A stretch of DNA of 64,000 bases from Demequina maris (lineage in GTDB: Bacteria > Actinomycetota > Actinomycetes > Actinomycetales > Demequinaceae), in assembly GCF_000971155.1 (NCBI RefSeq), contig NZ_BBLX01000003.1:186001-250000 (forward strand). Reading direction: 5' to 3'. Below the pieces are notes generated by a model. It did no database searches. It saw only the letters and a program-made list of their open reading frames with translations, and was not told the origin of the DNA. The stretch's first letter is position 1; every line of letters begins with the position of its first letter. Of this stretch, positions 1 to 64,000 are shown in pieces. A program made the position numbers and the translations under genes.

Positions 1-248
1 CTCACCGCGGTCTGCGTCGACCCGTCCTGCACCTGGGCGAGGCCGTCGGACACGTAGGCGATCTCGCCAGTGAGCCCCGACGGCTCGCGCTCCATACCGT
101 CCATCCCCTCGACGGTGCCGAGGACGGCGTCGGACGATGCGGCGGGTGCCGCGTCCTCCCCGGACGTCGCGGCCTCGCCGGACGAGCAACCGGCGAGCAG
201 CCCGGCGCACAGGGTGGCCGCGACGATCGACAGGCGGGTCTTGTTCAT
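1..248 (-). CDS. Lipoprotein, N-terminal part only (runs off the window)
   Basis: The first 82 codons of a minus-strand gene that continues beyond base 1. It starts MNKTRLSIVAATLC and has a hydrophobic stretch ending in the lipobox LAGC at about residues 18-21, followed by a Ser/Gly/Ala/Asp-rich linker, so it should be a membrane-anchored extracytoplasmic lipoprotein. The mature part that can be seen (GTVEGMDGMEREPSGLTGEIAYVSDGLAQV) is not a family I recognise. It lies 29 bp downstream of the MacB-like permease and is probably the last gene of that operon, perhaps an accessory subunit of the exporter. The reading is direct; the partner role is inferred from position. Confidence 0.7.
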   Translation of the reverse strand, partial: MNKTRLSIVAATLCAGLLAGCSSGEAATSGEDAAPAASSDAVLGTVEGMDGMEREPSGLTGEIAYVSDGLAQVQDGSTQTAV

Positions 249-277
249 GGTGGATTCCTGTTCTTTGAGCTTCACGT

Positions 278-1510
278 TCACTGGTCGCGGAGGGCGTCGA
301 TGGGCGCCAGACGGGCGGCACGGGCCGCGGGGTAGACGCCGAACACCGCGCCGATCCCGACCGCGACCACGACCGAGACGACGAGCGCGAGGCCGGACAC
401 GACGATGGTCGAGCCGAGGACCGACGGCAGCGCCAGGGCCAGCCCGACGCCGATGATCACGCCGACGGCGCCGCCGCTGAGGCCGAGGATCATCGCCTCG
501 ATGAGGAACTGGTTGCGGATGTTGGCGGGCGCGGCGCCGAGCGCCTTGCGCAGGCCGATCTCGCGGGTCCGCTCGGTCACCGACACGAGCATGATGTTCA
601 TGACGCCGATGCCGCCCACGAGCAGCGCGAGCGCCGCGATGCCGGTGAGCAGCACGGTGAGCTTCTCGTAGACCGAGGTCGCCGCGTCGAGGAGCGAGTC
701 CTGCACCTCGACGGTGAAGTCCGCGTCGTCCGCGGACGCCAGGCCGTGGAGGTTGAGCAGCAGCGACGTGGTCTCCTGCGACGCCGCGCTGAGCGAGTCG
801 GACGAGGCCGCCTTCACGTAGATGGTGTCGACGGACTCGCTGTTGCCCGAGTCGTCGAGCTGCTCGACCATCGTCGTCATCGGCACCACGGCGAGGTCGT
901 CGAGCGAGGTCTCCCCCGACGATCCCGCCTCGGCGAGCACGCCGACGACCTCGAGCGCCTCGCCGTCGATGGTGACCTCCTGGCCCACCACGCTCGTCGT
1001 GCCGAACAGCTCCTGCGCCGTCTCGGCGCCCAGGACGATGACGCTCGCCCCCGCCTCCGCATCGTCCGCGGTGAAGAAGCTGCCGTACAGCAGGTCGCGC
1101 GAGCGCACCTCGGTCCAGCTCGTCGTGGTGCCCGTGACGTCGGTGGTCCAGTTGCTCTCGCCGTACTCGAGCGACAGGCTCGCCGTCTTCTCCGGCGCCA
1201 CGTCGCCGGCGTCCGGCACCGCGACCTCGGAGGCGAGCGCCTCGGCATCGGTGAGCGTGAGCGTCTCGCCGCTGCCGAAGCCGCCGCGCATGCCGCTCTC
1301 GTCGGTCGACGATCCGGGCGACACGATGAGCAGGTCGGAGCCGAGCGCCGCGATCTGCTCGCTGACGTCCTTCTGCGTGCCGAGCCCGAGGCCCACGGTG
1401 AGCACGACGGACGCGATGCCGACGACGATGCCGAGCATGGTGAGCGCGGAGCGCATCTTGTGCGAGCGGATCGCCCGCCAGGAGCTGGCGAGCAGGTCGG
1501 CGGGCCTCAC
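278..1510 (-). CDS. MacB-like ABC transporter permease
   Basis: 410 residues from a GTG that overlaps the stop of the upstream ATPase (GTGA). One transmembrane helix near the N-terminus (LTMLGIVVGIASVVLTVGLG), a large extracytoplasmic MacB-type domain of roughly 230 residues, then three C-terminal helices. The conserved segment SVTERTREIGLRKALGA follows the second helix, as in MacB/FtsX-type permeases. Longer in-frame readings upstream run through the ATPase gene in another frame and are artefacts. With the ATPase and the MacA-like protein it should form a tripartite-type exporter adapted to a monoderm cell; the substrate (peptide, antibiotic or lipoprotein) cannot be told from sequence. Confidence 0.88.
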   Translation of the reverse strand: MRPADLLASSWRAIRSHKMRSALTMLGIVVGIASVVLTVGLGLGTQKDVSEQIAALGSDLLIVSPGSSTDESGMRGGFGSGETLTLTDAEALASEVAVPDAGDVAPEKTASLSLEYGESNWTTDVTGTTTSWTEVRSRDLLYGSFFTADDAEAGASVIVLGAETAQELFGTTSVVGQEVTIDGEALEVVGVLAEAGSSGETSLDDLAVVPMTTMVEQLDDSGNSESVDTIYVKAASSDSLSAASQETTSLLLNLHGLASADDADFTVEVQDSLLDAATSVYEKLTVLLTGIAALALLVGGIGVMNIMLVSVTERTREIGLRKALGAAPANIRNQFLIEAMILGLSGGAVGVIIGVGLALALPSVLGSTIVVSGLALVVSVVVAVGIGAVFGVYPAARAARLAPIDALRDQ

Positions 1511-2202
1511 TTGGCGATCCCCGTTCCCGCGCCGACGAACTGCCCGTCGGTCACGTTGTAGACGGTCCCGGCGCGCGCGGCGACGTCGGACTCGTGGGTG
1601 ATGAGCACGATCGTGCTGCCCTCCGCGTGGAGATCGTCGAGCATGCCGAGCACGTCGCGGGTCGAGTGCGAGTCGAGGTTGCCCGTGGGCTCGTCGGCGA
1701 GCACGATCGCGGGCTCCGTGACGAGCGCCCGCGCGATCGCGACGCGCTGCTGCTGGCCGCCCGAGAGCTGGCCCGGGTGGTTGCGGCTCTTGTCGCCCAG
1801 CCCCACCCGCTCGAGCGCGACCATCGCGCGCTCGCGCCGCTCGGCCGGCGGGATGCCCGCGTACACGAGCGGCAGCTCGACGTTCCCGACCGCCGTGAGG
1901 CTCGCCAGCAGGTGGAACTGCTGAAAGACGAAGCCGATGCGGCGGTTGCGTGCCGAGGCGAGCGCCACCTCGTCCATCTGGGAGACGTCCTCGCCGGCCA
2001 GCACGTAGCGGCCCGATGTGAGCACGTCGAGGCAGCCCAGGATGTTCATGAGCGTGGACTTGCCGGAGCCGGACGGGCCCACGATCGCCACGTACTCGCC
2101 CGGGAAGATCCGGCAGTCGATGCCCCGGAGGGCCTCGAACTCGATGTCGCCCGTGTGGTAGGTCTTGCGAGCGCCGCTCAGCTCGATGACGGGAGCGCTC
2201 AT
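1507..2202 (-). CDS. MacB-like ABC transporter ATP-binding protein
   Basis: 231 residues, the usual size for a LolD/MacB-type ATPase. Walker [10 protein letters not shown] at 42-50, Q-loop QQFHLL near 94-99, signature LSGGQQQR from 146, Walker B IVLADEP near 166-172, followed by TGNLDS and a switch histidine in ITHE, so all catalytic elements are intact. The start ATG overlaps the stop of the MacA-like gene (ATGA), and its own stop overlaps the permease start, so the three are translationally coupled. It supplies ATP hydrolysis for the permease encoded next to it, on the cytoplasmic side. Confidence 0.93.
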
Positions 2203-3467
2203 CAGCCCTGCCCGCCCGGGAGCTGGCCGCCGGTGGGCATCTGGCCGCCGCCCGGCACCATGCCGTCGGTCGGGAACTGGCCGCCGCCGGGGAGCTGCCC
2301 GGTGGTGTCGGACGAGTCGGACGAGCCGCCGGAGACGGTGGCCGCCACGGCGAGCTGCTCGCCCTCCTCGAGGCCGTCGACGACCTCGGTGTAGCTGCCG
2401 ATCGTGTCACCCAGGGTGACCTCCCGCTCCTCCTCGTCGCCCGCATCGTCCACGACCGTCACCGTCGAGACGCCGTCCGTGGTGGTGACCGCGTTCGTGG
2501 GGATCGCGAGCACGTCGACCTGGCGGAGGTAGACGATGTCGGCGGTGACGGAGGTGCCCTCGTAGAGGCCCTCGACGTCGCCCGTGACCTGCAGGTCGAC
2601 CGCGTAGGTCGCGCTGCCGCCGGTCGTGGTGGGCAGGTTCGCGATGTCCGTCACGAGGCCGAAGAACTCCCCGTCGACGTCGTCGGCGGTGAAGGTCACC
2701 TGGTTGCCCTCGGCGATCTCCGCGACCTCGTCCTCGGACAGGCTCACCGACACGGTCCACTCGTCCTGGCCGACGATGGTCACGCCGCTGTCGGTCGAGG
2801 TGGACGATGCGGTGGTGGTCATGCCGCCCGCCTGGGTCGAGGTCGTGCCGCCAGAGGATCCGGAGGAGCTCGAGGAGCCCGCGGACACCACGTCGCCCAC
2901 CTCGTACGGCTGCGCCGTGACGAGGCCGGCCATGTCCGCCACGAGCTCCGCGTCGCCCATCGCGGACCGCGCCTCCTTGACGCTCTTCTTGAGCACGGCG
3001 ACCTGGGCCTCGGCGGCGGAGATCTGGGCCGCGCTCGCGTCGGAGTCGTCGTCGGCGTCCTCGAGGTTCGCGAGGGTGGCCTTGGCCTGCGCGAGCTCGG
3101 CCTGCGCGGAGCGCAGCGAGGCGGTGAGCTGGAGCGTGTCGATCTCCGCGATCACGTCGCCCTCCTCGACGACGTCGCCCGCCTCGACGTACACCGCCGT
3201 GACCTCGCCGGAGGCCTCGAAGGCGAGCGCGTCGGTGGAGACGGCCGCGAGCGTGCCGGTGGCGGAGACGGACTCCTCGAGGGTCTGGAGGCCCACGGTC
3301 ACCGTCTGGGTGCCGGCGTCCTCCATCGCGAGGCCCTCGCGCGCCTCGTCACCTCCGCCTCCCCACAGCGCCATGGCGCCGGCGCCGAGGCCGGCACCGG
3401 CCAGCACGGCTCCAGCGGGGACTCCCCACGTGCGTACGCGGGTCCACCGGGAGGGGTTCTTGGGCAT
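2202..3467 (-). CDS. MacA/HlyD-like efflux periplasmic-adaptor homologue
   Basis: 421 residues. An N-terminal membrane anchor (VPAGAVLAGAGLGAGAMALW) is followed by the two halves of a lipoyl/biotinyl-like domain (ASGEVTAVYVEAGDVVEEGDVI), an alpha-helical hairpin rich in Ala/Glu/Gln around 100-165 that should be coiled coil, a Ser/Gly/Thr-rich insertion near 195-225, and beta-barrel domains. The C-terminal 40 residues are Gly/Gln/Pro repeats (GGGQFPTDG, GGGQMPTGG), probably disordered. Belongs to the RND/MacA adaptor family in its Gram-positive form. First gene of a four-gene unit with the ATPase, permease and lipoprotein. Confidence 0.88.
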   Translation of the reverse strand: MPKNPSRWTRVRTWGVPAGAVLAGAGLGAGAMALWGGGGDEAREGLAMEDAGTQTVTVGLQTLEESVSATGTLAAVSTDALAFEASGEVTAVYVEAGDVVEEGDVIAEIDTLQLTASLRSAQAELAQAKATLANLEDADDDSDASAAQISAAEAQVAVLKKSVKEARSAMGDAELVADMAGLVTAQPYEVGDVVSAGSSSSSGSSGGTTSTQAGGMTTTASSTSTDSGVTIVGQDEWTVSVSLSEDEVAEIAEGNQVTFTADDVDGEFFGLVTDIANLPTTTGGSATYAVDLQVTGDVEGLYEGTSVTADIVYLRQVDVLAIPTNAVTTTDGVSTVTVVDDAGDEEEREVTLGDTIGSYTEVVDGLEEGEQLAVAATVSGGSSDSSDTTGQLPGGGQFPTDGMVPGGGQMPTGGQLPGGQG

Positions 3468-3559
3468 CGTCCATCCGTTCGATCATCGCCGACTGTCGAT
3501 GCGAAGGTATGGACGGTTCCTGGGAGATGGCTGGCAAACGGATAAGGGCACCATAAGCA

Positions 3560-3575
3560 CCCGCGCGGGCGCGGG
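3560..3575 (-). terminator. Short GC-rich hairpin after the M16 peptidase gene
   Basis: Perfect 7-bp arms CCCGCGC and GCGCGGG separated by 2 bases, 22 bases past the M16 stop codon. No U-tract follows, as is common in high-GC actinobacteria, so terminator function is inferred from position and stem strength only. The rest of 3468-3596 holds the presumed promoter region of the macA-like gene; no clear -10/-35 was seen. Confidence 0.4.
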
Positions 3576-3596
3576 AAGCGCCTGGTAGAGACCCGG

Positions 3597-4916
3597 TCAG
3601 GCGGGACCGACGCGCACCGACACGCGCTCGCGGCCCGCGATGTCCGCGGCCAGCGAGCGCACCTGGTCGGCGGTCACCGCGTGGACGTCCTCGAGCATCT
3701 CGGCGATGGACCAGAGGTCGCCGAACACCAGCTCGGCCTTGCCCAGCCGGGACATGCGCGAGTACGAGTCCTCGAGGCGCAGCACCATCGAGCCGGCGAT
3801 CTGGCCCTTGGCGCGCTCGAGCTCGCCCGGCGTGACGCCCTCGGCCATGCGCTCGAGCTCGACGGCCATGAGCCGCTCGACCTCGTCCACCTTGGCGGGG
3901 GTGCACGCGCCGTAGACGCCGAAGACGCCGGTCTCAGTGCTGGGCGCGCCGAACGAGTAGACGGCGTACGTGAGCCCGCGCTTCTCGCGGATCTCCTGGA
4001 ACAGCCGCGAGGACATGCCGCCGCCGAGGATCGCGTTGTAGACGGCGAGCACCGAGCGGCGCTCGTCGGTCGCGCTGAAGCCGCGGGTGCCGAGCAGCAC
4101 GTGCGCCTGCTCGAGCTCGTGGCGGCGGATCCGCACCTCGGGGGTGAGGGTGGCCTCGACGGGCGCGTTGCGGTCGCGTCGACCCTTGGGCGCGACGCCG
4201 TCGGCGAGGTCCCAGCCGCCCGTGGCGAGCGCATCGGCCACCATCGCGCACACGGCGTCGTGGTCCACTCCCCCGGCCGCCGTGACGATGAGCCCCGCGG
4301 GCGTGTAGTGCTCGGTGTAGTGGTCCCAGACGGCCTCGCGGGTGACGGCCTCGATGATCTCGGGGGTGCCGCCGATGGGCCGGCCCAGCACGTGGCCGCC
4401 GAGCACCGCCTCGGTGAAGCGCTCGTGGATGACGTCGCCCGGGTCGTCCTCGTTCATCGCGAGCTCCTCGAGGATGACCCCGCGCTCCATGTCGAAGTCC
4501 GCCTGGTCGAGGCGCGCGCTCGTGACCATGTCGAGCACCACGTCGATGGCCATCGGCAGGTCGGTGTCGATCACCCGCGCGTAGTAGCAGGTGTACTCCT
4601 TGCCGGTGAGGGCGTTGGACTCGCCGCCGACGCGGTCGAACTCCTCGGCGATGTCGAGCGCGCTGCGGCGCGCCGTCCCCTTGAACAGCAGGTGCTCGAG
4701 GAAGTGGGTGGAGCCGGCGTGCTCGGGCGCCTCGTCGCGCGACCCGACGCCGACCCACGCGCCCAGCGTGGCGGACCGCATGCCCGGGATCTGCTCCGTG
4801 AGGACGCGCACCCCGCCCGGGAGCACCGTGCGGCGGATGACCGCGCCGTGGTCCTGCTCGATGGTGAGGTCGGAGCCGATGGCTCCCGCGTGCACGAGGG
4901 GAAGCATGTGGGGCAT
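3597..4916 (-). CDS. M16-family zinc metallopeptidase (processing-peptidase-like)
   Basis: 439 residues if it starts at the ATG of MPHMLPLVHA; ATGs 9 bases downstream and 24 upstream are alternatives. The inverted zinc motif HxxEH is present as HFLEH at 71-75, with the downstream glutamate region (RGVILEELAMNEDDPGD) and the C-terminal half with GGGMSSRLFQEIREKRGLTY, typical of M16B mitochondrial-processing-peptidase-like enzymes. In many actinobacteria this gene lies just behind pnp, as here. Expected to be a cytoplasmic or membrane-associated endopeptidase; substrates are not known for the group. Confidence 0.9.
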   Translation of the reverse strand: MPHMLPLVHAGAIGSDLTIEQDHGAVIRRTVLPGGVRVLTEQIPGMRSATLGAWVGVGSRDEAPEHAGSTHFLEHLLFKGTARRSALDIAEEFDRVGGESNALTGKEYTCYYARVIDTDLPMAIDVVLDMVTSARLDQADFDMERGVILEELAMNEDDPGDVIHERFTEAVLGGHVLGRPIGGTPEIIEAVTREAVWDHYTEHYTPAGLIVTAAGGVDHDAVCAMVADALATGGWDLADGVAPKGRRDRNAPVEATLTPEVRIRRHELEQAHVLLGTRGFSATDERRSVLAVYNAILGGGMSSRLFQEIREKRGLTYAVYSFGAPSTETGVFGVYGACTPAKVDEVERLMAVELERMAEGVTPGELERAKGQIAGSMVLRLEDSYSRMSRLGKAELVFGDLWSIAEMLEDVHAVTADQVRSLAADIAGRERVSVRVGPA

Positions 4917-5269
4917 GAGGGCGAGCCTAGTCGCGGGCATCGGCGCCGACCGCATCGTCCCCGGCGTCGTGTGCTGTCCCCTCCGTCGCATCGATCCGCG
5001 AACGGTGCGACATCCGGGCGCGCGAGCACCGCGATGTCGCATCGATCGCGACATGGTCCGACATGCGGGCGTGCGGACGCGACGATGCGGCACGGACCTG
5101 CCCGGCGCATCGTCCCGCGCCCGGCAGCGCCCCGCATGCGGGCGATTCCCGGATCGGCCCGCATTCCAGGCTCCTACGACCCAGAACGCGGGCGGATCGC
5201 GGATCCACCCGCATCCCAGGACGGGCGGCGCGGGACGATGCGCGGCCCACGCATCGGCCCAGGACACGC
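4917..5269. other. Gene-free 400-bp gap rich in inverted and direct repeats
   Basis: No credible gene lies between the M16 start and the pnp terminator. The stretch contains four copies of ACGATGCG (4951 and 5106 minus, 5082 and 5235 plus), the word GTCGCATCGATC at two places near 4984 and 5034, the inverted repeat TGCGACATC/GATGTCGCA, the overlapping palindrome ATGTCGC-N7-GCGACAT, and a pair of imperfect 33-bp direct repeats at 5138-5170 and 5188-5220. Codon-like readings in the six frames are Arg/Ala-rich and look like shadows. Confidence 0.6.
5138..5220. repeat. Two imperfect 33-bp direct repeats, 50-bp period
   Basis: Copy 1 at 5138-5170 and copy 2 at 5188-5220 both begin GCGGGCG, share a central GGATC and end with CCCGCATYCCAGG; about seven positions differ. 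Each copy can fold on its own because the GCGGG at its start is complementary to the CCCGC near its end. Confidence 0.6.
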
Positions 5270-5303
5270 CGAAGGGCGGCCGGGTGACCCCGACCGCCCT
5301 TCG
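5270..5303 (-). terminator. pnp terminator hairpin
   Basis: Perfect 10-bp arms CGAAGGGCGG (5270-5279) and CCGCCCTTCG (5294-5303), loop 14 bases, about 20 bases beyond the pnp stop codon. A similar CGAAGGGCGG arm is used at 44272 after the exporter gene. Confidence 0.75.
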
Positions 5304-5323
5304 AGCGGAACAACCAGAGACGC

Positions 5324-7549
5324 TTACGCCTCGACGGTCTCCTCGGCCTCGTCGGAGGAACCCTCCGCGCCGGCCTCCTCGACCACGCCGAGCGAGAGCT
5401 TGCCGCGCGGGTCGACCTCGGTGATCTCCACCTGGATCTTCTGACCCACGGCGAGCACGTCCTCGACGTTCTCGACGCGCTTGCCGCCCACGAGCTTGCG
5501 GATCTGCGAGATGTGCAGCAGACCGTCCTTGCCCGGGGTGAGCGAGATGAAGGCGCCGAACGCGACGGTCTTCACCACGGTGCCGACGAAGCGCTCGCCG
5601 ACCTCGGGGACGTGCGGGTTCGCGATCGCGTTGATCGCGGCGCGCGCGGCCTCCGCCGACGGACCGTCGGTGGCGCCGATGTACACGGTGCCGTCGTCCT
5701 CGATCGAGATGTCGGCGCCCGTGTCGTCCTGGATCTGGTTGATCATCTTGCCCTTGGGGCCGATGACCTCGCCGATCTTGTCGACGGGGATGCGCACCGC
5801 GATGACGCGCGGGGCGTGCGGGCTCATCTCGTCGGGCTCGGAGATCGCCTGCTCCATCACGCCCAGGATGTGGACGCGGGCGTCGTACGCCTGCGACAGC
5901 GCGCCGGCGAGGACCGAGGCGGGGATGCCGTCGAGCTTGGTGTCGAGCTGGATGGCGGTGACGAACTCACGGGTACCGGCGACCTTGAAGTCCATGTCGC
6001 CGAACGCGTCCTCCGCGCCCAGGATGTCGGTGAGCGCCGCGTAGCGGGTCTCGCCGTCGACCGTGTCGGACACGAGGCCCATCGCGATGCCCGCGACGGG
6101 GGCCCTCAGCGGCACACCGGCGTTGAGCATGGCCAGCGTCGAGGCGCAGACCGAGCCCATCGAGGTCGAGCCGTTCGAGCCGAGCGCCTCCGACACCTCG
6201 CGGATCGCGTAGGGGAAGTCCTCGCGCGACGGGAGCACCGGCACGAGCGCACGCTCGGCGAGCGCGCCGTGGCCGATCTCGCGACGCTTCGGGCTGCCCA
6301 CACGACCGGTCTCGCCCGTCGAGAACGGCGGGAAGTTGTAGTGGTGCATGTAGCGCTTGTGCGTCTCGGGCGAGAACGAGTCGATCTGCTGCTCCATCTT
6401 GAGCATGTTCAGCGTCGTGATGCCCATGATCTGGGTCTCGCCACGCTCGAACAGCGCCGAGCCGTGCACGCGCGGGACCACGGCGACCTCGGCCGACAGC
6501 GGACGGATGTCCTTGAGGCCACGGCCGTCGATGCGGACGCCGTCCTTGAGGATGCGCTGGCGGATGGTCTGCTTGGTGACCGAGCGGACGACCGCCGAGA
6601 TCTCCTTCTCGCGACCCTCGAACTGACCGTCGAACTGCGCGTGGGCGCCGTCCTTGATCTCGTCGAGGCGGCTCTCGCGCGTCTGCTTGTCGGCGATCTG
6701 GAGCGCCTCGGCGAGGTCGCCCGAGATGGCGGGCGCCACGACCGAGTACAGGTCGTCCTGGTAGTCCAGGAAGCGCGGGAACTCGGCGGTCTCCTTGGCG
6801 GCCTTCTCGGCGACCTCGGCCTGCGCCTCGCACAGCACGCGGATGAACGGCTTCGCGGCCTCGAGGCCCTCGGCCACGACGGCCTCGGTGGGCGCCTGGG
6901 CACCCTCCGAGATGAGGTCGAAGGCGTTCTCGGTGGCCTCGGCCTCGACCATCATGATGGCGACGTCGTCGCCCACCACGCGGCCGGCCACGACCATGTT
7001 GAAGACCGCGTTCTCCATCTCCGACCAGCGCGGGAAGCACACCCACTGGCCCTCGACGAGCGCGACGCGCACACCGCCGATGGGGCCCGAGAAGGGCAGG
7101 CCGGCGAGCTGCGTCGACATCGAGGCCGCGTTGATCGCGACGACGTCGTACTGGTCGTCCGGGTGGATCGCGAGGACGTCGACGACGACCTGGATCTCGT
7201 TGCGCAGGCCCGAGACGAACGACGGGCGCAGCGGGCGGTCGATGAGGCGGCACGTGAGGATGGCGTCCGTGGTGGGACGGCCCTCGCGGCGGAAGAACGA
7301 GCCGGGGATCTTGCCGGCGGCGTACTGGCGCTCCTCGACGTCGACGGTCAGGGGGAAGAAGTCGAAGCCGTCGCGCGGGGACTTGCCGGCCGTCGTGGCC
7401 GACAGCAGCATGGTCTCGCCGTCGAGGTAGGCGACGGCGGAGCCGGCGGCCTGCTTGGCGAGACGTCCCGTCTCGAACCGGACGGTGCGGGTGCCGAAGC
7501 GACCGTTGTCGATCGTGGCCTCGGCGAACTGGATCTCAGGACCCTCCAT
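5324..7549 (-). CDS. pnp: Polyribonucleotide nucleotidyltransferase (PNPase)
   Basis: 741 residues. Two RNase PH-like cores separated by an all-helical linker, then a KH domain ([26 protein letters not shown], around 600-640) and an S1 domain ([28 protein letters not shown], around 665-700), and a short acidic tail. The phosphorolytic core motifs [22 protein letters not shown] and GERRE-region equivalents ([11 protein letters not shown]) are intact. Degrades RNA 3' to 5' with phosphate, usually in the degradosome. It lies behind rpsO, with a structured leader between them, as in many bacteria where PNPase controls its own mRNA. Confidence 0.97.
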
Positions 7550-7574
7550 CAGGAGTTGCTCCTTGCCTATTCGT

Positions 7575-7697
7575 GGCAGGCAGGCGGATGCGGCTCACGC
7601 CGCGTCACTGATCGTCAGTCGAAACGCGCAGAACGATCCCCATCGAGGAGGGGGTTCTGACCGTCACCACCGAGGATCAGCATCCGGCTGGCCTGCC
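7575..7697 (-). promoter_or_regulatory. Long inverted repeat in the pnp leader
   Basis: The 5' leader of pnp contains GGCAGGCAGGCGGATGC (7575-7591) and its near-complement GCATCCGGCTGGCCTGCC (7680-7697), so the leader can close into a long stem with one bulge and one mismatch. Inside it lies a second element, GCGGCTCACGCCGC (about 7591-7604). A long RNase III-cleaved stem in the same place lets PNPase repress itself in E. coli; an equivalent role here is inferred. Confidence 0.5.
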
Positions 7698-7710
7698 AGG
7701 TTGAGTTGGG

Positions 7711-7730
7711 CGGCCCGGGTGTCCGGGCCG
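7711..7730 (-). terminator. Short perfect hairpin upstream of the pnp leader
   Basis: Arms CGGCCCGG and CCGGGCCG, 8 bp, loop GTGT. It may be a second-stage terminator after rpsO or the 5' cap of the pnp leader; sequence alone does not decide. Confidence 0.4.
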
Positions 7731-7752
7731 CGTCAATCCTAACAGCACGGAG

Positions 7753-7800
7753 GGACGATGCGGCGGGCGGGGCGACCGCGACGTCGCCGGCGCATCGTGC
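7753..7800. repeat. Inverted ACGATGCG pair between rpsO and pnp
   Basis: GGGACGATGCGG at 7752-7763 faces CGCATCGTGCC at 7791-7801. The pair brackets a 28-base GC-rich loop and is one of several intergenic inverted pairs of this word in the window. Confidence 0.55.
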
Positions 7801-7814
7801 CCTGATACGCGAAA

Positions 7815-7851
7815 GCCCGGCCGCTTCGACCCCTGAGGGGAGCGGCCGGGC
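7815..7851 (-). terminator. rpsO terminator hairpin
   Basis: Perfect 11-bp arms GCCCGGCCGCT (7815-7825) and AGCGGCCGGGC (7841-7851), with an inner CCCCTGAGGGG stem in the loop, 22 bases after the rpsO stop. Confidence 0.75.
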
Positions 7852-7872
7852 AGACGCCGGGAGGGGCTGCGC

Positions 7873-8142
7873 TTAGCGGCGCAGGCCCAGACGCTCGATG
7901 AGCGCGCGGTAACGGTTGATGTCCGTCTTCGCGAGGTAGTTCAGGAGGTTGCGGCGACGGCCGACCATGAGGAGCAGGCCACGACGCGAGTGGTGGTCGT
8001 GCTTGTGCTCCTTGAGGTGCTCCGTCAGGTCCTTGATGCGCTGGGTGAGGACCGCGACCTGGACCTCCGGAGAGCCGGTGTCGCCCTCGTGGGTCGCGTA
8101 CTCGGTCATGATGGACTGCTTCACTGCTGCGTCGAGCGCCAC
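7873..8142 (-). CDS. rpsO: 30S ribosomal protein S15
   Basis: 89 residues from a GTG start ([20 protein letters not shown]), exactly the family length, with the conserved H-loop region [16 protein letters not shown] and the end [12 protein letters not shown]. An upstream ATG in the same frame would add 11 residues foreign to S15, and a GAGAGAG purine run lies upstream of the GTG, so the GTG is preferred. Binds 16S rRNA in the platform of the small subunit. Own terminator behind it. Confidence 0.96.
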
Positions 8143-8266
8143 TGTGTACTCTCTCTCGTTCGTTGCGCGGCGCACCCGGGCATGTTCTCCGGGGCACTGG
8201 GATCCGCGGCCGTTCTACGGCGACTGTCCATGGTACAGGACACGGGACGATGCGCGCGACCGGGCG

Positions 8267-9337
8267 TCAGATGCCGCCGCCGGGATCGCCCCCGGTGTTG
8301 TGCCGGATCGACTGGGAGGTGGGATCACCGTAGTACGCCCGGCGGCGCCTCTCCTCCTCGGTCTCCCCCGGCCGGCGCTGCGGGACCGGGTGCGACTCCG
8401 GGCGACGGCCGGCCCCGAAGACGGGGTCGCCCGCGGACGCGCCCTCCTCGCGCGCGGGCCCGCCCACGCCCGACTGGGGGATCGGTCCGGTCGGGCCGAT
8501 CTCCGGCGGCTTGAGCCCGCGGCCGCCCCCGCCCTCGCGCAGGCGCCGCTCGGTGTAGGTCGCGAGGCGCGACAGCGCCAGGTTGATGGCGATGTAGATG
8601 CCGGCGCCCACGACGAACATGGGGATCGTGTAGCGGTCGCCGAAGAAGTCGCGGTTGAGCTTGATGGTCCGCAGCAGCTCCTCGTACGCGACGATGTAGC
8701 CGAGCGACGAGTCCTTGAGCAGCACCACGAGCTGGCTCACGAGCGCCGGCAGCATGATCCGCACGGCCTGCGGCAGCTCGATGATCAGCGTGGTGCGCAT
8801 GCGCGACAGCCCGATGCTGAGCCCGGCCTCGCGCTGGCCGCGCGGCAGCGCGGCGATGCCGGCGCGCAGGATCTCCGCGATCACGGCCGTGTTGTAGACC
8901 ACCAGGCCGAAGACCACCGACCACAGCGGCGACCAGCCGAGCACGAGCTTGGCGAAGAACATGAGGAGCAGGACCGGCAGTCCGCGCGCGAGCTCGGTGA
9001 GCACGGTCGCCGAGGTGGCGACGAGGCGCCGCCGCGCCCCCGCCCGCAGGATCGCGAGCGCGCCGCCGAGCATCGCGGCGATCGGCGCCGCGATCGCGGC
9101 GGCGAGCAGGGTCCGCCCGAGCCCCTTGCCGAGCGAGGTCCACACGTCGCCCGCCGTCTGGCCGAGCGGCGGGTCCCACAGCACCTCCCAGCGGTCGTCG
9201 AACACGCCGCGCTGCTGCATCGCCCAGGCGGCGCCCGCCGCCGCCGCGACCAGCACGAGCGAGAAGACGATGTTGAGGGTGCGGTCGATCCGCCGGGCGC
9301 GGGGGCCCGGGGCGTCGTAGAGGACCGAGCCGCTCAT
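8267..9337 (-). CDS. gluD: Glutamate-type ABC importer, permease 2
   Basis: 356 residues, start ATG overlapping the stop of the gluC-like permease (ATGA). Several transmembrane helices with the His/Glu/Gln permease EAA-type loop (RAGIAALPRGQREAGLSIGLS). The hydrophobic part ends near residue 262 (TYTERRLREGG), and roughly 90 more residues follow that are rich in Gly, Pro, Arg and Glu (PPEIGPTGPIPQSG, ETEEERRRRAYYGDP), a cytoplasmic, probably disordered tail longer than needed for transport. Works with the permease, lipoprotein and ATPase genes encoded upstream. Confidence 0.88.
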   Translation of the reverse strand: MSGSVLYDAPGPRARRIDRTLNIVFSLVLVAAAAGAAWAMQQRGVFDDRWEVLWDPPLGQTAGDVWTSLGKGLGRTLLAAAIAAPIAAMLGGALAILRAGARRRLVATSATVLTELARGLPVLLLMFFAKLVLGWSPLWSVVFGLVVYNTAVIAEILRAGIAALPRGQREAGLSIGLSRMRTTLIIELPQAVRIMLPALVSQLVVLLKDSSLGYIVAYEELLRTIKLNRDFFGDRYTIPMFVVGAGIYIAINLALSRLATYTERRLREGGGGRGLKPPEIGPTGPIPQSGVGGPAREEGASAGDPVFGAGRRPESHPVPQRRPGETEEERRRRAYYGDPTSQSIRHNTGGDPGGGI

Positions 9338-9984
9338 CGCGCGAACCCCATGCTGCGCTCGAGCCGCTGGGCGAGGATGCCGAGCGGGATGGTGATGACG
9401 AGGTACATCGCTCCGATCCCGAAGAAGATGAAGAGGCCGTCCACGGGGTTGCGGTTCGTGAGGCGCTGCGAGATGGCGACCATCTCCGCGTACGCGAAGC
9501 CCGCCGCGACGGACGTGTTCTTGACGAGCGCGATGAGGACGGAGATGAGCGGCGGGATCGCGGACCGCCATGCCTGCGGCAGCACGATCTGCGTGAGCGT
9601 CTGGCCGAACGTGAAGCCGATGCTGCGCGCGGCCTCCGCCTGGCCGATCCCCACGGAGTTGATGCCCGAGCGCACCGCCTCGCACACGAAGGCGCTGGTG
9701 TAGAGCGTGAGGGAGATGACGGCGATGCGGAAGCCGATCGGCGCGATGATGCCGAGCGAGGGCGCGACGAACACCCAGAAGAAGAACATCAGGGTGAGGG
9801 GCGTGTTGCGGACGATCTCGACGTACAGCGTGCCGACGGTCCGCAGCGGGCCGACCGGCGACACCCGGAAGGCCGCCAGCACGGTGCCCCACACGAGCGA
9901 CAGCGCGCCCGAGATCGCCGCGAGCGTGAGCGTGGCGAGGAAGGCACCACCGATGGTGCCGAACTCCTCGATGAACGTCTCCAT
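9334..9984 (-). CDS. gluC: Glutamate-type ABC importer, permease 1
   Basis: 216 residues, the standard length of a polar amino-acid permease subunit. Starts METFIEEFGTIGGAFLATL, has about five transmembrane helices and the EAA-type loop RSGINSVGIGQAEAARSIGFTFGQT. Its stop overlaps the gluD start. Gene order ATPase-binding protein-permease-permease is that of Corynebacterium gluABCD; substrate could equally be glutamine or aspartate. Confidence 0.9.
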   Translation of the reverse strand: METFIEEFGTIGGAFLATLTLAAISGALSLVWGTVLAAFRVSPVGPLRTVGTLYVEIVRNTPLTLMFFFWVFVAPSLGIIAPIGFRIAVISLTLYTSAFVCEAVRSGINSVGIGQAEAARSIGFTFGQTLTQIVLPQAWRSAIPPLISVLIALVKNTSVAAGFAYAEMVAISQRLTNRNPVDGLFIFFGIGAMYLVITIPLGILAQRLERSMGFAR

Positions 9985-10041
9985 GCACCCCTCCGGACGG
10001 GCCGTGCGGCCCCCCTCGCGAGGGGCCGCACGGTGCGTTCG

Positions 10042-10944
10042 CTAGTTCTCGTACCGGTCGACCGTCGGGACCTCGGGCTCCGGCAGGATGTCGCCCACGT
10101 TCTCGGTCCAGGCCTCGAGCCAGCGCCCGTCCGCGAAGATCTCCTCGAGGACGTCGTTGATCCACATCCGGAACTCGGTGTCGTCGTGCGCGAGGCCGAT
10201 GCCGTACGGCTCCTCGGTGAAGGGCTCGCCCACCACCTTGAAGTCGTCGGGGTACTGGTCCACGTAGCCCGCGAGGATCACGTTGTCCGTGGTGACCACG
10301 TCCACCTGCCCGTTGCGCAGCGGCTCGAGGCAGTCGGTGTACGCCGCGAAGAGCGACAGCTCCGCGTCGGGGTAGTTCTCCTCGATGTTCGCCGCGGGCG
10401 TCGAGCCCTCGACCGAGCAGACCTTCTTGCCCGCGAGGTCGTCGGGGCTCATGATGTCCTCGTTGTCGACCGTGACCATCAGCGCCTGGCCGGCGTTGTA
10501 GTACGGGCCGGCGAAGCTCACGAGCTCCTTGCGGTCGTCGTTGATCGTGTAGGTCGCGACCACGATGTCCACGCTGCCGTCCTCGATGAACGGCTCGCGG
10601 TTCGCGGACACGGTCTCCACCCACTCGATCGAGTCCTCGTCGATGCCGAGCTCGCCGGCGATGATCTTGCCGATCGAGACGTCGAAGCCGACGGGGTCGC
10701 CGCTCGGCGGCTTGAGCCCGAACAGCGGCTGGTCGAACTTGGTGCCGATGGTGATGGTGCCCGCCTCCGCGAGCGCGGCCATCGTCGAGCCCTCGGGGAA
10801 GTCCCCGGCCATCATCGAGTCGTCGCCGCCCATCGAGCCCGACTCGTCGGACTCCGAGCCCTCGTCGGACGCGCACGCCGCGAGCAGCGCCGCCGCCGCG
10901 ACTCCCAGCGCGGCTGCCGCCGCCTTCCTCCGGATCATCATCAT
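10042..10944 (-). CDS. gluB: Glutamate-type ABC importer, substrate-binding lipoprotein
   Basis: 300 residues. Positive N-terminus and a hydrophobic run end in the lipobox LLAAC at about residues 19-23, followed by an acidic Ser/Glu/Asp/Met linker. The rest is a type 3 periplasmic-binding-protein fold (TITIGTKFDQPLFGLKPPSG, VGFDVSIGKIIAGELG, CSVEGSTPAANIEENYP). Would be anchored outside the membrane and deliver the amino acid to the permease pair. Second gene of the operon. Confidence 0.92.
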   Translation of the reverse strand: MMMIRRKAAAAALGVAAAALLAACASDEGSESDESGSMGGDDSMMAGDFPEGSTMAALAEAGTITIGTKFDQPLFGLKPPSGDPVGFDVSIGKIIAGELGIDEDSIEWVETVSANREPFIEDGSVDIVVATYTINDDRKELVSFAGPYYNAGQALMVTVDNEDIMSPDDLAGKKVCSVEGSTPAANIEENYPDAELSLFAAYTDCLEPLRNGQVDVVTTDNVILAGYVDQYPDDFKVVGEPFTEEPYGIGLAHDDTEFRMWINDVLEEIFADGRWLEAWTENVGDILPEPEVPTVDRYEN

Positions 10945-10972
10945 GCTCTCCTCCCCTGTCCCTTCCGGGACC

Positions 10973-11719
10973 TCAGTGCGTCAGGATCTTCGACAGGAAG
11001 TCCTTGGCGCGCTCCGATCGTGGATTCGTGAAGAACTGCTCGGGCTCGGCCTCCTCCTGGATGAGGCCGTCGGCCATGAAGACCACCCGGTTCGCGGCCT
11101 TGCGCGCGAAGCCCATCTCGTGGGTGACGACGATCATGGTCATGCCCTCGCGCGCGAGCGACACCATGACGTCGAGGACCTCGTTGATCATCTCGGGGTC
11201 GAGCGCGCTGGTGGGCTCGTCGAAGAGCATCACCTTGGGCTTCATGGCGAGCGAGCGCGCGATCGCGACGCGCTGCTGCTGGCCGCCCGAGAGCTGCGCG
11301 GGGTACTTCTGCGCCTGGTTGGCGACGCCGACCCGCTCGAGGAGCGCCATGGCCTCCTGCTCGGCCTGCTTGCGCGGCTCCTTCTTGACCTTGATGGGGC
11401 CCAGGGTGACGTTCTCGAGGATCGTCTTGTGGGCGAACAGGTTGAAGGCCTGGAACACCATGCCGACGTCGGCGCGCAGGTGCGCGAGGGCCTTGCCCTC
11501 CTGCGGCATCGGCTGCCCGTCGATCGTGATGGTGCCGGTGTCGATGGTCTCGAGCCGGTTGATCGCGCGGCACAGCGTCGACTTGCCGGAGCCGGAGGGG
11601 CCGATGACGACGATCACCTCGCCGCGCGTGACGGAGAGGTCGATGTCGTTGAGCACGTGCAGCTCGCCGAAGTGCTTGTTGACCTTGTCCAGCACCACGA
11701 GCGCGTCGGAATCTGGCAT
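10973..11719 (-). CDS. gluA: Glutamate-type ABC importer, ATP-binding protein
   Basis: 248 residues. Walker [10 protein letters not shown], signature [19 protein letters not shown], Walker [15 protein letters not shown] and the switch histidine [13 protein letters not shown] are those of polar amino-acid importers (GlnQ/GluA group). First gene of gluABCD. Upstream, TTTCAGG at 11749-11755 and CCTGAAA at 11774-11780 form an interrupted palindrome in the likely promoter region, a possible regulator site. Confidence 0.93.
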
Positions 11720-11748
11720 CTTCCGACACTAACCCTGCACATCGGACA

Positions 11749-11780
11749 TTTCAGGGCAGAGACGCAATCGTGACCTGAAA
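11749..11780. promoter_or_regulatory. Interrupted palindrome upstream of gluA
   Basis: TTTCAGG and CCTGAAA, 7-bp perfect arms 18 bases apart, in the 93-bp gap between ribF and gluA. A second palindrome-like element AACAC-N10-GTGTT lies at 11792-11811 near the ribF stop. Neither matches an operator I can name. Confidence 0.3.
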
Positions 11781-11812
11781 CTAACTCCCTGGTAACACGC
11801 CCAGGGGTGTGT

Positions 11813-12796
11813 TCAGGCGCGGACCGCGAGCACCGCGCGGCACCAGTCGACGTCCTCGCCGAGCGCCGTCACGAGCGCGTCGAGCGAGCCGAAGTCGAGC
11901 ATGGGGCGGCGCCACTCGACGAGGTCGAGGGCCACCTGGGCGTCGTACAGGTCGAGGTCGTCGCGGTCGATGACGTACGCCTCGAGGCGCAGGTCCGTGC
12001 CGCCCACGGTGTAGTTCATGCCCAGGCTGATCGCGGCGGGCAGCCGCTCCCCCTGGACGGCGCCGGCGCGCGGGTTGCCGTGCGCGTCGAGCACGGTGAG
12101 CCAGCCCGCGTACACGCCGTGCCGCGGGATCATGCCGGCAGTGTGGTCGAGGTTCGCGGTCGGGAAGCCGATCTCGCGGCCGAGCTTGTCGCCGTGGATC
12201 ACGGTGCCGCGCACGCGGTGCTCGCGGCCGAGCACCTCGGTCGCGCCCGGCAGGTCGCCCGCCTCGAGCAGCTCGCGCACCCAGGTCGACGACCAGCGGC
12301 GGCCAGACTCGGACACCGCGCAGGCGTCGTCGATGATGTCGACGGCGAACCCGAGCTCGGCCCCCAGGGCGCGCATCGTGCCCACGTCGCCCGCGTTGCC
12401 GCGCCCGAAGCGGGTGTCGCGCCCCACCACGACGCAGGACGCGCGCATGCCGCGCACGAGGTAGTCCGCGACGAACTCCTCGGGGGTCTGGCGCGCGAAG
12501 TCGAGCGTGTAGCGCACCACCAGGACGCCGTCGAGGCCGATGGCCGCGAGCCGCTCGAGGCGGTCGTCGAGGCCGGTGATGAGCTCGGGCTGGTGCGCCG
12601 GGTCGTGCACGGCCTTGGGATGCGGGTCGAAGGTCATCGCGAGGGCGACGTGCCCGCGCGCGCGGGCGTCGGCGACCATCCTGCCGAGCACGGCCTGGTG
12701 GCCGCGGTGGACGCCGTCGAAGTTGCCGAGCGTGACCACGGCGGGGCCGAGGTCGGGGATCTCGGCCAGCGAGCGCCACACGTGCATGCCGGTCAT
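11813..12796 (-). CDS. ribF: Bifunctional riboflavin kinase / FAD synthetase
   Basis: 327 residues, the usual length. N-terminal nucleotidyltransferase domain with TLGNFDGVHRGHQ (GxHxGH) near 22-34 and the regions DPHPKAV and SSTWVRELLEAGD; C-terminal riboflavin kinase domain with GFPTANL and ending VEWRRPMLDFGSLDALVTALGEDV. The stretch that normally reads GTNPTF is GMNYTVGG here, a change at a well-conserved kinase-domain position. Makes FMN and FAD, the cofactors also needed by the flavin operon at 52512-57770. Follows truB by six bases. Confidence 0.94.
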   Translation of the reverse strand: MTGMHVWRSLAEIPDLGPAVVTLGNFDGVHRGHQAVLGRMVADARARGHVALAMTFDPHPKAVHDPAHQPELITGLDDRLERLAAIGLDGVLVVRYTLDFARQTPEEFVADYLVRGMRASCVVVGRDTRFGRGNAGDVGTMRALGAELGFAVDIIDDACAVSESGRRWSSTWVRELLEAGDLPGATEVLGREHRVRGTVIHGDKLGREIGFPTANLDHTAGMIPRHGVYAGWLTVLDAHGNPRAGAVQGERLPAAISLGMNYTVGGTDLRLEAYVIDRDDLDLYDAQVALDLVEWRRPMLDFGSLDALVTALGEDVDWCRAVLAVRA

Positions 12797-12802
12797 TGTG
12801 CC

Positions 12803-13747
12803 CTACGCGTCCGCGCCGCCCGCGGCGGGGGACGATGCGCTGGCAGGCTCGAAGACGACCACCGGCTTGGCGCGGCCGGCCTTGGGCTCGACGATCGCCA
12901 CGGCGCGCGGGCCGGGCGCGATCGCGACGGTGGGACCGTCGGGGCGCGCGTCGATCCACTGCCCGAAGCCGAGCGCCGTCGCGTCCTGGTCGGAGACCTC
13001 GAGCACCGGGAGCGTCGCCGCGGCCGCCTCGGCGAGCCCCACGCGGGGCAGCGGCTCGCCGGAGTCCACGACGGCGCCGAGATCGTCGAGAGTGCGCGCG
13101 AGGTCCAGCCCGATGCCGCCCACGCGCGTGCGGCGCAGGGCGGTGAGGTGGCCGCCGACGCCGAGCGCGGCGCCGAGGTCGCGTGCGAGCGCCCGCACGT
13201 ACGTGCCCGACGACACGTCGACGCGGACGTCCAGGTCCACGACCGCATCGTCCCGACGCACGCCGACCACGTCGAAGCGGGACACCGTGACGGGCCGCTC
13301 GGGCAGCTCGACGTCCTCTCCCCCGCGGACGCGCGCGTACGCGCGCTTGCCGTCGACCTTGATGGCGCTGACGGAGCTGGGGCGCTGGAGGATGTCGCCC
13401 GTGAGGGCGGCGACGGCGGAGCGGATGGCCTCGTCCGTGACCGCGGACGCGTCCGCGGTCGCGGTGACCTCTCCCTCCGCGTCGTCCGTCACGGTCGACT
13501 GCCCCAGCCGGATGGTGGCGTCGTAGGCCTTGTCGTGCCCCACGATGTACGTGAGGAGCTTGGTGGCGCGGCCGATGCCGACGACGAGCACGCCCGTCGC
13601 CATGGGGTCGAGCGTGCCGGCGTGGCCCACCTTGGAGGTGTGGGCCAGACGCCGGACACGCGCGACCACATCGTGCGACGTCCAGCCCTGAGGCTTGTCG
13701 ACCACGACGATGCCGGGCGCCGGCTCGGGGCCGCCGCGGCGTCCCAT
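12803..13747 (-). CDS. truB: tRNA pseudouridine(55) synthase TruB
   Basis: 314 residues. Starts with GIVVVDKPQGWTSHDVVARV, and the catalytic aspartate sits in GHAGTLDPMATGVLVVGIG near residue 47. The region GDILQRPSSVSAIKVDGKRAYARVR matches the family, and a C-terminal domain ends in a Ser/Ala/Gly-rich tail that carries a copy of ACGATGCG. Makes the universal pseudouridine 55 of the tRNA T-loop. Lies 3 bases behind rbfA in the nusA-infB-rbfA-truB-ribF order. Confidence 0.95.
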   Translation of the reverse strand: MGRRGGPEPAPGIVVVDKPQGWTSHDVVARVRRLAHTSKVGHAGTLDPMATGVLVVGIGRATKLLTYIVGHDKAYDATIRLGQSTVTDDAEGEVTATADASAVTDEAIRSAVAALTGDILQRPSSVSAIKVDGKRAYARVRGGEDVELPERPVTVSRFDVVGVRRDDAVVDLDVRVDVSSGTYVRALARDLGAALGVGGHLTALRRTRVGGIGLDLARTLDDLGAVVDSGEPLPRVGLAEAAAATLPVLEVSDQDATALGFGQWIDARPDGPTVAIAPGPRAVAIVEPKAGRAKPVVVFEPASASSPAAGGADA

Positions 13748-13750
13748 CGG

Positions 13751-14191
13751 CTAGACCTGGTCCTCGTCGTCGTCCTCGGGACGGCGGTACGGGTCCGCCT
13801 CCCCCGCGTACTGGGCGTTCTCGCGCAGCCGCTTGAGCTCCTCGTCCCGCTCGTGCGCCTCGTGGAGGGCACGGTCGAGCGACGCGGCCGTCTCCGGCAC
13901 GGCGTCGAGGTGGAACTCGAGCGACGGCGTGAGGCGGATGCCGAGCTGCGAGCCCACGAGGGAACGCAGGCGGCCCTTGGCCTTCTGCAGCGCCCTCGCG
14001 GCGTCCTCACGCTCGGCATCCCCGCCCAGCACGGTGTAGAACACGGACGCCTGCTGGAGGTCGCCGGTGACGCGCACATCGGTCACCGTGACGAAGCCCA
14101 GCCGGGGGTCCTTGATCTCGGTCTGGAGCGCGCGGGCGACGATCTTCTTGATCGTGCCCGCGAGCTTCAGAGCCCTCGCCTTGTCAGCCAT
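13751..14191 (-). CDS. rbfA: 30S ribosome-binding factor RbfA
   Basis: 146 residues from the ATG of [20 protein letters not shown]; this ATG shares its A with the infB stop (TGATG), which fixes the start. KH-like fold motifs KDPRLGFVTVTDVRVTGDLQQASVFYTVLG and LRSLVGSQLGIRLTPSLEFHLD are typical. The last 40 residues are charged (ERDEELKRLREN, RRPEDDDEDQV). Needed for 16S rRNA 5'-end maturation. Confidence 0.95.
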   Translation of the reverse strand: MADKARALKLAGTIKKIVARALQTEIKDPRLGFVTVTDVRVTGDLQQASVFYTVLGGDAEREDAARALQKAKGRLRSLVGSQLGIRLTPSLEFHLDAVPETAASLDRALHEAHERDEELKRLRENAQYAGEADPYRRPEDDDEDQV

Positions 14192-16917
14192 CAGGACCTC
14201 GGGATCTCGACCATCTCGAAGGTCTCGATGATGTCGCCGACCTGGATGTCGTTGAACTTGCCGAGGCCGATACCGCACTCGTAGCCGTCGCGCACCTCGG
14301 TGGCGTCGTCCTTGAAGCGGCGCAGCGTCTCGATCGTCGGCTCGCCGATGACGACACCGTTGCGCACGACCTTGGCCTTGGCGTTGCGGCGGATGACACC
14401 GGTGCGCACGAGCGAACCGGCGATGTTGCCGAACTTGGAGGAGCGGAAGATCTCCATGATCTCCGCGCCACCGACCTGCTTCTCCTCGAACTCCGGCTTG
14501 AGCATGCCCTTGAGCGAGGCCTCGACGTCCTCGAGCGCGCGGTAGATGACCGAGTAGAAACGCATGTCGACGCCCTCGCGGTCCGCGAGCTCCTGGACGC
14601 GCTCGGCCGGACGCACGTTGAAGCCGATGATGATCGCGTTGTCGACCGTCGCGAGGTTGACGTCGTTCTGCGTCACCGCACCGACACCGCGGTGGATGAT
14701 GCGCAGGTCGACCTCGTCGCCCACATCGATCTGGAGCAGCGCGTCCTCGAGCGCCTCGACGGCACCGGACACATCACCCTTGATGATGAGGTTGAGGGTG
14801 TCCACCTTGCCCTCCTCGAGGGCCTTGTTGAAGTCCTCGAGGGAGATGCGCTTGCGACGCTTGGCCAGCTGCGCGGCGCGCTCGGCGGCCTCACGCTTCT
14901 CGGCGATCTGACGCGCGGTGCGGTCGTCGTCGGCCACCAGGAAGGTGTCGCCGGCGCGGGGCACCGAGGTCAGGCCGATGACCATGACCGGACGCGCCGG
15001 CGTGGCCTCGGAGACCTGGTTGTCGTGCTCGTCGAACATCGCACGGACGCGGCCGTAGGCCGTGCCCGCGACGATCGCGTCGCCGACCTTCAGCGTGCCC
15101 GAGTTGACCAGGACGGTCGCGACGGCGCCGCGGCCCTTGTCGAGGTGCGCCTCGACGGCCACGCCGCGCGCGTCCTTGTTCGGGTTCGCGCGGAGGTCGA
15201 GACCCGCGTCGGCGGTGAGCAGGACGGCCTCGAGGAGGCTGTCGATGCCCTGGCCCTTGAGCGCGGAGACGTCGACGAACATCGTGTCGCCGCCGTACTC
15301 CTCGGCCACGAGGTTGTACTCGGTGAGCTGCTGGCGGATCTTGGCCGGGTTCGCACCCTCCTTGTCCACCTTGTTGACCGCGACCACGATCGGCACGTTG
15401 GCCGCCTGGGCGTGGTTGAGCGCCTCGATGGTCTGCGGCATCACGCCGTCGTCCGCCGCGACCACGAGGATCGCGATGTCGGTGACCTTCGCACCACGGG
15501 CACGCATGGCGGTGAACGCCTCGTGACCCGGGGTGTCGATGAACGTGATGGCGCGGTCGTTGCCCTCGTGGGTGGTGTGGACCTGGTAGGCACCGATGTG
15601 CTGGGTGATGCCGCCGGCCTCGCCGGAGATGACGTCCGCCTTGCGGATCGAGTCCAGCAGGCGCGTCTTTCCGTGGTCGACGTGACCCATGACGGTGACG
15701 ATCGGGGCGCGGGCCTCGAGCTCCTCATCGGTCTCGGCCGCAAGCTCGGCCTCGATGTCGATGTTGAAGTCCTCGAGCAGCTCGCGGTCCTCCTCCTCGG
15801 GGGACACGATCTGGATCACGTAGCCGAGCTCGCTGCCGAGGGCCTCGAAGGTGCCCTCGTCGAGCGACTGCGTCGCGGTCGCCATCTCGCCCAGGTGGAA
15901 CAGGACGGTGACGAGCGACGCGGGGTTGACGTCGATCTTCTCGGCGAAGTCGGTCAGCGTCGCGCCACGGCGCAGGCGGATCAGGGTCGAGCCGTCACCG
16001 CGAGGGATCTGCACGCCACCGATCGCCGGGGCCTGCTGCTGCTCGTACTCGGCCCGCTTCGCGCGCTTCGACTTCCGACCGCGCACGGGCTTGCCGCCCG
16101 CACGACCGAAGGCACCGGCGGTGCCGCCACCGCGGCCGCGGCCGCCGGGGGCGGGACGGCCGCCGGGGCCGCCGAAGCCGCCGGGACGACCCGGACCGCC
16201 GGCACCGCCGGGGCCGCCCTGGCCGCCGACGGGACGCGGGCCGAAGCCGCGACCCGGGGTGCCGGACGGGGCGCCGGGACGGGCGCCACCGGGCGCGCCG
16301 GGACGACCGCCGCCGCCACCGGCACCGCCACCGCCACCCGGGCGGGGGCCGGGCCGGTTGGCCTGGAACGGGTTGTTGCCGCCGGGACGCGGACGGGGGC
16401 GCGGGCCCGCCGAACGGTCGCTGAACGGGTTGTTGCCGGCCGGGCGCGGACGCGGGCGCGGCATGTCGCTGGGCAGCGGCACGTTGGGCTTCGGGGCGCC
16501 GGGCTTCGGCGCCGCCTTGGCCGCGGGCTTCTCGGCCGCGGGCGCGGCCTTCTCCGCCGGCTTCTCGGCCGCCTCGGCAGGCTTGGGGCCGGGGCGCGGG
16601 GCGGGCTTGGACGCCGCGGGCGCGGGCGCCGCGGGCTTCTCGGCGACCGGCTCGGCGGGAGCGGACGCAGGCTTGGGGCCGGGCTTGGGGGCGCCGGGCT
16701 TCGCCGCGGGCTTGGCGGCGGCGGGCTTCGCCGGCGCGGGGGCCGCGGACGCGGTCTTCGCCGCGGGGAAGGCCTCACGGGCCTTCCGCACCACGGGGGC
16801 CTCCAGGGTGGAGGACGGACCCTTGACGTACTCGCCAAGCTCGTTGAGCTTGCCGATCAGGTCCTTGCTCGAGACTCCGAGCTCCTTCGCGATCTCATGG
16901 ACGCGGGGCTTTGCCAC
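14191..16917 (-). CDS. infB: Translation initiation factor IF-2
   Basis: 908 residues. A short IF2_N helix domain ([24 protein letters not shown]), about 270 residues of Ala/Pro/Lys- then Gly/Arg/Pro-rich low-complexity sequence ([21 protein letters not shown]), the second IF2_N domain, then the GTPase: G1 [11 protein letters not shown]3 DTPGHEAF, G4 NKVDKEG, followed by domains II-IV ending in FEMVEIPRS. Positions initiator tRNA on the 30S subunit. The long N-terminal extension is common in high-GC actinobacteria. Between it and ylxR (16918-17045) I see no gene; the plus-strand readings there are shadows. Confidence 0.97.
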
Positions 16918-17045
16918 TTCTCTCCTGTCTCGGCTCGCCCAAGACAGGGTCGAGCCATCGTTACGGCTGGGTGCTCATCGTGAGCTGCTCATCGCTGGGC
17001 CATGGGCTTTCATCCCGTCTGATTCGATGGTGGGCACGGTCCGCG

Positions 17046-17330
17046 CTAGCCGACCTCGAGGCCGGTGACGTCCAGCTCCGCCACGCGCAGCGCGCGGGGC
17101 AGGGCCCTCCGTCTCAGCGCCTGTGCGAGGCACTGCGGGTCGGGGTGCAGCCAGGCTCCCCGGCCCGGCAGGCTCCGACGCTCGTCGACGACCGCACGGC
17201 CGTCCACGCACGTCACCCGCACAAGGACCGACCGAGATCCCCGACCCCTGCATCCGACGCACGTCCGCACGGGTTCCTGAGGAACGGGGGCGGGGGCGCC
17301 GACGTCACGAGACGGGTCTCTCGGCTCCAC
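17046..17330 (-). CDS. ylxR: YlxR-family (DUF448) RNA-binding protein
   Basis: 94 residues with RTCVGCRGRGSRSVLVRV and GRGAWLHPDPQCLAQALRRRALPRAL, the conserved signature and the GRGAW turn of the family. Sits between nusA and infB as in most bacteria. Thought to bind RNA or affect RNase P; no catalytic role is established. The first 20 residues are Pro/Asp-rich and variable. Confidence 0.92.
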   Translation of the reverse strand: MEPRDPSRDVGAPAPVPQEPVRTCVGCRGRGSRSVLVRVTCVDGRAVVDERRSLPGRGAWLHPDPQCLAQALRRRALPRALRVAELDVTGLEVG

Positions 17331-17348
17331 TAGTCTAGCGGATCCCCG

Positions 17349-18356
17349 TCAGCGCCCGGATCCGGCTCGCCCGGGCACGTCGGGCTGCTCGTCCGAGCGG
17401 ATGTCGATGCGCCATCCCGTGAGGCGGGCGGCGAGGCGGGCGTTCTGGCCCTCCTTGCCGATGGCGAGCGACAGGTGGAAGTCGGGGACGACGACGCGCG
17501 CGGCGCGTGCCTCCTCGTCGACGACCTCGACCGACACGACGCGCGACGGCGACAGCGCGTTGCCCACGAAGGTCGCGGGGTCGTCGTCCCAGTCGATGAT
17601 GTCGATCTTCTCGCCGCGCAGCTCGCTCATGACGGCGCGCACGCGCGAGCCCATGGGCCCGATGCACGCGCCCTTGGCGTTCACGCCCGGGACGGTCGCG
17701 CGGACCGCGATCTTGGTGCGGTGGCCGGCCTCGCGGGCGAGGCTCATGATCTCGACGGTGCCGTCGGCGATCTCGGGCACCTCGAGCTCGAAGAGCTTGC
17801 GCACGAGCCCGGGGTGGGTGCGGGACAGCGTGATCGACGGGCCCTTGGCGCCGCGCGAGATGTCGAGCACGAAGCCCTTGAGACGCTCGCCGTGGACGTA
17901 CACCTCGGTGGGCACCTGCTCGTGGGGCGGCAGCACCGCCTCGACGTCGCCGAGGTCCACGTGGACGTTCTTGGGGTCCGAGGACTGCTGGATCACGCCG
18001 GACACGAGGTTGCCCTCGCGGCCCGCGTACTCGCCCAGCACCGCATCGTCCCCCGCCTGGCGCAGGCGCTGGAAGATGACCTGGCGCGCGGTCGAGGTCG
18101 CGATGCGGCCGAAGTCCGCCGGGGTGTGGTCGAACTCGGGCAGCTCGGCGGGGTCGACGCCCTCCTCGGGCTCCTCGCGGGCGAGGATCGACACCTTGCC
18201 GGTGACGCGGTCCAGGTGCGCGCGGGCGTGACGGTACGCGCCCGGCGTCTTGTGATACGCGGAGACGAGCGCCTGCTCGATCGCGTCGACCAGCACGTCC
18301 AGACGGATGTCCTTCTCGCGCTCGAGGCCCCGCAGGGCCTGCATGTCGATGTCCAT
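17349..18356 (-). CDS. nusA: Transcription termination/antitermination protein NusA
   Basis: 335 residues, normal for actinobacteria, which lack the E. coli C-terminal acidic repeats. N-terminal domain ([20 protein letters not shown]), S1 domain near 130-200 ([27 protein letters not shown]), KH1/KH2 ([52 protein letters not shown]). Binds RNA polymerase and modulates pausing. Between rimP and ylxR. Confidence 0.96.
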
Positions 18357-18362
18357 GTCCTA

Positions 18363-18827
18363 CTACTCTCCCAGCCTCTTGAGCTCCACGACGATGCGAC
18401 CGTCCGTGACCTCGCCGAGCGGCACGCGCCGCTCCTCGCCGTCGACGTCGAGCACGAGCTCGTCCCCGTCGACGTCCGTGAGGCGTCCCTGCAGCGTGCC
18501 CTCCGTGAGGCGCAGCGCGAGCATCCGCGTCCGTGCGCGCAGGAAGTGGCGGCGCTCGGTGAGGACGCGGTCGGTTCCGGGGGTCGAGACCTCGAGGACG
18601 TACGGCGTGGAGGGCACGTTCGCCTCGTCGAGCGCGGCGCCGATGCGGCGGGAGGCCTCGGCGACGGCGTCCAGATCGGCGCTGCCGACCTCGGTCTCCG
18701 GCAGGTCGACGGTGACGAGCACGCGCGAGCGCTTGCCCGCGGCGGCGACGTCCACCCCCTCGACGACGAGTCCTGCGGCCTCGGCCTCCGGCGCGGCGAG
18801 CTCGATGATGCGGCTCGTGATGTCCAT
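18363..18827 (-). CDS. rimP: Ribosome maturation factor RimP
   Basis: 154 residues from the ATG of MDITSRIIELAAPEAEAAGL, preceded by a good GGGGAGG site about seven bases upstream; a longer frame start would add 24 unrelated residues. Family motifs VSTPGTDRVLTERRHFLRARTRML and the C-terminal SH3-like half (LVLDVDGEERRVPLGEVTDGRI) are present. Assists 30S assembly. First gene of the nusA operon. Confidence 0.94.
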   Translation of the reverse strand: MDITSRIIELAAPEAEAAGLVVEGVDVAAAGKRSRVLVTVDLPETEVGSADLDAVAEASRRIGAALDEANVPSTPYVLEVSTPGTDRVLTERRHFLRARTRMLALRLTEGTLQGRLTDVDGDELVLDVDGEERRVPLGEVTDGRIVVELKRLGE

Positions 18828-18910
18828 CACATCGCCTCCCCACGCGCGGCGCGCGTTCCGTTGCTGAAATTCGGTCGAGGGACATTCTAGGACCCTCACG
18901 GGGGCGTGTC

Positions 18911-19870
18911 ATGATGGCGCCCATGGCGCCCCTCCCCTCCCGCGTGATCCGCGCGGTCGCGATCGCGGGCGTCGCCACCGTCGTCCTCACCGCCTGCAGC
19001 TGGCGCGTCGAGACGCCGCCGATCCCCCGCCGCACGCCGACCCCCACCGTGGTCCTGCGCGACGAGGCCGCGCTGCGCGAGCAGGCGGTCGTCGACGCCG
19101 CCGACTCGTCCGACCTCGGCGTGCTCGAGTCCGTGCTGGCACCCGAGCGGCTCGCGGCGCTCGGCGGCGTCTACGTCGCCACCCCCTCGCCCACGCCGTC
19201 CGCCGACCCGAGCCCGTCGGCCGCGCCCACGATCGACGAGGCGGTGCAGGAGGCGATCGACGGCGCCCTGGACGCCGCGGCGGCCGCGGACGAGGACGAC
19301 CCGGGGCTGGCCGCCATGCTCCGCTCGATCGCGCTGTCCCACGCGCTGGCGATGGACGCTCCCGGCGTCGCGGGCGCCGCGCCCGCCGAGCGGGCCATGC
19401 CGGGCGTCGGGGACGACGCGACCGGCCCGTGGGTGCCGGCCGAGGGGACCGCGACGGACGCGGACGTGCTCTCCGCCCTCGCGGTCGCGCACGATCGCGC
19501 GTCCTTCGCGTACGAGGTCGCGGCCGCCCGTGCGCAGGGCAAGGAGCGCACGCGCGCGCTGACGCGGTCGCGGCTGCACGCGGCGCGCGCCGAGGCGCTG
19601 ATCGCGGTGCCCGGGGTCGAGGACCTGCGGGCGTCGCTCTACGACGTGCCGCCCGCCGGGACCGAGACGCGCAAGGCGCGCGCGGCCACCGAGCGCGCCG
19701 TGGAGACCGAGCTCGCCGAGTCCTACGCGGCGCTCCTCGACGGCGCGGATCCCGCCGACGTGCCGTGGATCCTGAACGGCGCGTACGACGCGTGGATGCG
19801 CGCCGCGGCGCTCGCCGGCTTCGACCTGGGGTCGATCCCGGCGCTGCCGGGCCTCGACGTCACCGCCTGA
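18911..19870 (+). CDS. Ferritin-like (DUF4439-type) lipoprotein
   Basis: 319 residues, divergent from rimP. Signal peptide with lipobox LTAC near residues 26-29, a Pro/Thr linker (PPIPRRTPTPTV), a poorly conserved middle part with a PSPTPSADPSPS linker, and a C-terminal helical domain (LSALAVAHDRASFAYEVAAARA, LTRSRLHAARAEALIAV) that resembles the ferritin-like DUF4439 domain usually found at this place between rimP and proS in actinobacteria. No metal-binding set of Glu/His that would prove ferritin chemistry is obvious. Function unknown. Confidence 0.72.
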   Translation: MMAPMAPLPSRVIRAVAIAGVATVVLTACSWRVETPPIPRRTPTPTVVLRDEAALREQAVVDAADSSDLGVLESVLAPERLAALGGVYVATPSPTPSADPSPSAAPTIDEAVQEAIDGALDAAAAADEDDPGLAAMLRSIALSHALAMDAPGVAGAAPAERAMPGVGDDATGPWVPAEGTATDADVLSALAVAHDRASFAYEVAAARAQGKERTRALTRSRLHAARAEALIAVPGVEDLRASLYDVPPAGTETRKARAATERAVETELAESYAALLDGADPADVPWILNGAYDAWMRAAALAGFDLGSIPALPGLDVTA

Positions 19871-19884
19871 CGCCTGACCCGAGC

Positions 19885-19988
19885 ACCCCTCCACACACGG
19901 TGGACCGTGCTCCACACGGGCTCCGGCGTGTCGCGGGGGGACACGCCGACCTTCGCCCTCAACTCGCCGCGCGGCGTGTGGAGGGGCG
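19885..19988. terminator. Convergent intergenic hairpins between the lipoprotein gene and proS
   Basis: The gap between two convergent genes holds CGGCGTGTC (19924-19932) and GACACGCCG (19940-19948), a perfect 9-bp stem, enclosed by CCCCTCCACAC near 19886 and GTGTGGAGGGG near 19977. It probably ends transcription from both sides. Confidence 0.55.
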
Positions 19989-20018
19989 TCCGGGTCGTGT
20001 GGTGAGGTGTCCGGCGGG

Positions 20019-21821
20019 TCAGCCCGCCAGCGCCGCCTTGACGCGCGCGACCACGGCGGCCGCCGCATCGTCCACGGGGAGCGCCTCGCTGCTGCCCGCC
20101 GCACGGACCTTGAGCTCGACGGTGCCCTCGGCGAGGCCGCGGCCCACCACGAGGATGAACGGCGCGCCGATGAGCTCGGCGTCCTTGAACTTCACACCAG
20201 GCGAGACCTTGGGACGGTCGTCGTAGCAGACCTCGATGCCCGCGGCCTCGAGCTCCGTGGCGATCCGGGACGAGGCCTCGAACACCGCCTCGTCCTTGCC
20301 GGTCGCGACCACGTGCACCTGGTACGGCGCGACCTGGATGGGCCACGACAGGCCCAGCTCGTCGTGGTTGTTCTCCGCGAGCAGCGCGACGGCGCGGGTG
20401 ACGCCGATGCCGTACGAGCCCATCGTGACGACCTGCTGCTTGCCGTTCTCGTCGAGCACCCGCAGGTCGAGCGCCTGCGCGTACTTGCGGCCCAGCTGGA
20501 AGATGTGGCCGATCTCGACGCCGCGCGCGAGCTCGAGCGGGCCCGAGCCGTCGGGCGCCGGGTCGCCGGCGCGCACGGTGGCGGCCTCGATGGTCCCGTC
20601 GGCGGTGAAGTCTCGGCCCATGGTGAGCTCGAACACGTGCTTGCCGTGGACGTCGGCACCGGTGATCCAGCGCGTGCCCGGGACGATGCGCGGGTCGACC
20701 AGGTACGGGATGGCGGTGTCGCCCTCGTCACCGCGGGCGACTCCCTCAGCGCGATCCTGCGGGCCGAGCACGCCGGGCCCGATGTACCCCTTCGCGAGCT
20801 GCGGGTGCCGGGCGAAGTCCTGCTCGTTCGCGGCCTCGACCGCGAACGGCGCCAGCGCGGCCTCGAGGCGCGCCATGTCGGCGTCGCGGTCGCCGGGCAC
20901 GCCCACGACGAGCAGGCTGCGCTCCCCCGTGGGCGCGGTGAGCGCGAGCACGACGTTCTTGAGGGTGTCCGCGGCGGTCCACTCACGGTCGGCGCGCGGG
21001 TGCGCGGCGTTCGCGGCGGCCACCAGCGTGTCGATGGTGGGGGTGTCGGGGGTGTCCTCGACGTGCGCCGCCGGCGCGTCGTCCCAGGAGATCGCGTCGG
21101 GGACGGGCGTGGTGACGGCCTCCACGTTCGCGGCGTAGCCACCCGGCGAGCGCACGTAGGTGTCCTCGCCCACCTCGGTGGGCGAGAGGAACTCCTCGGA
21201 CTTCGAGCCGCCCATCGCGCCCGAGGTCGCGGTCACGATCACGTACTCGAGGCCCAGGCGGTCGAAGATGCGGATGTAGGCCGCGCGCTGCGCCGCGTAC
21301 GAGGCGTCCAGGCCCTCGTCCGAGATGTCGAACGAGTACGAGTCCTTCATGATGAACTCGCGGCCGCGCAGCAGGCCCGCGCGGGGGCGCGCCTCGTCAC
21401 GGTACTTGGTCTGGATCTGGTAGATCGTGAGCGGCAGGTCCTTGTAGCTGCTGTAGAGGTCCTTCACCAGCAGCGTGAACATCTCCTCGTGCGTGGGCGC
21501 GAGCAGGTAGTCGCCGCCCTTGCGGTCGTGGAGACGGAAGAGGTTCGGTCCGTACTCGGTCCAGCGGCCGGTCGCCTCGTAGGGCTCGCGCGGCAGCAGC
21601 GCCGGGAAGTGCACCTCCTGGCCGCCCGCGGCGTCCATCTCCTCGCGGACGATCGCCTCGACCTTCGCCAGCACCTTGAGGCCCAGCGGCAGCCAGGTGT
21701 AGATGCCGGGGGCGGCGCGGCGGATGTAGCCGGCGCGGACGAGCAGCTTGTGCGACGCGACCTCGGCGTCGGCGGGGTCCTCGCGCAGGGTGCGCAGGAA
21801 GAGCGTGGACATGCGGAGCAT
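20019..21821 (-). CDS. proS: Prolyl-tRNA synthetase
   Basis: 600 residues from [21 protein letters not shown], the bacterial long form. Class II motif 1 region ([40 protein letters not shown]), motif 2 ([33 protein letters not shown]), an inserted editing domain of about 170 residues between motifs 2 and 3, motif 3 ([16 protein letters not shown]) and an anticodon-binding domain. The track-length frame begins 21 codons earlier in Pro/Arg-rich sequence that is not ProS-like, so the internal ATG is used. Confidence 0.96.
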
Positions 21822-21849
21822 GGGGACAAGGGTATCGGTCGCCGGAGGC

Positions 21850-21889
21850 GGACGATGCGGGGTGCCGGGAGCAGGGATCCGCATCGTCC
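21850..21889. repeat. Perfect 11-bp inverted pair containing ACGATGCG
   Basis: GGACGATGCGG (21850-21860) and CCGCATCGTCC (21879-21889) are exact complements with an 18-base loop, in the gap between proS and the first SLH gene, directly next to that gene's terminator. Confidence 0.7.
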
Positions 21890-21897
21890 CCGCACGA

Positions 21898-21936
21898 CGG
21901 AGGCCGCCGCCGGACGATGCCCGACGACGGCCTCCG
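21898..21936 (-). terminator. Terminator hairpin of the first SLH gene
   Basis: CGGAGGCCGCCGCCG at 21898-21912 pairs with CGACGACGGCCTCCG at 21922-21936, two positions as G-U in RNA. The loop contains the truncated word GGACGATGC. The same GGCCGCCGCCGG arm recurs after the other two SLH genes. Confidence 0.65.
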
Positions 21937-21950
21937 AGGTGCGGTCGCGG

Positions 21951-23366
21951 CTAGCGCGCGCTCCAGTAGCGGTAGATGAAGTTCGCCATCTGCGAGCGGT
22001 TGACCGGGTTGGTCGGGCGGTAGGTGCCGTCCGAGAAGCCGTCGGCCAGGCCCGCCTCGGTCATCCACACGATCGCCGCGTAGTTGCTGGCCGTCGTCGG
22101 GACGTCCGTGAACGGCGACTTCGACGGCAGGTCCACGGCCGGCTCTCCCGCGAAGCGGTAGAGGAAACGGGCCATCTGCGCACGGTTGACGGCGCTCGTG
22201 GGACGGTAGCTGCCGTCCGGGAAGCCGTCGGCCAGGCCGGACTGGGTCATCCAGAGGATCGGCGTGTAGTTGCTCGCGCTCTCCGGGACGTCGAAGAACG
22301 GCGGCGCGAGCGGGGTCTCGACCGTGGGGTCGCCGTAGTCGACCGCGTAGCGGTACAGGAAGCGGGCCATCTGCGCACGGTTCACCGAGGTCCGCGGACG
22401 GTAGGTGCCGTCCGCGAAGCCGTCCGCGTAGCCCCAGTTCACCATCCACGAGATCGCCTCGAAGCCGGACTTGGTCCAATCGACGTCGGTGAAGTGGGCG
22501 TCCGCGAGCCACCAGTCGCCGGCGCCGCCGAGGAACACCGCGGACGAGTCCCAGATGACGTCCTCGTTGCCGTACCAGTAGTCGTCGCCGCCGTAGCTCT
22601 TCCAGGCGGCCGCGGTGGTGAGAGCCTTCTTCGCCACCCGCATCCCGTAGATGCCGTCCGCGTCGAGCCGGTCGAGGCCGAGCGCCTGGCCGGGCGCCGC
22701 GCAGTCGATCGCGACCGGGTCGGCGGTCGACTGCGACTCGAAGGTGTAGGCGTCGTAGAACGCGACGCAGAGCGTGCCGGTGTCCCAGGTCGCCTTGGGG
22801 GTCACGTAGGCCCAGATGGTGGCATCCGCATCGTCCAGCTCGACGTCGGGTGCCGCCACGGCGGCGGGGTCCGTGAACGCGACGGTGATGCGGGCGGGCA
22901 TCGGCGAGCCCGGCGCGGCCGCCCACTGCGACGCGATGGTCTCGTCGTCCGAGTACACGAGCACCTTGTAGTCGCCCGCCGGGGTCATGGTGCTGTCGAA
23001 GGTGTAGACGCCATCGGAGACCGCGACGTAGTCGACGTAGGCGCCCGACCACGTGTAGAGCTCCGCCCAGCCGTCGAGCGGCAGGCCCTCCTCGTCGAGG
23101 GCCTCGCCCCTGATGCTCGGGCCGATCGCGGCGAGCACGCGCGCCTCACCCGTCGCCTCGTCGACCGCGGCGTCGCCGCGGACGCAGTCGCTGTCGGCGT
23201 CGCAGTGTCGCGGCGAGAAGGGCGCCGACGCGAGCGGCAGCGCCTCGACGGTCTCGAGGTCGAGCGCGTCGTCGGCGCTCGCGGCGCTCGGCACGGCGAC
23301 CGCCGCGATCAGGGCGGCGGACAGCGCCGCCACCCCGCGCGCCGTCCTGGACGTTGTGAAGCGCAT
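21951..23366 (-). CDS. Secreted protein with three C-terminal SLH-like repeats (1)
   Basis: 471 residues from MRFTTSRTARGVAALSAALI, with GAGGAGG just upstream. Sec signal peptide with likely cleavage after ASA near residue 30. The N-terminal half carries beta-rich sequence (AELYTWSGAYVDYVAVSDGVYTFDS, YKVLVYSDDE) that reads like carboxypeptidase-regulatory-like or similar Ig-type modules, with paired cysteines. From about 285 three SLH-like units follow, each with WMxxxGxADGFxDGTYRPxxxVNRAQMARFLYR. SLH domains usually hold proteins at the cell surface; no anchoring-polymer gene is seen here. First of three neighbours of this design. Confidence 0.8.
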   Translation of the reverse strand: MRFTTSRTARGVAALSAALIAAVAVPSAASADDALDLETVEALPLASAPFSPRHCDADSDCVRGDAAVDEATGEARVLAAIGPSIRGEALDEEGLPLDGWAELYTWSGAYVDYVAVSDGVYTFDSTMTPAGDYKVLVYSDDETIASQWAAAPGSPMPARITVAFTDPAAVAAPDVELDDADATIWAYVTPKATWDTGTLCVAFYDAYTFESQSTADPVAIDCAAPGQALGLDRLDADGIYGMRVAKKALTTAAAWKSYGGDDYWYGNEDVIWDSSAVFLGGAGDWWLADAHFTDVDWTKSGFEAISWMVNWGYADGFADGTYRPRTSVNRAQMARFLYRYAVDYGDPTVETPLAPPFFDVPESASNYTPILWMTQSGLADGFPDGSYRPTSAVNRAQMARFLYRFAGEPAVDLPSKSPFTDVPTTASNYAAIVWMTEAGLADGFSDGTYRPTNPVNRSQMANFIYRYWSAR

Positions 23367-23534
23367 GGCTCCTCCTCGGCGGGCCCGACCCCCGCGGACA
23401 CGCCCGCGCCCGCCTCCGGCGGCAGGAGCGACGCCCGGGAGGCTACCAGCGGTGTCGGTGGCCGCCGGACGACCGACACGCGTGGATAAGGTCACACGGG
23501 GACCGAATCCTCGAGGTGCGCTCGCGCGACGCGC

Positions 23535-23572
23535 CGAGGGCCGCCGCCGGGATGCCCCGGCGACGGCCCTCG
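23535..23572 (-). terminator. Terminator hairpin of the second SLH gene
   Basis: CGAGGGCCGCCGCCGGG (23535-23551) against CCCCGGCGACGGCCCTCG (23555-23572): 17 bp with one G-U in RNA and a 3-base loop, 14 bases from the stop codon. The rest of the 219-bp gap (23367-23585) is the upstream region of the first SLH gene, with no repeat of the promoter motif found for genes 2 and 3. Confidence 0.75.
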
Positions 23573-23585
23573 ATCGTCTCGTCCG

Positions 23586-25682
23586 CTAGACGCCCGCCTC
23601 CTCCATGCGCAGGAGGAAGCGCGCCATCTGCGCGCGGTTCACCGCGGTCGTCGGACGGTAGGTGCCGTCGGCGAAGCCGTCGGCGATCCCCGTCTGCCAC
23701 ATCCACATGATCGCGGTGTAGTTGCTCGCGCTCGGGGAGAGGTCGCTGAACGGCGACGACGCCGGCAGGCTCACCGCGGGCTCACCGGCGAGCCGGTAGA
23801 GGAAGCGGGCCATCTGCGCGCGGTTGATCGGGCTGGTCGGGCGGTACGACCCGTCCGGGAAGCCGTCGGCCAGCGCCTGCTTCTCGATCCAGATGATCGC
23901 CGTGTAGTTGCTCGCGAGCGCGTCGACGTCCCAGAACGAGGTGCCGGACGACGTGTCGACCGCGGGCTCACCGGCGAGGCGGTACAGGAACCGGGCCATC
24001 TGCGCGCGGTTGACGGGGTTCGTCGGACGGTAGGTGCCGTCCGGGAAGCCGTCGGCGTAGCCGTTGGTCACCATCCACGAGATCGCCTCGAAGTTGGACG
24101 CGCTCGGGGGCACGTCCGAGAAGAGCTGACCCGTGTCGCAGCCGCCCGTCGGACGCGGGGCGCCCAGCACCACGTTGTCCATCCGCAGGTCGGCGTACGA
24201 GTTGTTGATGAGCCAGCCCTCGCGGCTTCCACCCACGAGCGTCGGGATGAGGTCCTGAGCGTTGCCGCCGCGCGTCCACGTCCCGAGGGTGGCTCCGCTC
24301 GCGTCCCGCACCGTCATCTCGGCCTGCAGGCGGCCGTCCTCCACGTAGAAGCGGTGGCGGAACGTGTACCAGCCCGACTCCGTGATCGAGATGGCGTTCC
24401 CGGTGTAGCTGCTGCGGTACGGCGCGCTCGTCGCCGCGCTGCCGGTGGCGTCCACCCTCCAGGTGCCGGAGCCGTTCGACCCCGCCACGAAGATGAAGTC
24501 ACGCTGCAACGCACCATCCGTGCCGTTCACGGAGCTGTCCCACGCGAACTGGCCCAGCGGCGCATTCTTGTCCAGGTAGAAGTCCGCCGACGTGGTGTAG
24601 CCCGAGTTCGGGAAGTACGTCGCCGAACCGCCGTAGACGGTGGACACCTTGCCGGCGCTCGCGTGGGTGCCATAGTTCGTCACCGGCGCCTCGGCGTACC
24701 AGCAGCCGGACGAGGCGAGCGTGCCGCCGTTGGCCCGGGTCACGTGGGCGAGGTTGCCCGTCCCGTTCTCGAAGCCGTTGACGTAGCTCGACACAGACGT
24801 GACCGGGGTCGACGGCGTCGCCGTGATCGAGATCAGGGGCGTGCGGTAGTAGTTGTTGTCGAACATCCACCCGCTCGCCGGCGTCAGCACTCCGGGCACG
24901 GGGTCCTCGTCCTCGGCCGGGAACAGCGTCTCGTCCGTCGAGTCGAAGTAGAGGATGCCCTGGTTGACGTTCTCGCCCACCGTCGGCGCCTCGCCGGCGA
25001 GGGACAGGTCGAGGCTGTCCCAAGGACCGCCGCCGTAGTAGGTGTCCGGGTCGGTCCGGTAGGTCGGGAAGTGGACGGCCGCGATCACCTCGTCGGGCAG
25101 CGTCACCCCCTGGTTCGAGAGGTCGAACGTCATGGTGTGCACCACGTAGGGGATGCACCTGCCGCGCAGGTCGTCGTAGTACCAGGCCGACTCCACGAAG
25201 AACGGCGTGTCAGGGTCGTCCTCGCACGACGTCGGGTCCGCGCTGGGACGGTACGGGATGGTCTCGTTCTTGGTCGCGGTCGCGATGAGGTCGCCGACCG
25301 CTCCCCCGGGCCCGACCTCGTAGAAGTTGATCGTGATCGGGTGCGTGAACGTCGCGCCCGCCGCGGTGGCGCAAGCGCCGTTGTTCCAGCCGCCGGTACC
25401 GCAGGCGAAGCTCTGAAGGGTCACCGTCGCCGTGTTGAGCTTGCGCGCCTCGCCACCCAGCTTGATCCGGTCCCCCGCCTCGGTCACATACCGCGCGGTG
25501 TAGCTCATGTGCCCGCTCGGCTGCGCGTACATGCTGTCCGCGAAGCCGTAGACGGTGTCGACCCGCGGGTCGTCCGTGGCCGCGGAGGCCGGCGTCGCGA
25601 TCATGCCGGCGGCGAGCATCACGCCCGCTGCCAGCGCTCCCATGGCCGCGCGGGCGCGCAGCCGAGTCCCCAGCTGATGCAT
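23586..25682 (-). CDS. Secreted protein with three C-terminal SLH-like repeats (2)
   Basis: 698 residues, ATG preceded by GGGGGGAACAGAA. Signal peptide (MGALAAGVMLAAGMIATPASA). Residues ~30-280 form a beta-rich domain with two disulfide-capable segments (SFACGTGGWNNGACAT; TSCEDDP...RGRCIPY). Residues ~290-495 are a second domain with ADFYLDKNAPLGQFAWDS, GWYTFRHRFYVEDGRLQAEMTV and GGSREGWLINN, a pattern shared with the next gene and reminiscent of jelly-roll carbohydrate-binding folds. Three SLH-like units close the protein. Function unknown; a surface-bound adhesin or glycan-binding protein is a guess. Confidence 0.8.
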   Translation of the reverse strand: MHQLGTRLRARAAMGALAAGVMLAAGMIATPASAATDDPRVDTVYGFADSMYAQPSGHMSYTARYVTEAGDRIKLGGEARKLNTATVTLQSFACGTGGWNNGACATAAGATFTHPITINFYEVGPGGAVGDLIATATKNETIPYRPSADPTSCEDDPDTPFFVESAWYYDDLRGRCIPYVVHTMTFDLSNQGVTLPDEVIAAVHFPTYRTDPDTYYGGGPWDSLDLSLAGEAPTVGENVNQGILYFDSTDETLFPAEDEDPVPGVLTPASGWMFDNNYYRTPLISITATPSTPVTSVSSYVNGFENGTGNLAHVTRANGGTLASSGCWYAEAPVTNYGTHASAGKVSTVYGGSATYFPNSGYTTSADFYLDKNAPLGQFAWDSSVNGTDGALQRDFIFVAGSNGSGTWRVDATGSAATSAPYRSSYTGNAISITESGWYTFRHRFYVEDGRLQAEMTVRDASGATLGTWTRGGNAQDLIPTLVGGSREGWLINNSYADLRMDNVVLGAPRPTGGCDTGQLFSDVPPSASNFEAISWMVTNGYADGFPDGTYRPTNPVNRAQMARFLYRLAGEPAVDTSSGTSFWDVDALASNYTAIIWIEKQALADGFPDGSYRPTSPINRAQMARFLYRLAGEPAVSLPASSPFSDLSPSASNYTAIMWMWQTGIADGFADGTYRPTTAVNRAQMARFLLRMEEAGV

Positions 25683-25705
25683 TTCTGTTCCCCCCAGTCA
25701 TGCAG

Positions 25706-25753
25706 TCCGCACACGGCTGGTGCGGGGCAACCACGCCCCGCACCAGGTGCGGA
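25706..25753 (-). promoter_or_regulatory. Two-tier hairpin in the leader of the second SLH gene
   Basis: Inner stem GGTGCGGGGC (25719-25728) with GCCCCGCACC (25735-25744), 10 bp perfect, enclosed by TCCGCAC (25706-25712) and GTGCGGA (25747-25753). It ends only about eight bases before the ribosome-binding site and so could affect translation. Confidence 0.55.
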
Positions 25754-25770
25754 TGATTGGGAACATACTC

Positions 25771-25789
25771 CGCTTCATGCCATTTGGCA
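25771..25789 (-). promoter_or_regulatory. Candidate promoter/operator of the second SLH gene
   Basis: On the minus strand TGCCAAATGGCA (25778-25789) is a palindrome followed 10 bases later by TATGTT, a plausible -10 (25761-25766 region). The same arrangement, TGCCATTTAGGCA then TATGT, precedes the third SLH gene. The surrounding 25755-25830 is markedly AT-richer than the window. Confidence 0.4.
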
Positions 25790-25877
25790 CCCTTTTTCCG
25801 TTTTTTCTTGCATCGAGGCAAGATTCGACGCGCACCTGGACCGGCGGTAGGACGATGCGGCTGGCGGCAGACGCGCG

Positions 25878-25911
25878 AAGGCCGCCGCCGGAGACTCCCG
25901 GCGGCGGCCTT
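25878..25911 (-). terminator. Terminator hairpin of the third SLH gene
   Basis: Perfect 14-bp arms AAGGCCGCCGCCGG (25878-25891) and CCGGCGGCGGCCTT (25898-25911) with loop AGACTC, 24 bases beyond the stop codon. A copy of GGACGATGCGG lies just outside at 25850-25860. Confidence 0.8.
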
Positions 25912-25934
25912 GCGAGGCTCGAGCGACGCGGTCG

Positions 25935-27602
25935 CTAGAGGCCCACCACCCCGTCGAAGCGCTCGAGGAAGCGCGCCATCTGACCGCGGTTCACCGAGAC
26001 CGTCGAGCGGAACGTGCCGTCGGCGAAGCCGTCGGCGATGCCCGCCTGCTGCATCCACACGATCGCCTCGTAGTTCGAGGCCGACGGGTCGACGTCCGCG
26101 AACGGCGAGTCGCCGGACAGGTCCACCGCAGGCTCGCCGGCGAGGCTGTACAGGAAGCGGGCCATGGTGCCGCGGGTGACCTTCGCCGTCGGCTTGTACG
26201 ATTCACCGCCGTCGAAGCCCGCTGCGTGACCCTCCTGGACCAGCCAGTAGATCGCCTCGTAGTTACCCGCATCCGCGGACACGTCGGCGAACGGCGACTC
26301 GGCGGGAGCGTCGACTGCCGGCGAGCCCACGTAGCGGTAGATGAAGCGCGCCATCTGCGCGCGGTTCACTGCGTTCGTGGGACGGTACGTGCCGTCCGCG
26401 TAGCCGTCCGCCAGGCCGTTCTGGTGCATCCAGGAGACCGCGGCGAAGTTCGAGGCACCCTCGGTGACGTCGCTGAAGTACTGGCAGGCACCGGGCGCGG
26501 CCACCGTGAAGTCGTAGCGGTACTGCTTCTTGACCTGGCGGCTGCCGTCCGAGACGACCGTGTAGTCGCCGGGCTCGAGACCCTCGAGCTCCAGGGTCGC
26601 GGTCTCACCGGCCGCGACCTCGGCGAACACCACGATCTCGCCGGGCGCGCCGGTGGTGCCGTCCGCGTAGTAGAACGTCTCGTCGGTGCCGCCGCCGCCG
26701 TCACCGAGGCTCTTCACCTGGAACGCGCGGTCCGTGTCGGTCCAGTACGGCGTGACGGTGTAGGAGAAGCCTCCATCGGCGTCGCAGGTCGCGTCGAAGG
26801 ACTCGGCGGTGTAGACGCCGGCGCCCTCGGTGGGGCGGTCCTCGTTCATGAGGACGTTGTCGATGGGCAGCTCGTCGAAACCGTTCGCCACAACCCAGCC
26901 GTAGCGGTTGCCGCCGACGGTGTCTCCGATGACGTCGGAAGCATTCGAGAGAGTCCAGGTGTGGAGCACCTCTCCGGCGGCATCCGCGACCGAGATGTCG
27001 ACGGACAGGACACCGTCGGAGTCGGTGAACTCGTGGCGGACGGTGTACCAGCCGGACTCGGAGATCTCATAGGTGTCACCCTTGAGCTCCGCCACGTCGA
27101 CGCCCTTGCGGCCCGAGTTGTTCGAGGCGCTGAGGGTCCAGGTGCCGTCGCCCGCGGACTGCGCGTGAAGGACGTAGTCGCGCAGGTGGCTCCCGTCGGC
27201 CTTGTTCGCCGCGACCGACCAGTCGAACTGATTGAGGGCGCCGCCGGTGTCGACCTCGGTGTCGAGGTAGAAGTCAGCGCTGGTGAACCAGCCGCCGTCG
27301 GGGAACGCGGTGGTGTACCCGCCGAACTTCGTGAAGCGGCTGAGGCTCGCGGTGTTGCTCGCCTCGACCATGCCGTAGTAGTTGCCCGAGGCCGCCGCGA
27401 TGGAGCTGGTCCGGACGTTCGACTCGGCGACTCCGGACATGCCCTCGAGGCTGGCCGCGGACTCGAAGCCGTAGAGCGCCGAACCCGGCGCATCCTCGTC
27501 GGTGGCGGCGGCGGCGGTAGCCGTCAGGACGCTGGCGCTCAGCGCCATCAGCGCGGCGCCGGCGATCGCGCGCGGCGCGCTCTGCGAGGTGGTGATCCCC
27601 AT
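25935..27602 (-). CDS. Secreted protein with three C-terminal SLH-like repeats (3)
   Basis: 555 residues from MGITTSQSAPRAIAGAALMA, with GAGAGGAA upstream; earlier in-frame ATGs lie in sequence with no signal peptide. After the signal peptide comes a domain with ADFYLDTEVDTGG, GWYTVRHEFTDSDGVLSVDISVADAAGE and GGNRYGWVVANG, clearly homologous to the second domain of the previous gene. A ~100-residue Ig-like module with two cysteines follows (CDADGGFSYTVTPYWTDTD), then three SLH-like units, the middle one divergent (GYDGGESYKPTAKVTRGTMARFLYS). Genes 2 and 3 look like partial duplicates. Confidence 0.8.
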   Translation of the reverse strand: MGITTSQSAPRAIAGAALMALSASVLTATAAAATDEDAPGSALYGFESAASLEGMSGVAESNVRTSSIAAASGNYYGMVEASNTASLSRFTKFGGYTTAFPDGGWFTSADFYLDTEVDTGGALNQFDWSVAANKADGSHLRDYVLHAQSAGDGTWTLSASNNSGRKGVDVAELKGDTYEISESGWYTVRHEFTDSDGVLSVDISVADAAGEVLHTWTLSNASDVIGDTVGGNRYGWVVANGFDELPIDNVLMNEDRPTEGAGVYTAESFDATCDADGGFSYTVTPYWTDTDRAFQVKSLGDGGGGTDETFYYADGTTGAPGEIVVFAEVAAGETATLELEGLEPGDYTVVSDGSRQVKKQYRYDFTVAAPGACQYFSDVTEGASNFAAVSWMHQNGLADGYADGTYRPTNAVNRAQMARFIYRYVGSPAVDAPAESPFADVSADAGNYEAIYWLVQEGHAAGFDGGESYKPTAKVTRGTMARFLYSLAGEPAVDLSGDSPFADVDPSASNYEAIVWMQQAGIADGFADGTFRSTVSVNRGQMARFLERFDGVVGL

Positions 27603-27689
27603 GAGTTCCTCTCGAACCGTGCGAAGGACCGCGCACCCCGAGGCAGGAAGGCGGCACGACGCGTAGATGTGACGAGAAGACGATAAGCC

Positions 27690-27722
27690 GACATAACGGC
27701 ATTCAATGCCTAAATGGCACGG
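27690..27722 (-). promoter_or_regulatory. Overlapping palindromes upstream of the third SLH gene
   Basis: GGCATTCAATGCC (27698-27710) and TGCCTAAATGGCA (27707-27719) overlap and sit just upstream of TTATGT on the minus strand. This matches the TGCCA..TGGCA / TATGT arrangement upstream of the second SLH gene. A common regulator or a shared promoter is likely; neither is proven. Confidence 0.4.
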
Positions 27723-27768
27723 GAGCGCCCGAACGTGACCAAAGCCACACTTGCGCGAGCACAAGGAT

Positions 27769-28689
27769 TCAGAGCATGACAGTGGCGAAGGTCCCGACCT
27801 CGCGGAAGCCCACCGCGTCGTACGCGCGGATCGCGACCGGGTTGAAGTCGTTGACGTAGAGGCTGACCGTGGGCGCGAGCTGCACCCGCACCGCGTCGAT
27901 CACGGCGCCGAGACCGGCGCGCGCGAGCCCTCGGCCGCGCAGGTCGGGGTGCACCCACACGCCCTGGAGCTGCGCGACATCGCCGCCGAGCGCGCCCACC
28001 TCCGCCTTGAACACCACCTGGCGCGTGCCGTCCACCACGCCCATCTGCACGTATGAGCGTCCCGCCCGCACCAGGTAGCGCAGCCGCTCCTCGTATCCCG
28101 CGCGGCCGTGCCGCATCGGGTCGTAGCCGACCTCGCCGATGAACATGTGCACGCACGCGGGCAGCAGCAGGTCGTAGTCGTCCAGCGTGGCGCGCCGCAC
28201 GGCCTCGAGGTCGAGGCCCGACGCATCGATCCCGGCGACGCGGCGGGGCTCGTGGTCGATCGCCATCGACACCTGGCGGGCGCGCACCTCGCGCGCGGGG
28301 CCCCACCACGGCTCGACCCTCCCCCACAGGTCGAGGGTGACGTCCGCCGGGCCCACCAGCGCCGCGGGACGAGTGAGCCGCGCGATGGCGCCCGCGGCGA
28401 CCTCGGCCCGCAGCGAGTCCTGGTCCTCGTCGTCGCCCTCCGGCAGCACGGCGGACAGGTTCGCGCCGTTCCACACGAGGCCGACGAGGCTCGAGTGCAG
28501 GCCCGAGCGCCGACGGACCCCCCACAGGGAGCCCGTCATGATGCCCGAGCCCCGCGCCGTCTCGAGGTGCATGAGCGGCACCACGTGCGCGACCGGGTCC
28601 CGGCGCGCGAGCGCGATGGCCGCGTCGAGGTCACGCCGCTGCAGGGGCGCCAGCGAGTGCTGGGCGCGCCTGAGCAGCGAGTCCGTCAT
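27769..28689 (-). CDS. GNAT-family N-acetyltransferase with DUF4081-type N-terminal domain
   Basis: 306 residues, ATG overlapping the ispG stop (ATGA). The N-terminal half ([39 protein letters not shown]) fits the DUF4081 domain, the C-terminal half is a GNAT fold with the acetyl-CoA loop [21 protein letters not shown] and the end [30 protein letters not shown]. Same position as the acetyltransferase behind dxr-rip1-gcpE in mycobacteria. Substrate unknown. Confidence 0.88.
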
Positions 28690-29840
28690 GACGCAGCGAT
28701 CACCTCGGGCGCGGCGCCCTCGACGGGCTCCATGGTCTCGGCGATCTTCATCGCCTCCTCGATGAGGGTCTCGACGATGTCCTTCTCGGGCACGGTCTTG
28801 ATGACCTCGCCCTTGACGAAGATCTGGCCCTTGCCGTTGCCCGACGCCACGCCGAGGTCCGCCTCGCGCGCCTCGCCCGGACCGTTGACGACGCAGCCCA
28901 TCACGGCGACGCGCAGCGGCACCTCCATGCCCTCGAGGCCGGCGGTCACCTTCTCGGCGAGCTCGTACACGTCGACCTGCGCGCGTCCGCACGACGGGCA
29001 CGAGACGATCTCGAGCTTGCGCGGGCGCAGGTTGAGCGCCTGGAGGATCTGGATGCCGACCTTGACCTCCTCGACCGGAGGCGCGGACAGGGACACACGG
29101 ATGGTGTCGCCGATGCCCTGGCTGAGCAGCGCGCCGAAGGCGGTCGCGGACTTGATGGTGCCCTGGAAGGCGGGGCCGGCCTCGGTGACGCCGAGGTGCA
29201 GCGGCCAGTCGCCGCGCTCGGAGAGCATCTCGTAGGCGCGCACCATGACGACGGGGTCGTTGTGCTTGACGGAGATCTTGAAGTCGTGGAAGTCGTGCTC
29301 CTCGAAGAGGCTCGCCTCCCACACGGCGGACTCGACGAGCGCCTCGGGCGTGGGCTTGCCGTACTTCTCGAGAAGCCGCTTGTCGAGCGAGCCCGCGTTG
29401 ACGCCGATGCGGATCGACGTGCCGTGGTCCTTCGCGGCCTGCGCGATCTCCTTGACCTGGTCGTCGAAGCGCTTGATGTTGCCCGGGTTGACGCGGACCG
29501 CCGCGCAGCCGGCCTCGATCGCCGCGAAGACGTACTTGGGCTGGAAGTGGATGTCCGCGATCACGGGGATGTTGGACTTCTTCGCGATCGCGGGCAGCGC
29601 GTCCGCGTCGTCCTGTGTGGGGCACGCGACGCGCACGATGTCGCAGCCGGCCGCGGTGAGCTCCGCGATCTGCTGCAGCGTGGCGTTGATGTCGTGGGTC
29701 TTGGTGGTGGTCATCGACTGCACGCTGATGGGGGCGTCGCCGCCCACGTACACGTCGCCCACCTTGATCTTGCGGGTCTTGCGCCGCGGTGCGATCACGG
29801 GTGCGGGCATCGCGGGCATGCCGAGTCCGATGGCTGTCAC
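28686..29840 (-). CDS. ispG: 4-hydroxy-3-methylbut-2-enyl diphosphate synthase (flavodoxin) IspG
   Basis: 384 residues from a GTG ([25 protein letters not shown]), with GGGAGA upstream. TIM-barrel part contains [20 protein letters not shown] and DIHFQP; the 4Fe-4S domain has CPSCGR and [14 protein letters not shown], so the three ligand cysteines and the glutamate are in place. Penultimate step of the non-mevalonate isoprenoid pathway; dxr, the pathway's second enzyme, is two genes upstream. Confidence 0.96.
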
Positions 29841-29877
29841 GTTGTCAGTATCTCCCAAGGTTCGTGCGGTTCCGCCG

Positions 29878-31191
29878 TCACACCACGCTGACGGGCGCGA
29901 CGATGTCCGCGTAGATGAGGATGACGCCCATGGCAAGGAGCAGGGCGAAGACGCCGTAGGCGAGGGGCATCATGCGGGCCACGTCGACGGGCGCCGGCCG
30001 CGGCAGGCCGCGCACGCGCGCCCAGCCGTTCTTGATGCCCTGCCAGAAGGCGGAGGCGATGTGCCCGCCGTCCAGCGGGACGAGCGGGATCATGTTGAAG
30101 GCGAAGAGCGCGAGGTTGAGGCTGCCCAGCAGCATCAGCATGTCGACGACCTTGTCGCCGATCGAGTAGCCGTCGACGTCCGCGCTCGAGATCTCGCCCG
30201 CGACGCGGCCCACGCCGACGAGGCCCATGACCGAGTCGGTGGTGCGCTCCTCGAGCCCGAGCGACGCGCGGGCCACGTGGTAGACGTTCTCCGGCAGATG
30301 CCAGATGACGTCCGCCGTCGCGCCGAGCACGTAGCCGGTGTACTCGACGCCGGCCCCGATCCCCTGGCGCTGCGTCTCCGTGATCGGCGCGATGCCCATG
30401 TAGCCGACCTCCTCGGTGACGACCTCGCCGTCGGCGTCGGTCACCACCGCGCCGGAGTCGTCGTACACCGCGCGCTCGTGCAGGGCCGGAGTGAGCGGCA
30501 CCTCGACGGTCGCGCCGTCGCGCTGGACCGTGAGGACGACCTCCTCGCCCGGGCGGGCGGCGACGTAGTCGGTGAAGGTCTCCCAGTCGGAGACCGGGGT
30601 GCCGTCGACCGCGGTCACGGTGTCGCCGGCCTCGAGGCCGGCCTCGGAGGCCGGGGAGGCGGGGTCGCCGGCCGCGCAGTCCGATGCGCCTGCCGCCGGC
30701 ACGCACGCCGTCACCTGCGACACGGTGAGCGTCGGGTGGCCGGGGGTGCCGACGAGGAACAGGATCCCGGTGAACAGCAGGATGGCGATGACGAGGTTGA
30801 CGAACGGGCCGCCGAACATCACGATCGCCTTGCGCCACCACGTGAGGTGGTAGAAGGCGCGGTGGTCCTCGCCCGGCTGGATCTCCTCGACCGAAGCCTC
30901 GCGGGTGTCCGCGATGAGCTGCGCGACGCGCCCGGTGCCGCGCACCGGCTTGACGGCCTCGGCCGGCGGGATCATGCCGACGAGCTTGACGTAGCCGCCG
31001 AGCGGGATCGCCTTGACGCCGTACTCGGTCTCCCTGCCGCGGCGCGACCACAGCGTGGGCCCGAAGCCCACGAAGTACTCGCTCACCCGCACGCCGAAGC
31101 GCTTGGCGGGGATCATGTGACCGAGCTCGTGGAGCGCGATCGAGATGAGCAGCCCCACGAGCAGGACGACCCACCCGATGACCTCAGCCAT
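29878..31191 (-). CDS. Site-2 protease, M50 family (RseP/Rip1 type)
   Basis: 437 residues, preceded by AGGAGA. First helix has the zinc motif [15 protein letters not shown] (HExxH) near residues 20-34; a PDZ domain lies around 175-245 ([23 protein letters not shown]); the last helices carry LVPLDGGHI, the LDG motif with the third zinc ligand. Intramembrane protease that in mycobacteria (Rip1) cleaves anti-sigma factors and cell-wall proteins. Between dxr and ispG as in that group. Confidence 0.94.
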
Positions 31192-31196
31192 GTCTC

Positions 31197-32351
31197 CTAC
31201 CTTCTCACTCCGGCGATGGCGGCCCGCGCGTGGGCGCGCGCCCACGCCTCCGCGCGGTCGACCTCGTCGAGGGTGACCTCCGCAGGGGCGCTGTACTCCT
31301 CGACAACGCGCCGGACCGTGTCCACGATCCCGAGGAACGGCAGCTCCCCGTCGACGAAGGCCTGCACGCACTCCTCGTTCGCGGCGTTGAACACGGCCGG
31401 GTGGAGGGACGATGCGGCCATCGCCGCGCGCATGAGGCGGATCGCGGGGAACGCGTCCTCGTCGAGCGGCTCGAACGTCCACGCCTGCGCGTGGGTCCAG
31501 TCGAGGCGCGGCGCGACGTCCGCGAGGCGCTCGGGCCAGCTCAGCCCCAGCGCGATCGGCAGCCGCATGTCGGGCGGGGAGGCCTGCGCGATGGTCGCGC
31601 CGTCGATGAACTCGACCATCGAGTGGACGATCGACTGCGGATGCACGACCACGTCGATGCGGTCCATCGGGATGTCGAACAGCAGGTGCGCCTCGGCGAC
31701 CTCGAGCGCCTTGTTGACCATCGACGCGGAGTTGATGGTGACGACCGGGCCCATGTCCCAGTTGGGGTGCGCGAGCGCGTCGGCCGGCGTGACGGCGGCC
31801 AGCGACGCGCGGCTGCGGCCCCGGAACGCGCCGCCCGAGGCCGTCACCACGAGGCGCCGGACCTCGCCGTGGCTGCCGGAGCGCAGCGACTGCGCGAGCG
31901 CGGAATGCTCGGAGTCCACCGGGACGATCTGGTCGTCGCGCTGCTTCGCGGCGTGCACCAGCGCGCCGCCGGCGACGAGCGACTCCTTGTTGGCGAGCGC
32001 GAGCGTGGAGCCCGACTCGAGCGCGGCGAGCGTGGGCCGCAGGCCCACCGAGCCGGTCATGCCGTTGAGCACGACGTCGGCGCCGAGGCGCGCGGCCTCG
32101 ACCACCGCATCGGCCCCGCCCCGCACCTCGATGCCCGGGAGGGCCTCGGCGATCGCGGGGACGACGTCCTCGCGCGCGACGGCGACGTACCGGGGACGAT
32201 GCGCGCGGGCCTGGGCGACGATCGCGTCGGGGTCGGAGCCGCCGGCGGCGAGCGCGACCACCTCGAGGCGGTCGGGGTGGCGCGCGACGACGTCGAGGGC
32301 CTGGGTGCCGATCGATCCGGTCGACCCCAGCAGCGAGACGGTGCGGGTCAT
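31197..32351 (-). CDS. dxr: 1-deoxy-D-xylulose-5-phosphate reductoisomerase
   Basis: 384 residues. NADPH-binding GSTGSIGTQALDVV near 9-22, metal-site PVDSEHSALAQSL and the flexible loop region SGGAFRGRSRA, ending in a helical domain with HPAVFNAANEECVQAF. Start ATG overlaps the stop of the DivIVA-like gene (ATGA). Commits carbon to the non-mevalonate isoprenoid pathway. Confidence 0.96.
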   Translation of the reverse strand: MTRTVSLLGSTGSIGTQALDVVARHPDRLEVVALAAGGSDPDAIVAQARAHRPRYVAVAREDVVPAIAEALPGIEVRGGADAVVEAARLGADVVLNGMTGSVGLRPTLAALESGSTLALANKESLVAGGALVHAAKQRDDQIVPVDSEHSALAQSLRSGSHGEVRRLVVTASGGAFRGRSRASLAAVTPADALAHPNWDMGPVVTINSASMVNKALEVAEAHLLFDIPMDRIDVVVHPQSIVHSMVEFIDGATIAQASPPDMRLPIALGLSWPERLADVAPRLDWTHAQAWTFEPLDEDAFPAIRLMRAAMAASSLHPAVFNAANEECVQAFVDGELPFLGIVDTVRRVVEEYSAPAEVTLDEVDRAEAWARAHARAAIAGVRR

Positions 32352-32911
32352 CCCTCGGTGACGCCGAGCAGGATGTCGACCATGCGCGCGAGGAAGGCGT
32401 CGACGGTGGCCTCGTCGTACGCGCGCGAGCCGTGGGCGGTGCGGAACGTGGCGCCGCGGACCTCGTCGGCCGAGAGCGGCGCGCCGCGGTCGAAGAAGGC
32501 GGTGACGCGGGTGAGCAGGTCGTCGACGTCGCTCGCGCGGTAGCCGGACGAGACGGCGCCCGGGTGCGCGAAGCGCTCCCCGGCGGGGCGTCGCAGGCGC
32601 GGGTAGAGCGTCTGCGCACGCTGCGCGAGCTCCTGCATCCACGCGTCCTGGCCGTTGGTGCGCACATACGCCTCGCGCTGACGGCCCACGAAGGCCGCCT
32701 CGAGGCGGTCGAGCGCGGAGTCGACCGCGGCGGTGTCGTAGCCGCCGTGCTTGAGGTCGAAGGCCGTCCGACGGACGTCGAGCGGGGCGAGCTCCGTGTC
32801 GGGCTCGGTCGGCCGCTCGTACGCGGAGCGTGCCTTGTCGAAGAACTCCTCGACCTGCGTGGGGTGGTACCCGAACTTGAGCGAGCCCACCTTGGGGAAC
32901 AGGGTCGTCAT
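32348..32911 (-). CDS. DivIVA-domain protein
   Basis: 187 residues. Three short DivIVA-type motifs: FGYHPTQVEEFFDKARSAYE near the N-terminus, FDLKHGGYDTAAVDSALDRLEAAF, and SSGYRASDVDDLLTRVTAFFDRG with RTAHGSRAYDEATVDAFLARMVDIL. No long coiled coil as in Wag31, so it is a compact relative. Often found between rlmN and dxr in actinobacteria. Start shares TGATG with the rlmN stop. Role in cell-pole or septum organisation is only suggested by the family. Confidence 0.85.
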   Translation of the reverse strand: MTTLFPKVGSLKFGYHPTQVEEFFDKARSAYERPTEPDTELAPLDVRRTAFDLKHGGYDTAAVDSALDRLEAAFVGRQREAYVRTNGQDAWMQELAQRAQTLYPRLRRPAGERFAHPGAVSSGYRASDVDDLLTRVTAFFDRGAPLSADEVRGATFRTAHGSRAYDEATVDAFLARMVDILLGVTEG

Positions 32912-34023
32912 CACCTCTCCTTGATGGCCAGCTGGCCGCACGCGCCGTCGATGTCGCTTCCCCGAGTATCCCTGATGGTGGTCGGGATCCCGTGCATCCG
33001 GAGGATGCGGACGAACTCCTGCTCGACCTTCGGGTCGGACGCGGTCCACTTCGAGCCCGGCGTCGGGTTGAGCGGGATGGGGTTGATGTGGACCCACCCG
33101 TCGCCGCGGGCGTTGAGCTTCTTCGCGAGCAGCTCGGCGCGGTGGGCGTGGTCGTTGATGTCGCGGATCAGCGCGTACTCGATGCTGACGCGGCGGCCGG
33201 TCGCGTCGAAGTAGCGGCGCGCCGCGTCGAGCGCCTCGTCGACCTTCCAGCGGGCGTTGATCGGGACGAGCTCGTCGCGCAGCTCGTCGTCGGGCGCGTG
33301 GAGGCTGAGCGCGAGCGTGACGGGGATGCCCTCGGACGCGAGGCGGTCGATGCCGGTCACCAGGCCGACCGTCGAGACGGTCACGTGGCGGGCCGACAGG
33401 CCGAAGCCCTCCGGCGGCGGGCTCGTGAGCGCGCGCACCGCGGTGATGACCGCCGCGTAGTTCGCGAGCGGCTCGCCCATGCCCATGAACACGACGTTCG
33501 ACAGGCGCACCGGGTCGCCGCCGAGCTCGCCGTCGCGCGCCTGGCGCGCCGCGAGGCGCACCTGCTCGATGATCTCGCCGGCCGACAGGTTGCGGGTGAG
33601 GCCCATCTGGCCGGTCGCGCAGAACGGGCAGGCCATGCCGCAGCCGGCCTGGCTGGTCACGCACAGGGTCGCGCGGTCCGGGTACTTCATCAGCACGGAC
33701 TCGACCTTGGCGTGGTCGATGAGGTTCCACAGCGTCTTCACGGTCGCGCCGTCGTCCGCGCTCAGCTGCGTCACCTTGGTGAGCAGCGGCGGGAACAGCT
33801 CGCCCACGAGCGAGTCGCGCGCGGCAGCAGGCAGGTCGGTCATGTCGTCCGCGTCGACCGTGAGGTGGTCGTAGTAGTGCGTCGCGAGCTGCTTCGCGCG
33901 GAACGCGGGCTGGCCCAGCTGCTTGACCGCGTCGGCGCGCTCCGCGGGGTCGAGGTCCGTGAAGTGCCGCGGCGGCTTGCCCCGGCGCGGCTGGAGCATG
34001 GGCAGGGTCGGAAGCGTCGTCAT
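32911..34023 (-). CDS. rlmN: 23S rRNA/tRNA adenine-C2 methyltransferase RlmN
   Basis: 370 residues. Radical SAM cluster motif [11 protein letters not shown] (CxxxCxxC) near residue 125, preceded by the N-terminal HhH-like domain, with [13 protein letters not shown] and the C-terminal catalytic cysteine in [12 protein letters not shown]. Methylates A2503 of 23S rRNA and A37 of some tRNAs. The stop overlaps the DivIVA-like start; its own start overlaps the cdsA stop. Confidence 0.96.
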
Positions 34024-35180
34024 GAGGTCCCCAGGAGCAGTGCGAAGACGAGGTAGGCGACCGCGGCCGCCGGGAGCATCGAGTCGAGGCGGTCGAGCAC
34101 GCCGCCGTGACCCGGGATGGCGCTGGACATGTCCTTGACGGACAGGTCGCGCTTGAGGACCGACTCGGCGAGGTCGCCGAGCACGGCCGCGACGACCGCG
34201 GCGGCACCCACCGCGGCGCCGACCCACCACTGGCCGTCGAGCAGGATCGTGGCGAAGACCGAGGCGCCCGCGATGCCGAACACCGCGCCGCCGATCGCGC
34301 CCTCCCACGTCTTCTTGGGGCTCACGCGAGGAGCCAGTGGGCGTCGGCCGATGAGCATGCCGGTGAACAGCGCGAAGGTGTCGTTGAGGACCACCGCCGC
34401 GATGAGGATGAGGACGCGCTTCCACCCGTCGTCGGCGAGCTCGAGGAGCAGCATGAACGAGCCCAGGAAGGGGATCCACGTGAGGGTGAGGATGCCGACG
34501 AGCGAGTCGGACAGCGTGTTCTCGACGCGGTCGTCGACGATGCGCCACGCCGCGACGCCCGCGGCGGCCACCAGCAGGGCGACGACGAGGCCCTCTCCCC
34601 CGCCGTACCAGGTCGCGACGCCCATGCCGACCGTCGCCATGAGCACGGGCGCGAGCGACACGTGCATGCCGTGGCGCGCGAGCGCGTTGCGCCACTCGAT
34701 CACGGCGGCGATGCAGAAGCCGTAGATCGCGATCGCGAAGGCCAGCGGGTTCCACCACGCGGCGACGAGCGCGCCGACGGCGAGCACCACGCCCACGACG
34801 GTGGCGAGGCCGAGGTTGCGGCCCGCGCGCGAGGTCGGCGCCGGGACCGCCCCCTCCAGGGGGACGGACACGTCCACGGGGTCGACCGCATCGTCCTCTC
34901 CCGCGGTGTGCGGGACGGCGATCGACTCGGCGCGCGCGACCGCCTCGGCCACCTGCTCGGCGGCGTGCGGCGCGGGCGCGACGGCGGGCGAGGGCTCGAC
35001 CGCCGCATCGGCGGGGCCCGGCAGCTCGATCTCGCCGGTGGGCAGGCCGGGCGGCCAGGGGGTCCCGGGCGCGCGGTCGTCCGCGTTCTCCGGGTTCACC
35101 GGGGCGAACACGGGTCGGGCCGGCGCCGGGTCGTGCTCCGAGGTGTCGGGGTCCGCCTCGTGGCGGCGCCCCCACCTCAT
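34020..35180 (-). CDS. cdsA: Phosphatidate cytidylyltransferase
   Basis: 386 residues: about 115 N-terminal residues rich in Ala, Pro, Glu and Asp (cytoplasmic, probably disordered), then about eight transmembrane helices. Family signature at the end, [22 protein letters not shown], with [16 protein letters not shown] upstream. Makes CDP-diacylglycerol, the phospholipid precursor. In the usual frr-cdsA-rlmN order. Confidence 0.94.
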
Positions 35181-35211
35181 GAGACGCCCTGTCGCGCGGT
35201 CGCGTCAGGCA

Positions 35212-35769
35212 TCAGACCGCGAGCAGCTCGCTCTCCTTGTGCGCCAGGAGAGCATCGATGGCGTCGACGTGCTTCTTGGTGAGGCCGTCGAGCTCCTTCT
35301 CGGCACGCTGGCCCTCGTCCTCGCCGAAGTCGCCGTCCTTGACGCCGGCGTCGATCGCGTCCTTGGCCTTGCGGCGCATGTTGCGGACGGTCACGCGCGA
35401 CTCCTCGGCCTTGGTCTTGGCGAGCTTGACGTAGTCGCGGCGGCGCTCCTCGGTCAGCTGCGGGAGCACGACGCGCAGCACCGTGCCGTCGTCCGACGGG
35501 TTCACGCCCAGGTCCGAGTTCCGAAGCGCGGTCTCGATCTCCTTCTTCGCGCCCGCGTCGTAGGGCGCGATCACGACGGTGCGGGCCTCGGTCACGTTGA
35601 TGGACGCGAGCTGCTGCAGCGGCGTGGGCGCGCCGTAGTAGTCGACGGCGATGCTCGCGAACATCGCGGAGCTCGCCTGGCCCGTGCGGATCTTCGCGAA
35701 GTTGTCCTTCGCGACCTCGACCGCGTTGTCCATGTTCTCCTCGGCCTCGAGGAGGATCATCTCAGTCAC
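35212..35769 (-). CDS. frr: Ribosome recycling factor
   Basis: 185 residues, exactly the family length, with the triple-helix domain ([49 protein letters not shown]) and the beta/alpha domain [31 protein letters not shown]. Releases ribosomes after termination with EF-G. Just downstream of pyrH as in most bacteria. Confidence 0.97.
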
Positions 35770-35792
35770 GCTTGTCTCCTAACGGTGCGGCG

Positions 35793-36539
35793 TCAGGCCG
35801 TCACCAGGGTTCCGATTCTCTCACCGAGCAGCGCACGCGTCACATTTCCAGGCGTGTCGAGCCCGAACACCTGCATCGGCATGCGGTTGTCCATGGCGAG
35901 CGAGAACGCCGCGGCGTCCATCACCGCGAGGCGCTTCTGCAGCGCCTCCGCGTAGGTGACGTGCTCGAGCCGCTCCGCGTCGGGGTCCTTGCGCGGGTCC
36001 GCGGTGTAGACCGCGTCGACGCCGTTCTTGCCCATCAGCACCTCGGAGCACCGGGTCTCGAGGGCGCGCTGCAGGGACACCGTGTCGGTCGAGAAGTAGG
36101 GCATGCCCGCGCCGGCGCCGAAGATCACGACGCGGCCCTTCTCCATGTGGCGGATCGCGCGCAGCGGGATGTACGACTCGGCGACCTGGCCCATCGTGAT
36201 GGCGGTCTGCACGCGGGTCGCGACGCCGGCCTGCTCGAGGAAGTCCTGGAGCGCGAGCGCGTTCATCACGGTGCCGAGCATGCCCATGTAGTCGGCGCGG
36301 GCACGCTCCATGCCGCGCTCGGACAGCTCCGCGCCGCGGAAGAAGTTGCCGCCGCCCACGACGATGGCGACCTGCACGCCCTGACGGACCGCGTCGGCGA
36401 TCTCACGTGCGACCCGGCTGACCACGTCCGGGTCGAGGCCGAGCTTGCCTCCGCCGAACATCTCGCCGGAGAGCTTGAGAAGAACGCGACGCGCCGTCTG
36501 GGGCTCCGTGCCCGAAATCAGATCGCTGGTCTCGGACAA
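35793..36539 (-). CDS. pyrH: UMP kinase
   Basis: 248 residues if read from a TTG ([28 protein letters not shown]). A perfect AGGAGG lies six bases upstream of that TTG, while the ATG 36 bases further up has no such site, so TTG is the better start. Amino-acid-kinase fold with [49 protein letters not shown] and the UMP-binding loop. Converts UMP to UDP. Confidence 0.94.
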
Positions 36540-36602
36540 GGGATACCTCCTGACGGCGCGCCGCGCCTTGCTCAATATGTGGGGTTGGGGTTCAGGCTAG
36601 GC

Positions 36603-37442
36603 CTAGGCTCCCACACGGAAGCGGGCGAAGGCGACCACTGCGCCACCCGTCTCCGCGACGACCTTGCCGACGGTCGTCTTCGGGTCCTTGGCGAACGCCT
36701 GCTCGACGAGCACGTTCTCCTTGAACCAGCCGTTGAGGCGGCCCTCGATGATCTTCGGCAGCGCGGCCTCGGGCTTGCCCTCCGCACGCGAGACCTCCTC
36801 GGCGACGCGACGCTCGTTGGCGACGGTCTCCTCGGGGGCGTCCTCACGGGTGAGGTACGTGGGCGAGTACGCCGCGGTGTGCATCGCGACGTCCTTGGCC
36901 ACCGGGGCGGCCTTCTCGTCGGTGCCCACGAGGACGCCGACCTGAGCCGGGAGGTCCTTGTTGGTGCGGTGGAGGTACTCGGTCACGACCGGGGCCTCGA
37001 CGCGCGCCACGCGACGCAGCACGACCTTCTCGCCGAGCACGCCGGCGTTGGCGTCGATGACGTCCTTGACGGTCTCGCCGTCGAGGTCGGCCGCGAGGGC
37101 CTCCTCGGCGTCGGTCGCGCCCGCGGCGACGACCGCGTCGAGGACCTTCTGCGCGAGCGCGATGAACTTCTCGTTCTTCGCGACGAAGTCGGTCTCGGAG
37201 TTGAGCTCGAGCAGCGTGCCGACCTGGCCGCCGTCGACGTCCTGGATGGACGCGAGGACGAGGCCCTCGGAGGCCGAGCGGCCCTCGCGCTTCGTCACGC
37301 CCTTGAGGCCCTTGACGCGGAGGATGTCCACGGCCTTGTCGAGGTCGCCGTCCGCCTCGTCGAGCGCCTTCTTGACGTCGAGCATGCCGGCGCCGGTGCG
37401 CTCACGAAGCGCCTGGATGTCGGCAACGGTGTAGTTCGCCAT
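36603..37442 (-). CDS. tsf: Elongation factor Ts
   Basis: 279 residues. N-terminal UBA-like domain with VADIQALRERTGAGMLDVKKAL, core KREGRSASEGLVLAS and LNSETDFVAKNEKF, C-terminal HTAAYSPTYLTREDAP and the dimer region. Exchanges GDP for GTP on EF-Tu. Behind rpsB. Confidence 0.97.
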   Translation of the reverse strand: MANYTVADIQALRERTGAGMLDVKKALDEADGDLDKAVDILRVKGLKGVTKREGRSASEGLVLASIQDVDGGQVGTLLELNSETDFVAKNEKFIALAQKVLDAVVAAGATDAEEALAADLDGETVKDVIDANAGVLGEKVVLRRVARVEAPVVTEYLHRTNKDLPAQVGVLVGTDEKAAPVAKDVAMHTAAYSPTYLTREDAPEETVANERRVAEEVSRAEGKPEAALPKIIEGRLNGWFKENVLVEQAFAKDPKTTVGKVVAETGGAVVAFARFRVGA

Positions 37443-37488
37443 GTGTTGAGTCCTTTGTGACTAGTGGCTTGCTTGGCTGACGAGGGGC

Positions 37489-38364
37489 TTACTTGCCCTC
37501 GGCGGCCTCGGTGGCCTCGGCGGCGGGGGCAGCCTCGGCCTCGGCCTCGGCCGCGGCGGGCTCCTCGGCCTTGGCGGGCTCCTCGGCCTTCGCGCCGTCG
37601 AGCAGCTCCTGCTCCCACTCCGCGAGCGGCTCCGCGCCGGCCTCGTCGGCCTCGGCACCGGTGGTGCCGCCCGAGTGACGGAGGCGGATGCCCTCGGCCA
37701 CGGCGTCGGCGATCACGCGGGTGAGCAGGCCCACCGAGCGGATGGCGTCGTCGTTGCCGGGGATGCCGTACGAGACCTCGTCGGGGTCGCAGTTCGAGTC
37801 GAGGATGCCGACGACGGGGACGCCGAGCTTCTTCGCCTCATCGACCGCGAGGTGCTCCTTGTTGGTGTCGACGATCCACACGACCGACGGGACCTTGCCC
37901 ATGTCGCGGATGCCGCCGAGGGTCTTGTCGAGCTTCTCCTTCTCGCGACGGAGGTTGAGCAGCTCCTTCTTGGTGCGGCCCGAACCGGCGACGTCGTCGA
38001 AGTCGATCTCCTCGAGCTCCTTGAGGCGCGCGACGCGCTTGCTCACCGTCTGGAAGTTGGTGAGCATGCCGCCCAGCCAGCGCTCGTTGACGTAGGGCAT
38101 GCCCACGCGCTTGGCCTGCTCGGCGATCTGCTCCTGCGCCTGGCGCTTGGTGCCGACGAACAGGACGGTGCCACCGTGCTGGACGGTGTCGCGCACGAAC
38201 GCGTAGGCGGCGTCGATCTTCGACAGCGACTGCTGGAGGTCGATGATGTAGATGCCGTTGCGCTCGGTGAAGATGAAGCGCTTCATCTTGGGGTTCCAGC
38301 GGCTGGTCTGGTGACCGAAGTGGACACCCGAGTCGAGCAGCTGGCGCATGGTCACGACGGCCAT
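37489..38364 (-). CDS. rpsB: 30S ribosomal protein S2
   Basis: 291 residues from [25 protein letters not shown] upstream. Conserved S2 body ([57 protein letters not shown]) then an acidic Ala/Glu tail of about 50 residues ([20 protein letters not shown]), common in this group. Head protein of the small subunit, first gene of rpsB-tsf-pyrH-frr-cdsA. Confidence 0.97.
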
Positions 38365-38577
38365 GGCACTTCCTTTCGCACGCGCGCGGCGCGTGCATGT
38401 TCTCTTGGCACCGCGGACGGTGCCGGTTTCGGTTGACGATGCGGGCCAGGCGGCTCGCATCCCTGGCGCCAACGCGGTCGGGCACCGATTGCTCGGACCT
38501 CGCCCTTCCGGCGCCTCCCTCGGGAGGCGAATGACGCGCGACGTCATCCGGGCATGCCGGATGCGGGGTCCATCGTA
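38365..38577 (-). promoter_or_regulatory. Long structured leader and candidate promoter of rpsB
   Basis: On the minus strand TACGAT (38572-38577) is a good actinobacterial -10, which gives a leader of about 200 nt. The leader holds GCACGCGC-GCG-GCGCGTGC (38378-38396, perfect 8-bp stem next to the ribosome-binding site), GGCACC-N6-GGTGCC (38407-38424), a CGCCTCC/GGAGGCG hairpin near 38512-38528, and a copy of TGACGATGCG. S2 represses its own operon through a leader in E. coli; a similar control here is inferred. Confidence 0.45.
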
Positions 38578-38698
38578 CCGGAGGGGAGGCTCCCGCGGCG
38601 AATCGGACAGATGTCCCCATGCCGGGCGCTCGTCCGGGCGTTCCACCGGTGTCGCGGCGACGGTCGCGGGGGCCCGGCCGCACGCGCATCGTCGCCTC
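38578..38698. other. Divergent gap between rpsB and the M23 gene
   Basis: No gene seen. Should contain the promoter of the plus-strand M23 gene; only one copy of CGCATCGTC, 7 bases before that gene's start, stands out. Confidence 0.4.
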
Positions 38699-39235
38699 AT
38701 GACACGGTACCCCCGAGCCCTGGCCGCGCTGGCGGCGGCGTGCGTCCTCATGGGTGCGGCGGCCGCCTCCGCGGCGGGCCTCGCTCCCCCGCCGGCGCCG
38801 CTGTCCGCCCCCGTGGCGCCGCTGCGCGCGCTGGCGCTGTTCGTCGCGCCCGCCGCCCCGTGGGCGGCCGGGCATCGCGGCATCGACCTGGCGGCGATGC
38901 CGGGTCAGACGGTCCTCTCACCGGCCGCCGGGGTGGTGAGCTACTCCGGCCGGGTCGTGGACCGCGGCGTGGTGGCGCTCGACCACGGCGACGGGCTGGT
39001 GTCGTCGCTCGAGCCGGTGGCACATGCGCCTCCCGCCGGCACCCGGGTGGCGCGCGGCGAGCCGGTCGGCGAGGTCGGGTCCGAGCCCGGCCACTGCGCG
39101 CCGGCGACGTGCGTGCACTGGGGCGTCCGGGTGGACGGCGTGTACGTCGACCCGCTCGACGTGCTCGAGGGCTTCGGACCGGTGGTGCTGCTCCCGCTCG
39201 CGGACGGCTCCGCAGGCGGGCCCGGCGTCAGTTGA
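38699..39235 (+). CDS. Secreted M23 (LytM/NlpD-type) peptidase-fold protein
   Basis: 178 residues. Signal peptide ([21 protein letters not shown]). The M23 domain shows [26 protein letters not shown] (HxxxD zinc ligands) and [19 protein letters not shown]; the final HxH motif is reduced to HWG, as in many actinobacterial members. Two cysteines (CAPATCVHW) may pair. Could be a small cell-wall endopeptidase or an inactive glycan binder. Its stop overlaps that of the convergent sigma-factor gene by 8 bp. Confidence 0.82.
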
Positions 39236-40052
39236 AGGCGCCGGTGCGCACAAGCGACTCGCGGAGCTTCTTCACCGCCGCCGAGTGGATCTGCGAGACC
39301 CGCGACTCGGTGACGCCGAGGATCTCGCCGATCTGCGCGAGCGTGAGGTTCTCGTAGTAGTAGAGCCGCAGGACCTCCTGCTCGCGGTCGCGGACCCCCT
39401 GGACCGCGGCGGCGAGCAGCGCCGACGTCTCGCGCGCCTCGAGGCGGGTCGAGGCCTGCGCCATGGCCGGAGAGCCGAGCGTCGGGATCGGCTGCGTGTC
39501 CGGCTCGGCGGGCATGCCGTCGAGCGCCGCGATGTGCGACAGCGCCACCTGGGCGCGGACGGTGCGGACCTCGGCGGTGTGCCAGCCGAGGTGGCACGCG
39601 ACGTCCTCGTCGGAGACCGGGCCGAGCGTCTCCTGCTCGAGCTGACGCGTGGCGTGCTCGAGCGTGCGGGCCTTGGAGCGGACGGAGCGCGGCACCCAGT
39701 CGGCGGCGCGCAGCTCGTCGATGATCGCGCCGCGGATGCGGGTCGCGGCATAGGTCTCGAACTTGAAGCCGCGCGCGGGCTCGAAGCGCTCGACGGCGTC
39801 GATGAGGCCGAACATCCCGTACGAGACGAGGTCGGCGAGCTCGACGGTGTCGGGCAGCTTCGCGATCACGCGGGTGGCGACCTGCGTGACGAGCGGGGCG
39901 TAGTGGGTGATGAGCGCGTCGCGGGCGGCGAGGCGGTCGGGTCCGTCGGCGGCGAGAAGCTCCCACCACGTGGCGACGGCCTGCGGGGCGCCGGCGACGG
40001 TGGCCGGGGCCTCGGGCTCGATCTCGGACAGCAGGCTGTTGAGCTCGGACAT
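39228..40052 (-). CDS. RNA polymerase sigma factor, FliA/WhiG type
   Basis: 274 residues. Region 2 (LADLVSYGMFGLIDAVERFEPARGFKFETYAATRIRGAIIDELRAADWVPRSVR), region 3 and region 4 (LRLYYYENLTLAQIGEILGVTESRVSQIHSAAVKKL) match the sigma-28 group that controls motility or sporulation. No flagellar or sporulation gene lies nearby, so the regulon is open. The helix-turn-helix is intact and no anti-sigma gene is adjacent. Confidence 0.9.
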   Translation of the reverse strand: MSELNSLLSEIEPEAPATVAGAPQAVATWWELLAADGPDRLAARDALITHYAPLVTQVATRVIAKLPDTVELADLVSYGMFGLIDAVERFEPARGFKFETYAATRIRGAIIDELRAADWVPRSVRSKARTLEHATRQLEQETLGPVSDEDVACHLGWHTAEVRTVRAQVALSHIAALDGMPAEPDTQPIPTLGSPAMAQASTRLEARETSALLAAAVQGVRDREQEVLRLYYYENLTLAQIGEILGVTESRVSQIHSAAVKKLRESLVRTGAFN

Positions 40053-40065
40053 GGTGCGTCTCCCT

Positions 40066-40995
40066 CTAGGCGCGCGGATGAGCGAGGTGGTAGGCGGCGC
40101 GGAGCCGCTCGGCGGACACGTGGGTGTAGCGCTGGGTGGTGGCGAGGCTCGCGTGACCGAGGACCTCCTGGACGCTCCGCAGATCGGAGCCGCCGGTGAG
40201 CAGGTGGGTCGCCGCGGTGTGCCGCAGCGCGTGCGGGGCGACCTCGTCGACGCCGGCGAGGCGGCACAGTTCGTGGACCGCCTCGCGCACCTGGCGCTGG
40301 TCGACCCGCTGGCCGCGCCGCCCGAGGAGCAGCGCCTTGCCGGTTGCCTCGCTCAGGAGGGCGGGCCGGCCGCGCTCGATCCACGCGGACGTGGCGACCG
40401 CCGCGGGGACGCCGAACGGCACCACCCGCTCCTTGTCGCCCTTGCCGACCACACGGACGAGCCGCTCATCGAGGTCGAGGTCGCCCAGGTCGACGCCGGC
40501 GAGCTCGCCGACGCGCATGCCGGTCGCGTAGAGCATCTCGACCGCGGCCCAGTCGCGCAGGTGGATCGGGTCACCGTCGTCGGCGCGGGTGCGCGCCACG
40601 TCGAGCAGGGTCTCGACCTCGGACGAGGTGAGCACGGTCGGCAGCACGGTGGCCGGTCGCGCCGACGCGAGCCGCAGAGCCGGGTTGGGCACGATGCGGC
40701 CGGTGTCGGCGGCCCACGCGAAGAACGCCCGCGCGGCGGCACCGCGGCGGGCGAGGGTGGTGCGGCTGAGACCATCACCGTCCATCGCCGCGAGCCAGGC
40801 GCGGAGATCCGCGAGGACGACGCCGGCCAGGACCGCGTCCAGGGCCTCGCCGCGGTCGGCCCCGAGATGGGCGCCCAGGTTCACCAGGTCGCCGAGGTAG
40901 GCGCGCACGGTGTTGCCCGAGAGCCCGCGCTCGTGGCGCAGGTGCCCTTCGAAGGCGGCGAGCAGCTCGCTGGCGGCTGCATCCGTGCTGGTCAT
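40066..40995 (-). CDS. xerC: Tyrosine recombinase XerC
   Basis: 309 residues from MTSTDAAASELLAAFEGHLR. N-terminal SAM-like core-binding domain; catalytic R in LYATGMRVGELAGVDLGD, K in GKGDKERVVPFG, HALRHTAATHL (HxxR), HAS and the tyrosine nucleophile in TTQRYTHVSAERL. Resolves chromosome dimers at dif with XerD. Next to dprA, its common place in actinobacteria. Confidence 0.92.
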   Translation of the reverse strand: MTSTDAAASELLAAFEGHLRHERGLSGNTVRAYLGDLVNLGAHLGADRGEALDAVLAGVVLADLRAWLAAMDGDGLSRTTLARRGAAARAFFAWAADTGRIVPNPALRLASARPATVLPTVLTSSEVETLLDVARTRADDGDPIHLRDWAAVEMLYATGMRVGELAGVDLGDLDLDERLVRVVGKGDKERVVPFGVPAAVATSAWIERGRPALLSEATGKALLLGRRGQRVDQRQVREAVHELCRLAGVDEVAPHALRHTAATHLLTGGSDLRSVQEVLGHASLATTQRYTHVSAERLRAAYHLAHPRA

Positions 40996-41100
40996 GGCGC
41001 CACCATGGCACCGTCCCACCTGTCAAATCAATACCTTGAGTCACATTTGTCACATCAACCTCAGGCATCACGCCAGGTATGTAGGCTATTGTCCGTTTCG
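40996..41100. promoter_or_regulatory. AT-richer gap before xerC with a tandem GTCACAT element
   Basis: The 105-bp gap contains GTCACATTTGTCACAT (about 41040-41055), two head-to-tail copies of GTCACAT, in unusually AT-rich sequence. It is upstream of xerC and downstream of dprA; a promoter or operator is likely but the binding protein is unknown. Confidence 0.3.
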
Positions 41101-42264
41101 TCAGGGGGTCCGGACGTCGTCGGTCCTGGTCCACCGGCCCGCGTCGAGCCTCGCCAGGCCGCGTCGGGCGAGCCCTCCGAGGGCCTCGCGGGCCTCTTTC
41201 GCCGTGAGACCGGCGGCGATCGCGATGGCGTCCGCGGGCGCGCCGCGGCGCGGGATGGCGCCGTAGGCCTGACGCTCCTCCCGGGTGCGGAACTCGGGCC
41301 CGCCGCCCCCGGACGCGCCATCGGGCTCCTCGTCGAGGGCGTCGCCGAGCGGGAGCACCAGCTCGAGAAGGTCCGCGGGAGCGGAGAGGAGCGTGGCGCC
41401 CCGGTCCCGGACGGCCCAGTGGCAGCCCGCGGACGCCGCCGAGGTCACCGGCCCCGGCACCGCGGCGAGCGTGCGGCGGAGCGTGATGGCATGCTCAGCG
41501 GTGCTGAGCGCTCCCGAGCGGCGCGCGGCCTCGACGACCACCGTGACCCGCGCCGCACCGATGAGCCGGTTGCGGCTGAGGAAGCGCTGGCGGTGGGGCG
41601 CGAAGCCGGGCGGCTGCTCGCTCACCACCGCACCGGAGGCGATCACCCGCGCGAGCAGTGCGGCGTTGCCGGCCGGGTACAGCCGGTCGACCCCGCCCGC
41701 GAGCACCGCCACGGTCGTCCCTCCGGCCGCGAGCGCGCCCCGATGCGCCGCGGCGTCGATCCCGTACGCGCCACCGCTCACGACGGCGATCCCTCGCTCG
41801 GCGGCCACCGCGGCGACCTCCGCGGCCACGTGCTCGCCGTACGCGGTGGAGGCGCGCGAACCGACGACCGCGACCGAGCGCGTCCACGCCGCCGCGAGGT
41901 CCGCCTCGCCGCGGACCCACAGCGCGTGCGGGGCGCCCTCACCGAGGTCGTCGAGCTCGAGAGGCCACCCGGCTTCCCCCGGCACCACGATCCGGGCGCC
42001 GACACGCGCGGCCCGCTCGCGCAGGTCGTCGGGGCGCGCCGCGTCGAGCCGCGGCGTCCATCGGCCGAGGGACGCCAGGACCTTGTCGACGCGCGCGGGC
42101 TCGTCGGCGAGCGCCACGGTCGCGCCGACGGGATCCCGCATCGCCGCGCGCAGCCAGGCGAGAGCCTCCGCGTGCCCGAGCCGGGCGGCCAGCCATCCCG
42201 CCTCCCGGTCGGCCGGCTCCGCGATCGCGCTCCAGACGAGCCGGGCATCCGCATCGGTGCTCAT
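41101..42264 (-). CDS. dprA: DNA-processing protein DprA (Smf)
   Basis: 387 residues. A Rossmann-like core with VAVVGSRASTAYGEHVAAEVA, VSGGAYGIDAAAHRGALAAGGTTVAVLAGGVDRLYPAGN and FLSRNRLIGAA, plus a C-terminal winged-helix-like domain (ADAIAIAAGLTAKEAREALGGLARRGL). Loads RecA on incoming single-stranded DNA during transformation. Start overlaps the comM stop. Confidence 0.94.
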   Translation of the reverse strand: MSTDADARLVWSAIAEPADREAGWLAARLGHAEALAWLRAAMRDPVGATVALADEPARVDKVLASLGRWTPRLDAARPDDLRERAARVGARIVVPGEAGWPLELDDLGEGAPHALWVRGEADLAAAWTRSVAVVGSRASTAYGEHVAAEVAAVAAERGIAVVSGGAYGIDAAAHRGALAAGGTTVAVLAGGVDRLYPAGNAALLARVIASGAVVSEQPPGFAPHRQRFLSRNRLIGAARVTVVVEAARRSGALSTAEHAITLRRTLAAVPGPVTSAASAGCHWAVRDRGATLLSAPADLLELVLPLGDALDEEPDGASGGGGPEFRTREERQAYGAIPRRGAPADAIAIAAGLTAKEAREALGGLARRGLARLDAGRWTRTDDVRTP

Positions 42265-43769
42265 GCCGTGATCCCCTGGCGCAGCGCGAGCGCCTCCGTG
42301 ATGTGGCCGGAGTCCGGGCTCGGCGCGCCCTCGAGATCGGCGAGGGTCCACGCGAGGCGCAGGGCCCGGTCGAACCCGCGCGCGGTGAGAATGCCGCGGT
42401 CGACCGCGCGCCACAGCCCGGCACACGCCTGGCGCGAGGTCACCTGACGCAGCCACGGGCCGGGCGCCTCCGCGGAGGTGCGCCACCCGTGAGGCGCGAG
42501 CCGCTCGGACGCAGCGGCACGGGCGGCGGCCACGCGGGCGGCCGCCGCGGCGCTGGGCTCCCCCGGCTCGTCCGACCGGGCGGCCGCCAGCACGGGCACC
42601 TGGATGTCGATGCGGTCGAGCAGCGGCCCGGACAGCCGGCCGAGGTAGCGCCGGCGCGCGAGCGCCGTGCAGGAGCAGCCCTCCCCGGTGCCCGCGAAGT
42701 GCCCGCACGGACAGGGGTTCGCCGCGAGGACGAGCTGGAAGCGCGCCGGGTAGCGGGTGGCGCCGTGCGCACGGTGCAGCACGATCTCGCCGCGCTCGAG
42801 GGGCTGGCGCAGCGTGTCGAGCACGCGCGTGGGGAACTCCGGCGCCTCGTCGAGGAACAGCACGCCCGCATGGGCGAGGGACACCGCCCCCGGCCGGGCG
42901 AGGCCGGCCCCGCCGCCGACGATCGCGGCGGCCGATGCGGTGTGGTGGGGCGCCTCGAACGGCGGGCGCCGCAGCAGCCCGCGGGCGGCATCGAAGGTAC
43001 CCGCGAGCGAGTGGACCGCCGTGACCCGGACCGCCTCCGCGTCGTCGAGATCCGGCAGGATGCCGGGCAGCCGCTCGGCGAGCATCGTCTTGCCCGCGCC
43101 GGGCGGCCCGACCATCAGCAGGTGATGCCCGCCCGCCGCCGCCACCTCGAGCGCCACGCGGGCGGATGTCTGGCCGCGCACGTCCGCGAGGTCCGGCGGC
43201 GCCGACCACGTCGACGCCACCACGGGCGCGCGGACCGGCTCGACGGACTCGGGCCGGGCGTCCGCGCCGAGCGCGCGCAGCACCGACGCTAGCGCCACCG
43301 CGCCGTCGACCGTCGCGCCCGCGACCAGCGCGGCCTCGTCCGCGTTGCCCGCGGGCACCACGACGCGCGGGCTGCCCGCCTCCACCGCGGCGGCCACCGC
43401 CGGCAGCACGCCGCGCACGGGACGCACGCGTCCGTCGAGGCCGAGCTCCCCGAGCAGCACGAGCTCGCGGGCACGCGCCGCGTCGAGCGTGCGGGCAGCC
43501 GCGAGCACGGCGACCGCGATCGCGAGGTCCGTGGCGGGGCCGGACTTCGGCAGCGAGGCCGGCGACAGGTTGACCGTGATGCGCTGGCGTGGCCACTCCA
43601 CCCCCGACGACGCGACGGCGGCGCGCACCCGGTCCTTCGCCTCGGCGAGCGACGCGTCGGGCAGTCCGACGATGGTGAAGGCGGGCAGACCGCGCGCGAC
43701 GTGCGCCTCGACGTCGATGACGTGCCCCGCGAGCCCCGTGAGCACGACCGACCGGCACCGCCCGATCAC
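42261..43769 (-). CDS. comM: ComM-type Mg-chelatase-like AAA+ ATPase
   Basis: 502 residues from a GTG that overlaps the yraN stop (GTGA). N-terminal Lon-protease-like fold (VIDVEAHVARGLPAFTIVGLPDASLAEAKDRVRAA), AAA+ core with Walker A MVGPPGAGKTMLAERLPG, Walker B VLFLDEAPEF, and the zinc-finger-like NPCPCGHFAGTGEGCSC, ending in the C-terminal winged region. ComM is a branch-migration helicase that helps integrate transformed DNA. With dprA it suggests capacity for natural transformation, although both genes are widespread. Confidence 0.93.
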   Translation of the reverse strand: MIGRCRSVVLTGLAGHVIDVEAHVARGLPAFTIVGLPDASLAEAKDRVRAAVASSGVEWPRQRITVNLSPASLPKSGPATDLAIAVAVLAAARTLDAARARELVLLGELGLDGRVRPVRGVLPAVAAAVEAGSPRVVVPAGNADEAALVAGATVDGAVALASVLRALGADARPESVEPVRAPVVASTWSAPPDLADVRGQTSARVALEVAAAGGHHLLMVGPPGAGKTMLAERLPGILPDLDDAEAVRVTAVHSLAGTFDAARGLLRRPPFEAPHHTASAAAIVGGGAGLARPGAVSLAHAGVLFLDEAPEFPTRVLDTLRQPLERGEIVLHRAHGATRYPARFQLVLAANPCPCGHFAGTGEGCSCTALARRRYLGRLSGPLLDRIDIQVPVLAAARSDEPGEPSAAAAARVAAARAAASERLAPHGWRTSAEAPGPWLRQVTSRQACAGLWRAVDRGILTARGFDRALRLAWTLADLEGAPSPDSGHITEALALRQGITA

Positions 43770-44122
43770 CCGATGCCCCGCAGGTGCTCGAGCACGGCGG
43801 GACCCGACCGGGGCAGGGTCACCGCGACGACGTCGATGCGCGCGCCGGCCCACACCACCGGCTGCGCCGCTAGCCACTCCCCCGCGAGCCGGCGCAGCCG
43901 CCGCACCTTGCCGGCGGTGACGGCCGCGAGCGCGCCGCCGAACGCGTCCGACCGGCGGGTCTTCACCTCGACGAAGACCACCTCGGCGCCGTCCCGCGCG
44001 ACGATGTCGACCTCGCCGATGCCGCAGCGCCAGTTGCGCGCGAGCACCTCCCACCCGTCCTCGACGAGCCGGCGCGCCGCGAGCTCCTCCCCGTACCGGC
44101 CCACCTCGTCCTTCACCGCCAT
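43766..44122 (-). CDS. yraN: YraN (UPF0102) nuclease-fold protein
   Basis: 118 residues from MAVKDEVGRYGEELAARRL, with GGAGGTGGGG upstream; a longer frame start at an earlier ATG adds Arg-rich shadow sequence. Endonuclease-like fold with RNWRCGIGEVDIVARDGAEVVFVEVKTRRS (GEIDLI-x-FVEVK pattern). Function unresolved in the family; adjacent to comM almost everywhere in actinobacteria. Confidence 0.92.
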   Translation of the reverse strand: MAVKDEVGRYGEELAARRLVEDGWEVLARNWRCGIGEVDIVARDGAEVVFVEVKTRRSDAFGGALAAVTAGKVRRLRRLAGEWLAAQPVVWAGARIDVVAVTLPRSGPAVLEHLRGIG

Positions 44123-44145
44123 CGCCCCACCTCCGCGTCCACGGT

Positions 44146-44261
44146 GGACGATGCGGCGGCGGGCCGGCGGCACGGGCGCCGCTTCTGTGGAGGGTGCGGC
44201 GGGCGCACGGGGCCGTGCGCATCGGCGCGCCCGGACGCCGGGGCCGATCGCCGCATCGTCC
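44146..44261. repeat. Inverted ACGATGCG pair between yraN and the exporter gene
   Basis: GGACGATGCGG at 44146-44156 and CCGCATCGTCC at 44251-44261 are exact 11-bp complements, about 94 bases apart, in a gap that otherwise holds only the exporter terminator. Confidence 0.6.
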
Positions 44262-44271
44262 CCGGGTACGA

Positions 44272-44307
44272 CGAAGGGCGGGGAGGATCGCTCCTCCCCG
44301 CCCTTCG
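44272..44307 (-). terminator. Terminator hairpin of the exporter gene
   Basis: Perfect 16-bp arms CGAAGGGCGGGGAGGA (44272-44287) and TCCTCCCCGCCCTTCG (44292-44307), loop TCGC, 14 bases past the stop codon; one of the strongest hairpins in the window. Confidence 0.85.
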
Positions 44308-44321
44308 GGACGTGCTCCGCG

Positions 44322-45956
44322 CTAGACGACCGCGGGCTCGCGGCGGTCGCCGTCGCGGTCGGCGTCCGCCTGCGCGTCGCTCTCGTCGAGGTAGGCGCCC
44401 TCGACGTCGAGCGCCTCGGGGACCGCGTCGCGCTCGAGGGTGGTGCGCAGCGGCACCTCCTTGACGAACATCAGCAGCACGAGCGCCAGCAGCGCGAGCG
44501 GCACGATGTAGAGGAACACCGGGGTGAGCGCGTCGTTGTACGAGCCCACGATGATGTCCTGCGCCTGCTGCGGCAGCTCGGTGACGGCCTCGGGCGTGAG
44601 CGAGTTGGCGTCGCCCAGCGAGGACGCGCCGCCGGGCACGCGCTCGGTCAGGAGCTCGATGAGGTTGTTGGTGAAGATCGAGCCCACGACCGCCGCGCCG
44701 AGCGAGGCGCCGATCTGGCGGAAGTAGTTGTTCGCGGCGGTGGCCGTGCCGACCATCGACAGCGGGAACGTGTTCTGCACGATCAGCACGAGCACCTGCA
44801 TCTGGAGGCCGAGGCCCATACCGAAGATCGCGAGGTACGTGCAGGTCACCCAGATGGGCTGCGTGGCGCTCATGGTCGACAGCAGGAACATCGCGACCGC
44901 GATGATGACCGCGCCGACGATCGGGTAGACCTTGTAGCGGCCGGTGCGCGAGACCGTGCGGCCCACGATGATCGAGGTGGGCAGCATCGCGCCCATCATC
45001 GGGATCATCAGCAGGCCCGCGGTGGTCGCGTCGACCTGCGCCACCATCTGCAGGTAGGTGGGCATGTAGGCCAGCGTGCCGAACATCGCGATGCCCATGA
45101 GCAGGCCGGCCGCGGTGGTGAGGTTGAAGTTGCGGTGCTTGAACATCTCGAGCGGCATGATCGGTTCGGCGGCGCGACGCTCGACCAGGACGAAGGCGAC
45201 GCCCGCGACCACGGTGAGGGCGACGAGGCCGAGGATCACCGGCGAGGTCCACTCGTACTGGCCGCCGCCCCACGAGGTGAACAGGACGAGCGAGGCGGAC
45301 GCGATCGCGATGAGGGCCATGCCGGCGATGTCGAGGCGCGGCTTGGCGCGGTCACGCGGCGCGGGGTGGAGGAAGATCGCGACGGACGCCATGGCGATCA
45401 GGCCCAGCGGCACGTTGATCCACATGCACCACTGCCAGCCGATCGACTCGGTGAACCAGCCGCCGAGCAGCGGGCCGACGACCGAGGCGAGCGCGAACAC
45501 GCCGCCCATGAGTCCCATGTACTTGCCGCGCTCGCGCGCCGGGACGATGTCCGCGATGACGGCCTGCGACAGGATCATCAGACCGCCGCCGCCCAGGCCC
45601 TGGATCGCGCGGCCCACGATGAGCTCGGTCATCCCGGCCGACAGCGCGCCCACGACGGAGCCGACCATGAACAGGCCGATCGCGATCATGAACAGCGACT
45701 TGCGGCCGATGAGGTCGCCCAGCTTGCCGTAGACCGGCATCATGATCGTCGCCGCGAGGATGTACGCGGTGGTGACCCACAGCATGTGGTCGACGCCGTC
45801 GAGCTCGCCGACGATGGTCGGCAGCGCGGTGGAGAAGATGGTCTGGTCGAGGGCCGACAGCAGCATGGCCGTCATGAGCCCCACGAAGACCAGCAGGATG
45901 CCCCTGCGGTCGGTGGCGGGCGCCTCAGCAGCGCGCGCCGATGTGGTGGTGGTCAT
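44322..45956 (-). CDS. DHA2-family (EmrB/QacA) drug efflux transporter
   Basis: 544 residues with about 14 transmembrane helices. MFS motifs: LDQTIFSTALPTIVGEL (motif D1), YGKLGDLIGRKSLFMIAI (motif A), GRAIQGLGGGGLMILSQAVIADIVPARERGKYMGL (motif B) and the motif C region GPLLGGWF. C-terminal cytoplasmic tail acidic. Exports cationic drugs or similar toxicants by proton antiport. Downstream of and co-oriented with the TetR gene (39-bp gap), so the two likely form one regulated unit. Confidence 0.93.
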   Translation of the reverse strand: MTTTTSARAAEAPATDRRGILLVFVGLMTAMLLSALDQTIFSTALPTIVGELDGVDHMLWVTTAYILAATIMMPVYGKLGDLIGRKSLFMIAIGLFMVGSVVGALSAGMTELIVGRAIQGLGGGGLMILSQAVIADIVPARERGKYMGLMGGVFALASVVGPLLGGWFTESIGWQWCMWINVPLGLIAMASVAIFLHPAPRDRAKPRLDIAGMALIAIASASLVLFTSWGGGQYEWTSPVILGLVALTVVAGVAFVLVERRAAEPIMPLEMFKHRNFNLTTAAGLLMGIAMFGTLAYMPTYLQMVAQVDATTAGLLMIPMMGAMLPTSIIVGRTVSRTGRYKVYPIVGAVIIAVAMFLLSTMSATQPIWVTCTYLAIFGMGLGLQMQVLVLIVQNTFPLSMVGTATAANNYFRQIGASLGAAVVGSIFTNNLIELLTERVPGGASSLGDANSLTPEAVTELPQQAQDIIVGSYNDALTPVFLYIVPLALLALVLLMFVKEVPLRTTLERDAVPEALDVEGAYLDESDAQADADRDGDRREPAVV

Positions 45957-45995
45957 GGTCTCTCTTTCGAACGGGGACTGGACGCGGGTCGCGCG

Positions 45996-46619
45996 TCACG
46001 GGGAGACGATGCGCCGGATGCGCGCGATCGCCGCGTGGATGTAGGTCTCGACCTCCGCCTCGTCGCCGGACTGCTCGATCCAGAGCCGGCTGATGACGGG
46101 GAACGCGCCGAACGCGACGCTCATGACGAGCTGGGCCTCGTCGCTCGCCTCGGTCGCGGGCATGTCGGGGTGCTGGTCGGCGAGGCGGCGGCGCACGAGC
46201 TCGGCCGTGGCCTGGCGCTTGCCCGCCATGCGGGTCACCTGCAGCGCCTGGAGCGACGGCTCCTTGGCGTACAGCTCGCGACGCATCGCGAACACCTCGC
46301 GGTCGGGCTCCGTGGCGAAGAAGCCGCGGGCGATCAGCAGCATGAGGTCCTCGACGATCGGGCCGCGCCCGTGCACGAACTCCTCGACGAAGGCCTCGTC
46401 GGGCGTCGAGGGCGCGGGGCCGATGAGGGCCCCCTCCTTGGTGCCGAAGTAGTTGAAGTAGGTCCGCGGCGAGATGTCGCTCGCCTCGCAGATCATGTCC
46501 ACCGTCACGTCGTCCACGCCGTGCTCCAGCGCGAGCGCGAGCGCGGCGCGCTCGACACGGCGGGTGCGGCGCAGGCGGTTGCGCTCGCGGAGTCCGAGCA
46601 CGGGGGTGGCGGTGGGCAT
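45996..46619 (-). CDS. TetR-family transcriptional regulator
   Basis: 207 residues from MPTATPVLGLRERNRLRRTR. Helix-turn-helix HGVDDVTVDMICEASDISPRTYFNYFGTKEGAL near 35-67 and a ligand-binding domain ending IHAAIARIRRIVSP. The first methionine coincides with the predicted transcription start (see 46619-46660), so the mRNA may be leaderless. Likely represses itself and the exporter until a drug binds. Confidence 0.9.
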   Translation of the reverse strand: MPTATPVLGLRERNRLRRTRRVERAALALALEHGVDDVTVDMICEASDISPRTYFNYFGTKEGALIGPAPSTPDEAFVEEFVHGRGPIVEDLMLLIARGFFATEPDREVFAMRRELYAKEPSLQALQVTRMAGKRQATAELVRRRLADQHPDMPATEASDEAQLVMSVAFGAFPVISRLWIEQSGDEAEVETYIHAAIARIRRIVSP

Positions 46620-46660
46620 GTCCACATTCTTGCAGTCACTGCACTTTTGCGTCAAGTGCA
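46619..46660 (-). promoter_or_regulatory. tetR promoter with overlapping palindromic operators
   Basis: On the minus strand -35 TTGACG (46650-46655) and -10 AAGAAT (46626-46631) with an 18-base spacer place transcription start at or beside the ATG at 46619. The spacer is covered by TGCAGTCACTGCA (46631-46643, 6-bp arms around one base) and TGCACTT-N7-AAGTGCA (46640-46660). Typical layout for an autorepressor. Confidence 0.55.
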
Positions 46661-46714
46661 GATTTGCGGGGACTGCACCGATGGGGGCGTGGGGTGCCCC
46701 TCTCCCGTCGCCCC

Positions 46715-46799
46715 CGCACCGAACCGGCGTACAGGACCGGGCTCGTGCGCATCGTCCCTGGTCCCGGACCGGACGATGCGGCACGTACGCCGGTTGCGT
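46715..46799. repeat. 85-bp nested-hairpin element, copy A
   Basis: Outer arms AACCGGCGTAC and GTACGCCGGTT (11 bp perfect), middle stem GTGCGCATCGTCC with GGACGATGCGGCAC (one-base bulge) and inner GGTCC-C-GGACC. 83 of 85 bases are the same as copy B. Confidence 0.85.
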
Positions 46800-46823
46800 C
46801 AGGTCGGGGCACGCCGCCCTCCA

Positions 46824-46900
46824 CAAGTCACACCTCTGACGCCGGGTGCGCGCGGCGCACACGGGGATCCGGCCGCACCGGTCGTCAGAGGTGTGACTTG
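46824..46900. repeat. 18-bp perfect inverted repeat between the two 85-bp elements
   Basis: CAAGTCACACCTCTGACG (46824-46841) and CGTCAGAGGTGTGACTTG (46883-46900). The 41-base spacer has its own hairpin GTGCGC-GCG-GCGCAC. The arms are less GC-rich than the surroundings, unlike the flanking elements. Confidence 0.85.
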
Positions 46901-46922
46901 CGAACGGGGGCCACCCGCCGGG

Positions 46923-47007
46923 CGCACCGAACCGGCGCACAGGACCGGGCTCGTGCGCATCGTCCCTGGTCCCGGCCCGGACGATGCGGCACGTACGCCG
47001 GTTGCGT
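46923..47007. repeat. 85-bp nested-hairpin element, copy B
   Basis: Direct repeat of copy A, 208 bases downstream, with one change in the left outer arm (GGCGCAC for GGCGTAC) and one in the central loop (GGCCCGG for GGACCGG). Confidence 0.85.
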
Positions 47008-47061
47008 GGGGTGGAGCGGCGGAGGGGCGGGGGCGGTGGCGGCGGAGGGACACCCCGGAAC

Positions 47062-47095
47062 GCACGAGGCCCCCGGCGTTCACCGGGGGCCTCGT
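47062..47095 (-). terminator. Terminator hairpin of the DUF2469 gene
   Basis: Perfect 14-bp arms CACGAGGCCCCCGG (47062-47075) and CCGGGGGCCTCGTG (47082-47095), loop CGTTCA, 13 bases past the stop. Confidence 0.8.
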
Positions 47096-47108
47096 GGACG
47101 GGTGCGGC

Positions 47109-47432
47109 TCAGCGGCCGCGGATCTGACGGATGTCGGGGAGGTCGTCGTCGCGGGCGAGCTCCTCGATGTTGACGTCCTTGAACGTCACGACGCGCACGT
47201 TCTTGACGAGGCGCGCGCTGCGGTAGACGTCCCAGACCCAGGCGTCGGCCATGGTCACCTCGAAGTAGATGTCCCCGCCTGACGCCTTGACCTGGAGGTC
47301 CACCTTGTTGCACAGGTAGAACCGACGCTCCGTCTCCACGACGTACTGGAACAGTCCCACCACGTCGCGGTACTCGCGGTAGAGCGCGAGCTCGGCTTCG
47401 GTCTCGTAGTTCTCGAGGTCTTCGTGGCTCAC
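47109..47432 (-). CDS. DUF2469 family protein
   Basis: 107 residues, MSHEDLENYETEAELALYREYRDVVGLFQYVVETERRFYLCN, acidic, no signal or membrane segment. A conserved actinobacterial protein of unknown function that nearly always lies beside rnhB, as here. The full length and both ends match the family. Confidence 0.92.
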   Translation of the reverse strand: MSHEDLENYETEAELALYREYRDVVGLFQYVVETERRFYLCNKVDLQVKASGGDIYFEVTMADAWVWDVYRSARLVKNVRVVTFKDVNIEELARDDDLPDIRQIRGR

Positions 47433-47481
47433 CCGTCAAGGATGCCCGCAAACCCCCCGGCTTGGCGAATGCCGCGCCGGG

Positions 47482-48135
47482 TCACGAGGCGCGGAAGGGC
47501 AGCTTCCAGGAGACACGGTGGAGCGGCGACGGGCCGTGCTCACGGAGCGCCTCGAGGTGCGAGGCCGCGCCGTAGCCCTTGTTGGAGTCCCAGCCGTACT
47601 CGGGGTGCTCCTCGTGGGCGACGGCCATGAGCGCGTCGCGCTCGACCTTGGCCAGCACGGAGGCCGCCGCGATCGAGGCGCAGGCACGGTCGCCCTTGAC
47701 GATCATGGTGACGGGGGGCGCGTCCCACTCGTCGGCGTGGTCCGAGAACAGGTCCGCGGGCGGCGGGGTGAGCCAGTCGTGCGTGCCGTCGAGGAGGACG
47801 GCGTCGACCGCGACGGGGATCGCGTCGAGCGCACGGCGGGCGGCGAGGCGGAGCGCGGCGACGATGCCGACCTCGTCGATCTCGGCGGCGGTGGCATGGC
47901 CGACGGCGCGGCCGACGCCGAACGAGCCGAGCGGCTCGAGCAGCGCCTCGCGGCGCGCGGCGCTGAGGAGCTTGGAGTCGGTGAGACCGTCGGGCCAGGA
48001 CTCGCAGCGGGTGACGACGGCGACGCCGACGCTCACGGGTCCGGCGAGCGCGCCTCGGCCGACCTCGTCGATGCCGGCGACGGCGTCGAAGCCGGCATCC
48101 CACAGCGCGGCCTCGTGGATCAGCGAGACCGTCAC
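47482..48135 (-). CDS. rnhB: Ribonuclease HII
   Basis: 217 residues. Catalytic motif GIDEVGRGALAGPVSVG (DEGR-type with D and E), TDSKLLSAARREAL, a further Asp in VDAVLLDG, and the C-terminal YGWDSNKGYGAASHLEAL plus SWKLPF. Removes ribonucleotides and RNA primers from DNA. Two bases from lepB. Confidence 0.95.
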   Translation of the reverse strand: MTVSLIHEAALWDAGFDAVAGIDEVGRGALAGPVSVGVAVVTRCESWPDGLTDSKLLSAARREALLEPLGSFGVGRAVGHATAAEIDEVGIVAALRLAARRALDAIPVAVDAVLLDGTHDWLTPPPADLFSDHADEWDAPPVTMIVKGDRACASIAAASVLAKVERDALMAVAHEEHPEYGWDSNKGYGAASHLEALREHGPSPLHRVSWKLPFRAS

Positions 48136-48136
48136 G

Positions 48137-48937
48137 TCACTCCTGGGTGGACTCGGCCTGGTCGCCGTAGGGGTTGCCGACCCCGCCGAAGCGGTCGAAC
48201 GGCCACACGACGGCGAAGGTGGTGCCCACGACGTTGTCGACGGGCACGGTGCCGCCGCCCGGGTCGCCCATGTGGGCGCGGGAGTCGGCGGAGTCGTCGC
48301 GGTTGTCGCCCATGACCCACAGGTAGCCGGACGGGACCTCGACGCGGAACTCGGTGCCGCACGGGCGCGCGCCCTCGGCGATGTAGTCCTCGTCGAGCGC
48401 CTCGCCGTTGACGGTCACCTGACCGTCGGGGTCGGTGCACTCGACGATGTCGCCCGGCAGCCCGATGACGCGCTTGACGAGGTGCTCGCCGGCGTCCTCC
48501 GGCAGCAGGCCCGTCCACGTGAGCACGTCCTTAACGACGAGCTTGAGACCGCTCTGCTCCTGGCCGGCGTGGCCGAGCCAGTTCGCGGGGTCCTTGAAGA
48601 CGACGACGTCCCCGCGGCGCAGCGGCAGCGGGTCGGGGCGCCACTTGGTGACGAGGATGCGATCGCCCTCGATGAGCGTGGGCTCCATCGAGGGCGACGG
48701 GATGTAGAACGACTGGAAGAAGAAGGTCTTGATCACGAGCGAGAGCAGCAGCGCGCTCACGATGACGAGCAGGAGCTCCTTCGCCCAGCCCCACGCACGA
48801 CGACCGGCGGACGGTTTCCCGCCCGCCGGTACGTCAGCGCTGGTCGCGATCTTAGTTCTCGCGCTTCTCGCGGATGCGAGCGGCCTTGCCGCGCAGGCCG
48901 CGCAGGTAGTACAGCTTCGCGCGGCGCACGTCGCCAC
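48137..48937 (-). CDS. lepB: Signal peptidase I (start uncertain)
   Basis: One transmembrane helix ([21 protein letters not shown]), then [11 protein letters not shown] with the catalytic Ser, [12 protein letters not shown] with the general-base Lys, and [22 protein letters not shown]. Ends at 48137. No ATG, GTG or TTG is present in frame between the rplS stop (48852) and the membrane helix; the GTG used here lies 86 bases inside rplS and would add an unusual Cys/Ala/Arg-rich leader. The functional start may be a rarer codon. Cleaves Sec signal peptides, such as those of the SLH proteins. Confidence 0.85.
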
Positions 48938-49199
48938 GGCGGTCCAGCTCGATCTTCTCGATCGTGGGGGCGTGCACCGGGAAGGTGCGCTCGACGCCCA
49001 CGCCGAACGAGATCTTGCGGACGGTGAAGGTCTCACCGACGCCCTGGCCCTGGCGAGCGATGACGACGCCCTGGAAGACCTGGATACGCGAGCGGTTGCC
49101 CTCGATGACCTTGACGTGGACCTTCACGGTGTCGCCGGCGCGGAACGCCGGGACGTCGTCGCGGAGCTGGTCCGCAACCACATGGTCAAGCTTCTGCAT
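48852..49199 (-). CDS. rplS: 50S ribosomal protein L19
   Basis: 115 residues from [23 protein letters not shown], with GAGGAGAG upstream. [23 protein letters not shown] and [21 protein letters not shown] are typical. At the interface of the subunits. Separated from trmD by 182 bp that contain a CAGAATAGT -10-like word near 49329-49337 and one ACGATGCG copy; no gene there. Confidence 0.97.
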
Positions 49200-49381
49200 G
49201 ACTTTCTCTCCTCGCACATGCCACAGGTCACGTACGGTATCCGCCTGATGGCGATCGGTGTGTTCAGCTGCGTCGCGGATGCCGCCGGACCCCCTGTGGC
49301 AGGTCCCGGCGCCGCGCGCACCGAGGAACTATTCTGCCACACCGTGCCCGGACGATGCGAGGCCTGGCCGGCATGGGCGCG

Positions 49382-50110
49382 TCACCAGGCGCCGGGCTCC
49401 TCCGGCGGGAGCAGGTCGGGCCGCCGCTCGCGGGTGCGGGCGAGCTGCTGCTCGTGCCGCCACTCGGCGACGCGCGCGTGGTGGCCGCTGAGCAGCACCT
49501 CGGGCACGTCGAGCCCGCGCCACGACTGCGGCCGCGTGTACGACGGGTACTCGAGCAGCCCGTCCGAGTGCGACTCCTCGACGATCGACTGGGCGTTGCC
49601 CATGAACCCGGGGATGAGGCGCGTGATCGCCTCGATCATCGCGTACGTCGCGACCTCCCCGCCGTTGAGGACGTAGTCGCCGAGGCTCACCTCGAGCACG
49701 CGGTAGCCGGCGTCCGCGTAGTGGTGGGCGACGCGCGCGTCGATGCCCTCGTACCGTCCGCACGCGAACACCAGCTGGGGCGCGGTCGACAGCTCCTGCG
49801 CGAGCGCCTGCGTGAACGGCACCCCGGCGGGGCTCGGGATCACCAGCACGCCGGTGGGGCGCAGCACGTCGTCGAGGGCCTTGCCCCACACGTCGGGCTT
49901 CATCACCATGCCGGCGCCGCCGCCGAACGGGGCGTCGTCCACCGTGCGATGCACGTCGGGCGTGCCGTCGGCCTTGAACGCGGCGTAATCGCGCAGGTCG
50001 TGGACGTGGGTCTCGACGAGCTCGGCCTGGCGCGCCTTGCCGAGCAGCGACACGTCGAGCACCTGGAAGAACTCGGGGAAGATCGTGACGACGTCGATGC
50101 GCATCCTCAT
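49382..50110 (-). CDS. trmD: tRNA (guanine-37-N1) methyltransferase
   Basis: 242 residues. SPOUT fold with the knot region [33 protein letters not shown] and [30 protein letters not shown], catalytic Asp in [14 protein letters not shown]. Start overlaps the rimM stop. Prevents +1 frameshifting. Confidence 0.96.
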
Positions 50111-50640
50111 GCGGAGGTCTCCCCCGTCACCTCGGGCTCCTCGCCCGCGAGCAGGCCGAACGGCGGCGTCAGGACCACGCGGCCGCCCTCGACGTCAACC
50201 TCCGGCACGAACTCCTCGACGAACGGGATCATCGCGCGGTGGCCGCCGGGCTGCTTGACCACGAGCAGGTCCTGCGCGGGCATCGTCACGAGGTCGACGA
50301 CCTCGCCGAGGGCGGAGCCGTCGGGCCGGACGGCGGCCAGGCCCACGAGCTGGTGGACGAACCACGCGTCGTCCTCGTCGGACTCGGCGCCCTCGATCGT
50401 GAGCTCGATGCCGCGCGCGGCCTCGGCGGCGTCGCGGTCGCGGATCTCGTCGAACTGGACGAACCAGCGCCCCGACTGGACGCGGACCCGGCCGACGGTG
50501 AGCGGGCCGGCGGAGGCGGGCTCGGTGGCGAACACCTCGCCGGGGACGAGCCGGTCCTCGGGGATGTCGGTGCGCAGCTCGACCGACACCTCGCCCTTGA
50601 GCCCGTGGGCGCGGCCGATGCGGGCGACGGTCAATCTCAT
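50107..50640 (-). CDS. rimM: 16S rRNA processing protein RimM
   Basis: 177 residues: N-terminal beta-barrel ([21 protein letters not shown]) and PRC-barrel half ([52 protein letters not shown]). Helps mature the 30S head. In most relatives khpA and rpsP follow directly upstream; here two plus-strand genes intervene. Confidence 0.95.
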
Positions 50641-50715
50641 GACACCAGGGTACTTTCCGCCGCCGAGGCCCCGGCGCGCGCTAGCGTGGTCCCGACATCC
50701 ACCTGGGGAGACGGA

Positions 50716-51123
50716 ATGGCCGAAGCCGCGGGACGCCCGCCTGGCGTGACCTTCGTCGTGATCCTCACGTGGGTCGCGGCGATCGGGGACCTGGTCACCG
50801 GCGCGGCGCTCGTCTGGCTCAGCCTCAACATGGGCGCCGTCGACCTCGCGCTGACGGCGAGCGAGCTGCGCGCGTACGCTTTCGTGCTGCTCACGGTCGG
50901 CCTCCTCACGTCCGCCTTCGCGCTCGGGATCTCCGCCGGGTCGCAGGTCTCGCGCATCGCGATCATGGCCATCATGGCGGCGCGCATCGCGGGCGGCCTC
51001 TACGCGTACAGCGTGCTCGGCGAGCTCGTGAAGTGGCAGGCACTGGGCCAGGTGGCCGGCTCGCTGCTGATCATCATCGCGCTCTCCACGCCTCGCGCGT
51101 TCGCGTATTTCCGAGCATCCTGA
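50716..51123 (+). CDS. Small four-helix membrane protein, paralogue 1
   Basis: 135 residues from MAEAAGRPPGVTFVVIL, GGGGAG upstream. Four predicted transmembrane segments (VTFVVILTWVAAIGDLVTGAALVWL; AYAFVLLTVGLLTSAFALGI; IAIMAIMAARIAGGLYAY; LGQVAGSLLIIIALS). No catalytic motif, no family recognised. Homologous to the next gene; the pair lies on the plus strand inside an otherwise minus-strand ribosomal operon. Confidence 0.8.
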   Translation: MAEAAGRPPGVTFVVILTWVAAIGDLVTGAALVWLSLNMGAVDLALTASELRAYAFVLLTVGLLTSAFALGISAGSQVSRIAIMAIMAARIAGGLYAYSVLGELVKWQALGQVAGSLLIIIALSTPRAFAYFRAS

Positions 51124-51161
51124 GAGGGAGCGCCCGCGCGCGCCCTGACAAGGAGGCTCTC

Positions 51162-51572
51162 ATGGCCAGCGAACGTCGTCCCGCTTCCGTCACGCTCGTC
51201 TCCGCGCTCACGTGGATCGCCGCGGGGCTCGACCTCATCCTCGGCGCGCTGATGATCTGGTTCTACTACAACCCGGACGACCTCAGCTCGAGCATCAACG
51301 CCGACAACCTGCTCTGGTACGGCCTCACCACGCTGGTCATGGGTGTGTTCACCGCGGCCGTCGCGGCGGGCCTCGCGATGGGCTCCCAGGGCGCGCGCGT
51401 GCTCGTCATCATCGTGATGGTGCTGCGCATCGCCGGCGCCGCGTACGGGCTCGGGAGGGTGGGCGGCGAGGTCGCCTGGCAGGCCGCGATCGAGATCGTG
51501 CTCGCCCTCGCGGTCATCGGGCTGCTGTCGACGCGGCGCGCCTCGGCCTGGTTCCGCGGCACGCGGGTCTGA
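51162..51572 (+). CDS. Small four-helix membrane protein, paralogue 2
   Basis: 136 residues, AAGGAGG upstream. Same order of helices as its neighbour (VTLVSALTWIAAGLDLILGALMIWFYYN; GLTTLVMGVFTAAVAAGLAMG; VLVIIVMVLRIAGAAYGL; IEIVLALAVIGLLS) and the same ends (PAS/VT near the N-terminus, AxxFR near the C-terminus), so a tandem duplication. Function unknown. A strong hairpin at 51608-51645 separates it from khpA. Confidence 0.8.
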   Translation: MASERRPASVTLVSALTWIAAGLDLILGALMIWFYYNPDDLSSSINADNLLWYGLTTLVMGVFTAAVAAGLAMGSQGARVLVIIVMVLRIAGAAYGLGRVGGEVAWQAAIEIVLALAVIGLLSTRRASAWFRGTRV

Positions 51573-51607
51573 CCCCGCGCATCGTCCCCGCGGCACCCGG
51601 ACACGCA

Positions 51608-51645
51608 GCAGGCCCCCTCCCTCCGAGCGGAGGAAGAGGGCCTGC
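51608..51645. terminator. Bidirectional terminator between the membrane-protein pair and khpA
   Basis: GCAGGCCC (51608-51615) with GGGCCTGC (51638-51645) and inside CCTCC-GAGC-GGAGG (51620-51633). It lies between convergent genes and can serve both. Confidence 0.7.
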
Positions 51646-51663
51646 CGTGCGTCGAGCCTGAGG

Positions 51664-51894
51664 CTAGGCGACGTCCACGATGTTGACGCGGACGTCGTCA
51701 CGCGCGATGGCCTCGACGACCGTCCGGATAGCCGTCGCGGTGCGACCGCGGCGACCGATGACCCGGGGCAGGTCGTCGGGGTGCACCACCACGTTGAGGG
51801 TGGTGCCGCGACGCCCGGAGCGCTCGGTCACGCGGACGTCGTCCGGGTTGCGGACGATGCTGCGGACCAGGAACTCGAGAGCGTCGACGACCAT
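51664..51894 (-). CDS. khpA: KH-domain RNA-binding protein KhpA
   Basis: 76 residues, MVVDALEFLVRSIVRNPDDVRVTERSGRR, with the single KH GxxG loop in VIGRRGRTATAIRTVVEAI. Family length and the position directly behind rpsP fit KhpA, an RNA chaperone that partners KhpB/Jag in other bacteria. Confidence 0.93.
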   Translation of the reverse strand: MVVDALEFLVRSIVRNPDDVRVTERSGRRGTTLNVVVHPDDLPRVIGRRGRTATAIRTVVEAIARDDVRVNIVDVA

Positions 51895-51896
51895 CG

Positions 51897-52349
51897 TCAG
51901 TTCTCCTCGGCGGGGGCCTCGGCGGCCTCGTCGGCGACCTCGGCCTCGGCGGCGGCGGTCTCCTCGGCCTTGGCGGCCTCCTTGGCGGCGGCGGCGTCGG
52001 CCTTGGCCTTCTCCGCGGCGTCGGCCTGCGCCTTGATGGCGTCGGCGGCGTCGGCCTTGGCGGAGGCACCCTTGACGGTGCTCACGCCCTTCTCGCCCTT
52101 GAAGGTGGCCCAATCACCGGTGAGCTTGAGCAGCGCGGCGACCTGCTCGGTGGGCTGCGCGCCCACGGAGAGCCAGTACTGCGCGCGCTCGGAGTCGATC
52201 TCGATGATCGAGGGCTCCTCGGTGGGGTGGTACTTGCCGATCTCCTCGATCGCACGGCCATCGCGCTTGGTGCGCGAGTCCATGACGACGACGCGGTAGA
52301 ACGGGGCGCGCTTCTTGCCGAAGCGCTTGAGGCGGATCTTCACAGCCAT
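51897..52349 (-). CDS. rpsP: 30S ribosomal protein S16
   Basis: 150 residues from [27 protein letters not shown]. The S16 body ends near residue 85; the remaining 65 residues are an Ala/Lys/Glu helix-prone tail ([19 protein letters not shown]), long but seen in actinobacteria. Start of the rpsP-khpA unit. Confidence 0.96.
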
Positions 52350-52480
52350 GGCTGTCTCCTTCTGAATTCGGTGTGAGCCGGATCGCGGTCCCCGGGGAAT
52401 CACGGGAGCCTCGACCTGACAAGACGAATCGGCGTGCACGGGTAGAGGGCCGTGCGCGCCAGCGACCCATTGTGCCAGAT

Positions 52481-52554
52481 GGGACGATGCGCGACCAACC
52501 TCGCGCCCCGGTCACCTCACGCTGGGCCACCCGGGCGACGACTGCGCATCGTAC
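52481..52554. repeat. ACGATGCG pair between rpsP and apbE
   Basis: GGGACGATGCGC at 52481-52492 faces TGCGCATCGTAC at 52543-52554, the second copy lying at the very 3' end of the apbE gene. Confidence 0.45.
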
Positions 52555-53288
52555 GTGCCGTCGTAGCGGCCGCCCGTGACGAGCAGCACCTCGAGCCCGC
52601 GCTCGAGGGCCGCGGCGACGATGCGCGGCCCTCCCCCGGCGATCGCGGTGGCCCACGCGTCGCACTCGGTGAGGTCGCGGCCCGCCACTGACACCTGCAT
52701 GTAGTGGCGCGCGGTCTCGCCCGTGACCGGGTCCCAGATGTGGTCGACCACCTGCGCGCCGCCGGACGTCGCGAGCGCCGTGAACGCACCGCCCAGCTCG
52801 ACCACGTCGACCACCGGCGTGCCGGTCGGGTCGCCCTTGACGCGCGGGTCCGCGATGCCGATGCGGCGTGCGCGGCCGCCGCCCACGAGGACGTCGCCGG
52901 ACGCCCCCACCATCCAGTCGGAGGCGCGCGCGGCCCGCAGGTGGCGGCTGGCGCGTGCGACCGCCCACCCCTTCACAAGCCCCGTCGGGTCCAGGACGCC
53001 GTCCTGGCGGCGCGCGTCGAAGCCGCCCAGGGTGGCCTCGCGGTACCACTCGCACGCCTCGAGCACCTCGCGGAGCTCGTGCGGCGCCTCGTCGAGCGTG
53101 AGGTCGCCGCGCAGGTAGCCGCTGAGGTACGAGTCCTCCTTCCACAGCGAGAAGACCTCGTCGGCCCACACGAGCCCGGCGTGGAACTGCGCGAGCGCCC
53201 CGTCGACCTCGGCCGGGTCCGGGTCGTCGAGCTCGACCACGAACGGCATCGCCATCGCGTGGACCGTGGTCCGGAACGTCTCGGTCAC
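52512..53288 (-). CDS. apbE: FAD:protein FMN transferase ApbE
   Basis: 258 residues from a GTG overlapping the stop of the FMN-binding gene upstream (GTGA). Family motifs: AMPFVVELDD, DEVFSLWKEDSYLSGYLRGD, FDARRQDGVLDPTGLVKGWAVARASRHL, SGDVLVGGG, and the metal-binding region DHIWDPVTGET with DLTECDAWATAIAGGG. It lacks a signal peptide, so it probably acts in the cytoplasm or at the inner face, unlike lipoprotein ApbE forms. Transfers FMN from FAD to Ser/Thr of target proteins; three candidates are in the same operon. Confidence 0.9.
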   Translation of the reverse strand: MTETFRTTVHAMAMPFVVELDDPDPAEVDGALAQFHAGLVWADEVFSLWKEDSYLSGYLRGDLTLDEAPHELREVLEACEWYREATLGGFDARRQDGVLDPTGLVKGWAVARASRHLRAARASDWMVGASGDVLVGGGRARRIGIADPRVKGDPTGTPVVDVVELGGAFTALATSGGAQVVDHIWDPVTGETARHYMQVSVAGRDLTECDAWATAIAGGGPRIVAAALERGLEVLLVTGGRYDGTYDAQSSPGWPSVR

Positions 53289-53911
53289 AGTCCTGCCTCC
53301 TCGAACGCGCCGCGCATGGACTCGATGAACGCGGGCGAGGTGAACGAGGCGCCGCTGACGGCCTCCACGTCCCACGTCTGCGCCGCGAGCACCTTCTCGC
53401 GCAGCTCGGGGATCGCGCGCGCGTTGATCTGCACCGACTGCGCGTCCTGCGTGCCCGCGACGATCGCCTGCACGTCGGTCACCTCGCCGCCGGTGACGGT
53501 GATGCGGGCCTGGTAGTCGCCGCGGGCGTTGGTGACGACGGGCCCGTCGTGCGTGGACGATGCGGGGGCCGGGTCGGCCTGCGCGGTGGCGGTGGCGGTG
53601 GGCGTCGGGCTCGGCGTCGTGGCCGCCGGCGCGGGCGTCGCGATCGCGCAGTCGTCGTCCTCGCGGAAGTCCTTGTCGTCGTCCTCGTCGTCGCCGCTGT
53701 CGTCGGGCTCGCACGTCACGGACGGGGTGGGCGCGGGCTCGGGCGTGACGCTCGGAACCGGCGAGGCGCTCGGGCTCGCGCTGGGCGAGGCGTCGGGGCT
53801 CGACGGCGCGACGAGGTCGAGCGTGGGCAGCTCCTTGGGCGCCGCCGCCCAGCCCGCACCGACGATCGCGGCGCACCCGCCGGCGACCAGCACGGCCCGG
53901 GACGCGCGCAT
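53285..53911 (-). CDS. FMN-binding domain protein with long Pro/Ser/Asp spacer
   Basis: 208 residues. N-terminal signal-anchor (AVLVAGGCAAIVGAGWAA), then about 90 residues of spacer (PSPDASPSASPSASPVPSV, PDDSGDDEDDDKDFREDDD, ATTPSPTPTATATA) with two cysteines, then an FMN-binding domain (VTNARGDYQARITVTGGEVTDVQAI) ending in WDVEAVSGASFTSPAFIESMRGAF. The predicted covalent acceptor is the Ser of SGAS. The spacer could carry the flavin through the cell wall. Confidence 0.87.
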   Translation of the reverse strand: MRASRAVLVAGGCAAIVGAGWAAAPKELPTLDLVAPSSPDASPSASPSASPVPSVTPEPAPTPSVTCEPDDSGDDEDDDKDFREDDDCAIATPAPAATTPSPTPTATATAQADPAPASSTHDGPVVTNARGDYQARITVTGGEVTDVQAIVAGTQDAQSVQINARAIPELREKVLAAQTWDVEAVSGASFTSPAFIESMRGAFEEAGL

Positions 53912-53914
53912 CGT

Positions 53915-54325
53915 CTAGCCCGCCGCCGCGGCGTCGTCGAGCGCGCCCTGGATGGACTCGAGGAAGGCCGGCGACGTGTAGGACGAGCCCGACACGGCCT
54001 CGACGTCGGCGCTCTGCGCCTCGATGACCTTGTCGCGCAGCTCGGGGATGGCGCGGGCGTTGATCTCGACGGACTCGGGCGCGTCGGTGCCGGCCTCGAT
54101 GGCCTGCACGTCCGTGATCGCACCGCCCTCGATCGTGACCTGCGCCTGGTAGCCGCCGCGCGCGTTCTCGATGCGCGGCCCGTCGTACGTGCCGTCGGCG
54201 TACGCGACGTCCGTCGTGGCGCCCGCCGCGGACTCCGCGTCCGCGTCCCCGCCGCATGCGCTCAGCACCGTCGCGGCGGCTCCCGCGAAGGCGAGCACGC
54301 CCGCCGTCCTGGTCATCGTCCTCAT
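53915..54325 (-). CDS. FMN-binding domain lipoprotein
   Basis: 136 residues. Signal peptide with lipobox LSAC near residues 21-24, a short linker, then the FMN-binding domain (IENARGGYQAQVTIEGGAITDVQAIEAG) closing in ADVEAVSGSSYTSPAFLESIQGALDD. Strongly similar to the next gene's domain but without the spacer, so its flavin should sit close to the membrane. Acceptor motif reads SGSS rather than SGAT. Confidence 0.88.
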   Translation of the reverse strand: MRTMTRTAGVLAFAGAAATVLSACGGDADAESAAGATTDVAYADGTYDGPRIENARGGYQAQVTIEGGAITDVQAIEAGTDAPESVEINARAIPELRDKVIEAQSADVEAVSGSSYTSPAFLESIQGALDDAAAAG

Positions 54326-54335
54326 CGTGTCCCCT

Positions 54336-55679
54336 TCACCATCCGAACCTCTCCCGATGCACGGCCGTCGCGGGCACGCCCGCGGCGCGCGCGTCGAGCT
54401 CGACCGCGTCGGCCCACCGCACGGGGCCGCACACGTAGACGTCGCGCGACGCGACGTCGGGCACCAGCGCGCCCAGGCTCTCCCCCGCCGCGGTGCCCCA
54501 CCCGGACCCGCGCGGGCCGGCCACCACCACGACCTCGGCGTCGCGCTCCGCGGCGAGCGCCTCGACCTCGTCGATGAGCGGCGCCTCCTCGCGCGAGCGC
54601 ACGCGCAGCACCACCGTGCACGGCGCCTGCGCCTCCTCGAGCAGCGCGCGGATGGGGGTGACGCCGATGCCGGACGCGACGAGCACCGAGCCGGGCGCGG
54701 TGCGCTCGACGTCGGTGAAGATCCCCAGCGGCCCCTCGGCGAGCACGCGCGTGCCGACGCGCAGGCCGGCGACCGCCGCGGACGCGTCGCCCGAGGGCTT
54801 GACGGTGATCCGCAGCGAGTCGGGGCGCGGCGCGCGCGACAGCGACCACGGGTGCGCCTGCGTCCACCGCTGCCGGTCGAGGAAGCGCCACAGCAGGAAC
54901 TGGCCGGGCCGGGCGCCGAGCCGGTCGAGGCCGCGCCCGCTCATCACGACGCTCGTGGAGCCGTCCGGCTGGGGCTCGACCGCGGCGACACGGAGGTCGT
55001 GCCGGGCGAGCAGGACGAGCGGGCGGACGATGCGGAAGACGAGGAACGAGCCGACGGCCAGGGTCCACAGCGCGAGCCAGAACCACCACGCCGCTCCCCC
55101 GTCGCGGAAGGTCGACCCCTCGAGGAACTGGTGCGGGACCACGGCGGCGATCGCGACGTAGACGAGCAGGTGGACCGCGTGCCAGCGCTCGTAGCGCCAG
55201 CGCGAGCGCACCATCACGAGCGACGTCGCGACGACGATCGTGAACAGCCCGAGCCCGACCTGCGCGGCCACCATGAACCAGCCGAGGTCCCACAGCGCGA
55301 CGGCCTCGGTCAGGATCGAGCGGCCGTCGTAGCGGGCGTTCATCACGAGGACGAGCCCCACATGGACGAGCATGAGGATGAAGGCGACCTTGCCGAGGCG
55401 CGTGTGGATCGCGGCGGCGCGGTCGTGGCCGAGCGCGCGCTCGACGTACGGCGCGCGCGAGATCAGCGTGATCTGCGACAGGACGAGGACCGCGGCGACG
55501 ATGCCGGCGACGCGCCCGAGGCCGTAGACGTGGTCGATCGGGGAGGTGACGAGCAGCCCTCCCGACGCGACGAACAGCGCGACGCCGACCGCGGCCACGA
55601 GGTAGATCGAGGCTTCCAGCCCGTCGCGCCACCAGCCCCGCCGGGCGGTGCGCCGCGCGTACGCCTCGACGGTGCTCAC
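54336..55679 (-). CDS. Ferric-reductase-like membrane flavohaem oxidoreductase (2)
   Basis: 447 residues from a GTG (VSTVEAYARRTARRG) with CGGAGG upstream. About six transmembrane helices with haem-ligand candidates in HTRLGKVAFILMLVHVGLVL and RWHAVHLLVYVAIAAVVPHQF; then an FAD domain with PGQFLLWRFLDRQRWTQAHPWSLSRA (HPxS) and an NAD(P) domain with VASGIGVTPIRALLE and DVYVCGPVRWADAV. Moves electrons from NAD(P)H via FAD and b-haem across the membrane. Paralogue of the next gene; both end in FxW. Confidence 0.9.
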   Translation of the reverse strand: MSTVEAYARRTARRGWWRDGLEASIYLVAAVGVALFVASGGLLVTSPIDHVYGLGRVAGIVAAVLVLSQITLISRAPYVERALGHDRAAAIHTRLGKVAFILMLVHVGLVLVMNARYDGRSILTEAVALWDLGWFMVAAQVGLGLFTIVVATSLVMVRSRWRYERWHAVHLLVYVAIAAVVPHQFLEGSTFRDGGAAWWFWLALWTLAVGSFLVFRIVRPLVLLARHDLRVAAVEPQPDGSTSVVMSGRGLDRLGARPGQFLLWRFLDRQRWTQAHPWSLSRAPRPDSLRITVKPSGDASAAVAGLRVGTRVLAEGPLGIFTDVERTAPGSVLVASGIGVTPIRALLEEAQAPCTVVLRVRSREEAPLIDEVEALAAERDAEVVVVAGPRGSGWGTAAGESLGALVPDVASRDVYVCGPVRWADAVELDARAAGVPATAVHRERFGW

Positions 55680-55767
55680 GGGACCTCCGGGGGCTCGGGG
55701 ACGGGCTTGTCCGGGCAACGCGCGCGGGCGTCCGATCGTTCCGCCGCGCGCACGTGCATCGTACTTG

Positions 55768-57186
55768 CTACCAGGCGAACTCCTCCGCGTGGCGGCGCTC
55801 GGCCGGCACCCCGGCGGCCGTCGCATCGTCCATCACGGCGTCGACCCAGGGCTGCGGGCCGCACGCGTAGACGTCGGCGCCGGCGATGGTGGGCACGAGC
55901 TGGGACAGCGTGACCGGCAGGGCGGCGGGCGACCAGCCGTCGCCGCGGGCGCCCGTGAGGACGTGGAGGTGGGCGCCGCGGGCCGCGGCGAGCTCGCGGA
56001 ACTCGTCGAGGTGCGGGATCTCCGCCTCGGAGTGCGCGCGCACCACGACGGTGCAGCCGCCCGCCCGGAAGTCGGCGGACTCGAGCAGCGCGAGGATGGG
56101 CGTGATGCCCACGCCCGCGCCGGCGAGCACGAGGTGGTCGCCCGAGCGCGACGCGTCCGTGAAGATGCCGAGCGGACCCTCGACCATGACCCGCGTGCCG
56201 GGCTTGAGGTCGCGCAGCGCGGACGAGCCGTCGCCGAGCGGCTTGACGGTGATCCGCATCCAGCCGTCGCGCACGGTCCGCGACAGCGAGTACGGGTGCG
56301 CCTGGCCCCACATGTCGGCCTGGAGGAAGCGGAAGAGGAAGAACTGGCCGCCCTGGGCGTTCAGACGGCGCAGCTGGCGCCCGTGCATCGCGACCACGGT
56401 CGAGCCGTCGGGCAGCGTGCCGACGGCGGCGACGCGGATCCGGTGGCGCAGGAAGCGCGCGAGGGGACGGACCACGCGGTACGCGAGGAGGCCGCCGACT
56501 GCGACGGTCCACAGCACCACCCAGTACCACCACGCGAAGCCCATGCTCATGAAGCTCTGGCCGTCGGTCAGCTGGTGCGGGATCGACAGGCCCACCGCGA
56601 GGTAGCTGAAGAGGTGGACCGCGTGCCAGTTCTCGTATCGCCAGCGGCTCCGCACGATGGCGTACGAGGTGATCACCACCGCGCACAGCACCACGAAGCC
56701 CACGCTGGCCATGAACATCGGGCCGCCGTAGCCCACGACGAAGTCCCAGGTCTGCGCGAGCAGGCCGGTCTGGGTGGGCATCGCGTAGCCGGCGATCAGC
56801 AGCACGATGTGCGCGATGATCACGAGGAAGCCGATGCGCCCCAGCTGGGAGTGGATCCGCGCGGCGCGGTCGTGCCCGATCGCCTGCTCGACGAGCGGGA
56901 TGCGGGCGATGAGGATGAGCTGGGCCATGATCATCGTCGACGCGGCGATGCCGGCGACGCGGCCCAGCGTGGTGAGCAGGCCGGCGACGGTGGTGACGTC
57001 GACCGAGCCCGAGGCGAGCATGAGCGACAGGCCGCCGACGCCGGCGAGCCAGGCGGCCGCCTCGAGCGTGTCGCGGCGGCGGCTGCGCGTGACGGCGCGG
57101 TCGCGGCGGGCGCGCAGGCGGGGATCGACGGCGTGGTGCGGCGCGGGCGCACGATGCGTGACGGGCCGGGTCGCTGCGGCGGTCAT
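55768..57186 (-). CDS. Ferric-reductase-like membrane flavohaem oxidoreductase (1)
   Basis: 472 residues, start overlapping the stop of the upstream FMN-binding gene (ATGA). Same layout as its paralogue: haem-histidine helices (HSQLGRIGFLVIIAHIVLL; NWHAVHLFSYLAVGLSIPHQL), FAD motif QAHPYSLSRTV, NAD(P) motif AGAGVGITPILALLE and DVYACGPQPWVDAV. The Arg-rich N-terminus (about 40 residues) is cytoplasmic. Probably feeds electrons to the flavinylated proteins of the operon. Confidence 0.9.
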   Translation of the reverse strand: MTAAATRPVTHRAPAPHHAVDPRLRARRDRAVTRSRRRDTLEAAAWLAGVGGLSLMLASGSVDVTTVAGLLTTLGRVAGIAASTMIMAQLILIARIPLVEQAIGHDRAARIHSQLGRIGFLVIIAHIVLLIAGYAMPTQTGLLAQTWDFVVGYGGPMFMASVGFVVLCAVVITSYAIVRSRWRYENWHAVHLFSYLAVGLSIPHQLTDGQSFMSMGFAWWYWVVLWTVAVGGLLAYRVVRPLARFLRHRIRVAAVGTLPDGSTVVAMHGRQLRRLNAQGGQFFLFRFLQADMWGQAHPYSLSRTVRDGWMRITVKPLGDGSSALRDLKPGTRVMVEGPLGIFTDASRSGDHLVLAGAGVGITPILALLESADFRAGGCTVVVRAHSEAEIPHLDEFRELAAARGAHLHVLTGARGDGWSPAALPVTLSQLVPTIAGADVYACGPQPWVDAVMDDATAAGVPAERRHAEEFAW

Positions 57187-57770
57187 GCGAGCCCCGCGAC
57201 CTGCATCGCGCTGTAGACGGCCTCCTCGACGGCCTCGGACGTGAAGCTCGCGCCGGAGACGTAGCCGACGTTGACGTCCTGCGCCTCGAGGATGGCCTGC
57301 TCGAGGACCGGGATCGCGTAGTCGTTGATCTGCTGCGAATGGTGGTCCGCCTCGCCCGACTGGAGCCAGTCGATCGCGGTCACCTGCCCGCCCTCGACGG
57401 TGATCTCGGCCTGGAAGACGCCGTAGCGGCTGCTGATCGCCTCGCCGTCGTATGTGCCGCTGCCGCTGCTGTCCGCCGTGGACGAGTCGGTGGTGCCCGA
57501 GTCGGTGGTGCCCGTCGAGGTGTCCGACGGGGTCGACGTGTCGGTGGGCGTCGAGGTGTCCGTCGAGGTGTCGGTCGACGAGTCCGTCGACGTGTCCGTC
57601 GACCCGGAGGAGGTCCCGGTGGAGGTGTCGGTGGTCGCGCCCTGCTGGGCCTCGGCGACCGTCTGGGTGGACGCATCGTCCGGCCAGAGGAAGCCCGAGC
57701 CCATCACGGCGCCGGTCGACAGCAGGGTGGCGGAGAGGCCGGTGACGAGGATGCCGGAGGATCGCTTCAT
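57183..57770 (-). CDS. FMN-binding domain protein with Thr/Ser/Asp repeat spacer
   Basis: 195 residues, first gene of the flavin operon. Signal-anchor (ILVTGLSATLLSTGAVMG), then about 65 residues of TDTST/STDTS-type repeats (roughly 44-108), then an FMN-binding domain (SSRYGVFQAEITVEGGQVTAIDWLQSGEADHHSQQIN) ending in VGYVSGASFTSEAVEEAVYSAM. The acceptor would be Ser in SGAS. Lower sequence similarity to the other two FMN domains than those have to each other. Confidence 0.87.
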   Translation of the reverse strand: MKRSSGILVTGLSATLLSTGAVMGSGFLWPDDASTQTVAEAQQGATTDTSTGTSSGSTDTSTDSSTDTSTDTSTPTDTSTPSDTSTGTTDSGTTDSSTADSSGSGTYDGEAISSRYGVFQAEITVEGGQVTAIDWLQSGEADHHSQQINDYAIPVLEQAILEAQDVNVGYVSGASFTSEAVEEAVYSAMQVAGLA

Positions 57771-57777
57771 ACCCCCA

Positions 57778-57807
57778 ATATCAGCGGCGGTACCTGAGAG
57801 CCCTCAA
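57778..57807 (-). promoter_or_regulatory. Candidate promoter of the flavin operon
   Basis: On the minus strand TTGAGG (57802-57807), 18-base spacer, TGATAT (57778-57783), then GGGGGT and the ATG at 57770. The leader would be only a few bases long. Confidence 0.35.
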
Positions 57808-57841
57808 AGGTCGACCTGGGAGTTGGCTGAGAGGAGCGGCG

Positions 57842-58915
57842 TCAGACGAGCGCGCCGCGCAGCACCACGTGGCGCGGCGTGCACAGCGCCGCGATGCCCT
57901 CGCGCGGGTCCTCGGAGTACACGACGAGGTCCGCGGGGGCGCCCTCCTCGAGGCCCGGCGCGCCGAGGAACTCGCGTGCCCGCCACGAGGCCATCGCGAC
58001 CACCTCGGCGTCGGGGATGCCGGCGGCGGCCATGAGGGCGGCCTCGGCCGGCAGCGCGCCGTGTCCGATCGTGCCGCCCGCGTCGGTGCCGACGAGCAGC
58101 GGCACCCCCGCCTCGTGCAGCGCGAGGGCGTGCGCGAAGCGACGCTCGTGCATCGGCCGCATGCGCGCCGCGTAGGCGGGGAAGCGGGCCTCGCCCTGGG
58201 CGGCGTAGCCCTCGAAGTTGGCGACCTGAAGCAGGGTCGGGACGACGGGGATGCCGCGGCGCGCCGCCTCGTCCATGTGGTCGGCGGTCATGCCGGTGCC
58301 GTGCTCGATGCAGTCGATGCCGGCGTCGAGGAGCGCGTCCATGGTCTCGGTGGCGAACGTGTGCGCGGTGACGCGCGCGCCCGCCTCGTGGGCCGCGGCG
58401 ACGCCCTCGGCGAGCACGTCCGCCGGCCACAGCGGCGTGAGGTCGCCGACCTCGCGGTCGATCCAGTCGGCGATGATCTTGACCCAGCCGTCGCCCTTGC
58501 GCGCCTCCTCGGCCATGGCCGTGGGCAGGTCGGCGACGTCGATCTCGCGGGCGTAGTGGCGCAGGTAGCGCATGGGGCGCGCGATGAACCGGCCCGCACG
58601 GATGAGGCGCGGCGCCGTGGTGACGCCGTCGAGGAAGCGCGTGTCCGTGGGCGAGCCCGCGTCCCGGATCAGCAGCGTGCCCGCGTCGCGGTCGACCAGC
58701 GCCTGCTTGAGCGCGAGGTCGGGGTCGACCGCTCCCCCGCTGTCGAGGCCCACGTGGCAGTGCACGTCGACCAGCCCGGGCAGCACGAAGCCGTCCACCT
58801 CGTGGCGCGCCGCCACCTCCGGCGGCTCGAACGTGAGGCGCCCCTCCACCACCCAGGCCTCGTCGCGAACGTCGTCGTCCCCGACGATCACGGGCCCGGT
58901 GAGGTGGAGGGCCAT
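57842..58915 (-). CDS. Metal-dependent amidohydrolase
   Basis: 357 residues. HxH in LVDVHCHVGLD near residues 50-54, possible carbamylated lysine region GWVKIIADWIDR, later His in ARVTAHTFATE and CIEHGTGMTADHMDEAA, and the metal Asp in LLVGTDAGGTIGHG, so the amidohydrolase-superfamily site is complete; related to imidazolonepropionase/prolidase-like members. Substrate not deducible. Directly behind ffh with one base between stop and start. Confidence 0.88.
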   Translation of the reverse strand: MALHLTGPVIVGDDDVRDEAWVVEGRLTFEPPEVAARHEVDGFVLPGLVDVHCHVGLDSGGAVDPDLALKQALVDRDAGTLLIRDAGSPTDTRFLDGVTTAPRLIRAGRFIARPMRYLRHYAREIDVADLPTAMAEEARKGDGWVKIIADWIDREVGDLTPLWPADVLAEGVAAAHEAGARVTAHTFATETMDALLDAGIDCIEHGTGMTADHMDEAARRGIPVVPTLLQVANFEGYAAQGEARFPAYAARMRPMHERRFAHALALHEAGVPLLVGTDAGGTIGHGALPAEAALMAAAGIPDAEVVAMASWRAREFLGAPGLEEGAPADLVVYSEDPREGIAALCTPRHVVLRGALV

Positions 58916-58916
58916 G

Positions 58917-60518
58917 TCAGCGTCCCAGGTACTTCGAGAGGTCCGCGTTCAAGGCGTCGCGGTCGACGTCCTGCGGCGGCCGCTGGCCGAGCCCGAAGGC
59001 CGAGCCCTGCGACGCCGCCGGGGCGGACGCCGCCCGGTTCCTCGCATCGGCCTCCTGCTGGGCGCGCTTGGCGGGGTTGCCGGACTTGCCCTTGACCTTG
59101 CGCTGCGGCGCCTGCTTGCCCTTGGACTTCTTGCCGCCGGGCAGGCCGCCGAACGCGCCGGGCCCGCCGCCCGCTCCGGGCATCTGCGGCATGCCGCCGC
59201 TGCGGGACATCGCGCGCATCATCTGCTGCGCCTGCTCGAAGCGCTTGATGAGCGAGTTGATGTCCGAGACCTGCATGCCGGAGCCCTTGGCGATGCGCGC
59301 GCGGCGCGAGCCGTTGAGGACCTTGGGGTTCTCGCGCTCGAGCGGCGTCATCGACTGGATGATCGCCTCGGTGCGGACCAGCTCGCGCTCGTCGAAGTTC
59401 TCGATCTGGTCGCGGATCTGCCCCATGCCCGGGAGCATGGTCAGCATCTTCTTCATCGAGCCCATGTTCTTGAGCTGCTGCATCTGGCTGAGGAAGTCCG
59501 CGAGCGTGAAGTCCTCGCCCTTGGAGACCTTCTCGGCCATGCGCTCGGCCTCGGCCTGGTCGAACGTGCGCTCGGCCTGCTCGATGAGCGTGAGGATGTC
59601 GCCCATGTCGAGGATGCGCGACGCCATGCGGTCGGGGTGGAACACCTCGAAGTCGTCGAGCTTCTCGCCCGTCGACGCGAACATGATGGGGCGGCCGGTG
59701 ACCTCGGCCACGGAGAGCGCGGCGCCGCCTCGCGCGTCGCCGTCGAGCTTGGTGAGGACCACGCCGGTGAAGTCGACGCCCTCCTGGAAGGCGGTGGCGG
59801 TCGCCACGGCGTCCTGACCGATCATCGCGTCGATGACGAACAGGACCTCGTCGGGGTCGGTGGCCTTGCGGATGTCCGCGGCCTGGCGCATGAGCTCCTG
59901 GTCGATGCCGAGGCGGCCCGCGGTGTCGATGATGACGACGCTGTGCTGGCGCTGCTCGGCCTCCTTGAGGCCCTTCTTCGCGACCTTGACGGGGTTGCCG
60001 CGCGGGCGCTCGTCCTCGCGCGTCACGCCCGCCTCGGGGGCGAAGACCGGCACGCCGGCGCGCTCGCCGACGACCTTGAGCTGCGTGACGGCGTTGGGGC
60101 GCTGGAGGTCCGCGGCGACCAGCAGCGGGGTGTGGCCCTGCTGCTTGAGGTGGTGTGCGAGCTTGCCGGCGAGCGTGGTCTTTCCGGCGCCCTGAAGGCC
60201 GGCGAGCATGATGACCGTCGGGCCGGTCTTCGAGAAGCGCATCGCGCGGGTCTCGCCGCCGAGGATGCCGATGAGCTCCTCGTTGACGATCTTGACGACC
60301 TGCTGGCCCGGGTTGAGCGCGCCCGACACCTCGGCGCCGAGCGCGCGCTCGCGGATGTTCGAGGTGAAGGTGCGGACCACGGGGACGGCGACGTCGGCGT
60401 CGAGCAGAGCGCGACGGATCTCGCGGATGGTGCCGTCGATGTCCGCCTCGGAGAGGCGGCCCTTGCCCCGCAGGTTGCGGAACGTCTCTGTCAGGCGATC
60501 GGAGAGGTTGGCGAACAC
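58917..60518 (-). CDS. ffh: Signal recognition particle protein Ffh
   Basis: 533 residues from a GTG (VFANLSDRLTETFRNLRGKG), AAGGGA upstream. NG GTPase domain with GLQGAGKTTLAGKLAHHL, DTAGRLGIDQEL and TKLDGDARGGAALS, then the Met-rich M domain (MQQLKNMGSMKKMLTMLPGMGQI, GSGMQVSDINSLIKRFEQAQQMMRAM) and a long Gly/Lys/Ala-rich tail. Binds signal peptides and 4.5S RNA; no ffs gene was seen in the window. Confidence 0.96.
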   Translation of the reverse strand: MFANLSDRLTETFRNLRGKGRLSEADIDGTIREIRRALLDADVAVPVVRTFTSNIRERALGAEVSGALNPGQQVVKIVNEELIGILGGETRAMRFSKTGPTVIMLAGLQGAGKTTLAGKLAHHLKQQGHTPLLVAADLQRPNAVTQLKVVGERAGVPVFAPEAGVTREDERPRGNPVKVAKKGLKEAEQRQHSVVIIDTAGRLGIDQELMRQAADIRKATDPDEVLFVIDAMIGQDAVATATAFQEGVDFTGVVLTKLDGDARGGAALSVAEVTGRPIMFASTGEKLDDFEVFHPDRMASRILDMGDILTLIEQAERTFDQAEAERMAEKVSKGEDFTLADFLSQMQQLKNMGSMKKMLTMLPGMGQIRDQIENFDERELVRTEAIIQSMTPLERENPKVLNGSRRARIAKGSGMQVSDINSLIKRFEQAQQMMRAMSRSGGMPQMPGAGGGPGAFGGLPGGKKSKGKQAPQRKVKGKSGNPAKRAQQEADARNRAASAPAASQGSAFGLGQRPPQDVDRDALNADLSKYLGR

Positions 60519-60547
60519 GGATATCCCTTCACAACGTGCCCACCAGA

Positions 60548-62326
60548 CTACCGAACCGGGGACGCCCCTCCGGTGCCGAGCGCCGCGCGGGCCCGGTCGG
60601 TCAGCGTGTCGACCAGCTGGGCGCGCCACGCGGTCCACACCTTCGGCCCGGCGGCCTTGGAGTCCGCCTCGGTGAGCGCCCGCAGGATCTCGAGCAGGTC
60701 GGCACGATGCTCGATCGCGTCGAGCAGCGCCGCGACGGTCGCCGGGTCCTCGGGATCCTTGGTGGTCGCGAGCACGGACAGCGTGAGGTGCTGGCGCACC
60801 AGTAGCTCGAGGTCGTGCGCGGTGCCCTCGGACAGGCCCATGCGGGCGGCGATCGCGGGGATGAGCGCGGCGCCGTCCACCGAATGGTCGGTGGCGTCCG
60901 CGCGCTTGCCGATGTCGTGCAGCAGCGCAGCGAGGTGCAGGAGGTCCGAGCGGTGCGCGCCGCGACGGTGCTTCGCGGCGATCGTGACGGACTCGAGCAT
61001 GTGCCGGTCGACCGTGTAGAGGTGGATGGGGCTGCGCTGGGGACGGTTGCGCACGCCCTCCCACTCGGGGATCCAGCGGACCGTGAGGCCGTGCAGGTCC
61101 ATGGCCTCCCACACGGCGACCAGGTGCGCGCTGCCGCGCAGCAGGTCGCGGAGGTAGGTGCGGGCCTCCGTGGGCCACGGCTCGGGGAGGTCCGGGCAGC
61201 GCTGCAGTGAGTCCAGCAGCGTGGGGGTGAACGTGAGGCCCGTCGTGGCGGCGGTGGCCGCCGCGCGCAGCGGGAGCAGCGCATCGGCCTCCGCGGCGTA
61301 GCCGGGCGCGAGCGCGAGCTCGCCATCCACGTCGATGAGCCCCTCGGCCACCTTGACGTGGCGGGGCGCGGCGGCGCGGCGGCGCGCGAGGAACGCGCGC
61401 GAGCCCACGCCGGAGCGCTCGAGCGACCGGCGCGCGCCGCGCTCGGTGGTGTCGAGCGCGAAGGCGACGATGCGGCCGGCCTCGCCGATCGCGGCGAGCA
61501 GGTCGTCGGGGTCGTCGTAGCCGAGGCGCGCGGCGACCTCGGGGGCGACGTGGCGGCCGAGCACGTTGACGCTGCGGCCGGTCTCGAGCTGGAGGGCGTC
61601 GCGCACGTCCAGCAGCAGGTCGCCCGCGGCGTCGACGGCGCCGTGCGGGCGGTCGGTGAGCCAGGTCGCGGACAGCGCGGTCAGGCTGACGTAGTCGCGC
61701 AGCCCCCCGCGCGCCTCCTTGAGGTGGGGCTCGATGAGGTACGCGAGCTCGCCGTGGCGCTCCGCGCGGGCGCGCGAGGCGGCGAGGAGGTCGGGCAGGC
61801 GCTTGCGCGCCGCGGCGCGCCAGTCCTGGTAGATGTGCGTGCGGGCCTGGAGCAGCAGCTGCTCGTCGCCCGCGATGAGGTGGAGGTCCAGCAGCCCGGC
61901 CGCCGCGGCCAGGTCCTTGGACGCGACCTGGCGGCACTCGGTGAGCGTGCGCATCGAGTGGTCGAGCTCGAGGCCCGCGTCCCAGATGGGGTACCAGAGG
62001 CGCTGCGCGAGCTCCGCGACGGCATCCTTCTTCAGGGTCGACCCGTCGTGCAGGATCACGAGGTCGAGGTCCGACGCGGGGCCCGCGTCGCCGCGGCCCA
62101 CGGACCCGACGGCACCGAAGGCGATGCCGTCGCGCAGGCCGTCGGCGTGGTCGTCCCAGTGCTCCTTCAGGTGGGCGAACACGAAGTCCGCCATCGCCTG
62201 CCGGCGCTGCCTGCCGGGCAGCCCGCTCGCGGCGAGCTGCTCGGCGCGTTCTCTCCTCAGACGCTTGAGGTCCCGCACCCCTCGGGGGTGCGGGACCTCA
62301 GCGCGGGAGCCTTCACGGCTCTCCAT
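60548..62326 (-). CDS. glnD: PII nucleotidyltransferase GlnD, lacking ACT domains
   Basis: 592 residues in the longest frame (start uncertain). Nucleotidyltransferase [22 protein letters not shown] near 70-90, a helical connector, and the HD domain [15 protein letters not shown] near 465-480. The protein ends about 45 residues after the HD region ([22 protein letters not shown]) and ffh follows 30 bases later, so the two C-terminal ACT domains of the usual ~750-850-residue enzymes are missing. In actinobacteria GlnD adenylylates GlnK, encoded next door. Confidence 0.9.
62266..62300 (-). terminator. 16-bp perfect hairpin between glnK and glnD
   Basis: TGAGGTCCCGCACCCC (62266-62281) and GGGGTGCGGGACCTCA (62285-62300), loop TCG, 48 bases past the glnK stop. 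It lies inside the first 20 codons of the longest glnD frame, so either glnD starts later or the stem is coding as well. Confidence 0.75.
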
Positions 62327-62347
62327 CTGTCCGGCGGTCTCCCCTGC

Positions 62348-62689
<342 letters not shown>

Positions 62690-63973
62690 TTACACAGCCT
62701 CCTCGTAAGCGGTCTCGCCGTGCTCGGCGAGGTCGATGCCCTGCACCTCGACATCCTCGCTCACGCGAAGACCGATCGTGTACTTGATGGCCAGACCGAT
62801 GATCAGCGTCATGATGGCCGAGTAGACGATCGTGATCGCCGCGGCAGCAGCCTGGACACCGAGCAGGGTCACGCCACCACCGTAGAACAGACCGGCGTCA
62901 CCGTTGATGGTGCCCGAGGCGACGAGGCCGATGGCCAGCGTGCCCCAGAGGCCGGAGACGAGGTGGACGCCCACGACGTCGAGCGAGTCGTCGTAGCCGA
63001 ACTTGTACTTGAGGCCGACCGCGAGGGCCGAGAGGACACCGGCGAAGAAGCCGACCGCGATGGCGCCCCAGGTGTCGACCGAGGCACAGGCCGGGGTGAT
63101 CGCGACGAGACCCGCGACCACACCGGAGGCGGCGCCGAGCGAGGTGGCCTTGCCGTCGCGGAGCTTCTCCGTGAGGAGCCAGCCGAGCATACCGAGCGCG
63201 GTTGCGGTGGTGGTGTTGACCCACGCGAGGGCCGCGTAGCCGTCGGCGGCGAACGCCGAACCGGCGTTGAAGCCGAACCAGCCGAACCACAGGAGGGCCG
63301 CGCCGAGCATGACGAACGGCAGGTTGTGGGGCTTGAAGGGCTCCTTGCCGAAGCCCTTGCGGATGCCGAGAAGGAGAGCGAGCACGAGACCGGCCACACC
63401 GGCGTTGATGTGGACGACGGTACCGCCGGCGAAGTCGTACGGGCCGGGCAGGTCCGCGAAGAGCGGGCCGCCGCCACCGAGCAGCGCGTCGAAGCCCTCA
63501 CCGTTGGTGCCGGTGCCCCAGACCCAGTGCGAGACGGGCGCGTACACGAGGATGACCCAGATGAACGCGAAGGTCAGCCAGGCGGAGAACTTCATGCGGT
63601 CCGCGACCGAGCCGGAGATCAGCGCGACGGTGATGATGGCGAACGTGGCGCCGAAGCCGGCCGAGATCAGCGTGATCGGGTCGTCGGCGTAGTTGTTGAC
63701 CACATCGATCATGCCGAAGTTCGAGAACGGCTCACCGAAGAGGTTGTTGACGGTGGGGCCGGCCGAGATCGAGTAGCCGAACAGGATCCACGCGAGCATG
63801 CCGACGCCGAGGGCGCCGAAGCTCATCATCATCATGTTCAGGACGGACTTGCTGCGCGACATGCCGCCGTAGAAGAACGCCAGGGCAGGCGTCATCAGCA
63901 GCACCAGCGAAGCCGACACGAGGAGCCAGCCGAGGGCCCCCACTCCGTCGGCGTATGCCATTGCGTCTTCCAT
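62690..63973 (-). CDS. amtB: Ammonium transporter
   Basis: 427 residues, eleven predicted helices. Twin-histidine pore: GGTVVHINAGVAGL and DVVGVHLVSGLWGTL; WFGWFGFNAGSAFAA and the C-terminal YTIGLRVSEDVEVQGIDLAEHGETAYEE are typical. AAGGAGAGA precedes the ATG. First gene of amtB-glnK-glnD, normally induced under nitrogen limitation. Confidence 0.97.
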   Translation of the reverse strand: MEDAMAYADGVGALGWLLVSASLVLLMTPALAFFYGGMSRSKSVLNMMMMSFGALGVGMLAWILFGYSISAGPTVNNLFGEPFSNFGMIDVVNNYADDPITLISAGFGATFAIITVALISGSVADRMKFSAWLTFAFIWVILVYAPVSHWVWGTGTNGEGFDALLGGGGPLFADLPGPYDFAGGTVVHINAGVAGLVLALLLGIRKGFGKEPFKPHNLPFVMLGAALLWFGWFGFNAGSAFAADGYAALAWVNTTTATALGMLGWLLTEKLRDGKATSLGAASGVVAGLVAITPACASVDTWGAIAVGFFAGVLSALAVGLKYKFGYDDSLDVVGVHLVSGLWGTLAIGLVASGTINGDAGLFYGGGVTLLGVQAAAAAITIVYSAIMTLIIGLAIKYTIGLRVSEDVEVQGIDLAEHGETAYEEAV

Positions 63974-64000
63974 TGGTTTGTCTCTCCTTTTCGCTAGCCC

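Follow-up and report, generated by a model that had tools for sequence, protein, structure and literature searches.

The window, a stretch of 64,000 nucleotides, is part of a Demequina genome of 2.97 Mb (G000) that was analysed as stretches and by genome-wide searches. Three repeat elements lie between the 3′ end of a DUF2469 gene upstream (47109..47432) and the 5′ side of a TetR-family gene downstream (45996..46625), both on the minus strand. Their order is family 1, family 2, family 1. The family 1 members, copy A (46715..46799) and copy B (46923..47007), are direct repeats identical at 83 of 85 positions and offset by 208 bp. Both were delineated by repeat comparison and genome search and are placed on the minus strand, that of copy A being set by its GGGACGATGCG box. 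The family 2 copy (46824..46900, plus strand), identified by folding and genome search, consists of a perfect 18-bp inverted repeat, CAAGTCACACCTCTGACG, at 46824..46841 and 46883..46900, with an interior of 41 bp. The sequence-only reading had reported the two 85-bp copies and the inverted repeat; all are real and their coordinates and identity were reproduced. A separate, perfect 14-bp hairpin (47063..47096, minus strand) lies just downstream of DUF2469 and is likely the operon's own terminator, so that a terminator role for the elements is unneeded in this gap. The same hairpin is present in G010 and G019, both of which lack family 2 there.

Family 1 combines two inverted 11-bp arms, AACCGGCGTAC, extending 74–75 bp end to end, with an asymmetric central box, ACCAGGSACGATGCG, at nearly invariant spacing. 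Of 69 copies drawn from four species, 68 have an arm span of 74 or 75, and in 66 the offset from the start of the arm to the box is exactly 33 bp. The consensus reads ACGCAACCGGCGTAC, a variable spacer, ACCAGGSACGATGCG, a second variable spacer and GTACGCCGGTTGCGT; the 11-mer GGGACGATGCG forms the core of the box. In copy A the first arm is exact (46722..46732, equivalent to C20:232722-232732), the box ACCAGGGACGATGCG occupies 46748..46762 on the minus strand and the second arm, GTACGCCGGTT, found by exact-arm search, 46785..46795. Copy B carries one substitution in its first arm (AACCGGCGCAC, 46930..46940), the same box ACCAGGGACGATGCG at 46956..46970 (minus strand) and, by exact-arm search, the same second arm GTACGCCGGTT at 46993..47003. 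Family 2 has CGCAAGTCACACMTCTGRCG arms with a span of 77–78 in all 17 copies and a weaker central motif around CGG.

The two window copies had been described as three nested stems. The outer arms are near-invariant; the facing ACGATGCG words that make the middle stem are in essence confined to the two window copies, with only 43% of cells pairing over 21 copies. Within the family 1 arm a 4-bp ACGC/GCGT stem is possible, the outer ACGC not being conserved in many copies. Folding is more stable than that of shuffled sequence, with z around −2 to −3 for the two family 1 copies of the window and around −8 for the hairpin of the 18-bp repeat.

Family 1, searched for with the 85-mer, occupies about 26 places in G000, and family 2, searched for with the 18-bp repeat hairpin, 17 places, one of them between copies A and B. 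A survey of 47 genomes from the GTDB family found convincing family 1 copies of full length in G000, G010, G019 and G024 alone (four of 44 species) and family 2 in G000, G022 and G008 alone (three of 44). Exact family 1 arm pairs outside G000 occur in D. rhizosphaerae, D. soli and Demequina sp. SYSU T00192; beyond the genus the arm pattern gave only three single matches, which resemble chance hits. On a tree of the rnhB–DUF2469 region family 2 is scattered, and family 1 occupies a small clade, with a gap at G018/G023. Exact-arm search of G000 places 38 of 38 exact family 1 arms inside family 1 elements, and the reversed arm word, used as control, is absent. With no exact arm lacking its partner, that genome contains no larger element bounded by exactly these ends. 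An origin in phages or plasmids was rejected, no match to the elements being found among viral contigs or plasmids. A literature search for the 11-mer word and for Demequina repeats returned nothing relevant among the papers covered.

The copies are intergenic, mostly at the 3′ ends of genes, and none lies inside a called gene. Once duplicates are removed, gaps that carry an element divide into 39 convergent, 30 tandem and five divergent, against 59, 228 and 126, respectively, for gaps of at least 40 bp without one; these classes are approximate, the gene calls coming from a simple codon-score caller that had been trained on the window. Convergent gaps are enriched (p 5e-12) and divergent gaps depleted (p 6e-6). 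Relative to tandem genes the orientation of the box is random (13 versus 19, p 0.38). The flanking genes, judged by sequence reading, mix housekeeping and acquired functions with no common pathway, and a regulon was rejected.

How old are the copies? In G000 the family 1 arms match the consensus at 97.6% and the box at 93.9%. Spacer identity between loci is 0.441, as it is when the spacer columns are shuffled; the most alike dispersed pair reaches 0.647, less than the 0.672 that shuffling gives as its mean maximum. The exception is the A/B pair at 0.97, the sole pair in G000 whose spacers resemble each other, which bears out the earlier suggestion of a recent duplication or gene conversion. 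G024 has two adjacent pairs with alike spacers (0.94 and 0.85), so recent copying has been local, and A and B represent a recent local duplication or conversion. Over 34 orthologous comparisons the arms are 0.89–0.91 alike, the box 0.91, the spacers 0.61–0.64 and the flanks 0.56–0.59, bearing in mind that this estimate of selection uses copies found by a G000-trained profile, which favours intact arms. Fourfold sites between the three closest species are 0.72–0.74 alike. The arms in G010 and G019 match the consensus at 90–94%, below G000. Since arms and box are kept and the spacers of dispersed copies are randomised, the dispersed copies are old and each has been preserved in its own place.

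The core of the box is itself abundant. GGGACGATGCG occurs 713 times in G000 and its reversed control once. Counts range from 120 to 884 in 15 other species, making 16 of 44 Demequina species rich in the word, and do not exceed 52 in the rest. Close inverted pairs of the word are found in the rich species and number two or fewer in any other. The 11-mer is asymmetric and its total count shows no strand skew. It is enriched between genes, with 58 of 85 ten-base matches intergenic in 239 kb of which 88% is coding, a sample centred on the elements. In the window it occurs at 4951, 5106, 5232, 7752, 8244, 12829, 13244, 18042, 20680, 21880, 31406, 32193, 44252, 46748, 46956, 51578 and 52481. It may be an uptake-sequence-like or other genome-wide word.

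Orthologous gaps often hold an element of another family. At several, including the DUF2469 gap, family 1 is present in G000, G010 and G019 and family 2 in G022. G018 and G023 have a further arm family, CCAATG...CATTGG, with the same 11-mer inside. Members of this family with GATGTGAC, plus the 11-mer in G018 and G023, were noted at L274 and L275 (the GroEL gap of G023 and G018), L288 and L290, and a member in G010 has long, near-perfect arms. In the GroEL gap of G017 (L280) several degenerate direct repeats form an array around CGTATGTCGGACG. There is also a third arm family, CTCCACAC...GTGTGGAG, with a G010 member that carries the family 1 box ACCAGGGACGATGCG; a probable copy lies in a convergent gap of the window (19889..19983, unstranded) and others at L139:2226-2334 and L228:11010-11112. 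Yet another, GCACGGATC...GATCCGTGC, encloses the 11-mer in G010. Given the number of arm families, gaps would be shared to some extent anyway, which makes such sharing weaker evidence for functional equivalence than first appears. Many relatives have a short, empty gap at the orthologous position. At gaps that hold a family 2 copy in G000 and were readable in the sister species, family 2 was not found in the latter, where some of the gaps are empty. The empty orthologous gaps are too diverged for a junction to be read and no target duplication was recognised.

We favour, with moderate confidence, an explanation in which the elements are dispersed, composite, dyad-symmetric DNA sites, maintained at gene ends and putatively read by protein. 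One or more dedicated proteins would recognise arms and box in double-stranded DNA, the arms being bound by a dimer or pair and the box by a second contact, and the bound proteins would form a complex of fixed geometry at the ends of genes. By analogy with proposals for REP/BIME, the most likely use would be as a gene-end boundary that blocks read-through or collision, or as a topological site; such a boundary or topology role is our inference. At some of the shared gaps related species have a different arm family. The data are better matched by composite protein-read sites than by RNA hairpins or by transposons with recent activity. The fast gain and loss of copies fits mobile DNA as well. 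More speculatively, and with low confidence, the elements may constitute a previously undescribed Demequina system of interchangeable arm families, each with its own putative protein and some built around a shared box that contains the most striking repeated word of the genome, marking gene ends; species would differ in the arm family used at each gap, as in dialects.

A possible, if somewhat doubtful, alternative is that these are old non-autonomous mobile elements of MITE or REPIN type, the transposase being lost or not known, the arms its recognition ends and gene 3′ ends the least harmful sites of insertion. Inverted ends of fixed size, a patchy species distribution with empty orthologous gaps, the sharing of gaps by several unrelated arm families and REP-like placement are all in its favour. 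A RAYT transposase is the usual explanation of REP-like repeats. The check for such a gene proposed with the sequence-only reading went against it: RAYT (PF01797, the IS200/IS605-type Y1 transposase) was found in 0 of 47 family genomes with control genomes positive, and involvement of RAYT/IS200 was rejected. Nor did G000, where every exact arm is accounted for, yield an autonomous parent sharing these ends; divergent ends would escape that search. An island of two or three divergent family 1 copies without the usual box, at a conserved locus with genes named from sequence reading as FNT transporter, SDR, YaaA and aminotransferase (L183, L155 and L141), was considered as a parent and rejected; these are ordinary genes with elements in their gaps. 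Also against the mobile explanation, no two dispersed copies have a spacer in common, and dead copies should lose their arms as fast as their spacers; no target duplication was recognised. The earlier proposal of a non-autonomous mobile element thus holds as a possible origin, which patchy distribution and turnover of families allow, and does not hold for recent dispersal, of which there is no sign, just as there is no partnerless arm.

That the elements act as RNA, as 3′-end hairpins serving as terminators, stability elements or sRNAs, is improbable. The strong predicted folds and the placement at gene 3′ ends would suit such a role. In the covariance check, on 21 family 1 and 17 family 2 copies, covariation and pairing were below those of shuffles and the arms vary independently, a comparison of low power for family 1 because its arms are near-invariant. 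The asymmetric box is randomly oriented, there is no T tract, the DUF2469 gap has its separate terminator-like hairpin, and Rfam gave no match to the elements. On the covariation counts and Rfam result the structured RNA envisaged in the sequence-only reading was rejected.

More improbable still is a role in recombination, with small gene cassettes entering and leaving at the elements rather as they do at integron attC sites. At a few loci the arrangement is element–gene–element in direct orientation, with cargo that differs between species: VOC and HxlR genes in G000, a MazF-type toxin in G024, and a slot with AbiEi/DUF559 genes that vary among species and are absent in G019. The intervening genes lie at L228:4861-6203, L243:7664-8523, L234:6835-8009, L230:5010-6112 and L242:8271-9440; for some of these loci the matching gap in relatives holds a single element or different cargo. 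Against cassettes, most sites stand alone and are flanked in relatives by the same genes, the box has no set orientation with respect to the cassette gene, no recombinase was identified and the GTTRRRY/RYYYAAC ends of attC are unmatched, on which basis attC identity was rejected. Insertion provides an alternative way to double an element. In G022 an IS1634-like DDE transposase (L177:2917-4973) sits between direct repeats of 178 bp that differ by one mismatch, each including a complete family 2 element. The repeat is an unusually long target duplication, and such an insertion is one way of doubling an element. Finally, a local accident, tandem duplication only, predicted no further copies and is already refuted, with practically no chance of being right, by the dozens more in G000 and the copies in other species, for all that A and B are near-identical, close and the sole recent pair in G000.

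Set beside known systems, the elements do not pass as REP/REPIN or MITE members. Integron attC sites are imperfect palindromes with conserved ends and a variable interior that sometimes flank single genes, as do the Demequina elements. The latter differ in being mostly single and dispersed, in having an interior of fixed length with a conserved box, and in the family 1 ends, ACGCAAC/GTTGCGT with outer positions not conserved, as opposed to RYYYAAC/GTTRRRY. MITEs, for example the Correia elements of Neisseria, are likewise short and intergenic with terminal inverted repeats; here, in contrast, no parent with the same ends was found in G000, no target duplication was recognised and dispersed interiors are dissimilar.

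The CGTC-tagged REPs, most of them known in alpha-Proteobacteria, are also extragenic palindromic repeats with no dedicated transposase (PMC3733652). They possess an 8–9 bp stem, an unpaired CGTC tag and a CCA tail (PMC3733652), none of which the Demequina elements have, and in family 2 CGTC falls within the paired arm. In layout the elements resemble REP/BIME and REPINs, in which REP doublets form hairpins in Pseudomonas and enterics; in SBW25 the REPIN 16-mers are separated by 71 bp (PMC3116915, PMC3733652). Shared features are an inverted pair of conserved ends at fixed distance about a variable spacer (PMC3116915, PMC3733652), extragenic placement downstream of genes, mostly in convergent or tandem gaps, and several families per genome with species-specific variants. 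Differences are the lack of a RAYT/Y1 transposase and of the GTAG tag, which is absent from the consensus arms ACGCAACCGGCGTAC and CGCAAGTCACACMTCTGRCG; single arms that are apparently not conserved stem-loops and never occur, as exact arms, without a partner; and, in family 1, the conserved asymmetric middle box and the lack of recent dispersed copies. The REP/BIME-like dispersed extragenic family put forward earlier therefore stands as to layout and placement and not as to REP/REPIN membership, which fails on RAYT and tag, and the elements are classed as looking like REPINs rather than as being REPINs. They predict DNA-binding proteins yet to be found, which an 85-bp bait could catch, and make the old question of host-serving versus self-serving repeats directly testable. 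In this actinobacterial genus, which has no RAYT, a REPIN-like layout has long been preserved in each single copy with its geometry nearly exact.
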